From NCBI GenBank assembly GCA_020722345.1, contig DYKZ01000007.1, positions 1 to 39,389 on the forward strand: DNA of 39,389 nt. The letters run 5' to 3'. The notes below the pieces were generated by a model. It was given only the letters and a program-made list of their open reading frames with translations. It was not told the origin of the DNA and searched no databases. Positions 1-39,389 of this stretch are shown one piece after another. The position numbers were made by a program, and so were the translations under genes. Position 1 is the first letter of the stretch. Every line of letters begins with the position of its first letter. Origin of the DNA: Anaerolinea thermophila. GTDB lineage: Bacteria; Chloroflexota; Anaerolineae; Anaerolineales; Villigracilaceae.

Positions 1-49
1 TGTGTTTAAAAATTCTTGCACAAAAAACAAGCATTTCACTTCTAAGTTC

Positions 50-721
50 CTAATCTTCCTTGTCCGGGAAAGCCGACTCGCCGTGCTTGACGATGAGGAA
101 AATGTGCACGCCGATCAGTCCTACCAGCAGGGCGGGCAGGATCCAGATGTGGGCCGAGAAGAAGCGGCTGAGGGTCAACGCGCTCAGGTCCGGGCCGCCG
201 CGCAGGGCTTTGAGGATGAATTCACCCACCCAGGGTACAGAACCGGCGATTTCAGTGCCGACGGTCGTGGCCCAGTAGGCTTTCTGGTTCCAGGGCAGGA
301 GGTAACCGGTGAACCCCATGCCGAGGGTCAGGAGCAGGAGGCCGACGCCGATCAGCCAGGTCAGTTCGCGCGGGTATTTGTAGGAGGCTGTCGCGAAGAC
401 GCGCAACATGTGAATGAAGACCACCATCACCATCAGGCTTGCTCCCCAGTGGTGGATGCCGCGGATCAGCCAGCCAAACTGAACGCCGGTCATAATGTAT
501 TGGATGCTGTCGTAGGCGTGGTCGGGAGAAGGCGTGTAATACACCGTCAGGAAGATGCCGGTGAGTCCCTGCAGGAGGAACAGGAAAAGGCTGGCCGAGC
601 CGAGGGTGTTCCACCAGTTGCCTTTTGGTTCAGGGCGGTCGAGGGTGGCCTTATACAGTTCGCTCAGCCCAAGACGCTCCTCGAACCATTCGTAGACGGT
701 TTTCCAGAAATTTTTCGACAT
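50..721 (-). CDS. qcrB: cytochrome b (b6-type, N-terminal four-helix subunit) of a quinol oxidoreductase
   Basis: Membrane subunit that carries two b hemes and takes part in quinol oxidation with the Rieske protein encoded just upstream. The 223-residue product starts MSKNFWK and has hydrophobic helices throughout. The four heme-ligand histidines are visible as H90-x13-H104 (HHWGAS...FIHMLRVF) and H191-x14-H206, the b6-type spacing, plus GYLLPW near 140. Length matches Bacillus QcrB or PetB rather than full-length mitochondrial cytochrome b, so a separate subunit IV or QcrC-type partner would be expected further left, outside the window. The ORF-track start is 55 codons too early; the ATG at 721 gives the family N-terminus and lies 4 nt after the Rieske stop, so the two are co-transcribed. 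Only 49 non-coding bases follow in the window. Whether to call it qcrB or petB is a matter of convention. Confidence 0.93.
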   Translation of the reverse strand: MSKNFWKTVYEWFEERLGLSELYKATLDRPEPKGNWWNTLGSASLFLFLLQGLTGIFLTVYYTPSPDHAYDSIQYIMTGVQFGWLIRGIHHWGASLMVMVVFIHMLRVFATASYKYPRELTWLIGVGLLLLTLGMGFTGYLLPWNQKAYWATTVGTEIAGSVPWVGEFILKALRGGPDLSALTLSRFFSAHIWILPALLVGLIGVHIFLIVKHGESAFPDKED

Positions 722-725
722 GCTG

Positions 726-1220
726 CTATCCTTCCCTGAAGAGAATCTTAACAACGCCGTCTTCGATCTTAAGCGCTTCGCCCTCGTAGCGGTCAAGCGG
801 ACGGGGCGGCGGGCCGCCAAGCACCTCGCCTTCCGGGCTAAAGATTCCATCGTGGCATGGGCAGATGTACATCTGCTTGTCCGCATCCCAGTTGACCCTG
901 CACGAGAGGTGGGTGCAGCGGTTGGAGAGAACCATCACTTCCGTCTCGTTCTTGCGAACGACAAACACACCGTGACTGGTGGAGGTTTTCTCCCACCCAT
1001 TGACCTCGCTGCGCACGAACGTAATCAAGATCGGCTGGCCGATCTGGAAGTTTTCGAGTGGTCCAAGCGGAATCCAGGCTTCCTTGCCGCCTGCCTCCAA
1101 GGCGGGATCAACCAGATAAACAATGCTGGGGATACCGACGACCGCTCCAATCGCCCCGCCCACCGTGATGGTGGCCAACTTAATGAAATCACGGCGACTG
1201 ATATGATGAGAACCTGCCAT
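726..1220 (-). CDS. qcrA: Rieske [2Fe-2S] iron-sulfur protein
   Basis: Rieske subunit of the same quinol oxidoreductase, passing electrons from quinol to the high-potential chain on the outer face of the membrane. The N-terminus carries a twin-arginine signal and anchor (SRRDFIK followed by a hydrophobic stretch to about residue 40), as expected for a protein exported with its cluster. Cluster-binding motifs CTHLSC (about 102-107) and CPCHDG (about 121-126) are both intact; the second box has CHDG where many homologues have CHGS. Length of 164 residues is usual. A Shine-Dalgarno AGGAGG lies shortly before the ATG. It is first in the two-gene qcrA-qcrB unit and is divergent from sdhC, sharing a 190-base promoter region with it. 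Confidence 0.95.
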   Translation of the reverse strand: MAGSHHISRRDFIKLATITVGGAIGAVVGIPSIVYLVDPALEAGGKEAWIPLGPLENFQIGQPILITFVRSEVNGWEKTSTSHGVFVVRKNETEVMVLSNRCTHLSCRVNWDADKQMYICPCHDGIFSPEGEVLGGPPPRPLDRYEGEALKIEDGVVKILFREG

Positions 1221-1412
1221 GTGAACCTCCTGCTGGGAAATGACAACTTATCAGACAAAGATACCACATATGATGTGATTATAAGGATGATTTTGATTTC
1301 TTCATGAGGAAATCTGAAACGAATAATCCATGAGTATTGTCACTATTAAATGCCGAATTGAGAATGGGATAATAGACTATCTTGTTCAAATCCCTTGCAC
1401 AAGGAGGTATAG
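1221..1412. promoter_or_regulatory. divergent promoter region between qcrA and sdhC
   Basis: AT-rich spacer between two respiratory units transcribed outward. On the minus strand a TATAAT (attata at 1278-1283) lies about 60 bases before the qcrA start. On the plus strand GATAAT at 1368-1373 precedes sdhC, whose start has a near-perfect AAGGAGG. No convincing -35 boxes were found for either, so exact promoter positions are uncertain. Shared placement makes joint control of the two complexes possible; that is inference. Confidence 0.4.
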
Positions 1413-1787
1413 ATGGGCCTGAAAAGGAACGTCGGCCTGGTCACAGGCCTGCGATACCAGGGCAAAGGTCCGATGTTGACGTTCGTATTGCATCGCATCG
1501 GCGGCCTGGGCATCGTAATTTTTGTAGCCACGCATATCCTAGCCTCTTTCCTGGGCGGTCCGGCGGGGGTTTTTGTGAATACAATCTACCAGCACTGGGC
1601 CTTTCAGATCGTTGTATTCTTCTGCGCCTTGTTCCATGCCATCAACGGCCTGCGCATCGTCATCCTAGACCTGTGGCCGAAACTCATCGAACACCAGCGT
1701 GAGGCCATTTGGATGGAGTGGGGCATCTTCTTTCCAATTTACACAATTGCTGTCATCGTTATACTGAGGACGGCCTTGGGAGGCTGA
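1413..1787 (+). CDS. sdhC: succinate dehydrogenase cytochrome b556 subunit
   Basis: First membrane-anchor subunit of succinate:quinone oxidoreductase (complex II), which helps bind quinone and heme b. The 124-residue protein has three predicted membrane helices and begins with a typical SdhC segment (LRYQGKGPMLTFVLHRIGG), followed by ATHILAS and, in helix two, ALFHAINGLR, where the histidine is a likely heme ligand. A strong AAGGAGG seven bases before the ATG fixes the start. The stop is 2 bases before sdhD, and the sdhC-D-A-B order is complete, so subunits are probably made from one message. Confidence 0.93.
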   Translation: MGLKRNVGLVTGLRYQGKGPMLTFVLHRIGGLGIVIFVATHILASFLGGPAGVFVNTIYQHWAFQIVVFFCALFHAINGLRIVILDLWPKLIEHQREAIWMEWGIFFPIYTIAVIVILRTALGG

Positions 1788-1789
1788 AC

Positions 1790-2221
1790 ATGACCGAAAA
1801 AAGCAGAACCGTCTCCCTTACCAAGCGCGGCTTCAACTTCGACACGTTCATGTGGGCCTTCGTGCGCCTTTCGGCCCTGGCGATGTACCTGTGTGCATTC
1901 ATCGGTCTGGGTGGGGCATTAATTATGGGCGCCCGCACCCAGATGAATCTGGCAGACATCATGCGCTGGATGTTCATGCCCAACCCGAACCACGTGCTGA
2001 ACACCAACATCCCGGACATTGCCCCCTGGACAACAGTCTTCTGGAAGATCATGGGCAGCGCCATTGTCCTCTTTGCCACCTCCCACGGCTTGTATGGCCT
2101 GCTCAGCGTGCTGGAAGATTACCTGACCGAACCCAGGCTACGGCGAGCGATGCGCATCTTGTTTGTGCTGCTCACCGCAGTCATGATGGCTATCGGCGTT
2201 TACATTATGTGGACATCTTAG
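1790..2221 (+). CDS. sdhD: succinate dehydrogenase hydrophobic membrane anchor subunit
   Basis: Second anchor subunit of complex II, 143 residues with three predicted membrane helices. The loop with HG (ATSHGLYGLLSVLEDY, about residue 100) matches the position of the conserved histidine and the SdhD family signature. The ORF track extends upstream into sdhC; the ATG at 1790, 2 bases after the sdhC stop, gives the natural N-terminus MTEKSRT. The segment between helix one and two is long (about 40 residues, MNLADIMRW...NIPDIAPW), more than in the E. coli protein. SdhA follows 10 bases later. Confidence 0.9.
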   Translation: MTEKSRTVSLTKRGFNFDTFMWAFVRLSALAMYLCAFIGLGGALIMGARTQMNLADIMRWMFMPNPNHVLNTNIPDIAPWTTVFWKIMGSAIVLFATSHGLYGLLSVLEDYLTEPRLRRAMRILFVLLTAVMMAIGVYIMWTS

Positions 2222-2231
2222 GAGCCGCACC

Positions 2232-4022
2232 ATGAAAACTCATCAATTCGAAGTCATTGTCGTTGGTGCCGGCGGGGCGGGGCTGATGGCGGGACTCTAC
2301 GCCTCCAAGACTGCCAAGACGGCCGTCATCAGCAAACTCTATCCCACGCGCTCGCATACCGGCACGGCGCAGGGCGGCATCGCCGCCGCTCTTGGCAACA
2401 TCGAAAAAGACACCCCCGAATGGCACTGCTACGATACCGTCAAAGGCTCCGACTACCTCGGCGACCAGGACGCTATCGAGTTTATGACTAGCGAAGCCCC
2501 CGGCATCGTTTACGAATTGGAACACATGGGGCTGCCCTTCGACCGCACCCCCGAAGGCCGCATCGCGCAGCGACCTTTCGGCGGCCACACCAATAACGAA
2601 ACCGGACGCCCCGTCCGCCGCGCCTGCCACGCCGCCGACCGCACCGGTCACATGATCTTGCAGACGCTCTATCAGCAGTGCATCAAAAATAAAGTCAACT
2701 TCTTTGACGAATTTCAGGTGGTGGATTTGCTGATGGTGGATGGAAAAGCCGCTGGCGTTGTCGCCATTGAACTCGCCACCGGCGAACTGCACACCTTCCA
2801 CGCCAAAGCCGTCATCTTCGCCACCGGCGGACATGGCCGCATTTGGGAAATCACCTCCAACGCCTACGCTCTCACCGGCGATGGGCCCGCCATTGTCGCC
2901 CGGCGCGGCATTCCGCTACAGGATATGGAATTCTTCCAATTCCACCCCACCGGCATTTACAAACTCGGCATTCTCATCACCGAGGGCGTGCGCGGCGAGG
3001 GCGGCGTGCTCATCAACGGCAAGGGCGAGCGCTTCATGTCCAACTACGCCAAAACCGTCAAAGACCTGGCCTCGCGCGATGTCGTCAGCCGCGCCATGTA
3101 CCTGGAAATGCGCGAGGGGCGCGGCATCAATGGTCAGAATTACCTTTACCTGGACGTGCGCCCCGAAACCGTCAACAAATACGCCGCGCTGGACGGACGC
3201 ACCAACCCCGACGGCTCGCCCTACACCGTCACAGGGGAACAAATCCTCAAAAAACTTCCCGACATCATTGACTTCTGCCGCACCTACCTGGGCGTAGACC
3301 CCCTCACCCAGCCCATGCCCGTCCAACCGACAGCGCACTACGCCATGGGCGGCATCCCCACCAACATCTACGGCGAAGTCCTGCTCGACGAAAACAAAAC
3401 GGTCGTCCCGGGTCTGTACGCCGCCGGGGAATGTGCCTGCGTTTCGGTGCATGGCGCCAACCGCCTGGGATGCAACTCCCTGGTCGACATCGTTGTTTTT
3501 GGGAAAAATGCTGGTTTACACGCCGCCGAATATGCCCAAGGCGCCTCCTTCGTGGACCTGCCAGCGGCTCCAGAACAACCGGCCCGCGCCGCGCTGGAAA
3601 CCTTCTACAAGGGCGATGGCAGTGAAAAAGTCTACGATCTGGCCAACGAGATGAAACATGAAATGTTCGCCAATATGGGCGTCTTCCGCATCGAAGAGGG
3701 CATGAAGCACGCCCTGGCGAAAATCCGCGAGTTGAAGGAACGCCTCAAACACGTTAAAGTCAGCGACAGCGGCAAAATCTTCAACATGGAGTTGATGAAC
3801 GCCTGGGAACTGCAAAACCTGCTCGAACTGGCCGAAGTCACCACCGTTTCGGCCTTGGCGCGCCAGGAAAGCCGCGGCGGCCACGCCCGCGAAGATTTCC
3901 CCAAGCGCGATGACGTCAACTGGCTCAAGCACACCCTGGCGTACGCCAAAGATGGCAAAGTGGAATTGAAATACAAATCGGTTGCCATCACCAAATACCA
4001 GCCCAAAGAACGCGTCTATTAG
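2232..4022 (+). CDS. sdhA: succinate dehydrogenase flavoprotein subunit
   Basis: Catalytic subunit of complex II, oxidising succinate to fumarate with covalently bound FAD. Visible features: N-terminal dinucleotide-binding VVGAGGAGLMAG, the FAD attachment region RSHTGTAQGGIAAALGN in which the histidine is the flavinylation site, substrate-site segment QFHPTGIY, the ASRDVVSRA segment with the active-site arginine, the C-terminal HGANRLGCNSL, and the family helical domain. At 596 residues it matches the E. coli length (588). A GGAG lies just before the ATG. The middle gene of the sdh operon, 10 bases after sdhD and 10 before sdhB. Confidence 0.97.
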   Translation: MKTHQFEVIVVGAGGAGLMAGLYASKTAKTAVISKLYPTRSHTGTAQGGIAAALGNIEKDTPEWHCYDTVKGSDYLGDQDAIEFMTSEAPGIVYELEHMGLPFDRTPEGRIAQRPFGGHTNNETGRPVRRACHAADRTGHMILQTLYQQCIKNKVNFFDEFQVVDLLMVDGKAAGVVAIELATGELHTFHAKAVIFATGGHGRIWEITSNAYALTGDGPAIVARRGIPLQDMEFFQFHPTGIYKLGILITEGVRGEGGVLINGKGERFMSNYAKTVKDLASRDVVSRAMYLEMREGRGINGQNYLYLDVRPETVNKYAALDGRTNPDGSPYTVTGEQILKKLPDIIDFCRTYLGVDPLTQPMPVQPTAHYAMGGIPTNIYGEVLLDENKTVVPGLYAAGECACVSVHGANRLGCNSLVDIVVFGKNAGLHAAEYAQGASFVDLPAAPEQPARAALETFYKGDGSEKVYDLANEMKHEMFANMGVFRIEEGMKHALAKIRELKERLKHVKVSDSGKIFNMELMNAWELQNLLELAEVTTVSALARQESRGGHAREDFPKRDDVNWLKHTLAYAKDGKVELKYKSVAITKYQPKERVY

Positions 4023-4032
4023 TGAGGCCATG

Positions 4033-4740
4033 ATGCAGGTAACTCTGAAAATTTCCCGCTACAACCCCGAAGTGGACAAAACCTTCCACTACGAAACCTA
4101 CACGCTCGAAGCCGAACCCACCGACCGCGTGCTGGATGTGCTGGAACGCATCAAAGGCCAGTATGATGGCACGCTCTCCTTCCGCCGCTCGTGCGCTCAC
4201 GGCATCTGCGGCTCAGACGCCATGCGCATCAATGGCCGCAACATGCTGGCCTGTAAAACCCTCATCCGCGATGTGGGTGAAAAAATCACGGTCGAACCCG
4301 TCCTGGGGCTGCGCATCATCAAGGACTTGATCGTAGACATGGAACCGTTCTTCGATAACTACAAAAAAGTCCTGCCATATTTCATCAACGACTCGCCGCT
4401 CCCCGAAGACGGCAAAGAGCGCCTGCAAAGCCCAGAAGCGCGCCTGCGCTTCGACGACACCACCAAGTGTATCCTGTGCGGCGCCTGCACCACCTCCTGC
4501 CCGTCTTTCTGGGCCAGCGACGAATACCTTGGCCCGGCCGCACTCGTCAACGCCCACCGCTTCATCTTTGACGACCGTGACCAGGCTGCCGCCGAGCGCC
4601 TCCAAATCGTCAACGACGTGGTGGGCGTCTGGCGCTGTCACACCATCTTCAACTGCACCGTAGCCTGCCCGCGCGAGATCCAGATTACCAAGGCCATCGG
4701 CGAGTTGAAGATGGCACTGGAGACAGGCAAGTTGGACTGA
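4033..4740 (+). CDS. sdhB: succinate dehydrogenase iron-sulfur subunit
   Basis: Electron-wire subunit of complex II. The N-terminal ferredoxin domain has the [2Fe-2S] motif SCAHGICGSD...MLAC, with Asp in the third ligand region as in E. coli. The C-terminal half carries CILCGACTTSCP for the [4Fe-4S] cluster and CHTIFNCTVACP for the remaining clusters, so all three clusters can be built. Two ATGs are adjacent (4030 and 4033); the second is chosen because GAGG at 4024-4027 then has a 5-base spacing. The ORF-track start inside sdhA is wrong. About 235 residues, usual for the family. A strong terminator follows directly. Confidence 0.95.
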   Translation: MQVTLKISRYNPEVDKTFHYETYTLEAEPTDRVLDVLERIKGQYDGTLSFRRSCAHGICGSDAMRINGRNMLACKTLIRDVGEKITVEPVLGLRIIKDLIVDMEPFFDNYKKVLPYFINDSPLPEDGKERLQSPEARLRFDDTTKCILCGACTTSCPSFWASDEYLGPAALVNAHRFIFDDRDQAAAERLQIVNDVVGVWRCHTIFNCTVACPREIQITKAIGELKMALETGKLD

Positions 4741-4757
4741 CACGACAGCCTCCCCCC

Positions 4758-4788
4758 ACCCGGTATCGCAGGATGCCGGGTGTTTTTT
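4758..4788 (+). terminator. rho-independent terminator of sdhCDAB
   Basis: Stem ACCCGGTATC / GATGCCGGGT of ten pairs with one G-T wobble, loop GCAG, followed by TGTTTTTTG. It starts 18 bases after the sdhB stop. Confidence 0.88.
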
Positions 4789-4841
4789 GTTCCAGGTTCC
4801 CATCAGAACAGAGACGACTTTAAGAAAGCCCGGGATTCCAC

Positions 4842-4870
4842 TTGTATTTCTGCTCTCCTTTCCCTATAAT
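4842..4870 (+). promoter_or_regulatory. sigma-70-like promoter of the C39/SH3b gene
   Basis: TTGTAT at 4842-4847, exactly 17 bases, then a perfect TATAAT at 4865-4870. The gene start at 4897 follows with AAGGAGA as ribosome site, so a leader of about 20 bases is expected. The -35 box matches the consensus in only three positions. Confidence 0.65.
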
Positions 4871-4896
4871 GGAAGCATTCAACAAGGAGACGCCCC

Positions 4897-6207
4897 ATGT
4901 CCTTTATACCCAACTACCTCTCCCAACAAGATCCGCGCTGGAAAGACGAGAAACTCGGCTTCGACAACGCCATCACCATCGGCTCCGACGGCTGCGCCCT
5001 GACCTGCCTGACCATGCTGGTCAACGGCTACGGCTTCAACGAAACGCCATCCACCATGAACCAAAAACTCAAAGCCATGGGCTCCGGCGCAGGCTTCTTA
5101 GGCGGCCTGATCGTCTGGTCCGGGCTGACGCGCGCCTTCCCCAAGATCATCTACCGGGACATCCTCCTCTGCCGCGACCAGCCCGCCCCGCTGGCCTCCA
5201 TCAACGCCTCGCTCGACGCCGGACAGCCGCTCGTGGTCGAAATTGACCGTTCTCCGGCCCCCAACCTGCAAAATCACTGGGTCGTCCTCTATGGCCGCCG
5301 GGGGAATGACTACCTGATTCTCGACCCATGGCCCAACCCGCCCGACAACAAAGAGTCCCTCCTGGTTGGCCGCTTTGGGCAGGGACGCGAAGCCGCCCAG
5401 ATCATCACGGCCGTGGTCTGGTACCAAGCCACCGGCACACAGCCCCCTCCGCCCGGCGGCGGGATGACGGTGCGCGTCAGCGCGGCGGCCAGCGCCGGGC
5501 TGCGCCTGCGCTCCGCCCCCTCGACCCTGGGCCTGCTGCTTGCCACCGAGCCGCCCGGCACCCTGTTGCGTTGCCTCGAACCGGACGCCAGCGTCAGGTC
5601 CAAGATCGGCGTTACCGGGCTTTGGCTCAACGTCAGCGACCCGGACGAGTTGACCGGCTACGTCGCTGCCTGGTACGTGGAAGACCCCAACGCGGCGCCA
5701 CCGCCTCCGCCTCCGCCGCCGCTCAACGGTTTCAAAGTGTACGTCATGCAAAATGTCGGCAGCGGACTGCGCCTGCGGGCCGCGCCCTCCATCACCGCCG
5801 CCATCCTGGGCAGCCTGCCGGCAGGGACGGAATTGACCGTCCTGGAAGACGAAGCGCAGGCCGGGGTCAAGATCGGCCAGATGAACCAGTGGCTGAACGT
5901 TCGCGAACCAGGCGGGAAGGTCGGTTACGTGGCCGCCTGGTACGTGGAACCGGCCCCCGTCTCCACACCGCCTGCCTCTAGTCTGACCGTCTTCGTCTCG
6001 CCGCAGGTAACTGCCGGGCTGAACCTGCGCGCCGGGCCGTTGCCGACAGCCAGCGTCAAAAAGGTCCTGGCCGCGGGGACGCGGCTGGAAGTGCTCGAAG
6101 CGGAGGCGGCCGCCAACGCCAAGATCGGCGTCGTGAACCAGTGGCTCAACGTCCGCGAACCCGGCGGTGAGACCGGTTATGTGGCGGCCTGGTACGTGAA
6201 GAAATGA
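4897..6207 (+). CDS. C39-like cysteine peptidase with three C-terminal SH3b repeats
   Basis: Predicted cysteine peptidase or amidase of the papain-like C39_2 type joined to wall-binding-type SH3 domains. Catalytic candidates: C33 in SDGCALTC, H127 in LQNHWVVLYG and D143 in LILDPWP. After a GTQPPPPGGG linker at about 180 come three SH3b copies (about 190-264, 280-352 and 363-436), each with a LRLRSAP or LNLRAGP start and a closing GYVAAWYV; repeats one and two are separated by eight prolines. No signal peptide or anchor is visible at the N-terminus (MSFIPNYLSQQDPRW), so how it would reach peptidoglycan is unclear. A monocistronic gene with good promoter and Shine-Dalgarno. Substrate unknown. 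Confidence 0.82.
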   Translation: MSFIPNYLSQQDPRWKDEKLGFDNAITIGSDGCALTCLTMLVNGYGFNETPSTMNQKLKAMGSGAGFLGGLIVWSGLTRAFPKIIYRDILLCRDQPAPLASINASLDAGQPLVVEIDRSPAPNLQNHWVVLYGRRGNDYLILDPWPNPPDNKESLLVGRFGQGREAAQIITAVVWYQATGTQPPPPGGGMTVRVSAAASAGLRLRSAPSTLGLLLATEPPGTLLRCLEPDASVRSKIGVTGLWLNVSDPDELTGYVAAWYVEDPNAAPPPPPPPPLNGFKVYVMQNVGSGLRLRAAPSITAAILGSLPAGTELTVLEDEAQAGVKIGQMNQWLNVREPGGKVGYVAAWYVEPAPVSTPPASSLTVFVSPQVTAGLNLRAGPLPTASVKKVLAAGTRLEVLEAEAAANAKIGVVNQWLNVREPGGETGYVAAWYVKK

Positions 6208-6246
6208 CTGCAACCAGCCAATTTCACATCAGACGTAAACTTTTAT

Positions 6247-6325
6247 AGAAGCCTCGGGGTTGGGAGATTGCTTTTCGTAAATCAAGTTACCAATTCCTGA
6301 GGCTTCTCGTCCTAACTCATGTTCG
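6247..6325. repeat. inverted repeat and dispersed-repeat copy between converging genes
   Basis: AGAAGCCTC (6247-6255) and GAGGCTTCT (6299-6307) form a perfect nine-pair stem with a 43-base loop. The right arm runs into gaggcttctcgtcctaact (to about 6325), which matches 24 of 27 bases of a segment at 38301-38327. Both copies lie just downstream of a minus-strand gene (ribF here). No T-run, so it is a poor intrinsic terminator. Confidence 0.6.
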
Positions 6326-6344
6326 TACAAGCGGAGCGAGTGGA

Positions 6345-7265
6345 TCAGGCGAGGGTTTCCCGCACGCGGGCAATATCGGCGTAGATTTGCTTGAGGAGCG
6401 CTTCCACAGAAGAGAATCTCATCTCGTCCCGCAGGCGGGCGACGAATTCCAGTTTCACTTCCTGGCCGTATAAACTGCGGTCAAAATCCAGCAGGTGGGC
6501 TTCGACGGTTGGGGCAGTCTTGTCGGGTGTGAAGGTAGGGTTGACGCCGATGTTTGTGGCGGCGGCAAAACGTTCCCCCCCCACCCAGGCCCAGGCAGCG
6601 TAGATGCCGTTGGCCGGGATGAGTTTTTCCGGCGCGGCCTGGATGTTGGCCGTTGGGATATTGATGTGCCGCCCGCGCCCGTCGCCGTGGATAACCGGCC
6701 CGGAGAGCGAGTACGGGCGTCCCAGCGCTTTGGCCGCTTCGGCCACCGCCCCTTCCCGGACCTGTTGCCTGATGGCGCTGGAGGAGATGATCCTGCCTTC
6801 CTGCTGCACTGCTTCCACTACCTCGACAGTGTACCCAAGCGCCTTGCCGATTTCCGTTAAACGGGCGGCGTTCCCCTCCCGGCCGCGGCCCAGGGCGGTG
6901 TCGTAGCCGATGACGAGGCGACGCAGGCCCAGGGTCCGCGCGGCGAGGCGCACGAACTCTTCGGCGGTCTGCGCGGCGAAGGCGCGGTCGAACGTCTGGG
7001 TGATGACCACGTCCACGCCCAGGCTGGCCAGCAAGGCCGCGCGTTCGGCAGGAGGGGTGAGATACTGAAACTCTGTCCGGTTGCCGAGGACAACGGCCGG
7101 ATGCGGGTCGAAGGTTATCACAACGGCGGGCGAACCGGCGGCGCGGGCGCCATCCAACAGACGGCGCAACAGAGCGCGGTGTCCTAGATGGACGCCGTCG
7201 AAGACGCCGACGGTCAGCCAGGCATCCTTGAGCGAAAGGTTATCGAGAGAACTGAAATGGGTCAC
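6345..7265 (-). CDS. ribF: bifunctional riboflavin kinase / FAD synthetase
   Basis: Converts riboflavin to FMN and then FAD. The N-terminal nucleotidyltransferase domain has GVFDGVHLGH (about 20-30), TFDPHP (about 51) and the SSSAIR motif (about 160). The C-terminal flavokinase domain starts near 185 and has GDGRGRHINIPTANI, a variant of the usual RGRxLGFPTAN, with PTAN intact. At 306 residues it is family-typical. It is last of the nusA-infB operon, a common place for ribF after truB. Between truB and ribF lies a 78-base spacer with an inverted repeat of the CACGAAG type. Confidence 0.95.
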   Translation of the reverse strand: MTHFSSLDNLSLKDAWLTVGVFDGVHLGHRALLRRLLDGARAAGSPAVVITFDPHPAVVLGNRTEFQYLTPPAERAALLASLGVDVVITQTFDRAFAAQTAEEFVRLAARTLGLRRLVIGYDTALGRGREGNAARLTEIGKALGYTVEVVEAVQQEGRIISSSAIRQQVREGAVAEAAKALGRPYSLSGPVIHGDGRGRHINIPTANIQAAPEKLIPANGIYAAWAWVGGERFAAATNIGVNPTFTPDKTAPTVEAHLLDFDRSLYGQEVKLEFVARLRDEMRFSSVEALLKQIYADIARVRETLA

Positions 7266-7281
7266 AGTGATTAAACGCGAT

Positions 7282-7334
7282 GGACACGAAGGGACACAAA
7301 GGGCATCCTCTGTGTTCTTCGTGTCCTTCGTGGT
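7282..7334. repeat. CACGAAG-type inverted repeat between truB and ribF
   Basis: GGACACGAAG (7282-7291) and CTTCGTGTCC (7317-7326) are perfect ten-base inverted arms; the flanks add gggacacaaag and ccttcgtgg, so the same word family recurs several times. A related element lies at 35344-35437. It sits inside the operon without an obvious T-run. Confidence 0.7.
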
Positions 7335-7343
7335 GAATGGGGT

Positions 7344-8267
7344 TCAGGAGAAGAATACTTTCTTGGGTTGCCACTCGAGGGTAACGCCGTCTTCGCCGGT
7401 GGCGAGGTCCATGATGGCGACGAGTTCACCCGCCATGCTGACGCCGCGCACCAGGCCGGGCTGGCTGTCGGGGGCGGCCTTAACACGGTGCCCGTGTTTG
7501 ACTTCCTCGACCTCGTCGGGGTTGAGTTCCACGGCTTTCCAGTCTGCCAGGGCTTCGGCGGCGGGGATCAGGTACTGATACCAGTTGCCGGTCACGAAGG
7601 CTTCCTGGAGTTTGCGCAGGGGGGTGGCGTCGCGCAGGCTGAAGCGCCCGCTCTTGGTGCGCCGCAGGCCGACCAGGTAGGCGCCGCAGCCGAGCGCCGC
7701 CCCCAGGTCGTTAGCCAGCGAGCGGACGTAGGTGCCGGAGGAGCAGTGGACGTCCACCACCACTTCGGGCGGCGCCCATTCAAGCACTTCGAGGTGGTAA
7801 ACGTTGATCTTGCGGGGGGCCAGTTCCACTTCTTCGCCCTGGCGCGCCAGGTCGTAGGCTCTGCGTCCTTGCACTTTGACCGCCGAGTAGGGCGGGGGGG
7901 TCTGTTCGATCTCGCCCACGAAGCGCTGCAGCGCCTCGTTGAACTGCGATTCGGTGATGTTGACCGGTGTGCGCGTCTGCCCGGTGAAGCGCCCGTCGGC
8001 GTCGTAGGTGTCGGTGGTGCCGCCCAGGCGGATGATGGCCTGGTAGCGTTTGTCAGAAGCGGAGACGAATTCGCTCAAGCGGACGGCGGGGCCGACCAAC
8101 ACAACGAGGACGCCGGAAGCACGCGGATCGAGCGTGCCGGTGTGCCCGGCGCGGCGGATATTTGTCCCTGTGCGAATGATCTCGACCACATCGTGCGAGG
8201 TTAGACCAACGGGCTTATCTACCACCAGAATACCGGAGATGGCATTTTTTATATCTTGACTTTCCAT
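7344..8267 (-). CDS. truB: tRNA pseudouridine(55) synthase
   Basis: Makes pseudouridine 55 in the T-loop of tRNAs. Signature segments: GILVVDKPVGLTSHDVV at the N-terminus and AGHTGTLDPRASGVL, in which the aspartate is the catalytic residue; Y and R of the KRYQA and YVRSLA boxes are also present. The start is taken at the ATG at 8267 (MESQDIKN), because GGAGGAAAA precedes it and the extra 16 codons of the ORF track are not family-like. About 307 residues, with a C-terminal PUA-like region. It follows nrnA by 49 bases in the operon. Confidence 0.95.
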   Translation of the reverse strand: MESQDIKNAISGILVVDKPVGLTSHDVVEIIRTGTNIRRAGHTGTLDPRASGVLVVLVGPAVRLSEFVSASDKRYQAIIRLGGTTDTYDADGRFTGQTRTPVNITESQFNEALQRFVGEIEQTPPPYSAVKVQGRRAYDLARQGEEVELAPRKINVYHLEVLEWAPPEVVVDVHCSSGTYVRSLANDLGAALGCGAYLVGLRRTKSGRFSLRDATPLRKLQEAFVTGNWYQYLIPAAEALADWKAVELNPDEVEEVKHGHRVKAAPDSQPGLVRGVSMAGELVAIMDLATGEDGVTLEWQPKKVFFS

Positions 8268-8316
8268 GGCTGTTTTCCTCCAAAATAATGTTGACAACTC
8301 GTCCCCAGCGAGCAAC

Positions 8317-9276
8317 TTAATGCGGTTGGTTCAAATACTTGCGGGTGGCTGCCAGGATCTTTTCCTGCACTTCTGACAGCCTTCCATTAACCTCGGCGCC
8401 GGAGGCTGCCCGATGGCCTCCTCCGCCAAATTGCCGTGCAATCTGGGAAACATCAATGTGCGGCTTTAAACCACGCCAGGATATCTTGGTTCTCTGCGGA
8501 CTCTGTTCTACGAACATGAGGGCAATGTCCGCATCGTCAATGGATGAGACGATATTAATCAAATCAGCATCATCATTCGAATTATAACCTGCTGCTTCCC
8601 TGTCTGCCAGTGTGAGTGTGCACCAGACTATGCCGTTGGCGCGCTGGAGGTTGGAGAGGCCGGCGCCCCAGTATTTTGCCCCGGCAAAGGTGCGTCGCAC
8701 CAGACTGCGAAAATAGAGGTTACTCATGTCCACCCCCAGTTCCAGCAGGTTGGCGGCCTGGCGCAGAGACTCGGGGGTGGTGTTGGAGGTGCGGAAGCCA
8801 AGAGTGTCGGTGACGAGACCGGTCATCAGGTTGGAGGCAATCGCCGGGGTGATGGTCAGTCCCCAGCCCGGCATGTGGCGGATCAGGATCGAGGCGGTGG
8901 CAACCGCGTCTGGTTCGATCAGGTTCAGGGTCCCGAACGGCTCGGTGGTGATGTGGTGGTCAATGACCAGGTCGGGAGATGGATATCCGTCCAGGGCGCT
9001 GCCCACCCGTTTGGGATCCGAACAATCCACGGTGACGATTAGGTCGAACTGGCCTTCCGCTTTGGTTTGGATTCTTTCGCTGCCAGGCAGGTGCCTGAAG
9101 CCGGCAGGCACCCCGTCTGCAAGCGTCATCTGGACCTGTTTGCCTGCGTCAAGCAGCGCCAGGCCAAGCGCCAGGGTGGAGCCGATGGCGTCGCCGTCCG
9201 GGCGGATATGTGAAACGATGAGGATACGTTCGGCGGCGTGGAGGCGGGATTTTATTTCTTCGTGCAGATCATTCAT
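8317..9276 (-). CDS. nrnA: DHH/DHHA1 phosphoesterase, NrnA-type oligoribonuclease / pAp phosphatase
   Basis: Predicted to degrade short RNA oligonucleotides and 3'-phosphoadenosine 5'-phosphate. Motifs: SHIRPDGDAIGS (about 20-31), TVDCSDPKR (about 86), VIDHHITT with the DHH signature (about 110) and C-terminal GGGHRAASG of DHHA1 (about 287). At 319 residues it fits the NrnA subfamily rather than long RecJ. It overlaps the end of rbfA by 8 bases, which suggests translational coupling; rbfA-nrnA-truB is a common order in Gram-positives and Chloroflexi. Confidence 0.92.
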   Translation of the reverse strand: MNDLHEEIKSRLHAAERILIVSHIRPDGDAIGSTLALGLALLDAGKQVQMTLADGVPAGFRHLPGSERIQTKAEGQFDLIVTVDCSDPKRVGSALDGYPSPDLVIDHHITTEPFGTLNLIEPDAVATASILIRHMPGWGLTITPAIASNLMTGLVTDTLGFRTSNTTPESLRQAANLLELGVDMSNLYFRSLVRRTFAGAKYWGAGLSNLQRANGIVWCTLTLADREAAGYNSNDDADLINIVSSIDDADIALMFVEQSPQRTKISWRGLKPHIDVSQIARQFGGGGHRAASGAEVNGRLSEVQEKILAATRKYLNQPH

Positions 9277-9619
9277 TTTTGCGCAGGGAGGCGAGCAGTT
9301 TTTCGATGTGGTCGGCGTTTTCGGGGGTCGGGTCCCAGTGGAAGCGCAGTCGCGGCATGAGGCGCAGTTCGAGGCGGGCAGCCAGGGCGCGGCGCAGGAA
9401 ACCGCTGGCGCTGTTCAGCCCCTCGAGGATCTCGGCGCTGCGCGCCGAGCCTTCCACTGCCGAGACGTAGATGTCGGCGAAGGCCAGTTCCCGGTCCACG
9501 GTCACGTCGGTGACGAAGATCTGGTGCAGGCGCGGGTCGCTGATCTCGCGGAGCAGAAGTTCAGAGAGTTCCTGTTTGAAGCGGTCGGCAATGCGTTCTA
9601 ATCTTACTTTGGACGGCAT
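9269..9619 (-). CDS. rbfA: 30S ribosome-binding factor A
   Basis: Small KH-fold factor needed for late 16S rRNA processing and 30S maturation. The 116-residue protein has the family start (RLERIADRFKQELSELLLREISDPRL), the central TVDRELAFADIYVSAVEG and the closing RLELRLMPRLRFHWDPTPE. It lies 38 bases downstream of infB and overlaps nrnA by 8 bases, the classical infB-rbfA neighbourhood. Confidence 0.95.
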   Translation of the reverse strand: MPSKVRLERIADRFKQELSELLLREISDPRLHQIFVTDVTVDRELAFADIYVSAVEGSARSAEILEGLNSASGFLRRALAARLELRLMPRLRFHWDPTPENADHIEKLLASLRKNE

Positions 9620-9657
9620 AATCTTCTACCCGTATTTACGGAGGAGAGGCGAAACGG

Positions 9658-11445
9658 TTACTCTTTCTCCGTCTTTTCCAAAACGTAGCATTCGATCAAG
9701 TCGCCAACCTGGATGTCATTGAAATTCTTCAGGCCGAGGCCGCATTCGAAACCGGTGCGCATCTCGCGCACATCTTCCTTCTCGTGCTTGAGCGAGGCCA
9801 CGTCTCCTACGTAAACGATATCCTTGCCGCGCAACAGGCGCACTTTGGCGTTGCGGCGCACTTCGCCCTCCGTCACCCGACAGCCGGCCACTTTGCCGCC
9901 CTTGGAAAGGTTGAAAACGGCCAGCACGCTGGCTTTGCCGATGACCTTCTCCGAAAATTCGGGCTGTAACATGCCCTTGAGCGCCTTTTCCAGGTCTTCG
10001 GTCAGGCGGTAGATGATATCGTAAAGGCGGATGGACACGCCTTCGGCCTCCGCCAGGCGGCGGGCGGCCACATCGGCCTGCACGCTAAACCCGACGATGA
10101 TGGCCTGAGAAGCCGAGGCCAGCATGACATCGTTCTCGCTGACGTTGCCGGTTTCGGCATAGAGCACATTGACTTTGATCTCGCCTGCGCCGAGGTGATT
10201 GATCTCACCCAGAATCGGTTCCAGCGAACCCTGCACATCGGCCTTCAGGATAAGGTTGAGTTCCTTGGCTTCACCCGATTTGTAGCGGCTGAAGAGTTCC
10301 TCCAGGGTCATCTTCTTCTGTGCCGAGGCCTGCTGTTTGGCGGCTTCCTGCCGTTCCAGGATGATCTGCCGGGCCTCCTTCTCGGTACTGACGACCTGGA
10401 ACAGGTCGCCGGCCGAGGGCAGTTCATTCAGCCCCATCACCGAGACAGGCACCGACGGTCCGGCTTTCTGCACCGGTCGGCCGCGGAAATCGAATTGGGC
10501 GCGCAGGCGGCCGTAGGCGACGCCCGCCACGACGATATCGCCCACCTTCAGCGTCCCGTTCTGGACCAGGAGCGTGGCGACCGGCCCCTTGGATTTATCC
10601 AACTCTGCTTCGATAACCGTGCCGATGACCGCGCCTTTGGAGTTGGCGCGGATGTCGGTGTTGTCGGCTACTAGCAGGATGGTCTCGAGCAAATCTTCGA
10701 TGCCCTGACGCTGTTTGGCCGAGATGGGGACCACAAACGTGTTCCCGCCCCACTCGTCTGGCACGAGCCCATTCTCGCCGAGTTGCTGCTTGACGCGGTC
10801 TGGGTTCGAATTGGCCTTGTCTATCTTGTTCAGGGCGACGATGATCGGGACGCGCGCCGCTTTGGCGTGGGCAATGGCCTCCTTGGTCTGGGGCATCACG
10901 CCATCGTCGGCGGCCACGACCAGTACCACGATGTCTGCTCCCTGCGCCCCGCGGGCGCGCATGGCGGTGAAGGCGGCGTGGCCGGGGGTATCCAAAAAAG
11001 TGATCTGCCGCCCCTTCAACTCCACCTGGTAGGCGCCAATGTGCTGGGTGATTCCGCCTGCTTCGCCGGCGGCGACGTTGGCGTTGCGAATCGCATCCAG
11101 CAGGGTCGTCTTGCCGTGATCCACGTGGCCGAGGATGGTCACCACCGGAGGGCGTGGGGTGAGTACCGCCTGGTCTTCCTTTGCGATGACCTTGCGCCAC
11201 ATCGGCACCTCGCCGGTCTCTTTCTCCTCCACCACTTCGGCTTTCTCGAGAACAGCATCATATCCCATCTCTGCCGCCACGATGGCGGCGGTATCGAAAT
11301 CAATGCTCTGGTTGATTGTGACCATCATGCCGTTTTCCATCAACTTGCGGATGATGTTAATGGCGGAAACGTCAATCTTCTGAGCAAAGTCACGCACCGT
11401 GATTACGGCGGGTAGTTCGATTTTCTTGGATTTTTGGTCGCTCAT
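9658..11445 (-). CDS. infB: translation initiation factor IF-2
   Basis: GTPase that delivers initiator tRNA to the 30S subunit. One short IF2_N domain (about 10-70) is followed almost directly by the G domain with [14 protein letters not shown] (about 107), DTPGHAAF and NKID, then domains II to IV with [15 protein letters not shown] and the C-terminal tRNA-binding half. At 595 residues it is a short form lacking the long variable N-terminal region of E. coli IF-2 (890). Start at 11445 has a GGAG upstream. It sits between rnpM and rbfA. Confidence 0.97.
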
Positions 11446-11544
11446 ACGGCAACTCCTTGGATAATTCCAGTTTGAGGCCTCTCACGAATGAAAGGCCGTG
11501 CATCATCGGACTTTGCAGCCTGCCGGCTGAGCGAGGGGCGTTTC

Positions 11545-11859
11545 TTAGCCCATAGAACCCTGATCCTGACCTTCTTCCTCCGGCAGCGTCTGCATGAACT
11601 GGCGGAGGGCCTCAATATCTCGTTCAGAAAGGGTTACTTTCAAGGCATGGGCAAGGGAGCCTTTCAGCCCTTTTTCCCAGCAGGAGCGGCGGTTATGCAG
11701 GTAGGCGCCCCGCCCGGCGAGTTTGCCGGTCAGGTCCACGCTTACGCCGTCCGCGTGACGCACAATGCGCACCAGCGAACGCTTGGGCAGCACGGTTCGG
11801 CAGCCCACGCAGGTACGCTGGGGAATATGCTTCGGTCGTTTGGTTTGTTTGCCGGACAC
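11545..11859 (-). CDS. rnpM: YlxR/RnpM-family RNA-binding protein
   Basis: Small nucleic-acid-binding protein; the Bacillus homologue YlxR (RnpM) has been reported to modulate RNase P. The signature RTCVGCR is at about 15-21 and GRGAYLH at about 49, followed by a basic helix; 104 residues, slightly longer than usual because of an acidic tail (LPEEEGQDQGSMG). It is between nusA and infB, the invariant location of this family, in the same orientation. Molecular role in this organism is inferred from family only. Confidence 0.9.
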   Translation of the reverse strand: MSGKQTKRPKHIPQRTCVGCRTVLPKRSLVRIVRHADGVSVDLTGKLAGRGAYLHNRRSCWEKGLKGSLAHALKVTLSERDIEALRQFMQTLPEEEGQDQGSMG

Positions 11860-11922
11860 CTTCTTACCAGATGACTTCTCAGATACAAATTATCGAGGCA
11901 CGCAGGAAGGACCTGGCGGGAA

Positions 11923-13800
11923 CTACCAGGTTTCCTCTTCAAGCGAATCGCCGCGCTTGTGTTTCTTGCGCGCCACCTTTTCGCCGCGCTCTTCGTCGTA
12001 TTCGATAACGCGGTCTTTGCGGCTCTTCTTCTTATCTTTATCTTTCTTGGCGCCTTCGTCCTCTTCGCCTACCGCCGCCTCGACCTTCAGATTCTGCATG
12101 CTGAAAAGTTTTTCGAAATCTTTCTCCTCTTCCGGCTCTTCTTCCTGGCCAGGCTCGGTCGCTGCTGCAACTTCGACCTTCTCCTCGGCGGGTTGTTCGG
12201 CTTCCTCCGCCAGGATAACAGGTTCAGATACCGCTTCGGCAGTTTCGGCTGCGGCGGCTGCCTGCGGTTCTTCTTCGGCAGCAACCGCTTCGGCGGGTTT
12301 TTCTGGTTCAGGGAAGGAGACCGCGCCCAGCGCGGACTGGATCGCCTGCATGGCTTTGGGCCCGATGCCCGGCAGACCGAGCACGCTGTCCGGGTCGAGT
12401 TTCATAGCCATCATCAGGTCACCGACCGTGCGGTGCTCGGCTTCGGTCAGGATGGCGTAGACGTGTTCGGGCAGGCCGAGGGTCTCGATGTCCATCTCGA
12501 AAGCCTGGAGCGGAATGCCTGCACGCGCCTCGGCAAACCGTTCTTCTGCCGCGGCGGCTTCGGCTCTCTTCTTCTCCACTGTGCGGCGCTCCACGCGCTC
12601 CACGAACTGGATGAGTGAAAAGAACTCCTCTGGCATCAGCACCTGGTTCTCAGCCTTCTTGGCCAGGATGGCCTCGATGAGCGGCACGTTATCCTTTTCG
12701 TATTCCGCGATGACGCTGAGGGAGGAATCGGTTTGCAATTTGGAAATGGCATCGCCCGCCGCTTCGGTCAGGGATTTGATGTCAATGCGCCAGCCGGTCA
12801 ATTTGGCGGCCAGGCGGGCGTTCTGCCCATCGCGGCCGATGGCCAGCGAGAGTTGATCTTCGTGGACGACGACCGTGGCGGTCTTGTCTGACTCGTTCAA
12901 GTAAACCCCGCTCACCTTGGCCGGGCTGATGGCCTTGGAGATATACACGACCGGATCGGGATTCCACTCGATGATGTCAATTTTCTCGTCGTGCAGTTCC
13001 TTGACGATGGCCTGGATGCGCACCCCCTTGATGCCCACGCACGCTCCCACCGGATCCACATTCGGCTGGGTGGCCGAGACGGCCACCTTGGCGCGCTGCC
13101 CCGGCTCGCGGGCGATGGCGCGAATCTCCACAATGCCGTGGTAGATCTCCGGCACCTCGTTTTCGAGCAGGCGGCGCAGGAAATTGCGGTGGGCGCGCGA
13201 AAGGATGATCTGCGGGCCGCGCGGGTTGTCCTTGACTTCCAAGACAATGGCGCGCACCCGGTCGTGCACTTTGAAACGCTCGCCGGGGATCTTTTGGCTT
13301 GGCGGCATGAGCCCTTCGGCTTTCATCTCCAGTCCCACGGTCACGCCCTGGGTGGTGTTGACTGCCTGCACGGTGCCGCTGATGATCTCGCCCACCTGTT
13401 TGTTGAAGAAATCGGCCTGCATCTGGCGCTCGGCCTCGCGGATGCGCTGTTGGATGACCTGGCGCGCCGTCTGCGCGGCCACGCGCCCGAAGTCCTTGGG
13501 CGTGGTCTCGACGATGACCATGTCGCCAAGTTGAGCCTCGGGCTGGACCTGGCGGGCGGCCTCCAGTTGGACCTCGGTGCGTTCATCCTGCACGCCGTCC
13601 ACCACCTCCTTCTCGGCGTAGATGACCACCTTGCCGGTCTCCGGGTCGAGGGTGGCACGCACTTCCTGCGCGCTGGAAGCGTTCACCGCGCGCCGGTAGG
13701 CGGAGACCATCGCCGATTCAATCGCCGACAGGATGATCTCCTTGGGCAGTTGTTTTTCCTCGAGGATTTCATTGAAAGCCAGGGCAAATTCGTTCTTCAT
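11923..13800 (-). CDS. nusA: transcription termination/antitermination factor NusA with acidic C-terminal extension
   Basis: RNA-polymerase-associated factor for pausing, termination and antitermination. Order of domains: NusA N-terminal domain (1-125), S1 domain (about 135-200, [11 protein letters not shown]), KH1 with [14 protein letters not shown] and KH2 with [15 protein letters not shown], then a helix-hairpin-helix unit [12 protein letters not shown] (about 475). After residue 490 comes an unusual tail of about 130 residues: first Ala/Glu-rich, then Lys/Glu-rich ([14 protein letters not shown]), probably disordered. At 625 residues it is longer than E. coli NusA (495). The usual upstream gene rimP is not present; nusA is the first gene after the promoter. 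Confidence 0.96.
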
Positions 13801-13839
13801 TCTTCCTGATTACTCCATCAAGTGGTACGTTACAAGCAG

Positions 13840-13862
13840 AAAAGTGGGGGGCGCCCACTTTT
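13840..13862 (-). promoter_or_regulatory. leader hairpin in front of nusA
   Basis: AAAAGTGGG / CCCACTTTT form a nine-pair stem with a five-base loop in the transcribed leader, about 40 bases before the nusA start and about 35 bases after the predicted promoter. In the direction of transcription the stem ends with four T and then CTGC, so it is a weak terminator-like structure. A role in attenuation or NusA autocontrol is inference. Confidence 0.5.
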
Positions 13863-13896
13863 CAATGCGTTCGGTATTGGTTCTGCAACGGGCGTG

Positions 13897-13925
13897 ATTC
13901 TAGCATGGAATTGAGGAGGATGCAA
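13897..13925 (-). promoter_or_regulatory. promoter of the nusA-ribF operon
   Basis: Read on the minus strand: TTGCAT (13925-13920), 17 bases, TAGAAT (13902-13897). Expected start of transcription about 90 bases before the nusA ATG. Confidence 0.6.
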
Positions 13926-13984
13926 GGATTTTTGCTGAGGTTCGGATGTTGGTTCGGATAGTATCTCTCTCAATCCCTTTTGCG

Positions 13985-14040
13985 GCGGATTTACGCGGAT
14001 TATGCGGATTGTTGATAGGTTCTTCCGCGCAATCCGCGGC
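13985..14040. repeat. GCGGATT short-period repeat with inverted copy
   Basis: GCGGATT occurs at 13985, 13995 and 14104-type spacing is continued at 14004 (three copies, periods of ten and nine), followed by an inverted AATCCGC at 14031. It occupies the 349-base gap between nusA and the phosphoesterase gene; apart from this repeat, the nusA promoter and leader, I see no gene in the gap. Confidence 0.65.
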
Positions 14041-14149
14041 AAAAAATGCTGCTCCGAACTCATGCCTGAAGATCTATTTTGCCGGCCCGGCCAAGACTCG
14101 GCCTTGCACACTGCCCCACTTTGGGGCAAAATAGAGTAGGAGTTCTCCT

Positions 14150-14782
14150 GTGAAGATCCTTGCCGTCAGCGACGTGGTGGTTGACCGCCTCTATTCCCCG
14201 GAGGTGCGGGGTGCATTTCCCGCCCTCGACCTGATCTTGGGCTGCGGCGACCTGCCCTTTGAATACCTAGAGTTCCTCGTTTCCTCATTCGACGTGCCGC
14301 TGCTGTATGTACCGGGCAACCACGACCCGCTCTTCAACTCAGGCAACCCCGCCTCCCGCGCCGACGGCTGCGATAACATTGACTTGCGCGTGACACGCGT
14401 CAAGGGTCTGACCCTGGCTGGGCTGGGCGGCAGCATCCGCTATCACCCCAACCGCCCGAACCAGTATTCACAGGCAGAAATGTACTTGCGCGTTGCCTCT
14501 CTAACTCCCGCCCTCCTGTGGAACCGCATCCGTCATGGCAGCGTTCTCGATATTGTGGTGGCGCATTCGCCGCCGCGCGGCATCCACGACGACGATGACC
14601 AGGCCCATACTGGCTTCGATGCCTTTGTGAATTTCATCAAAGTCTTCAAACCGCGTTATTTCCTGCACGGCCATACCATGCCTCCTAACAGCAACCTGGC
14701 CCCCCCCAGTTCCCGTCTGGGCGCGACGCAGATCATCAACATCAACCCCTACCGCCTGATCGAGGTGGAATTGCATGGCTGA
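14150..14782 (+). CDS. calcineurin-like metallophosphoesterase
   Basis: Predicted metal-dependent phosphoesterase of unknown substrate. Visible metal-site motifs are GCGDLPF (about 35), GNHDP (about 62), AHSPPRG (about 141) and HGHT (about 176). The first motif, normally DxH, reads SDVVVDRLY, so the histidine that usually binds one metal is replaced by valine. Starts with GTG at 14150, with AGGAG seven bases upstream; 210 residues. It overlaps the next gene by 8 bases and leads a plus-strand run that ends with lipM. Confidence 0.83.
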   Translation: MKILAVSDVVVDRLYSPEVRGAFPALDLILGCGDLPFEYLEFLVSSFDVPLLYVPGNHDPLFNSGNPASRADGCDNIDLRVTRVKGLTLAGLGGSIRYHPNRPNQYSQAEMYLRVASLTPALLWNRIRHGSVLDIVVAHSPPRGIHDDDDQAHTGFDAFVNFIKVFKPRYFLHGHTMPPNSNLAPPSSRLGATQIININPYRLIEVELHG

Positions 14783-15620
14783 TTACTTCTCCGAGCGAGT
14801 CCGCCAGGATTTCGCCCGCGCCCGTTTCAAGGCCTTCCTCAACCGCATCCGCCGCGTGCTGATGGGCCAGCCGACGACCCTGCTCTCCTATGACGAGGTC
14901 AAGGAAAAACTACGCATCGGCGGCCCCGTCTATCGTGGCGTGCGCACCGTCCCCATTGGCCAGATTGCCGGCAGCCTCAACCGTTACCACCAGTTCGACC
15001 GCGCCTTCCTGCCCACCGAAGACCGGCTGGCCGACCGCTGGCAGAACATTGACCGCGCCTTCTACCAGGACGTCAGCCTGCCGCCGGTCGTCCTCTACAA
15101 GGTCGGCGATGTCTATTTTGTGGTGGACGGCCACCACCGCGTCTCGGTGGCGCGCGAACAGGGGCAGGAATTCATCGAAGCCGAAGTGCGCGAGTGCCAG
15201 ACCAAGGTCAACATCACCCCCGACCTCCAGCCCGAAGACCTCGAAATCCTGGGCGAAAAAGCGCTCTTCCTCGACTACACCAACCTCGACCAACTGCGTC
15301 CCGAAGCCGACATCAACCTGACCATCCCCGACGGTTTCGACCGCATGCGGGAACACATCGCCGTCCACCGTTACTTCATGGGGCTGGACGAGCAACGCGA
15401 CATCTCCGAGCAGGAGGCCGTGACGCACTGGTATGACAAAGTTTACCTGCCCATTGTGCGCGCCATCCGGCGCAGCGAGATACTCAGGGAATTCCCCGGC
15501 AAGACCGAAGGCGACCTCTACCTATGGGTGCTCGACCGCCAGCGCTACCTCAGCCAGGAAGGCCGCAAACTCGCCAGCCCGCAGAAGGCCGCCAAGGATT
15601 TCATCGAAGAGATCAAATGA
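14775..15620 (+). CDS. ParB/sulfiredoxin-fold protein with DUF4032-like C-terminal part
   Basis: Function unknown. The N-terminal part (about 50-135) has a ParB-N/Srx-like core: VPIGQIAGSL, then PPVVLYKVGDVYFVVDGHHRVSVAREQG, where the DGHHR box resembles the ATP or CTP site of that fold. The C-terminal part (about 200-280) with HWYDKVYLPIVRAIRR and LYLWVLDRQRYLS resembles proteins annotated DUF4032 in Actinobacteria and Chloroflexi. 281 residues. Overlaps the phosphoesterase by 8 bases and its stop overlaps the start of the aldolase gene (ATGA), so the three are probably translated together. No DNA-binding helix-turn-helix was seen, so it is not a partitioning protein. Confidence 0.65.
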   Translation: MADYFSERVRQDFARARFKAFLNRIRRVLMGQPTTLLSYDEVKEKLRIGGPVYRGVRTVPIGQIAGSLNRYHQFDRAFLPTEDRLADRWQNIDRAFYQDVSLPPVVLYKVGDVYFVVDGHHRVSVAREQGQEFIEAEVRECQTKVNITPDLQPEDLEILGEKALFLDYTNLDQLRPEADINLTIPDGFDRMREHIAVHRYFMGLDEQRDISEQEAVTHWYDKVYLPIVRAIRRSEILREFPGKTEGDLYLWVLDRQRYLSQEGRKLASPQKAAKDFIEEIK

Positions 15621-16522
15621 CGCACCCACTGGCCGGCGTTTACGCCGCCGCCGTCACACCGCTCGAGGCCGATTTCTCCCCCGACCTGGACGCCCTCCCC
15701 GGCCTGCTCGACTTCCTGGCCGGGCGCGGCTGTCACGGGATTCTGCTGCTGGGGACAACCGGGGAGGGGCCGTCGTTTTCGGCGCAGGAACGGACCGAGA
15801 TCTTCCGCGCCGGGCTCCATGTCCGCGAAACGCGCCGGACCCTGAACCTGTTCGCCGGGACCGGCACCCCCAGCCTCACTGAGACCGTCTTCCTCACCCG
15901 CACTGCTTTCGACCTGGGGTATGACAGCGTCGTTGTCCTGCCTCCTTATTACTACCGCAAAGCCACTGACGAGGGCCTGTTCCGCTGGTTCGATGAACTC
16001 ATCCGCCGCGCCGTCCCCGCAGACGGCGCGCTGCTGGGCTACCACTTTCCCGGCGCGGCAGGGATCGGCTTCTCGCTCGACCTGCTGGCGCGCCTGAAGG
16101 ACGCCTTCCCGCGCCAGTTCGTTGGAATTAAGGATTCCTCCCACGACCCCGACCTGGCGCGTGCGCTCGGGGAGCGCTTCGGCGAAGACCTGCTGGTGCT
16201 GACCGGCACCGACTCGTACCTGCAACTGGCGCTGGAGAATCATGCCGGCGGCTGCATCACCGCCCCGGCAAACTTGATCTCATCCGACCTGCGCCGGGTG
16301 TGGGATGGCTTTCGAAATGGCGAAGAGGTAACTGCCGCCCAAGCGCGTGTGAGCGCGGCGCGTCACATGCTCGAACAATACCCGCCCTTCCCGCCCCTGC
16401 TGAAGGCGCTGCTGGCGCGGCGACACGGCTTCCCGCGCTGGCCTGTTCGCCCGCCGCTGGAGGCGCTCTCCTCAGAACTCGAAGAACGCGCTCTCCGCGA
16501 TTTGGAAGGCTGGCAAGTTTGA
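15617..16522 (+). CDS. DapA-family (dihydrodipicolinate synthase-like) aldolase
   Basis: TIM-barrel class I aldolase of the DHDPS/NAL family. GTTGEGPSFS (46-55) is the substrate carboxylate loop, Y142 in GYHFPG the catalytic tyrosine and K172 in GIKDSS the Schiff-base lysine. The arginine that follows the tyrosine motif in true DapA (YNVPSRTG in E. coli) is missing (YHFPGAAG), so the acceptor may not be aspartate semialdehyde and the gene name dapA is not assigned. Start is the ATG at 15617, overlapping the previous stop; 301 residues, close to the usual 290-300. The ORF track start is upstream and wrong. Confidence 0.85.
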   Translation: MTHPLAGVYAAAVTPLEADFSPDLDALPGLLDFLAGRGCHGILLLGTTGEGPSFSAQERTEIFRAGLHVRETRRTLNLFAGTGTPSLTETVFLTRTAFDLGYDSVVVLPPYYYRKATDEGLFRWFDELIRRAVPADGALLGYHFPGAAGIGFSLDLLARLKDAFPRQFVGIKDSSHDPDLARALGERFGEDLLVLTGTDSYLQLALENHAGGCITAPANLISSDLRRVWDGFRNGEEVTAAQARVSAARHMLEQYPPFPPLLKALLARRHGFPRWPVRPPLEALSSELEERALRDLEGWQV

Positions 16523-16528
16523 ACCTGC

Positions 16529-16543
16529 CGACTTTCGACTTTC
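16529..16543. repeat. heptamer repeat CGACTTT x2
   Basis: CGACTTTCGACTTTC lies in the 27-base gap between the aldolase and lipM. Two perfect tandem copies of a heptamer; similar to short tandemly repeated repetitive words known from cyanobacteria. Confidence 0.6.
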
Positions 16544-16549
16544 AAACCC

Positions 16550-17365
16550 ATGACAACCTGGCGACTGCTCCTCCACCCCACTCCTGCCCGCGGCGCATGG
16601 AACATGGCCGTGGACGAAGTTCTTCTCGAAGCCTGCGGGCGCGGCGGTTCGCTTCCCACCCTGCGGCTCTACGCCTGGGAACCGGCCTGCCTCTCGCTCG
16701 GCTACGCCCAGCCGGTCAGCGACGTGGACCTCGAACGCCTGCGCGCCCGCGGCTGGGACCTCGTCCGGCGTCCCACCGGGGGGCGCGCCGTGCTCCACGT
16801 GGACGAACTAACCTACTCGGTTATCGGTCCGCTCGATGAGCCGCGCCTGACCGGCACGGTGCTGGAGAGTTACAATCGGCTGGCCGCTGCACTGGTAGAA
16901 GCCCTGCGCCTGCTCGGCCTGCCGGTGGAGGCGCAGGAACGCGCCGGCGGCCCCAACCGCAATCCCAACCCGGTCTGCTTCGAGGTACCCTCCGCCTACG
17001 AAATCACCGTTGACGGGAAGAAACTGGCCGGCTCGGCGCAGGCCCGCCGCCGCGGAGGCGTGCTCCAGCACGGCTCCCTGCCTCTTACCGGCGACCTGAC
17101 GCGCATCCTCCAGGCGCTGGCCTTCCCAGACGAAGCCTCCCGCCAACGCGCCGCCGACCGCCTGCTTGCGCGGGCGACGACGGTGGAAAGCGCCCTGGGC
17201 CGCCTCGTGACCTGGGACGAGGCCGCGGCAGCCGTCCGGTCCGCGTTCCGCAGCGCCCTCTCCCTGGACCTGGAACCGGCTTCCCTGACCGAGGCCGAGT
17301 CCCGGCGGGCGGAAGAACTGGCGGCGCAGAAATACGCCCATCCCGATTGGATCGAGAACAAGTAG
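16550..17365 (+). CDS. lipM: lipoate/octanoate protein transferase, LipM-like
   Basis: Predicted octanoyl-[ACP]:protein N-octanoyltransferase for lipoate synthesis, or a lipoate-protein ligase. The BPL/LplA fold is shown by RRPTGGRAVLHVDELTYSV (about 74-92) and VDGKKLAGSAQARRRGGVLQHGS (about 152-175). C143-region VCFEVPSAYEI contains a cysteine at the position of the LipM catalytic cysteine, which argues for LipM over LplA, as does the length of 271 residues (Bacillus LipM 278) and absence of the LplA C-terminal domain. No Shine-Dalgarno is obvious 27 bases after the aldolase stop. LipM versus LplA is not settled by sequence alone. Confidence 0.82.
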   Translation: MTTWRLLLHPTPARGAWNMAVDEVLLEACGRGGSLPTLRLYAWEPACLSLGYAQPVSDVDLERLRARGWDLVRRPTGGRAVLHVDELTYSVIGPLDEPRLTGTVLESYNRLAAALVEALRLLGLPVEAQERAGGPNRNPNPVCFEVPSAYEITVDGKKLAGSAQARRRGGVLQHGSLPLTGDLTRILQALAFPDEASRQRAADRLLARATTVESALGRLVTWDEAAAAVRSAFRSALSLDLEPASLTEAESRRAEELAAQKYAHPDWIENK

Positions 17366-17382
17366 GTCTTTAGCGGGCGGAA

Positions 17383-17414
17383 AACAAAAAGGCCGGGGCT
17401 GTTCCCTCGGCCTT
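17383..17414 (-). terminator. terminator of the DUF4230 gene
   Basis: Ten-pair stem AAGGCCGAGGG / CCCCGGCCTT read on the minus strand, followed by TTTGTTTTCC. The plus-strand side lacks a T-run, so it mainly serves the minus-strand gene and may block readthrough from lipM less well. Confidence 0.82.
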
Positions 17415-17439
17415 CAACAAGTCTGCCAACTTGTAAACG

Positions 17440-18114
17440 TTACGGCTGCGGCTGGACAAATACAACCGTCTTGTAGCCCAGCGCATTGAAGAATTTCTCC
17501 AAGTACACCTCGGCGTTGATGCGCGCCTGATCGAGGATACCGTCTTCCAGGGCGGCTTTGAGGATTTCCTGCTCGGCCACCTGGCGGGCAGTCGTCTCGA
17601 GGTTGGGGTCGCCGTGGGTGAGCAGGCCGGTATCCCGGTCATAGACGTACGATTTCTCGTTGTCGAGGGCGGCGACTAGCACCTCGGCTTCCGGCAGGCG
17701 CACGTTGAGTGTATCCCCCTCCAGCCACAAGTCGTCATCGCCGATCTTTTCCATGTCTATTCCGGCGATCACGTAGCCGTGCGCCACGAACAGCAGGCGG
17801 TCGCCGAAGAGCGGCCCCAGCACACCCTGATTCATCTCGGCGGTGATGACCTTTTCCACAGTGTAATGGATGGTTTCCAGTTTGGCCACCGCCCGCACCT
17901 CGTTGATGATCGTCACCGGGTCCGGGATGACCGTGGGAGTGGGGTGCAGGAGTTGGGACACCTGGGTGTTGAGTTGGTCATTGGCCTGCTGGAACGGCTG
18001 CATGGTCTGGCTGATCTTGTTGTTGACGGATGAGATGAGGATCCACACCAGCCCGATGGCGAGCAGGACCAGGAGAACCCGCAGGATGGTTTTAATTAGG
18101 GATGACTTTTCCAT
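17440..18114 (-). CDS. DUF4230 membrane-anchored protein
   Basis: Function unknown. From the ATG at 18114 the protein has 224 residues: MEKSSLIK, one membrane helix (about 9-30, LRVLLVLLAIGLVWILI), a linker with HPTPTVIPDP and then the DUF4230 domain, recognisable by IINEVRAVAKLETIHYTVEKVI and VIAGIDMEKI. The domain is probably outside the membrane. The ORF-track start is upstream in the promoter; TATAAT lies 7 bases before 18114 and no Shine-Dalgarno is present, which implies a leaderless message. Monocistronic, with its own terminator. Confidence 0.82.
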   Translation of the reverse strand: MEKSSLIKTILRVLLVLLAIGLVWILISSVNNKISQTMQPFQQANDQLNTQVSQLLHPTPTVIPDPVTIINEVRAVAKLETIHYTVEKVITAEMNQGVLGPLFGDRLLFVAHGYVIAGIDMEKIGDDDLWLEGDTLNVRLPEAEVLVAALDNEKSYVYDRDTGLLTHGDPNLETTARQVAEQEILKAALEDGILDQARINAEVYLEKFFNALGYKTVVFVQPQP

Positions 18115-18121
18115 GCAGCAG

Positions 18122-18150
18122 ATTATATCTTCTCGCCCAACTCTTGCGAA
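18122..18150 (-). promoter_or_regulatory. leaderless promoter of the DUF4230 gene
   Basis: Minus strand: TTCGCA (18150-18145), 17 bases, TATAAT (18127-18122), then 7 bases to the ATG at 18114. Transcription would start at or within a base or two of the start codon. Confidence 0.65.
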
Positions 18151-18209
18151 GGTTATCCTGCCGCCGAAGTTCTTGGCAGTACACAATGATAGTTGTCACT
18201 TGCTTATCT

Positions 18210-18215
18210 TATAAT
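18210..18215 (+). promoter_or_regulatory. candidate -10 box for phnD
   Basis: TATAAT at 18210-18215 in an AT-rich stretch about 75 bases upstream of phnD. The hexamer 17 bases upstream (TGATAG) is a poor -35 box. The leader before the gene contains GAGAGGAGAGG as ribosome site. Confidence 0.45.
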
Positions 18216-18290
18216 TTAACGTTATCATCATAGTATCTGGGCTGCGACGCCCGGAGAATAAAATTTTTCTGAGAGGAGAGGAAGAAAGAT

Positions 18291-19412
18291 ATGAAGAAAC
18301 TGTTTGCTCTTGTTTCCCTGCTTGTGGCGGTGGTTATGCTCTTTGCCGCCTGCACCCCGGCGCCCACGCCGACCCCGGTTGCGGTGACGGAGGAACCTCC
18401 CGCCCCTACCGAGCCGCCTGCCACCGAGCCCCCCCTGCCGGAACTTGGCAGCCTGGAACGCCCGATCAAGATCCTGTTCGTCCCCTCGGTGGACAACGCG
18501 GCGATCGTCACGGGTGGTGAAATGCTCCACCAGGCCCTGCACGAGGCAACCGGTTACTACTTCACCGTCAGCGTTCCGACCTCCTATGCAGCCACCATCG
18601 AGGAAATGTGCGCCTCCCCAGACGACACCATGGGCTTCATCCCCGGCCTGGGCTACGCCCTTGCCAACCAGTTGTGCGGTGTGGACGTGGGGGCCAAGGC
18701 CGTTCGCTATGGTCTGGAGTGGTACGCGGCTCAGTTCCTCGTCCTGCGCGACAGCCCCTACCAGACCCTTGCCGATCTGAATGGCAAGAAATGGGCCTAC
18801 CCGGACGGCGCTTCGACCTCTGGTTACATGTACCCGCTGTACATGCTCCAGCAGGCGGGCGTGACCCCCAGCGAGACCGTGGAAGCCGGCTCGCATGACG
18901 CCGTTGTCCGCGCTGTCTATAACGGCGAAGTGGACTTCGGTACCACCTTCTGGTCGCCCGCCAACGTGACGCAGGGGGATGGCTCGGTCGTCTCCCTGGG
19001 TGTTACCCTGGGTGTGGACTCTTTGAACGAACCCGACATTCCGGCTGACCTGGTCGAAAGTTGCGCGGTGAGCGATGACGGCAAGAAGGTCACGTGCGGC
19101 ACCTACGAAGTCCGCGATGCCCGCCGCAACATCCGCTCGGAAGCGCCGGATGTTATTCAGAAGGTCCGCATCCTGGCCGTCACCACCGCCATCCCGAACG
19201 ACACACTGTCCTTCGGGCCTGAGTTCCCGGCTGATGTCCGCCAGGCCATCCTGGATGCCCTCTTTGCCTTTGCGACCAATGATCCGGAGGGATTCGCCGA
19301 GGCCTTCAAGTCCTACTCTTGGACGAACGTCCTGCCGGCGACGGATGCCGAATATGATCCCATCCGCTTCGCCATCCAGGCTGCTGGGGTCTCCCTGGAA
19401 AACCTGCCGTAA
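18291..19412 (+). CDS. phnD: phosphate/phosphite/phosphonate ABC transporter substrate-binding lipoprotein (PhnD family)
   Basis: Extracytoplasmic binding protein for an oxyanion such as phosphonate or phosphite. Signal peptide 1-20 with lipidation cysteine C21 (VVMLFAAC), then a Thr/Pro-rich tether (about 22-50, TPAPTPTPVAVTEEPPAPT) and the PhnD fold: PIKILFVPSVD, LHEATGYYFTVSVPTSYAATIEEM, and the binding-site loop WAYPDGASTSGYMYP, which resembles the phosphonate-binding FVDPASTSG loop. 373 residues. The exact ligand cannot be read. Followed by phnC and phnE after a hairpin. Confidence 0.88.
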   Translation: MKKLFALVSLLVAVVMLFAACTPAPTPTPVAVTEEPPAPTEPPATEPPLPELGSLERPIKILFVPSVDNAAIVTGGEMLHQALHEATGYYFTVSVPTSYAATIEEMCASPDDTMGFIPGLGYALANQLCGVDVGAKAVRYGLEWYAAQFLVLRDSPYQTLADLNGKKWAYPDGASTSGYMYPLYMLQQAGVTPSETVEAGSHDAVVRAVYNGEVDFGTTFWSPANVTQGDGSVVSLGVTLGVDSLNEPDIPADLVESCAVSDDGKKVTCGTYEVRDARRNIRSEAPDVIQKVRILAVTTAIPNDTLSFGPEFPADVRQAILDALFAFATNDPEGFAEAFKSYSWTNVLPATDAEYDPIRFAIQAAGVSLENLP

Positions 19413-19430
19413 ACTTTTCTGCACCACCTT

Positions 19431-19475
19431 CTGGGCAGGGGCTCGCTCCCCTGCCCAGATTTGTTATTATTTTGT
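19431..19475 (+). terminator. intercistronic terminator-like hairpin between phnD and phnC
   Basis: Perfect eleven-pair stem CTGGGCAGGGG / CCCCTGCCCAG with a six-base loop, then ATTTGTTATTATTTTG. Placed 18 bases after the phnD stop and 24 before the phnC start. Probably lets most transcripts stop after the binding protein. Confidence 0.78.
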
Positions 19476-19498
19476 CATCTTCGTCAAGCGAGATTCAC

Positions 19499-20251
19499 AT
19501 GCTGCAAATCAAAAACCTTACCAAGGTCTATGAAGGCGGGGTACAGGCGCTGAAGGACGTCAGTTTCGAGGTCCCCAAGGGGCAATTCCTGGCAGTCATT
19601 GGCTTGAGCGGTTCGGGAAAATCCACTTTGCTGCGCTGCATCAACCGCCTGATCGAGCCGACCTCCGGGCAGGTGCTTTGGAATGGGATAGACGTGACAG
19701 CCGCCTCGCCGGAGGAATTGCGCCGCATCCGCCGCAAGATCGGCATGGTTTTCCAGAACTTCAACCTGGTACACCGCTCGAAAGTGCTGACCAATGTGTT
19801 GGCGGGACGGCTGGGGTATGTCAGCCCGGCGTGGAGCCTTATCAACCACTTCTCCCGAGAAGATGTCGAGAAAGCCAACAAACAACTGGCTCGGGTGGAG
19901 ATCGGGGACAAAGGCGGCTACCGCGCCGACGAACTCTCCGGCGGACAGCAGCAGCGGGTGGGGATCGCCCGCGCCATGATGCAGGACCCGGAGATGATCC
20001 TGGCCGACGAACCGGTCGCCAGCCTCGACCCGGTGCTGGCGCACAGCATCATGAAGTACCTGGAACAGATCAACAAGGAAGACGGCGTGACCGTGCTGTG
20101 CAGCCTGCACTTCCTGGACCTTGTGCACAAATATGCCGACCGGGTGGTGGCTCTTAACGAAGGGCGGCTGGTCTTCGAAGGTCTGCCCAGCGCAATTGAC
20201 GACAAGAAATTCAAAGAAATCTACGGCCGCGATGCCGAGAGGGTGGGGTAA
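19499..20251 (+). CDS. phnC: phosphonate/phosphite ABC transporter ATP-binding protein
   Basis: ATPase subunit of the PhnCDE importer. Walker [10 protein letters not shown] (about 36-44), Q-loop VFQNFNLV, signature [15 protein letters not shown] (about 147) and Walker [14 protein letters not shown] are all intact; the middle segment [16 protein letters not shown] is characteristic of PhnC. Start at ATG 19499 ([14 protein letters not shown]) is 27 bases inside the ORF-track start; no clear Shine-Dalgarno. 250 residues, family length. The phnE start follows 2 bases after its stop. Confidence 0.93.
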
Positions 20252-20253
20252 CC

Positions 20254-22128
20254 ATGAACCAGCGGAAGAAGAACAACAAACCTTCCCTCTGGAAATCAAT
20301 CCGCACCGGCCTCTATTTTGCCCTGGCGCTCGGCTTTATCGCCTATGCCTTCCAGGTGACGGACATTGACCTGACCGAATTTCGCAAACCGACGCGCGTC
20401 ACCTCCTGGACGCGCGCCCTGCGCGCCCTGGCGAAGCCGGAAATCTTCGAATACGAGAAGGCCGAGACAATCGTCAATGCTCCCATCTATCTCCCCTGCC
20501 CGGAAGGAGTCACTCCCGGCCTGGCGGAACAGGATACCAGCGGCCCTTATCTCGTTGTCCCGACCTGCGGCGCGCTTGGAGAGACCATCACTGTGGAAGG
20601 TTTTAACTTCCCTCCCGGCGCTGTGGGACCGATCGGCTGGGTGCCGAGCAGCGACCCGGCCTATGACCTCCTGCTGAGGCCGGAAGATGTAAAGGTCGAC
20701 TCAGATGGCCATTTCAGTTACGAATTCACCCTGCCCGATGACCGCCAGAGCGAGGACGTGCAGTACATCCGTGTGATAGTGCGTAAGAATGTCGGCGCGC
20801 CGGTGTGGAGCGAGAACGCCAAATTGACTTGGGATAAGATCATCGAGACCATCTTCATGGCCTTCCTGGCCACGCTGCTTGGCACCATTCTCTCCTTCCC
20901 GATCAGTTTCTTGGCGGCGCGCAACCTGATGGTAAACGTGAAAAGCCCGCTGACCAGCCTTGCGCTGAGCATCATCGGCTGGCCGGTGGGCATCTTCGCC
21001 GGCGGATTGCTGGCGCGCTGGATGATGAATTTGAGCAGTATCGAATTCGGCGGCGTGTGGATGGATATTGCCAGCGTGGTGGTGGGCAGCAGCGTTGTCT
21101 ATTTCCTCCTGCGCTGGGCGCTTTTGAGCGCGGAGGAAAACCCGGCGTTGTTCAAACGACTCCTGCGCATCGGCGCACTTCTCCTGGCGGCGCTCCTGCT
21201 TGTGTTCATTATGTATGACTTCACCTCGCTGGGCATTCAGTTGGGGCAGTCACTGATGCCCAAGCCGGACCCGCTGAGTGATGCCCTGCAACCGGAAACG
21301 GGACCGTTCACCTTCCTGGCCAACTTCATCTATCAGGTCAGCGACATCACGCACACCATCATGATCGTTGCAGTGGCTCTGGTTGTCGGCGGCGTGGCCT
21401 CGTCACTGCTGGGCCGCATTGGCCAACGGACGAATGAAAGCCTTTCGCCGGCTCCTCTGCGGATCATCAATGCCCTGCTGGCGGGTGTGGCGTTTGCTGT
21501 CTTGTTCATGCTTATCGGGGCTGGAATTGACTGGCTCTACCAGATCGGAAATAAGATGTATATTTACATCATCCCCGGTGCAGTTGGCGGCGCTCTGGGT
21601 ATCCTGATCGCCCTATTCACCAAGCCCAAATCCTCTCTGCCGGTTGGGTTGGTGGTCTACTTTATCATGCGCTCCATCCTGAACATCGTCCGTTCGGTGG
21701 AAGCGGTCATCATGGCGATTGTGTTCGTCATCTTTGTTGGCATCGGCCCGTTTGCGGGTATGATGGCGCTGGGCTTGCATACCGTCGCCAGCCTGGCGAA
21801 ACTCTACTCGGAGCAAGTGGAAAGTATCCTGCCCGGCCCGCTGGAAGCCATCGAGGCCACCGGCGCCAGCCGCCTGCAGACCATCGTGTATGGCGTCATC
21901 CCGCAGATCATCCCGCCGTACATTTCCTACACCATGTACCGCTGGGACATCAACGTGCGTATGTCCACCATCATCGGCATCACCGGCGGCGGCGGGATCG
22001 GCTTCCTGTTGGTGCAGAACATCAACCTGCTGAACTACAGCGCCGCTTCCACGCAGATGCTGGCGATTGCCATTGTAGTTGCCAGCATGGACTACATCAG
22101 TTCGAAATTACGCGAAAAGACGGTCTAG
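20254..22128 (+). CDS. phnE: phosphonate/phosphite ABC transporter permease PhnE, enlarged
   Basis: Permease of the PhnCDE importer, 624 residues against about 260-290 in the family. TM1 lies at 17-36. Residues 60-185 form a soluble outer domain; GPYLVVPTCGALGETITVEG and GHFSYEFTLPD suggest an Ig/IPT-like fold. The conserved PhnE core begins with IIETIFMAFLATLLGTILSFPISFLAARNL (196-225) and resumes at 465 with YFIMRSILNIVRSVEAVIMAIVF. Then comes the EAA loop EAIEATGASRLQTIVYGVIPQ (531-551) and RWDINVRMSTIIGITGGGGIG. Residues 230-462 insert about six extra helices not found in standard PhnE. Core motifs are intact, so it should still pair with PhnC. Confidence 0.9.
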   Translation: MNQRKKNNKPSLWKSIRTGLYFALALGFIAYAFQVTDIDLTEFRKPTRVTSWTRALRALAKPEIFEYEKAETIVNAPIYLPCPEGVTPGLAEQDTSGPYLVVPTCGALGETITVEGFNFPPGAVGPIGWVPSSDPAYDLLLRPEDVKVDSDGHFSYEFTLPDDRQSEDVQYIRVIVRKNVGAPVWSENAKLTWDKIIETIFMAFLATLLGTILSFPISFLAARNLMVNVKSPLTSLALSIIGWPVGIFAGGLLARWMMNLSSIEFGGVWMDIASVVVGSSVVYFLLRWALLSAEENPALFKRLLRIGALLLAALLLVFIMYDFTSLGIQLGQSLMPKPDPLSDALQPETGPFTFLANFIYQVSDITHTIMIVAVALVVGGVASSLLGRIGQRTNESLSPAPLRIINALLAGVAFAVLFMLIGAGIDWLYQIGNKMYIYIIPGAVGGALGILIALFTKPKSSLPVGLVVYFIMRSILNIVRSVEAVIMAIVFVIFVGIGPFAGMMALGLHTVASLAKLYSEQVESILPGPLEAIEATGASRLQTIVYGVIPQIIPPYISYTMYRWDINVRMSTIIGITGGGGIGFLLVQNINLLNYSAASTQMLAIAIVVASMDYISSKLREKTV

Positions 22129-22148
22129 TTTCGGACCGTTCTGGCTGG

Positions 22149-22185
22149 TACCCCGCTCTGCACGCCGAGGGCGGGGTATTTTTAT
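22149..22185 (+). terminator. terminator of the phn operon
   Basis: TACCCCGCTCT / AGGGCGGGGTA, eleven pairs with one wobble, eight-base loop, then TTTTTATT. Starts 21 bases after the phnE stop. Confidence 0.88.
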
Positions 22186-22237
22186 TGCCGCCGCGCTTCT
22201 CTCATCCGCCTTTTACCTTCCCCGGCATGATTTTTGG

Positions 22238-22243
22238 TACAAT
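22238..22243 (+). promoter_or_regulatory. -10 box of the SanA-like gene (leaderless)
   Basis: TACAAT, 8 bases before a GTG start codon at 22252, with no Shine-Dalgarno between. No good -35 was found. Confidence 0.5.
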
Positions 22244-22251
22244 TCCTGGCT

Positions 22252-22923
22252 GTGTTCAAAAAACGGTTCAAACGATTCTTCTCCATGCTCCTGAAACTGG
22301 CCCTGATCCTTGCCGGATTGACTCTCCTCGTGCTGCTGGCAGCGCGCCTGATCACGGGTCTGTACGCGCGTCCGAGAACGTACAGCAGTTCCGAGGTCCC
22401 GGCGCGGCGCGTGGCGATTGTCTTCGGCGCTGGGCTGTGGCGCGACGGGACGGCCACCCCGGTCCTCTACGACCGGGTCACCACCGCCGCCGAATTGTAT
22501 TTTGCCGGCAAAGTCGAAAAACTGCTCATGTCCGGTGACAACCGCTTCGTAGACTACAACGAACCGGCGGTCATGCGTCAGGTGGCGCTCTCGCTCGGCG
22601 TCCCGGAGGAAGCCATCGTGCTCGATTACGCCGGGCGGCGCACCTACGACACCTGTTACCGCGCCGCGGCCATCTTCGGCGTCAGCGAGGCCATCCTGGT
22701 GACGCAGAAATTCCACCTGCCGCGCGCCATCTACCTGTGCAACCACCTCGGCGTGGACAGCGTAGGGGTGGAGGCCGACCGGCGCACCTACCGCCGCGCA
22801 TCCGTGCTATACTGGAACGCGCGCGAATTCCTGGCTACGGCCAATGCCCTGCGGGAGGTGCATGTCTCTCATCCCGTCCCCGTGCTGGGCGACCCTGAGC
22901 CAATTTTCCCGGAGGAACCATGA
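22252..22923 (+). CDS. SanA/YdcF-like DUF218 membrane protein
   Basis: Envelope protein of the DUF218 family, related to SanA/SfiX (vancomycin exclusion in E. coli) and YdcF; biochemical activity unclear. One N-terminal membrane helix (about 10-30, MLLKLALILAGLTLLVLLAARL) and a Rossmann-like domain with RVAIVFGAGLWRDGTATPVLYDRV, KLLMSGDNR, RRTYDTCYRA and ILVTQKFHLPRAIYLC. GTG at 22252 is preferred to the upstream TTG because a -10 box lies 8 bases before it. The stop overlaps the next ATG by 4 bases. Confidence 0.85.
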   Translation: MFKKRFKRFFSMLLKLALILAGLTLLVLLAARLITGLYARPRTYSSSEVPARRVAIVFGAGLWRDGTATPVLYDRVTTAAELYFAGKVEKLLMSGDNRFVDYNEPAVMRQVALSLGVPEEAIVLDYAGRRTYDTCYRAAAIFGVSEAILVTQKFHLPRAIYLCNHLGVDSVGVEADRRTYRRASVLYWNAREFLATANALREVHVSHPVPVLGDPEPIFPEEP

Positions 22924-23489
22924 CCCGTGACGAAGCCCTTGCCCTTGTCCGTGAATATGTCAAAAACGAGAATCTCATCAAGCACATGCTCGCGGTGGAA
23001 GCCGCCATGGTCTTCTACGCCGAGAAGTTTGGCGAAGACGTGGAAAAGTGGGCTGTGACCGGCCTGCTGCACGACTTCGACTGGGAGATCCACCCCACGC
23101 TGGAGGAACATCCGACGGCGGGCGAGCCCATCCTGCGGGCGCGCGGCGTGCCGGAGGAGATCATCCGGGCGGTGCTCTCGCATGCCGACCATACCGGCGT
23201 GCCGCGCCAGACGCGCATGGAAAAGGCGCTCTTCGCCTGCGACGAGATTACCGGTCTCATCACCGCCGTTGCTTACGTCCGCCCGTCCCGCTCACTGCTG
23301 GACCTGGAGCCTGCTTCCGTTAAAAAGAAGTGGAAGGACAAAGCCTTTGCGGCGGGCGCCAACCGCGCCGAGATCGAGAAGGGTGCTGCCGAATTTGGCG
23401 TCGAACTCTGGGAGCACGTCGGCAATGTCATCACCGCCATGCGGCGCGTCGCCCCCGAACTGGGGCTGGTGGGGAATGTGCAGGGTTGA
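22920..23489 (+). CDS. HD-domain hydrolase
   Basis: Predicted metal-dependent phosphohydrolase of the HDIG type, probably on a nucleotide; substrate unknown. Metal ligands appear as KHMLAVE (H21 region), LLHDFDWEIH (HD at about 50) and VLSHADHTG (about 82), with DEITGLI later. 189 residues, single domain with no partner domain. ATGA overlap with the SanA-like gene indicates coupling. No T or CRISPR-type helicase is near, so it is not a Cas3 part. Confidence 0.87.
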   Translation: MTRDEALALVREYVKNENLIKHMLAVEAAMVFYAEKFGEDVEKWAVTGLLHDFDWEIHPTLEEHPTAGEPILRARGVPEEIIRAVLSHADHTGVPRQTRMEKALFACDEITGLITAVAYVRPSRSLLDLEPASVKKKWKDKAFAAGANRAEIEKGAAEFGVELWEHVGNVITAMRRVAPELGLVGNVQG

Positions 23490-23599
23490 AAATAGGTATT
23501 TCGGCGGGATCCATATCATAGCGACTCACCCATAAGGTGCGTCGCATTTCTTACACGCATCAAGGCGACAATCTTGGGCGTTTCTGGTTGGCGGTCAGC

Positions 23600-23870
23600 A
23601 TTTCGGCAACCCATGTCGGCCGCCTCGGTCACGGCGGTGACTTTGCGCCCCCGTCCTTGAGACCTGATTACTGGATGATGACGTCAATGGCCGAGGAGAT
23701 TCGCTGACGGACGATCTTGACCGGCAGTTCCGGCCCGGCCATCAGCACCGGCGTCTCAAGGTGTGAGGGGGCGTCGCGGCACGTCCGGGACCTTGGCCTC
23801 CAGGCGGATGACGTGAGCCTGCTGGAGTTGCACAATCCTGGCTTTTCGATATTGGCGGCCTTCCAAGTCG
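23600..23870 (-). pseudogene. decayed CpaF/TadA-type secretion ATPase fragment
   Basis: Within the 486-base gap between the HD gene and the cold-shock gene, the minus strand encodes broken pieces of a CpaF/TadA (type II/IV secretion) ATPase. Piece one reads IVQLQQAHVIRLEAKVPDV, like the family QLQQ-HV-RLE-RPPN block. After a gap corresponding to about 70 lost residues (the Walker B and HANSP regions) and a frame change comes LETPVLMAGPELPVKIVRQR then ISSAIDVIIQ, a stop codon TAA, SGLKDGGA, a one-base frameshift and KVTAVTEAADMG, like the SRLRDGSRRVTHITEV end. The order matches the intact family. No intact tad/cpa genes are in the window, so the origin is unknown. Confidence 0.72.
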
Positions 23871-23928
23871 GTCAATGGCTTGATTTCGCGAGGGGGGAAT
23901 GCTCCCGGCTGGTGGGATTAACGGCAAA

Positions 23929-23959
23929 CCCCCGAGGCTCGCATCCCGGGGGCTTTTTA
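23929..23959. terminator. hairpin terminator between the relic and the cold-shock gene
   Basis: CCCCCG / CGGGGG stem with a 12-base loop. Plus-strand side is followed by CTTTTTAT, a good tail; minus-strand side by TTTGCC, 24 bases after the cold-shock gene stop. Probably works for both directions. Confidence 0.7.
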
Positions 23960-23975
23960 TGGGTGTTCGGCGGAA

Positions 23976-24188
23976 TTAACTGACAACGACAACGTTGCTG
24001 GCCTGCGGGCCTTTGGGACCCTGCGTGACCGAGAATTCTACCTTCTGGCCTTCTTCGAGGTTCTTGAAGCCATCGCCCTGAAGGGCGGAGAAGTGGACAA
24101 AGACATCCGCTCCGCCCTCGCGGCTGATAAAGCCGAAGCCCTTGCTTCCGTTGAACCATTTGACTGTACCGCTGATACGTTCTGACAT
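23976..24188 (-). CDS. cold-shock protein (CspA family)
   Basis: Single-stranded nucleic-acid-binding OB-fold protein acting as RNA chaperone. From the ATG at 24188 it has 70 residues: [21 protein letters not shown] with RNP1 KGFGFI and RNP2 [15 protein letters not shown] before the ATG confirms this start; the ORF-track N-terminal 59 residues are the leader read as protein. Own strong promoter and a structured leader of about 135 bases, usual for cold-inducible csp genes. Confidence 0.95.
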
Positions 24189-24323
24189 TGTTTGCCTCCT
24201 TATGGCAAAAAGAAAGTGGAGGACCCGTTTGTTTCGCCAGAACTGGTAAACAAAGGGCTCATGGATATGATCCCATGAGCCGATGTAGTTTGCACTGCCA
24301 AAGCGAACTTCTGGTATCCTAAG
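24189..24323 (-). promoter_or_regulatory. long structured 5' leader of the cold-shock gene
   Basis: In the sense direction the leader holds GGCTCATGG / CCATGAGCC (perfect nine-pair stem, eight-base loop) followed closely by TTTGTTT / AAACAAA (seven pairs, 13-base loop), then a free pyrimidine-rich stretch and AAGGAGG. Length is about 135 bases. Resembles temperature-sensing csp leaders in layout; that it responds to cold is inference. Confidence 0.6.
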
Positions 24324-24329
24324 GCCGCA

Positions 24330-24358
24330 ACTGTACCACGCGGCAGGGGAAGTGTCAA
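24330..24358 (-). promoter_or_regulatory. promoter of the cold-shock gene
   Basis: Minus strand: perfect TTGACA (24358-24353), exactly 17 bases, TACAGT (24335-24330). Among the best -35 boxes in the window. Confidence 0.78.
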
Positions 24359-24397
24359 TGACCACTTTTCGCTTATTTTTTGATCCAGTGTAACCGG

Positions 24398-25114
24398 CTA
24401 ACGAATCAACGGCTTCTTCCCCGGCTCGCCGGGATGGCGGGGGTAATTCTTTGGCGTCGCGACAACCTTGTCGGCGATCACCAGGTAACGGTCCTCGGCC
24501 ACGCCCGGCAACATCACCGGGACCAATTGCCGCAGGCTGCCCCCCAGCAGTTTCATCGCTTTCTCGGCTTTGTGCGCCTCAACCGGCCCAGAGACGCCCT
24601 TCTGCGCCAGAATCGCCCCCCCCACGCGCGCCAGCGGCAGAAGGTACTCGGCCAGCACGGGCAGGTTAGCCACCGCCCGCGCTACAGCCCAGTCGTAGGC
24701 CTCGCGATGGGCGGGCATCTGCCCCACCTCCTCGGCGCGAGCGTGGATCACTTCCACGGCCTCCAGTTTCAGGGTCCCGACCACGTGGCGGCAGAAATTG
24801 GCCTTCTTGCCGACCGACTCGACCAGCGTCAGTCGCATGGAGGGGTAGAGGATCTTGAGCGGCAGGCCGGGAAAACCCGCGCCCGTTCCCACGTCCACCA
24901 GCGACCGGGGCGGGGTCTCGCGCCAGGCTAGCACGCAGGAGAAGGAGTCTAGGAAGTGCTTGATGCGGATTCCTTCTGCATCCCGAATTGCAGTCAGGTT
25001 GAACTTCTCGTTCCAGGCCAGCAGTTCGCGTTCGTAGGTCATTAGCGCCACCACCTGCCGGCCGGTCAGGTGGATGCCGAACAACCGCTGCGCCTCGTGA
25101 ACGAGTTTTTCCAT
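24398..25114 (-). CDS. rsmG: 16S rRNA (guanine-N7) methyltransferase
   Basis: Methylates G527 of 16S rRNA. The SAM-binding motif [15 protein letters not shown] is at about 79-93, preceded by the family segment [11 protein letters not shown] and [24 protein letters not shown] and ILAQKG are also conserved. 238 residues from the ATG at 25114 (MEKLVHEAQ), which is chosen over the track start because TATAAT lies 6 bases upstream and the six extra codons run through that box. No Shine-Dalgarno: probably leaderless. The protein ends with a basic tail ([12 protein letters not shown]). Confidence 0.95.
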
Positions 25115-25120
25115 GCCAAA

Positions 25121-25126
25121 ATTATA
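25121..25126 (-). promoter_or_regulatory. -10 box of rsmG (leaderless)
   Basis: TATAAT on the minus strand, 6 bases before the ATG at 25114. The sequence 17 bases upstream falls in the terminator stem of the gene before it and gives no clear -35. Confidence 0.6.
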
Positions 25127-25131
25127 AACCA

Positions 25132-25167
25132 AAAGGTCTGGCAGTTACGCCGAACTGCCAGACCTTT
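25132..25167 (-). terminator. terminator of the DUF4349 unit overlapping the rsmG promoter
   Basis: Perfect fifteen-pair stem AAAGGTCTGGCAGTT / AACTGCCAGACCTTT with a six-base loop; read on the minus strand it ends CTTTTGGTTT. It ends 5 bases before the rsmG TATAAT. Confidence 0.82.
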
Positions 25168-25169
25168 CA

Positions 25170-25208
25170 CTGCTCACTCACGACTGGAGACTGACAACTG
25201 ATGACTGT
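25170..25208. repeat. GACTG-rich short repeat
   Basis: gactggagactgacaactgatgactg: four copies of the word (G)ACTG at short, irregular spacing between the DUF4349 stop and its terminator. Same kind of low-complexity word as at 29597-29622. Confidence 0.5.
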
Positions 25209-25209
25209 T

Positions 25210-26151
25210 TTACTGCTTTGCCTGCTTCTTCATCTTGCTGCGCTTAACTCCCCGGATGATGAGCCAGATCACCAAAGCAATCGGGCCAAAGACCACGATC
25301 AGGATGGGCAGAACGAGTACAAACAGCCAGATGATGAATTCGACGAAGCCGCGCAGGAAATTCACCAGCGCCTTGTAGGCATCCTGGGCGGCGCCTTTGG
25401 GCGTCCAGGGGCCGATCTCGAGCGGCTTGACGGTCTCCTCGGCCACCAGGCTGACGTTGATGAGCGAATAAGAGGAGGCCTCCTCGTAATATTTCATCTG
25501 TCCCTTGGTTATTTCGATCTGCTCGTTGTAGTACTGCAATTGGCTGAAGACGTTGAGCACGTCCTCGGTCTTGGTGGCGGCGTCCATGATGGCCTGCAAC
25601 TGGTCGCGGGCGGCTTCCAGCGCCGTCAGGCGGGACTTGAGGTCCACGTATTCGGCGGTGACATCCTGCCCGGAGCGGGTCTCGTTGCGCACCTCCACCA
25701 CGTCCGCCTTGATCTGGCCCAGCGCCGATTCCAACTTTTCGGCCGGGATGCGGATCGAGATGTAGCCCTCCGGGGCGGTGCCGCCATCGTATAGGGAGGC
25801 CTGGTACATGTTCGTCGAAACGACGAACCCGCCCAGCGACTCGGCCAGCGCGGCGATCTCCTCCATCTTGGCCTGCGGGTCGGCGATGACGATGGTCAAG
25901 TCGGCGTTCATGATGACCATGCGCTCCTGCAGGGTGGTGGCAGCCCCGGTGTCCACTTTGAGCGGGTCGTAGGTGACCGTGGTGGGCATCGGCGCATGGG
26001 CCGGGTAGGAGTCTCCGCCGCCCAGCGCTTCATCGTAGCCGCGCGGTTCTTCGTTGGGGACACCCTCGACCATCGTCGGCGCGGCAGCCCTCCCGCAAGC
26101 GGCCAGCGCGAGCGACAGGATGACGAACAGGAAAACGATTTTCTTTTTCAT
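25210..26151 (-). CDS. DUF4349 lipoprotein
   Basis: Function unknown. From ATG 26151 (good GAGGAGAAG upstream) the 313-residue protein has a signal peptide with lipobox LALAAC (C at about 18), a DUF4349 domain (about 75-290: MNADLTIVIADPQAKMEEIAALAESLGGFV, then a coiled coil around VDLKSRLTALEAARDQLQAIMD) and a C-terminal membrane helix (about 275-300, FIIWLFVLVLPILIVVFGPIALVIWLI) before a Lys-rich tail. So it is tethered at both ends: lipid at the N-terminus and a helix at the C-terminus. Last gene of the minus-strand run that starts with coaBC. Confidence 0.85.
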   Translation of the reverse strand: MKKKIVFLFVILSLALAACGRAAAPTMVEGVPNEEPRGYDEALGGGDSYPAHAPMPTTVTYDPLKVDTGAATTLQERMVIMNADLTIVIADPQAKMEEIAALAESLGGFVVSTNMYQASLYDGGTAPEGYISIRIPAEKLESALGQIKADVVEVRNETRSGQDVTAEYVDLKSRLTALEAARDQLQAIMDAATKTEDVLNVFSQLQYYNEQIEITKGQMKYYEEASSYSLINVSLVAEETVKPLEIGPWTPKGAAQDAYKALVNFLRGFVEFIIWLFVLVLPILIVVFGPIALVIWLIIRGVKRSKMKKQAKQ

Positions 26152-26227
26152 GGCTTCTTCTCCTCGCGAAATGTTTGCTCCATTGACGCCTTCCACCGCA
26201 GAAAAGTTCCGCCCCCAAATGCGCTCC

Positions 26228-26962
26228 CTACCACCCGCCCGACAGCCTCTCGGCGTGGCGCGCCGGCAGTCCGGCCTTGAGGATCTGCGCCTGCACCGTC
26301 TCGATGTCGTATTCTACCCGGCGCGTCTCCCAGGTCTCCTCCTTGGGCGAGAAGATGGCGTAAGCGGCGCGCGGGTCGCGGTCGCGCGGCTGTCCTACCG
26401 AGCCAGGGTTGAGGATAGCACGCTCGTCGAGTTTATAAGTCGTGCCCGGGCGCGGCACCTCGATGGTCAGGTCATCCTCCGCATTATGGTACTGGAAGAT
26501 GGCCTGAAAATGAGAATGCCCCACCACGCACCAGCGAGTGACGAAATAGTCCAGGTTCAGGCGCGCCACCAGTGTGTTCATGATGTATTCCCAGATCGAA
26601 TCGCGCGGGCTGCCGTGCGCCAGGGTCATCTCGCCGCGCTCCACCGGCGTTATGGACTGGGCGCGCAGGAATTCCTTGCTCGCCTCGCTCAGCGTTTCCC
26701 GCTGCCAGAGCAGCGCCTTGCGGGCATCCGGATTGAAGGTCTCCAGGGTCATGTCGTTGACGGCGGCGTAATCGTGGTTGCCCATCATCGAGGTCAGGCG
26801 CGGCAGCCCGGCGATACGCTCGATGCACTCGTTGGGGCGCGGGCCGTAGCCCACCACATCGCCCAGGCACCAGACTTCGTCCACCTTGCCGGCGTCCGCC
26901 AGCACGGCCTCCAGCGCCACCAGGTTGGCGTGAATATCAGAGATGACAAGGACTTTGGTCAT
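26228..26962 (-). CDS. metallophosphoesterase, YfcE/diadenosine-type
   Basis: Predicted metal-dependent phosphodiesterase. All motifs of the family are intact: ISDIHANLVALEAVL (DxH), LGDVVGYGPRPNE, MGNHDYA, LAHGSPRD and VVGHSHF. The GDVVGYGP variant marks the subgroup often annotated as YfcE- or MJ0936-like; the natural substrate is not known. 244 residues. It starts 4 bases inside coaBC (ATGA-type overlap), so it is translated with it. Confidence 0.88.
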   Translation of the reverse strand: MTKVLVISDIHANLVALEAVLADAGKVDEVWCLGDVVGYGPRPNECIERIAGLPRLTSMMGNHDYAAVNDMTLETFNPDARKALLWQRETLSEASKEFLRAQSITPVERGEMTLAHGSPRDSIWEYIMNTLVARLNLDYFVTRWCVVGHSHFQAIFQYHNAEDDLTIEVPRPGTTYKLDERAILNPGSVGQPRDRDPRAAYAIFSPKEETWETRRVEYDIETVQAQILKAGLPARHAERLSGGW

Positions 26963-28170
26963 TTTTCACCCAGCAGCGCCGCTAATCGTTCGATGATGAT
27001 TTCCGCTGCCTGCTCCTTGCCCATCAGCGGCAGCGCCTCCTGCCGCCCGTCGGCGAAGAGCAGGGTGATGCGGTTGGTATCCACGCCGAAGCCGGCGTCG
27101 GGCGCGGAGACATCGTTGGCGGCAATCATATCCAGGTTTTTCGACTTCAACTTGGCGACGGCATTCTCGAGCAGGTCCCGGCTTTCGGCGGCGAAGCCGA
27201 TCACCACCCGCGGCCGCCCGGACCCGAGGCCTGCTGCCGCTAAAAGGACATCCGGCGCGGCCTCCAGTTCGACCTGCGGAATCCCGTCCCGCTTCTTGAG
27301 TTTGTCGGCGGACACCGTCTTCGGGCGGAAGTCGGCCACTGCCGCGGCCATGACCAGGGCGTCGGCCCCCGCGGCTTCGGCCAGGACGGCCTCCTTCACC
27401 TCCTCCGCCGTCTGGGCGGGGACGAGGCGCGCCCCTACGGGGGGAGTCAGAGCCGTCGGCGCGCTGACCAGCACGACGGTCGCGCCCGCATCGAGGGCGG
27501 CCTGCGCCAGGGCGTAGCCCTGTTTGCCCGATGACTTGTTCGTCAGCACGCGCACCGGGTCGAGCGGTTCCTGCGTCCCTCCGGCGGTGACGACCACCTT
27601 CCTCCCGGCCAGTTTTCCATCTCGCCCAAGCAGCAGGCGAATGTGACCGAGCAGTTCCGTCGGTTCGACGAAACGGCCGCGTCCCACCAGCCCGGAGGCC
27701 ATGCGCCCCTCGTCCGGTCCGGCGAAGGTCACGCCGCGTTCCATCAGGATGCGGACGTTCTCCTGCGTGGCCGGGCGCTCGTACATGCCCGCATCCATGG
27801 CCGGGGCAGCCAGGATGGGGCAGCGGGCGGCCAGGACGGTGATGGTGACCAGGTTGTCGGCCAGGCCGTGCGCCAGTTTGGCGAGGGTGTTGGCGGTGGC
27901 GGGGGCGATGACCAGCAGGTCGGCGCTGTGGCCGAGACCGACGTGCAGGATGTGCGCCTGCCCGCCCCACAGATCGGCGTCGGTGTAGGCTTTGCGCCCG
28001 GTGACGGATTGGAAGGTGAGCGGGGTGACGAATTTCTCGGCCCCCGGCGTGAGCAGCACATCCACCTGCGCCCCGGCCTGGGTCAGTTTGGAGGCCAGGT
28101 CGGCGGCCTTGTAGGCGGCAATCGAGCCGGTGACGCCGAGGAGGAGGTGCTTGCCGGTGAAGATAGACAT
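26959..28170 (-). CDS. coaBC: bifunctional phosphopantothenoylcysteine decarboxylase / phosphopantothenate-cysteine ligase
   Basis: Makes 4'-phosphopantetheine for coenzyme A. N-terminal flavoprotein decarboxylase (1-180): GVTGSIAAYKA, ADLLVIAPATANTLAKLAHG; C-terminal ligase (190-403): TAGGTQEPLDPVRVLTNKSSGKQGYALA, AAAVADFRP, KLKKRDG and GFAAES. Two catalytic positions differ from E. coli: PAMN is PAMD (Asn125) and the active-site ACG is ASG (Cys158 to Ser). Ligase motifs are intact. A TATAAT 7 bases before the ATG makes it leaderless and independent of the genes upstream. 403 residues, family length. Confidence 0.93.
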   Translation of the reverse strand: MSIFTGKHLLLGVTGSIAAYKAADLASKLTQAGAQVDVLLTPGAEKFVTPLTFQSVTGRKAYTDADLWGGQAHILHVGLGHSADLLVIAPATANTLAKLAHGLADNLVTITVLAARCPILAAPAMDAGMYERPATQENVRILMERGVTFAGPDEGRMASGLVGRGRFVEPTELLGHIRLLLGRDGKLAGRKVVVTAGGTQEPLDPVRVLTNKSSGKQGYALAQAALDAGATVVLVSAPTALTPPVGARLVPAQTAEEVKEAVLAEAAGADALVMAAAVADFRPKTVSADKLKKRDGIPQVELEAAPDVLLAAAGLGSGRPRVVIGFAAESRDLLENAVAKLKSKNLDMIAANDVSAPDAGFGVDTNRITLLFADGRQEALPLMGKEQAAEIIIERLAALLGEK

Positions 28171-28177
28171 CAGGCCG

Positions 28178-28183
28178 ATTATA
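28178..28183 (-). promoter_or_regulatory. -10 box of coaBC (leaderless)
   Basis: TATAAT on the minus strand, 7 bases before the ATG at 28170, no Shine-Dalgarno. The hexamer 17 bases upstream (AATCTG) is a poor -35. Confidence 0.6.
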
Positions 28184-28216
28184 CTGCCAATATGACAGGT
28201 CAGATTGCTGATCCTG

Positions 28217-28588
28217 TCAGCAGGGAGGAGGCAGCAGGAAGAGGCGCGCCGCGAAGAACAGGCAGAAGATATTCAGCGCCGACCACAGCCCGAATCCCAC
28301 CAGCGGCGGGAGTTGCGCCAACAGCCAGAAGAGCGGCAGGATCCAGTCCGGGTAGTAGAACTGACGCAGGTTCCCACGGGCGGTCTCGATGTAAACGTAG
28401 TAGTCGAAGGGGATGTAACGGAGGGAATTGTCCAGCCACAGGAACAGGCCGAGGCTCCCGAAGGCGAGCGCCAGGGCGAAGAACTCCCAACGGGTGGAGC
28501 GGCCTCGCAGGCGGGCGTCCATGGCGGCCGCGTCGGGGACCGGGAAGCCGGGCGCGGTCAGCGGAAGAGTTTTTCCAGCCCCAGCCAT
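28217..28588 (-). pseudogene. truncated DUF2029 (GT87-like) membrane glycosyltransferase fragment
   Basis: An ORF of 123 codons shows the beginning of a GT-C polytopic glycosyltransferase: helix FFALALAFGSLGLFLWLD, the loop IPFDYYVYIETARGN and FYYPDWILPLFWLLAQLPPLVGFGLWSALN, similar to the F-x-VYY, YPP and LP-x-LW pattern of DUF2029 proteins. Family members are near 400 residues; this one ends after two or three helices with a stop at 28217, and no continuation was seen in other frames. The start is uncertain (ATG 28588 overlaps the esterase by 31 bases; ATG 28522 is an alternative). Called a relic, but a small functional membrane protein cannot be excluded. Confidence 0.6.
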
Positions 28589-29595
28589 ACGTTGTCCCGC
28601 CAGGAGGTGTAGTTGTGCCCGCCGGAAAATTCGCGGTAGTGGAAGCGGTAGCCGCGTTCTTCGAGCAGCAGGCGCATCTGGCGGTTGCCCTCCAGCAGGA
28701 ATTCCAGTTTGCCCACATCCAGCCAGACATCAATCTGCGGGGGCGGCAGGTAGCGCACCAGGTCCTCGATGACCGAGTGCAGTTCCGGGACGAAGAACGC
28801 CCCCGATTGGCTGAGCGCCTTGCCGAAGACCTGCGGCAGGCGCAGGCCGGTGTAGAGCGCCATCAGGCCGCCCATTGAAGCGCCCAGCACGCCGTAAGGC
28901 TCCACGCCGGGCGCAATCAGCGAAAGGTGCTCCTGGGCCAGCGGGATGATGTAGTCAAAGACGAAGCCGAGCGTGGCGTCGGCGCAGGAATATTCCAGGG
29001 TGCGCGCCGGCCCGCCGTTGGCGACCAGCGCCATGGCAAACGGGCGCACGCGCCGGGCGGCGATCATGTTGTCCACGATGACGTTCAGACGGGCGCGCTT
29101 GAGGTAGTCGGGGCCGTCGAAGACAACCAGCAGCGGGACGGGATTCGCCGCCGCAGGCTGGTACAGGTAAACGGTCCGTTTTGCCCCGCTGCCGTAGTCC
29201 CGCGCCTGGACCTGGTGCCTGGTCAGCGTTCCCCGCGCGATGTTGTGCATCGGCTTGGCAAAGATGGTCGGGTGGCCCTGCGGCATGTAGAAATAGTGGT
29301 TCCAGGCGCCCACGCCGTTGGAGACTTTGTTGGGGTTGAGCGGGTCTTCGACGCGCTGGCCGGTCTTGGGGTCGAGGAAGGCGTATTCGAGGTAGGCGTC
29401 GGGGGGCAGTTCGAGGGTGGCCTTCCACAGGTCGGGGGTGATGCGGGTCATCGGCTGGGGAAATTCCTCCCAGTTGTGCAGGTCTTCGATGAGCAGGACG
29501 GGCGACTTCCCCTGCCAGAGGAAGGTGGCGGTGTCGCTCTCCACAACGGGGTTGCCGGTGGTACGGGCGAGGGCGAGAAGCGGGAAGGTGGGCAT
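28558..29595 (-). CDS. esterase family protein, enterochelin-esterase-like alpha/beta hydrolase
   Basis: Predicted serine ester hydrolase of the esterase D/Fes type. N-terminal about 120 residues form a carbohydrate-binding-like (CBM48/Ig) domain (VLLIEDLHNWEEFPQPMTRI, LEYAFLDPKTGQR). The hydrolase domain has VYLYQPA, LLVVFDGPDYLKR, the nucleophile elbow GVLGASMGGLMALY (about 235-248) and the catalytic-histidine motif FSGGHNYTSWRD near the C-terminus. No signal peptide, so probably cytoplasmic. 345 residues. Co-oriented with the neighbours on both sides with short gaps. Substrate unknown. Confidence 0.85.
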   Translation of the reverse strand: MPTFPLLALARTTGNPVVESDTATFLWQGKSPVLLIEDLHNWEEFPQPMTRITPDLWKATLELPPDAYLEYAFLDPKTGQRVEDPLNPNKVSNGVGAWNHYFYMPQGHPTIFAKPMHNIARGTLTRHQVQARDYGSGAKRTVYLYQPAAANPVPLLVVFDGPDYLKRARLNVIVDNMIAARRVRPFAMALVANGGPARTLEYSCADATLGFVFDYIIPLAQEHLSLIAPGVEPYGVLGASMGGLMALYTGLRLPQVFGKALSQSGAFFVPELHSVIEDLVRYLPPPQIDVWLDVGKLEFLLEGNRQMRLLLEERGYRFHYREFSGGHNYTSWRDNVWLGLEKLFR

Positions 29596-29596
29596 G

Positions 29597-29622
29597 AGTC
29601 AGCGATCAGCAGTTAGCGGTCA
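29597..29622. repeat. TCAGCGATCAGCAG short repeat word
   Basis: gagtcagcgatcagcagttagcggtcagg: irregular repeats of a (T)CAGCGATCAG word between the esterase start and the YciI-like gene; overlaps the end of the latter. Confidence 0.45.
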
Positions 29623-29758
29623 GGGAGACGCGCAGGGGGTGAAGTTCGGCCATCATGATGTTCTTTTTGACAGACGGGTTGTTCATCATGAAGGCATTGG
29701 CGGCCTGTTCGAAGAAGCCGTGGCGGAAGGGGTGGAGGAAGTAGATGTAGTCGGGCAT
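29606..29758 (-). pseudogene. YciI-like small protein gene with internal deletion
   Basis: An ORF of 50 codons, too short for the ORF track, reads MPDYIYFLHPFRHGFFEQ and then AFMMNNPSVKKNIMMAELHP before a stop. The first block is the start of YciI-like (YCII) proteins and the second their end (DPSVKKNVM-AELHPLR); homologues are about 95 residues, so around 45 residues are missing in frame. The C-terminus (VSLTANC) is encoded partly by a short repeat. It sits between the large phosphoesterase gene and the esterase gene. Whether the deletion product is made is unknown; no ribosome site is visible. Confidence 0.65.
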
Positions 29759-29770
29759 GGGGAGGCAGGC

Positions 29771-31147
29771 TCACTCGGCGAAGGAACTCGACCAGGTTTC
29801 AAAGCAGCGGCCGCGGTGCTCATCCTGCTTGTAGAAGGTGAGGTAGGTGAGCACCTGGTAGGGGATGAATTTCTGCTCTTCCGGTTTGTGGACGGCCAGG
29901 TCGAAGTAGGTGTGCCAGGTGCCGGAGTTCATATACATCTGGCTGATCGATTCTTTGGTGTCCGGGATAAAGTCGAGCGGGACAACTTCGTGGTGGTGGG
30001 AGTGGCCGTAGACGATGAATTGCGCCCGGTGGTTGAGGAAGGCTTCTTCCTTGAGGGCGTGCTGGGAGAGGGTCAGTTCGTCCGACCAGAAGCGTTTGCG
30101 GATCCAAAGCACCAGGCTGTCGAGGGTCTTGAAGGAGAGAACGTCGGTGAGGCCGAACAGGGCTTTCAGGCCGTCCACGATGTCGGGCTTGAGTTGTTTC
30201 TTGTCGTGCGCGCGCACAAAATCCAGTTCAAGGAAGTCTTTGCCCAGTTCGTCCCAGATGGATTTGAGTTTGCGCTGGAGAGGCTCGCTGATGTTGTTGC
30301 GCCGCAACTGGCTGCTGATCCACAACGGCGTGGCCAGCGCCGGGCGAACGTTGACCAGTTCGTGCAGGGCGGTGAGCATTTCCGGGGGCAATTCGTCTTT
30401 CATTTCCTCTTCTACCCGGACCGGGAATTTGTTGATCACCTCCACCGCGAAGGCGTCGCCCAGGGCGGCTTTGTCGCGGTCCTTGTCCTCGCTGATGTTG
30501 AAATTATCGTACAGGTCGCCGTGCTGGGCATAGACTCCGTGCTGTTTCAGCAGGTCGTCAATCTCCGGCGACTCTTTGGCCTGGTGCGGGAACGGCCCCG
30601 GACGGTTCGAGAGGCCGAGGGCGTCAATGATCTGCCTGCGGATGGGGTCGAAGTCCGACTCGGGCAGGTGGTAGACCCAATCGTGGTTGCCGACCATGTA
30701 GTAGATGCTCACTTTGACCGGCACGTGCCGCAAAGTCACTTTGGCCGGTTCGCCTCGGCGATTGGCAGGCGGCAGGTTCAGGAACGCGCCGGGGATGGTC
30801 AGGCTCTTCAGCAGGCTGACGGCTTCGGCGTTGTTAGACAGGATGTCGGTGGTAATCTCCTGAAGCGAACGCAGAAATTCCGGGTCTTTGCGATCCGTCC
30901 AGGGGCGGGCGTGGTTCTCTGTCTTGTCCTTGTGCTTCAGCCACAAGGTGGAATGCTGCACGTCGAGGATGTCGCCCAGCAGGATCAGGTCCACTTCCTC
31001 GATAGGGCGGTAAGAGCCGTCTGTGCGGTACGAGGCGCGCAGGACGAGTTCCTTCAAGCGTTCCACGAACAGGCGGAAGGCGGCGGCCGAGATGGATTGT
31101 CCGCAGGTGCCGTCGGTCAGGTGCAGATCGCTGATGATAACGAGCAT
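29771..31147 (-). CDS. large calcineurin-like metallophosphoesterase
   Basis: Predicted metal-dependent phosphoesterase of 458 residues, much longer than the usual 200-280. Metal motifs are intact but widely spaced: ISDLHLTDG (about 4-12), LILLGDILDVQHS (about 52-64), YYMVGNHDWVYHLPE (about 138-152), YAQHGDLYDNF (about 213-223) and FIVYGHSHHHE (about 380-390). The insert between the fourth and fifth motifs is mainly helical with alternating charges. Start taken at ATG 31147 with CAGGAGG upstream; the ORF-track N-terminus (MVYNWERSGGFA) is non-coding leader. Substrate unknown. Divergent from the amidase gene. Confidence 0.85.
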   Translation of the reverse strand: MLVIISDLHLTDGTCGQSISAAAFRLFVERLKELVLRASYRTDGSYRPIEEVDLILLGDILDVQHSTLWLKHKDKTENHARPWTDRKDPEFLRSLQEITTDILSNNAEAVSLLKSLTIPGAFLNLPPANRRGEPAKVTLRHVPVKVSIYYMVGNHDWVYHLPESDFDPIRRQIIDALGLSNRPGPFPHQAKESPEIDDLLKQHGVYAQHGDLYDNFNISEDKDRDKAALGDAFAVEVINKFPVRVEEEMKDELPPEMLTALHELVNVRPALATPLWISSQLRRNNISEPLQRKLKSIWDELGKDFLELDFVRAHDKKQLKPDIVDGLKALFGLTDVLSFKTLDSLVLWIRKRFWSDELTLSQHALKEEAFLNHRAQFIVYGHSHHHEVVPLDFIPDTKESISQMYMNSGTWHTYFDLAVHKPEEQKFIPYQVLTYLTFYKQDEHRGRCFETWSSSFAE

Positions 31148-31171
31148 GGCAAAACCTCCTGAACGCTCCCA

Positions 31172-31177
31172 ATTATA
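31172..31177 (-). promoter_or_regulatory. -10 box of the large phosphoesterase unit
   Basis: TATAAT on the minus strand, 24 bases before the ATG and 10 bases before its CAGGAGG. No clear -35. Confidence 0.45.
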
Positions 31178-31236
31178 GACCACAGATGGAAGGTACAGAA
31201 GGGCTTGCGCGGAGAAAAAGGCTGATTTTCCAGGTC

Positions 31237-31266
31237 TTGCCCATTCAACCCGAATTAAGGTACTAT
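31237..31266 (+). promoter_or_regulatory. promoter of the cell-wall cluster
   Basis: TTGCCC at 31237-31242, 18 bases, TACTAT at 31261-31266; ATG at 31278 with no Shine-Dalgarno. The leader would be only about 5 bases. Confidence 0.4.
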
Positions 31267-31277
31267 TACGCTACATT

Positions 31278-32042
31278 ATGAATCTACCTCCTTCCTCCTC
31301 CCCTGACGCGCCGCGCGCCGGCCGCATCATCCAGAATGTGTTCAGCATCGCCGTCCTGCTGGCAACGCTGTTCACCGCCTTCTCACCGCGCCTCTTTTCG
31401 GGCGATTTTGGCGTCACCCTCTTGGCGCTGATGACGCCCCAGCCGGTTTCGGACGTCTCGGTTCCGCCCGGACGACAGGCGGTGCGCATCGGCATTGTGG
31501 CCGGCCACTGGGGCAACGGCGAGGACCGCGGCGCGGTCTGCGAGAACGGCACTGCCGAGGTGGACGTGAACTACGCTATCGCCAGTTTGGCGGCCCAGAT
31601 GCTCGAAGCCCAGGGATACACGGTTGACCTGCTCCAGGAGTTCGACCCGCGCCTGGAAGGCTACCGCGCCGCCGCGTTGGTCTCCATCCACAACGATACC
31701 TGCGCGGACCTCGGGCCGGAGGCGACCGGCTACAAAGTGGCCGCGGCAGTGGGCAGCCGCGACTCCAACCTCTCTGACCGACTGGTTGCCTGCCTGTACG
31801 ACCGCTATGGGAGCGCCACCGGCCTGCCTTTTCATCCCTCCAGCATCACCCGCGACATGACCGAATACCACGCCTTCGATGAGATGGATCCCGCCACCAC
31901 GGCGGCCATCATCGAGACCGGTTTCCTGCGCCTTGATTACGATATTCTGACGAGCCGGAAGGGGGTGGTGGCACAGGGCGTGGTGAACGGCATCCTCTGT
32001 TTTCTGAACAACGAAAGCGTTCAATCCCCTCCCTCCCCATGA
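31278..32042 (+). CDS. N-acetylmuramoyl-L-alanine amidase (Amidase_3-like), membrane anchored
   Basis: Predicted zinc amidase cutting the bond between the peptide and MurNAc in peptidoglycan. One N-terminal helix (about 20-38, NVFSIAVLLATLFTAF) is followed by the catalytic domain from about 65: IGIVAGHWGNGEDRGAVC with the first zinc histidine, GTAEVDVNYAIA with the zinc glutamate, VSIHNDTC with the second histidine, and IIETGFLRLDYD with the catalytic glutamate. All four key positions are in place. 254 residues. Overlaps the next gene by 4 bases. Confidence 0.83.
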   Translation: MNLPPSSSPDAPRAGRIIQNVFSIAVLLATLFTAFSPRLFSGDFGVTLLALMTPQPVSDVSVPPGRQAVRIGIVAGHWGNGEDRGAVCENGTAEVDVNYAIASLAAQMLEAQGYTVDLLQEFDPRLEGYRAAALVSIHNDTCADLGPEATGYKVAAAVGSRDSNLSDRLVACLYDRYGSATGLPFHPSSITRDMTEYHAFDEMDPATTAAIIETGFLRLDYDILTSRKGVVAQGVVNGILCFLNNESVQSPPSP

Positions 32043-33118
32043 ACCCCGACCCGCTTGCCGCCCGCCAGGCGCTCGAAAACGCCCGCCAGGCCGTCCGTGA
32101 GGGCGACCGGCGCTCGGCGCGCCGCTGGGCCGCGAAAGCCGCCGCGCTGTCCCCGCGCCTCGAGGAGCCGTGGCTGATCCTGGCCGGAGTGGCCAGCCCG
32201 CGGGCGAGCGTGGCCTACCTGGAACGGGCGCTGCGGATCAACCCGGAGAGCGAACGCGCCCGCCGCGGCCTCGAATGGGCGCGCGAGCGCCTGAAGCAGG
32301 AGGATGACACGCGACCGCGCCGGGCGGAGGGGAAAACCCTGGAAACGGGAGGCAGGCCGCCGGTCCGCGCCCGGGCGGAAAGCCTGCCCGCGACCGCCCC
32401 GGCGTTCAAGTCTCCGCCGCGCAAGTCGCTGGCGCGTTCGCACTGGTCGTTCGCTGCGGCGGCGATCCTGCTGGTTTGCGTGCTGGTTGCGGCAGTCTTC
32501 TGGCCGGGCCAGGCCTCGCCGGCGCGCGCCTTGTTTGGCGAGGCGCAGTCCACGCCGGCGCTGGGGGCGGCGGTGGATGTGGACAAGCCCACCTACACGC
32601 CCACGTTTACTTCCACTTTCACGCCGACAGCAACCTTTACCAGCACGCCGACGTTTACGGCCACTTTCACGCCCACCCAGACTTTCACGCCCACCAACAC
32701 GCCCCTGCCGACCAATACGCCCTTCCTGCCGGCCACCGAGGCGCCCACGCGGGCTCCCTCCGGCGGCGTGCGCTGGATTGACGTGGATCTCTCCGACCAG
32801 ATGCTCTATGCCTACGAGGGGAACACCATCGTGGCGAGTTTCCTGGTTTCCACCGGCGTGCCGGCCTTCCCGACCGTGGTGGGGCAGTTTCACATCTACA
32901 TAAAACTCGAATCCACGCTGATGGCCGGCGATGGCTACTACCTGCCGAATGTGCCTTATACGATGTATTTCTACAAAGGCTACGGCATCCACGGCACCTA
33001 CTGGCACAGCAACTTCGGTCACCCGATGAGCCACGGCTGCGTGAACATGTACACGCCCGATGCGAAATGGCTGTTCTACTGGGCCCCGCTGGGAACGCTG
33101 GTGAATGTCCACTATTAG
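32039..33118 (+). CDS. L,D-transpeptidase (YkuD) with Thr/Pro-rich linker
   Basis: Predicted peptidoglycan cross-linking or protein-anchoring L,D-transpeptidase. Layout: an N-terminal cytoplasmic helical, TPR-like region (1-85, ARQALENARQAVREG, LERALRINPESERARRGLEWA), membrane helix 137-155 (SFAAAAILLVCVLVAAVFW), a Thr/Pro-rich spacer 184-239 made of TFTPT repeats, and YkuD domain 245-359 with the catalytic SHGCVN (C334) and GIHGTYWH. 359 residues. The spacer could reach across the wall. Overlaps the upstream amidase by 4 and the downstream transpeptidase by 14 bases, so the three are one unit. Confidence 0.9.
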   Translation: MNPDPLAARQALENARQAVREGDRRSARRWAAKAAALSPRLEEPWLILAGVASPRASVAYLERALRINPESERARRGLEWARERLKQEDDTRPRRAEGKTLETGGRPPVRARAESLPATAPAFKSPPRKSLARSHWSFAAAAILLVCVLVAAVFWPGQASPARALFGEAQSTPALGAAVDVDKPTYTPTFTSTFTPTATFTSTPTFTATFTPTQTFTPTNTPLPTNTPFLPATEAPTRAPSGGVRWIDVDLSDQMLYAYEGNTIVASFLVSTGVPAFPTVVGQFHIYIKLESTLMAGDGYYLPNVPYTMYFYKGYGIHGTYWHSNFGHPMSHGCVNMYTPDAKWLFYWAPLGTLVNVHY

Positions 33119-34184
33119 CCTCGGCGCACTTTCACGGCGGGACTTTCTCAAACTGAGCGGAGCGGCCCTGCTCGGTCTTTTGTTTTCCGAACTCATCCCA
33201 GAGCGTGGGCTGGCTGCGCCCTCCCCGCTGCAGGGACGCGTCACCGTGAACCGGCTGAAGGTGCGCGCCCGCCCGTCGTTCGACGCCGAGCGCGTCGGCA
33301 CGCTGACCCGCGACGTGGTGGTGGACATCCTGGAGCAGGTGCAGGGCGGCCAGGAGGGCGATTACAACCGGCTGTGGTACCGCATTGGCGAACAGCAGTA
33401 TCTCTATTCCGGCTACGTGCAGCCGGTGAAGACCCTGGTGAACGACCCACTGGTCGAACTTCCCCTCCCCGGCATGGTGGGCGAGGTCACCATCCCTTAT
33501 GCCGAGAGTTGGTGGGGCGTCAACCGCAGTCCCTCGCCGGGACCGCGCCTGTATTACGGTTCCACGCACTGGGTCACGGAGGTGGTCGCCGACCGGCGCG
33601 ATGGCAGCCTGTGGTACAAGTGCTACGACAACCTGTGGCAATCGCACTACTACACCCGCCCGGAATACGTGCGCCTCTACACGGAGGCCGACCTCGCTCC
33701 GCTGGCGCCGCTCCTGCCCGATTATGAGAAACACATTGAGATCATCCTCGACGAGCAGATGCTCTACGCCTTCGAGGGAGAGAGGCTCGTCCGCGCGGCG
33801 CACACCGCCACCGGCCGGCGCGGCTTCGAGACGCCCACCGGATGGTTCCGCACCTTCCACAAACGTCCCACCTACCACATGACCGGCGGTTACGACGACG
33901 CCAGCCTCTTCGACCTGCCGGGCGTCCCCTGGGACACGTACATTACCGACAGCGGGGTTGCCATCCACGGCACTTACTGGCATAATGACTTCGGTACGAC
34001 TCACAGCCACGGCTGCATCAACCTGACGCCCGAAGACGCCCGCTGGGTCTACCGCTGGACCTCCCCCCCGGTCCCGCCCGGCGAACGGTTTGTTCTCGCC
34101 CCCGCTTCCGGGACCCGCGTGCGGATCCTGCAAACCAAAATTTCCAACCGAGGAGTGGATCATGAACCCCGCTTTTCAATATGA
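33105..34184 (+). CDS. second L,D-transpeptidase (YkuD), Tat-exported, with SH3-like domain
   Basis: Another YkuD enzyme, with a different export route. N-terminal twin-arginine signal SRRDFLKLSGAALLGLLF (10-27) ending near AAP; SH3b-like domain at about 45-105 (VTVNRLKVRARPS...GYVQPV); a middle domain; and the YkuD domain at about 208-350, with IIDEQMLYAFE-like start, GVAIHGTYWHNDFG and SHGCINL with the catalytic cysteine. 359 residues. Start ATG 33105 lies inside the end of the first transpeptidase (14-base overlap). Its own last 23 bases overlap the next gene. Confidence 0.9.
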   Translation: MSTISLGALSRRDFLKLSGAALLGLLFSELIPERGLAAPSPLQGRVTVNRLKVRARPSFDAERVGTLTRDVVVDILEQVQGGQEGDYNRLWYRIGEQQYLYSGYVQPVKTLVNDPLVELPLPGMVGEVTIPYAESWWGVNRSPSPGPRLYYGSTHWVTEVVADRRDGSLWYKCYDNLWQSHYYTRPEYVRLYTEADLAPLAPLLPDYEKHIEIILDEQMLYAFEGERLVRAAHTATGRRGFETPTGWFRTFHKRPTYHMTGGYDDASLFDLPGVPWDTYITDSGVAIHGTYWHNDFGTTHSHGCINLTPEDARWVYRWTSPPVPPGERFVLAPASGTRVRILQTKISNRGVDHEPRFSI

Positions 34185-34743
34185 CCGTTACCTGCTCAAA
34201 CGCCAGGTCTTCGCCCTGACCGGCAAACTGCGCTTCTACAACCCGCAGGAACAACTCGTCCTCTACGTGGAGCAGAAGATGTTCCGCCTGCGCGAGGACA
34301 TCCGCGTCTATGCGGATGAATCCAAGAGCCAGGAAGTGCTGCTCATCCAAGCGCGCAGCATCATTGACTTCAACGCCGCCTACGACGTGATTGACCCGGC
34401 TTACAACCAGAAAGTCGGCGCCCTGCGCCGCAAAGGCTGGCGCTCGATGATGCGCGACGAGTGGGAGGTGCTGGATGGCAGCGACCAGGTGGTCGGCATG
34501 TTGTTCGAGGACAGCGCCGGGCAGGCCATGCTGCGCCGTCTCCTGCTCGGGTCGCTCCTGCCGCAGAACTACGATATGACCTTGGGTGATGCCCGCGTCG
34601 CCGACCTGCGCCAGCGCTTCAACCTGTTCGCTTACCAGATGGACCTCGACTTCAGCATGGATGTCAACCGCCGTCTCGACCGCCGCCTCGGCATTGCCGC
34701 CGCCACCCTGCTGGCGATTATCGAAGGCAAACAGCAGAGTTAA
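34162..34743 (+). CDS. LURP-one-related / tubby-like C-terminal-fold protein
   Basis: Homologues carry the LURP1-like (DUF567, scramblase-like) beta-barrel fold; function in bacteria unknown. The 193-residue protein shows YLLKRQVFALTGKLRFYNPQEQLVLYVEQKMFRLREDIRVYADE, typical of that family, followed by repeated beta strands (VIDPAYNQKVGALRRKGW, EWEVLDGSDQVVGMLFEDS). AGGAG precedes ATG 34162, which lies inside the transpeptidase gene, so expression is probably coupled. No signal peptide or membrane helix. Confidence 0.78.
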   Translation: MNPAFQYDRYLLKRQVFALTGKLRFYNPQEQLVLYVEQKMFRLREDIRVYADESKSQEVLLIQARSIIDFNAAYDVIDPAYNQKVGALRRKGWRSMMRDEWEVLDGSDQVVGMLFEDSAGQAMLRRLLLGSLLPQNYDMTLGDARVADLRQRFNLFAYQMDLDFSMDVNRRLDRRLGIAAATLLAIIEGKQQS

Positions 34744-34744
34744 G

Positions 34745-35179
34745 ATGCCGCGCCAGCCTCTCTTTTCCGGTCTCGTTGTGGACGAATTCGACCGCCCTGT
34801 GGGCGCCGCCTACGTGGGCGACGAGCCTTGCTACGTGGTGGATGACGCCGGCTTCAAGCGCCACATCCCTTCCGCCCAGGTGGACCGCGCCGTGCTGGAA
34901 ATGATCCGCCAGCAGATCAGCGGCAACGAAGGGCTGCTTTCCGAACAGGCCGCCAAGATGCTCGGCACGGACGACATCTTCTCCAGGGCCATGCTCGAAA
35001 ACCAGTTGAAGAACGTGGACAAACAGTTCGACGCGCTCTTGGAAACCGGCATCCCGGAAGAAGGCCGCATGTTCATGGGCATGGCGGGGTTCAAGATCGT
35101 CATTGACGTGCATGGCGACGTCCTGCGCTTCGACCAGCCGTCGGCAACAGACGAGGGGGGAGACAGCGGTGATGAGTAG
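34745..35179 (+). CDS. conserved-looking protein of unknown function
   Basis: Not recognised. From the ATG at 34745, one base after the preceding stop TAA, it encodes 144 residues: a beta-rich start (LFSGLVVDEFDRPVGAAYVGDEPCYVVDDAGFKRHIPSAQVD), a helical middle with VLEMIRQQISGNEGLLSEQAAKMLGTDDIFSRAMLENQLKN, and a strand segment MGMAGFKIVIDVHGDVLRF with an acidic tail (TDEGGDSGDE). No signal peptide or membrane helix. It follows the LURP-one-like gene at once and is the last gene of the unit before a terminator, so it may act with that protein. Confidence 0.6.
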   Translation: MPRQPLFSGLVVDEFDRPVGAAYVGDEPCYVVDDAGFKRHIPSAQVDRAVLEMIRQQISGNEGLLSEQAAKMLGTDDIFSRAMLENQLKNVDKQFDALLETGIPEEGRMFMGMAGFKIVIDVHGDVLRFDQPSATDEGGDSGDE

Positions 35180-35218
35180 CCCGGCAACAGGGTATGCGGC
35201 CTTCTTGTCCCTTTTCGA

Positions 35219-35258
35219 GCCTGGCAGGTATCCTCGCGCTGTCAGGCCTGTATTTTTA
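35219..35258 (+). terminator. terminator of the cell-wall/LURP unit
   Basis: GCCTGGCA / TGTCAGGC, eight pairs with one G-T wobble, 13-base loop, then CTGTATTTTTATT. It starts 40 bases after the stop of the previous gene. Confidence 0.78.
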
Positions 35259-35343
35259 TTCAGGCAGACTCCATCTTGACTTCCCCCCTTCCCGATTGTA
35301 TGATACGTTTGATGTGAAATGCTCCCGAAAGGCCAAACATCCC

Positions 35344-35437
35344 TACCACCAAGTCACGAAGACACGAATTTGGTTGGAAATATTCCCTTGTTGAAACCAT
35401 TCCTCTCTCCTTTTTGTGACCTCGAGCCTTCGTGGTA
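35344..35437. repeat. 94-base element with imperfect terminal inverted repeats
   Basis: Left end TACCACCAAGTCAC and right end GTGACCTCGAGCCTTCGTGGTA pair with a few mismatches and a small gap. The word CACGAAG also occurs inside, as in the element at 7282-7334. No ORF. The right end abuts the flavin-reductase remnant. Together with it and the terminator this explains most of the 420-base gap 35180-35599. Confidence 0.55.
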
Positions 35438-35587
35438 GCGTTCTCGATCATAGACTGCCGCCTGGCGCAGGCCATCCCGGCCGGGAGTACGACCCTCTAC
35501 CTCGGCGAAGTGGCGGCTGTATCCACTAAAAAAGACGGCAGTCCGCTGATCTATTTCAACCGCGATTATCAGAAACTTTGCCCCTAG
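35432..35587 (+). pseudogene. 3' remnant of a flavin reductase-like gene
   Basis: The plus-strand reading ending at TAG 35587 gives about 50 residues: SIIDCRLAQAIPAGSTTLYL, then GEVAAV, DGSPLIYFNRDYQKL. This matches the C-terminal part of FMN-binding flavin reductase domain proteins (CRL-QAIPAGDH-LFLGEV and PLLYFDRDYR). The N-terminal two-thirds, including the FMN site, are absent; upstream is the repeat element. No ATG and no ribosome site for this fragment. It ends 12 bases before the AMMECR1 start. Confidence 0.7.
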
Positions 35588-35599
35588 TGGAGGCAAACC

Positions 35600-36169
35600 A
35601 TGTCCGATTCGCTCACCCCGGAGGAAAAGCAAATTTTGTTGAAATTGGCGCGCCAGGCCATCGAAGCCGCCGTAAATGGGGAGGCGCCCCCGCCCCCCGC
35701 CCCGGCCTCCCTGACCCCGAGCCTGCTCGCCGATGGCGCCAGTTTCGTCACGCTGACAAAGCGCGGCGCCCTGCGCGGCTGCATCGGCGCGCTCGAACCG
35801 TACCAGCCGCTGGCAGCGGACGTGTGCGAACATGCCGCCGCGGCCGCCCGCGAAGACTACCGCTTCCCGCCGGTCGAGGCAGACGAACTGTCCGAGATCG
35901 AGATCGAGGTCTCGCGGCTGACCCTCCCCGCGCCGCTGGAATACCGGGACGCCGACGACCTGCTCGCCAAACTGCGTCCCGGCGTGGACGGCGTCATCCT
36001 GCGCGACGGCTGGCGGCGCGCCACCTTCCTGCCGCAGGTGTGGGAGAAGATCCCCGACAAGGCCGAGTTCCTGGCCAACCTGTGCTACAAGATGGGCGCC
36101 GCGCCGGATGCGTGGCGTAAGAAACACTTAGAGGTGTTGACCTATCAGGTCGAGGAATTCCGCGAGTGA
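35600..36169 (+). CDS. AMMECR1-domain protein (AmmeMemoRadiSam protein A type)
   Basis: Member of the AMMECR1 family, found in all domains; often encoded with MEMO and radical-SAM proteins, and molecular function not settled. The diagnostic LRGCIGALEPYQPL (about 59-72) is present, followed by AAAAAREDYRFPPVEADELSEIEIEVSRLT and the VILRDGWRRATFLPQVWEKIP segment. 189 residues, family length. GGAGG 8 bases before ATG 35600. No MEMO or radical-SAM partner is in the window; the other two may be elsewhere. Confidence 0.93.
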   Translation: MSDSLTPEEKQILLKLARQAIEAAVNGEAPPPPAPASLTPSLLADGASFVTLTKRGALRGCIGALEPYQPLAADVCEHAAAAAREDYRFPPVEADELSEIEIEVSRLTLPAPLEYRDADDLLAKLRPGVDGVILRDGWRRATFLPQVWEKIPDKAEFLANLCYKMGAAPDAWRKKHLEVLTYQVEEFRE

Positions 36170-36205
36170 GAGCCGATTCGGCGCTCAAACGCCCCCGAAT
36201 TCGGG

Positions 36206-36211
36206 TATACT
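36206..36211 (+). promoter_or_regulatory. -10 box upstream of the DUF4190-like gene
   Basis: TATACT, 36 bases before ATG 36248, which has AAAAGGAG as ribosome site. No clear -35. Confidence 0.4.
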
Positions 36212-36247
36212 CGATTTACACTATCAAAAGACCAAAAGGAGAATGCC

Positions 36248-36676
36248 ATGTACGATAATACCATGCTCGCTTCGCCGCCGCCTGTCCCTGAGCCGGATGC
36301 GCCTCCGGTTGTCCAGAAGCAGTCCAAATTGGGCATTGCAGCCTTTGTTTTTGCCCTGCTGGCGCTGCTCATGTTCTGCATCGGCTTCGTCATCTCGTTC
36401 GGCTACGGCTTTTCGCTGGCGGCGAACAACCCCTATTACAATCCGTCCATGATTGACCAAAGTTCGCCGGTGATCCTGATCGCCAGCGGCCTCTTCTGTT
36501 GCAGCCCGATCCTCAGCCTCGTTGGCGTCGGACTGGGCATCGCCTCGGTCGTCCAGAAGACGGACAAGAAGACCCTCGGCATCATCAGCCTGGTCATCAA
36601 TGGGCTGATTATCTTGTCCGTCTGCGTGCTATTCGTCATTGGCTTGGCGGCTCAAACCGGGGCATTGCCGTACTAA
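36248..36676 (+). CDS. small DUF4190-like membrane protein
   Basis: Function unknown. 142 residues: a Pro-rich cytoplasmic N-terminus (MLASPPPVPEPDAPPV), helix one at about 28-52 (LGIAAFVFALLALLMFCIGFVIS), a short outer loop with tyrosines, helix two at about 75-100 (VILIASGLFCCSPILSLVGVGLGIASVV) and helix three (TLGIISLVINGLIILSVCVLFVIGLA). The pattern of Gly-rich helices with KLGI resembles DUF4190/DUF4064 proteins. Good promoter, Shine-Dalgarno and terminator mark it as a separately expressed gene. Confidence 0.72.
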   Translation: MYDNTMLASPPPVPEPDAPPVVQKQSKLGIAAFVFALLALLMFCIGFVISFGYGFSLAANNPYYNPSMIDQSSPVILIASGLFCCSPILSLVGVGLGIASVVQKTDKKTLGIISLVINGLIILSVCVLFVIGLAAQTGALPY

Positions 36677-36706
36677 CATCAGGGGGAGGGCAGCCAAACA
36701 AAATAA

Positions 36707-36742
36707 AGCGCAGAGACCACCGCAGCGGGTGGTCTCTGTGCT
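36707..36742. terminator. bidirectional terminator between the membrane-protein gene and thyX
   Basis: Fifteen-pair stem AGCGCAGAGACCACC / GGTGGTCTCTGTGCT with one wobble and a six-base loop. On the minus strand it is followed by TTTATTTTGTTT, a strong tail for thyX; on the plus strand the tail is weak. Confidence 0.85.
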
Positions 36743-36757
36743 TGTGGAGGCATTTTC

Positions 36758-38185
36758 CTAGAGATTGCTCTCTTCGACCGCCTGCCATGGCTCGTCCGGC
36801 AGGCGCATGTATTTCGCCAGCAGGGGATGGACACGGCGAATCTCCTCCGCCACACGCTGGGCAGCGCGGCGCATCGAGAAGTGGGCATTGGCCGCCGAGC
36901 GCAGGCGGCAAAAGGCAAACGCCTCGCGTAAATTCATCGTGAACAACACCCGCCGGTTGAAGCCATTGGGGACGATGTAACTCGCCGCTTGCGGATTCCA
37001 CTCTGCCAGTTTTTCATACACTTCGACGGCTTGCTCCATGGCGGCTCGATACTGGACCTCAAAGCCGGCCTCCGCCACCCGGCGCGGCAGAATGTACCCT
37101 AGCCTCGTTGTCAGCGCCTGCGGCGTCTGGGTCATCATGCGGTGGCGCTTGAACTCGGCATAGCCGCCGTTGTCCAGAATCAGGTCGAAAGTGTAGGCAG
37201 TGTGTTCCAGTTCGCGCAGCGGGGCGTCGTGTTCGCCAAGGCGTCCGAGCAGCAATTCTGCCAGCCTTTCCCGTTCCCCTGCTCCCGCTGCCCGGACGGT
37301 CTCCAGCGCCTCGGCGAAGCCCATTCCGCCAAAGCGGAACAGCGCCGCCGCCAGGACCTTCGTCTCGCCATCGGGATCGTAGTCCATCAACCGGCACCAG
37401 TCTTCTGATTTACGATTTACAGTTGGCGGCTGCGCCAGCGTCCTCGAAAGAGATCGGCGATCTTCAAAATCCGCGCGGGTGTCGGTCAGGTAAGGGACGG
37501 CGTCGGCATATTTGACCAGCGTTGGGACTTCGGCCTGCGCCGCGCGTTTCACCTCCTCGCCGATCTGCCGCACTTCGGCCAGCGGGTGCGAGAGCATCTT
37601 ACTGATGGCGTGCTCCAAGACGCGGGCGTTGGCGGTCATGCCCAGGTTGGCCAGCGAAGCAGCCGGGAGCAGGAAGCGGCACGAATCCACGTACTGCGAG
37701 CGGATGCGCCGATCGTAGGCCTCGTCCGTCTCGTTCTCCCGGCGCGGCGACCGTTTCTCGACCAGCGCCCTGACCGGGGCCAGGGACTGCGCGTAGGTCT
37801 CGAAGAGCAGGCCGCAGGTCCGCGTGTAGAGGCCGAGCAGCGGGTGGCCGTCCAGTTCGGGAGGGGTGAAGAAGGCGTCCAGGTCCCATTTCTGGTAACG
37901 GGTGGATTTTTCCGTGTAGGAGGCCAGCCGGTTCGATTCGATGCATTCCACTGCCAGCCGCGAGACGTTCTCAATGGCAATGTGCAGGACGGCGTGCTCG
38001 GCCACCGAGGCGTGCCCGTAGCCGACGACCCATTTCTCGTGGAATTTGGCCGAAGATTCGTCGCTCAACCCGGCGGCGATTTCGCGGAAGGACTCGGGCG
38101 AGCGGGAGGTCTTGGCAAAGGCGACGGCGATGGTTTCGGGGGAGAGTTCTTTGGGGGAGAGGAGATAGATTCGGCGGTCGGACAT
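36758..38185 (-). CDS. thyX: double-domain FAD-dependent thymidylate synthase-like protein
   Basis: Two ThyX domains in one 475-residue chain; ordinary ThyX has about 220-250 and acts as homotetramer, making dTMP from dUMP with FAD. Half one (1-230) has GHASVAEHAVLHIAIENVSR and S84NRLASYTEKSTRY, matching the ThyX motif RHRx7S except that RHR is SNR. Half two (about 240-475) has LEHTAYTFDLILDNGGYAEF and RHR at 347-349 followed by MMTQTPQA, so RHR is kept but the serine is Ala. A complete motif could be formed only by combining the halves. ATG 38185 follows a strong promoter by 6 bases; own terminator. Confidence 0.85.
   Translation of the reverse strand: MSDRRIYLLSPKELSPETIAVAFAKTSRSPESFREIAAGLSDESSAKFHEKWVVGYGHASVAEHAVLHIAIENVSRLAVECIESNRLASYTEKSTRYQKWDLDAFFTPPELDGHPLLGLYTRTCGLLFETYAQSLAPVRALVEKRSPRRENETDEAYDRRIRSQYVDSCRFLLPAASLANLGMTANARVLEHAISKMLSHPLAEVRQIGEEVKRAAQAEVPTLVKYADAVPYLTDTRADFEDRRSLSRTLAQPPTVNRKSEDWCRLMDYDPDGETKVLAAALFRFGGMGFAEALETVRAAGAGERERLAELLLGRLGEHDAPLRELEHTAYTFDLILDNGGYAEFKRHRMMTQTPQALTTRLGYILPRRVAEAGFEVQYRAAMEQAVEVYEKLAEWNPQAASYIVPNGFNRRVLFTMNLREAFAFCRLRSAANAHFSMRRAAQRVAEEIRRVHPLLAKYMRLPDEPWQAVEESNL
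37407..37420. repeat. heptamer repeat GATTTAC x2 inside the thyX reading frame
   Basis: Two perfect tandem copies of GATTTAC, giving the residues VNRKSE in the linker part of half one to half two (PPTVNRKSEDW). Same style as the intergenic heptamer at 16529. Confidence 0.6.
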
Positions 38186-38191
38186 GGGCAA

Positions 38192-38220
38192 ACTATAGAC
38201 GAAAACGCCCCGGCAGTCAA
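38192..38220 (-). promoter_or_regulatory. leaderless promoter of thyX
   Basis: Minus strand: TTGACT (38220-38215), exactly 17 bases, TATAGT (38197-38192), then 6 bases to the ATG at 38185. Confidence 0.75.
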
Positions 38221-38245
38221 CCGGGGCAAGCGAGGTTCGGACTTA

Positions 38246-38327
38246 AGTTTGGACAGGGTGTTGAACCAAAAAGACGAAAGACAGGGGAACAGCCGCTATC
38301 GAGGCTCCTCGTCCAAACTCATGTGCG
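38246..38327. repeat. inverted repeat and second copy of the 27-base dispersed repeat
   Basis: AGTTTGGAC (38246-38254) and GTCCAAACT (38311-38319) are perfect nine-base arms with a 56-base loop. The right part, gaggctcctcgtccaaact and onward at 38301-38327, matches 24 of 27 bases of 6299-6325. It directly follows the creatininase-family stop. Confidence 0.6.
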
Positions 38328-38331
38328 CGCC

Positions 38332-39018
38332 TCAGTCGAATTTCAGCAATTGCAGGATGTCTTGCAGGGCGGCGTCGAACACCTCCTGCATAACTTCGTC
38401 CGGGACCTGGTAGCGGCCGCCAAAAGACCCGTCGCCGTAGATTTCCCGCGTCGTTTTGGCGTCCATCAGGCTGGAGGGGACTGCCGGGGGTGTCTTCTCG
38501 CCCTCTGGCAGTGCGCTGACGATGGTGAACGGGAAGGCTTCCAGCCAGTTGGCGTGGGCAAGTTTGATCTCGTGCCGGATGGCCACCGCCTCTACACTGT
38601 GGGACAGCCACCAGGCGTACCAATCCATCTTCAAGCCGGGCAGTTCGTTGGCCAGTTCAATGAGGCGCGCGTTGAGGCCGTTGTTTCCGCCGTGTCCATT
38701 CAGGATGAGGATTCGTTTGAACCCCTGGCCGTACACCGAGCGGACGATATCCTCGACCGCGTCCATTAGGGTGGAGAGGCGCAGGCTGATTGTGCCGGGG
38801 TAGGTGAGGAAGTAAGGACTGGAGCCAAAGTTCAAGGGCGGGGCAACCAGCACCCCGGTCTGGGCGGAGGCGGCGTCGGCCAGGGCAAGGGGAATCTTGA
38901 TGTCGGTCAGCAGGCTCAGGTACCCGTGCTGTTCGCAGGCGCCGATGACCAGCATCAGCCGGTCGTCGTGTTTAAGGTATTCTTCCACATCCATCCAGTT
39001 TAGATCTTCGATACGCAT
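38332..39018 (-). CDS. creatininase-family amidohydrolase
   Basis: Predicted metal-dependent amidohydrolase of the creatininase/MftE/ArfB fold. Metal-site motifs: ACEQHGYLSLLTDIKI (about 28-43), where many members read EQHGxHLPLxTD, and ILNGHGGNNGLNARLI (about 106-121); a WWLSH segment (about 136) and a final HEIKLAHANWLEAF are also family-like. 228 residues. The residue after EQHG is Tyr-Leu-Ser, without the second His seen in creatininase, so the substrate is probably not creatinine. AGGAGATAAAAAC precedes the ATG. Its stop abuts the dispersed repeat. Confidence 0.82.
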   Translation of the reverse strand: MRIEDLNWMDVEEYLKHDDRLMLVIGACEQHGYLSLLTDIKIPLALADAASAQTGVLVAPPLNFGSSPYFLTYPGTISLRLSTLMDAVEDIVRSVYGQGFKRILILNGHGGNNGLNARLIELANELPGLKMDWYAWWLSHSVEAVAIRHEIKLAHANWLEAFPFTIVSALPEGEKTPPAVPSSLMDAKTTREIYGDGSFGGRYQVPDEVMQEVFDAALQDILQLLKFD

Positions 39019-39389
39019 GTTTTTATCTCCTGATCGTTACTCGACAGGGTACATTTTACTTCACGGGAACTGTTTCGAAAACTGCTTGTTTTAGGGGCTA
39101 GGGAAGCATGGTGTCGAAGGCGCCCAGATTTTCCGGGCGTTCATTGCCTGCCTTTGCCGGAGCGCGTCAGCATGGGAGGCGCTTGAATTGGATAAAATTC
39201 CAGGCGGCAGTTCGAGCATTGAATTGGTGCCTGCCGCCCTGCAGGCCGAAATCCGACGAATGTTGCAGCGGCTGCGCATTTGATGTAATGGGGGGATGCC
39301 CGCTCCGCTCTCTCTCCCGCCCCTGTTCCTAGTTGGCAGGTTCGTTCTCCTGCCCGGAAGGAACTACGGGAGCAGCCAGGAGGGCAGTG
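39019..39389. other. right-end region without a clear gene
   Basis: The last 371 bases contain no convincing gene. The track ORFs here (39091-39279 and 39108-39332) have no family resemblance. A plus-strand reading ending at TGA about 39283 gives AWEALELDKIPGGSSSIELV and LQAEIRRMLQRL, protein-like and preceded in another frame by PDFPGVHCLPLPERVS, which may be a frameshifted 3' relic of an unknown gene. Confidence 0.35.

Follow-up and report, generated by a model that had tools for sequence, protein, structure and literature searches.

The tandem thyX gene and its surroundings

The window (the whole stretch of 39,389 nucleotides analysed here) belongs to a genome bin of the Chloroflexota whose close named relatives are Anaerolineales. 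On its minus strand, at 36758..38185, lies a gene for a tandem ThyX protein of 475 aa, in which a first Thy1 domain (D1), a linker and a second Thy1 domain (D2) follow one another in one frame. A check of the open reading frame places the ATG at 38185 and the stop codon at 36758-36760. In a Pfam search, Thy1 (PF02511) matches the product over two stretches, with an E-value of 6e-55 for the whole protein and a score of 186.3 bits against a cut-off of 24.8; no other significant domain was found by Pfam. The NCBIfam thyX equivalog TIGR02170, which models single-domain proteins over 211 positions, gives 85.0 bits and falls narrowly below its cut-off of 87.9. The reading frame and the two ThyX-like halves that a sequence-only reading of this DNA had described are thus confirmed.

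D1 spans approximately residues 1-245 (37451..38185, minus strand), as delimited by the best Pfam stretch (residues 15-222), the AlphaFold2 (AF2) fold and a residue census. Alignment and census locate within it the motif SNRLASYTEKSTRY (residues 84-97, 37895..37936, minus strand), whose Ser94, Arg96 and Tyr97 correspond to Ser105, Arg107 and Tyr108 of Mycobacterium tuberculosis (Mtb) ThyX. SNR stands there in place of RHR, with the third Arg retained, in agreement with the earlier description of a half deprived of RHR that keeps the motif serine and the RY pair. Two further residues are peculiar to D1: Ser60 (38006..38008, minus strand), equivalent to Mtb Ser71, a B-subunit FAD contact, according to structure review and census, and Arg170 (37676..37678, minus strand), equivalent to Mtb Arg172 according to the census. 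The latter position is that of Thermotoga maritima Arg147, a dUMP ligand.

The inter-domain linker (approximately residues 246-259, 37409..37450, minus strand) was recognised by alignment and as a block of low pLDDT, and its length differs among aligned tandem homologues. D2 occupies approximately residues 260-475 (36761..37408, minus strand), as judged from the second Thy1 match at 36824-37393 and the AF2 fold. Its RHR (residues 347-349, 37139..37147, minus strand), which alignment and census equate with Mtb Arg95-His96-Arg97, is followed by MMTQTPQALTTRLGY. Counted without gaps, Ala357 falls where the motif serine is expected, as had been noted before; the alignment near the lost motif leaves an ambiguity of two residues, so that the replacement of Ser by Ala depends on the alignment while the loss of S-x-R-Y is robust. 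Structure review and census identify Arg429 (36899..36901, minus strand) as the counterpart of Mtb Arg199 (T. maritima Arg174), a subunit-A dUMP contact.

A promoter-like TTGACT-17-TATAGT, recognised by its match to the consensus, is found at 38192..38220 on the minus strand. Its -10 hexamer ends 7 nt ahead of the ATG, and the mRNA would be leaderless. Past the stop codon, the sequence forms a hairpin resembling a strong intrinsic terminator (36711..36738, minus strand). In view of these two elements, the gene is probably monocistronic. It is preceded by a gene for a creatininase-family protein and followed by genes for an AMMECR1 protein and L,D-transpeptidases, and there are no thymidylate genes among these neighbours. 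The window holds no other thymidylate synthase, as the sequence-only reading had stated; the ThyX and ThyA-family genes present at the level of the bin lie on Pseudomonas-phage contigs, to which we return below.

Active-site residues divided between the two halves

That ThyX active sites are formed between subunits, as assumed from the outset, is borne out by the Mtb structures, where a single site takes RHR (95-97) and Arg199 from subunit A, Ser71 and Arg190 from subunit B, and Arg87, Ser105, Arg107 and the lid Tyr108 from subunit C (PMC6514825). The fate of these residues was followed in 131 distinct tandem proteins from Chloroflexota, Actinomycetota, Bacillota, Bacteroidota and phages, cut at the linker and aligned with 30 canonical ThyX and the Mtb sequence. 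Six residues were taken as diagnostic (95, 96, 199, 105, 107 and 172 in Mtb numbering).

D1 retains Ser105, Arg107 and Arg172 in all 131 proteins, Ser71 in 130 and Tyr108 in 129 (Phe in the other two), and Arg95 in none. D2 retains Arg95, His96 and Arg199 in all 131 and Arg97 in 128, with Ser105 present in two proteins, Arg172 in one and Ser71 in two. The S-x-R-Y/F motif is found in every D1 (131/131), whereas no D2 (0/131) has it at a distance of up to 20 residues from RHR, and RH[RN] occurs in every D2 (131/131), a distribution that chance could hardly produce. The six diagnostic residues are complementary between the halves in 131/131 and gathered in one half in 0/131, so that the single-domain signature is seen nowhere in the sample; all conserved FAD/dUMP residues are nevertheless held within one polypeptide, the A-role residues in D2 and the C-role residues in D1, in each of the 131. 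Arg190 is present in most D1 and most D2 and does not discriminate. Among the 30 canonical ThyX, A- and C-role residues occur in one chain with rare exceptions, and both motifs are found in 29.

The split is identical in a divergent subgroup from other Chloroflexota families and in plasmid and phage proteins. If each of seven A- and C-role residues had an equal chance of surviving in either half, their full separation would have p = 2/128 by a simple reckoning that treats the residues as independent. Both halves are under purifying selection, with omega (dN/dS) mostly 0.04-0.2 between pairs of relatives, and neither half is therefore decaying. The association of one intact with one dead half is ruled out (0/131), and so is a sequencing or annotation artefact, both halves sharing an open frame in 29 relatives and GTDB genomes offering more than 400 candidate loci.

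With all A-role residues in D2 and all C-role residues in D1, the distribution matches what one would see if D2 acted as subunit A and D1 as subunit C of one site. Because a site draws A, B and C from three subunits, a tetramer of two D1 and two D2 permits the second D1 to act as B. The B-role Ser71 offers a further check: its retention in D1 and loss from D2 fit this assignment. On the evidence of the alignments, the composite site proposed for this protein would thus extend to 131/131 tandem proteins, with the two Tyr108-to-Phe changes. The proposal had been of one pseudo-dimer site per pair; its composite nature stands, and a pseudo-tetramer of two chains probably fits better than a pseudo-dimer, since canonical sites use three subunits.

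The protein could also be a thymidylate synthase whose live site is arranged otherwise, either with substitute residues inside D1 or D2 or with D1-D1' or D2-D2' sites, the split motif being unused in trans. D1 does retain some A-role features, namely Arg97 in 116/131 and a Lys at the Arg199 position in 108/131. We consider this arrangement unlikely, as Arg95, His96 and Arg199 are never found together with Ser105, Arg107 and Arg172 in one half, and as it would not explain why the two sets are so strictly kept in opposite halves from one phylum to another.

Predicted structure

An AF2 model built with 69 tandem sequences predicts two ThyX folds, with a mean pLDDT of 85 and a pTM of 0.84. In a Foldseek comparison of single chains, the best PDB matches of the model are 1o26 and other chains of TM0449, the ThyX of T. 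maritima, with a target-normalised TM of about 0.7, as expected of a ThyX fold. Searches of the PDB by sequence and by fold gave no tandem ThyX. By homology to the canonical tetramer, D1 Ser94 and D2 Arg347 would face one pocket.

Genomic exclusion of ThyA and DHFR

A Thy1 gene is present in 32 of 40 relatives; with the genome of the window itself, the matches number 33. None of these 32 relatives has ThyA or a full DHFR, leaving the Thy1 gene as their sole recognisable dTMP synthase. The architecture is tandem in 29 of the 40, and in another three a single half is seen, in two cases at a contig edge. Six relatives have ThyA and a full-length DHFR without Thy1; among the 40, full-length DHFR is found in exactly these six genomes and in no Thy1 genome. 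The last two have neither Thy1 nor ThyA, which genome incompleteness may explain. Such a match between Thy1, ThyA and DHFR would arise by chance once in 2.8 million, a rough guide that ignores ancestry. In a phylum sample of 399 genomes, which takes in single-domain ThyX too, ThyA is present in every one of the 12 genomes that have a full DHFR, and Thy1 is found in none of these 12 and in none of the 16 genomes with a strong ThyA match. Weak partial matches to PF00303 and PF00186, which look like hydroxymethylase-type ThyA relatives and RibD-type reductases, were left out of the ThyA and DHFR counts.

ThyX organisms often lack folA, because ThyX gives back tetrahydrofolate (PMC9931769; PMC1971073). 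The occurrence of Thy1 without ThyA and DHFR in the relatives is the expected signature of ThyX chemistry, and from the exclusion seen in the 40 relatives and in the phylum we conclude that the tandem gene behaves genetically as a ThyX. Thymidine kinase is found in 41/41 genomes and is uninformative as a discriminator; given its universality, salvage to dTMP is possible alongside in principle. As a separate observation, eight genomes of one family (f38) have no ThyX match listed and show only a weak ThyA-like match, in a frame of approximately 490-650 aa (E 1e-16 to 1e-21).

The sequence-only reading had also considered a ThyX paralogue with another role. Such a protein might be a regulatory or nucleotide-modifying flavoprotein, with dTMP supplied by salvage or by an unrecognised synthase. 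The full motif is indeed found in neither half, a thymidine kinase is encoded in every genome searched, and UMP- or dUMP-modifying relatives of ThyX exist, PolB being described as an unusual UMP C-5 methylase (PMC5003785). This role is disfavoured because the tandem gene is the only thymidylate synthase gene in most relatives and is exclusive with ThyA and DHFR. It stands in for that pair genome by genome in the 40 relatives, including a genome of a single contig that has this Thy1 gene only and no ThyA; moreover, the known dUMP-binding residues of ThyX are all kept between the two halves. A paralogue of other function is therefore, in our estimation, decidedly improbable.

The bin itself also holds a canonical ThyX gene and a ThyA-family gene, at three loci on two contigs, C116 (81 kb) and C395 (112 kb). 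Phage genes for a primase, a ligase, a helicase, an exonuclease and a polymerase lie on C395, and phage replication genes are present at both places holding the other ThyX and ThyA-like genes of the bin. Of the 18 kb at the ThyX end of C395, 81% aligns with Pseudomonas phages such as Quinobequin-P09, at approximately 79% identity; the ThyA end matches Pseudomonas phage Psa21-HRN with 96.5% identity. C116 and C395 are Pseudomonas-phage contamination of the host bin, and C395 apparently combines sequence from two distinct phages, of which one brings ThyX and the other a 5-hmdU-type ThyA-family gene. The canonical ThyX and the ThyA were consequently rejected as host enzymes, both having been traced to these contigs, and with the phage contigs set aside the tandem ThyX is the only visible thymidylate synthase of the host. 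A second ThyX or ThyA in the genome had been named in advance as an argument against the composite site; such genes do occur in the bin, but they count against it only nominally because they are phage contamination. That one of them should be the host synthase and the tandem protein a decaying relic has in its favour their mere presence in the bin and is scarcely credible, given their Pseudomonas-phage-like contigs with phage replication genes, their absence from relatives and the purifying selection on the tandem halves in those relatives.

A probable composite thymidylate synthase

The tandem protein is very probably a working flavin-dependent thymidylate synthase made from two fused and complementarily degenerated ThyX domains, which would form a two-chain pseudo-tetramer with two live sites. 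We infer this assembly, the two sites and the activity from sequence and genome context.

Two chains would probably come together as a pseudo-tetramer of two D1 and two D2 with the shape of the canonical homotetramer. At each live site, one D2 would give RHR and Arg429 for the FAD phosphates, the flavin and dUMP, one D1 would give Ser94, Arg96 and Tyr97, together with Arg76 and Arg170, for dUMP and the flavin lid, and the other D1 would give Ser60 and Arg188 for FAD. Live sites would number two, not four; the other two, where D1 would have to provide RHR and D2 the Ser-x-Arg-Tyr residues, would be dead. The chemistry would be that of ordinary ThyX, with the methylene of CH2-H4folate passed to flavin N5 and on to dUMP, and NADPH as reductant. 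Since the product would be H4folate, DHFR would not be needed.

On a broader scale, and with somewhat less assurance, we think it likely that this is a widespread second thymidylate synthase architecture, an obligate pseudo-tetramer whose asymmetry is fixed by fusion and in which two of four sites are live, each made of three domains from two chains. It would be the sole dTMP synthase in much of the Chloroflexota and would have spread to other phyla and to large phages. Its two dead sites could then serve some other purpose, for example regulation.

Relation to known enzymes

Canonical ThyX (PF02511; TM0449 of T. maritima, Mtb ThyX) shares its Thy1 fold with both tandem halves, and its full active-site set equals their pooled residues. 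It is a protein of approximately 220-260 aa with one domain, assembled as a homotetramer with four sites, whereas the tandem proteins, of approximately 475-560 aa, comprise two non-equivalent domains. RHR and S-x-R-Y stand together in the canonical domain and in neither tandem domain. ThyX organisms have neither ThyA nor DHFR, and tandem-bearing genomes are alike in this. ThyA with DHFR (folA) yields the same product and is the alternative in relatives without the tandem gene. The fold of ThyA is unrelated to that of ThyX and the enzyme yields dihydrofolate, hence its requirement for DHFR; apart from the phage contigs of the bin itself, this cycle and the tandem gene are mutually exclusive in all compared genomes.

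Valas and Bourne (2009) reported that Chloroflexi except Dehalococcoides only have a domain-duplicated ThyX, which occurs in a few other species too and in their words 'has not been characterized' (PMC3224940). Their protein has the phylum and architecture of the one in the window, which is one more member of this known, uncharacterised variant. They described no motif loss or partition, and the split-site reading is added here. A literature search, with most subscription journals outside its scope, found neither a characterisation of tandem ThyX nor a mention of a split site. The new element is the strict active-site partition across phyla.

ThyX is an antibacterial target. Its active site, built at subunit interfaces, does not lend itself to dissection, since any mutation in a homotetramer strikes all four sites, and both roles together. 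A tandem enzyme with the roles on separate domains would allow each role to be mutated independently and would give direct experimental access to half-of-sites behaviour and flavin-to-flavin coupling. It would also offer a clean case of complementary degeneration after gene duplication locking the asymmetry of an essential enzyme. As for annotation, checks based on motifs would score either half as dead, and the tandem protein falls just short of the equivalog cut-off.

Distribution and origin of the fusion

The genome collection (GTDB genomes) holds 415 candidate relatives. In the tree, the D2 halves form one clade (support 97/89). The D1 halves nearly do so but require two changes: one divergent subgroup groups with a canonical row on a long branch, a placement that may be false according to the program and is likely a long-branch artefact. 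The simplest account is one ancient duplication and fusion that later spread horizontally, and a single origin is likely rather than proven.

In three other genomes belonging to three genera, a canonical thyX is found in two pieces, with an insert close to RHR. An Rfam search for group I introns and similar RNAs in these interrupted genes gave no match, and an intein, an IS or another type of intron are candidates for the insert.

Tandem ThyX are also encoded on plasmids and megaplasmids of Miltoncostaea, Euzebya, Parabacteroides, Paenibacillus and Bacillus, and in large phages. They are 22-30% identical to the window protein, and those of Tunturiibacter phage Tunturi_5, of Vibrio phages (Yong MS32 and others) and of Bacillus and Paenibacillus plasmids have the same D1-D2 order and the same split; as these genes are on mobile elements, the hosts may own other synthases. 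The plasmid loci include one from a Parabacteroides distasonis plasmid and two from Bacillus plasmids. The Bacillus and Paenibacillus proteins have RHN for RHR in D2, and helicase genes nearby suggest phage-like elements. A tandem ThyX 43% identical to that of the window lies on a contig of 90 kb that is classified as viral (IMGVR_UViG_3300042876_000418), possibly a phage of Chloroflexota. Finally, the 'hypothetical protein' QAX97196.1 of Vibrio phage vB_VmeM-Yong MS32 (1438-2823 of the extracted locus) and its counterparts in three sister phages are divergent tandem ThyX with the same split.
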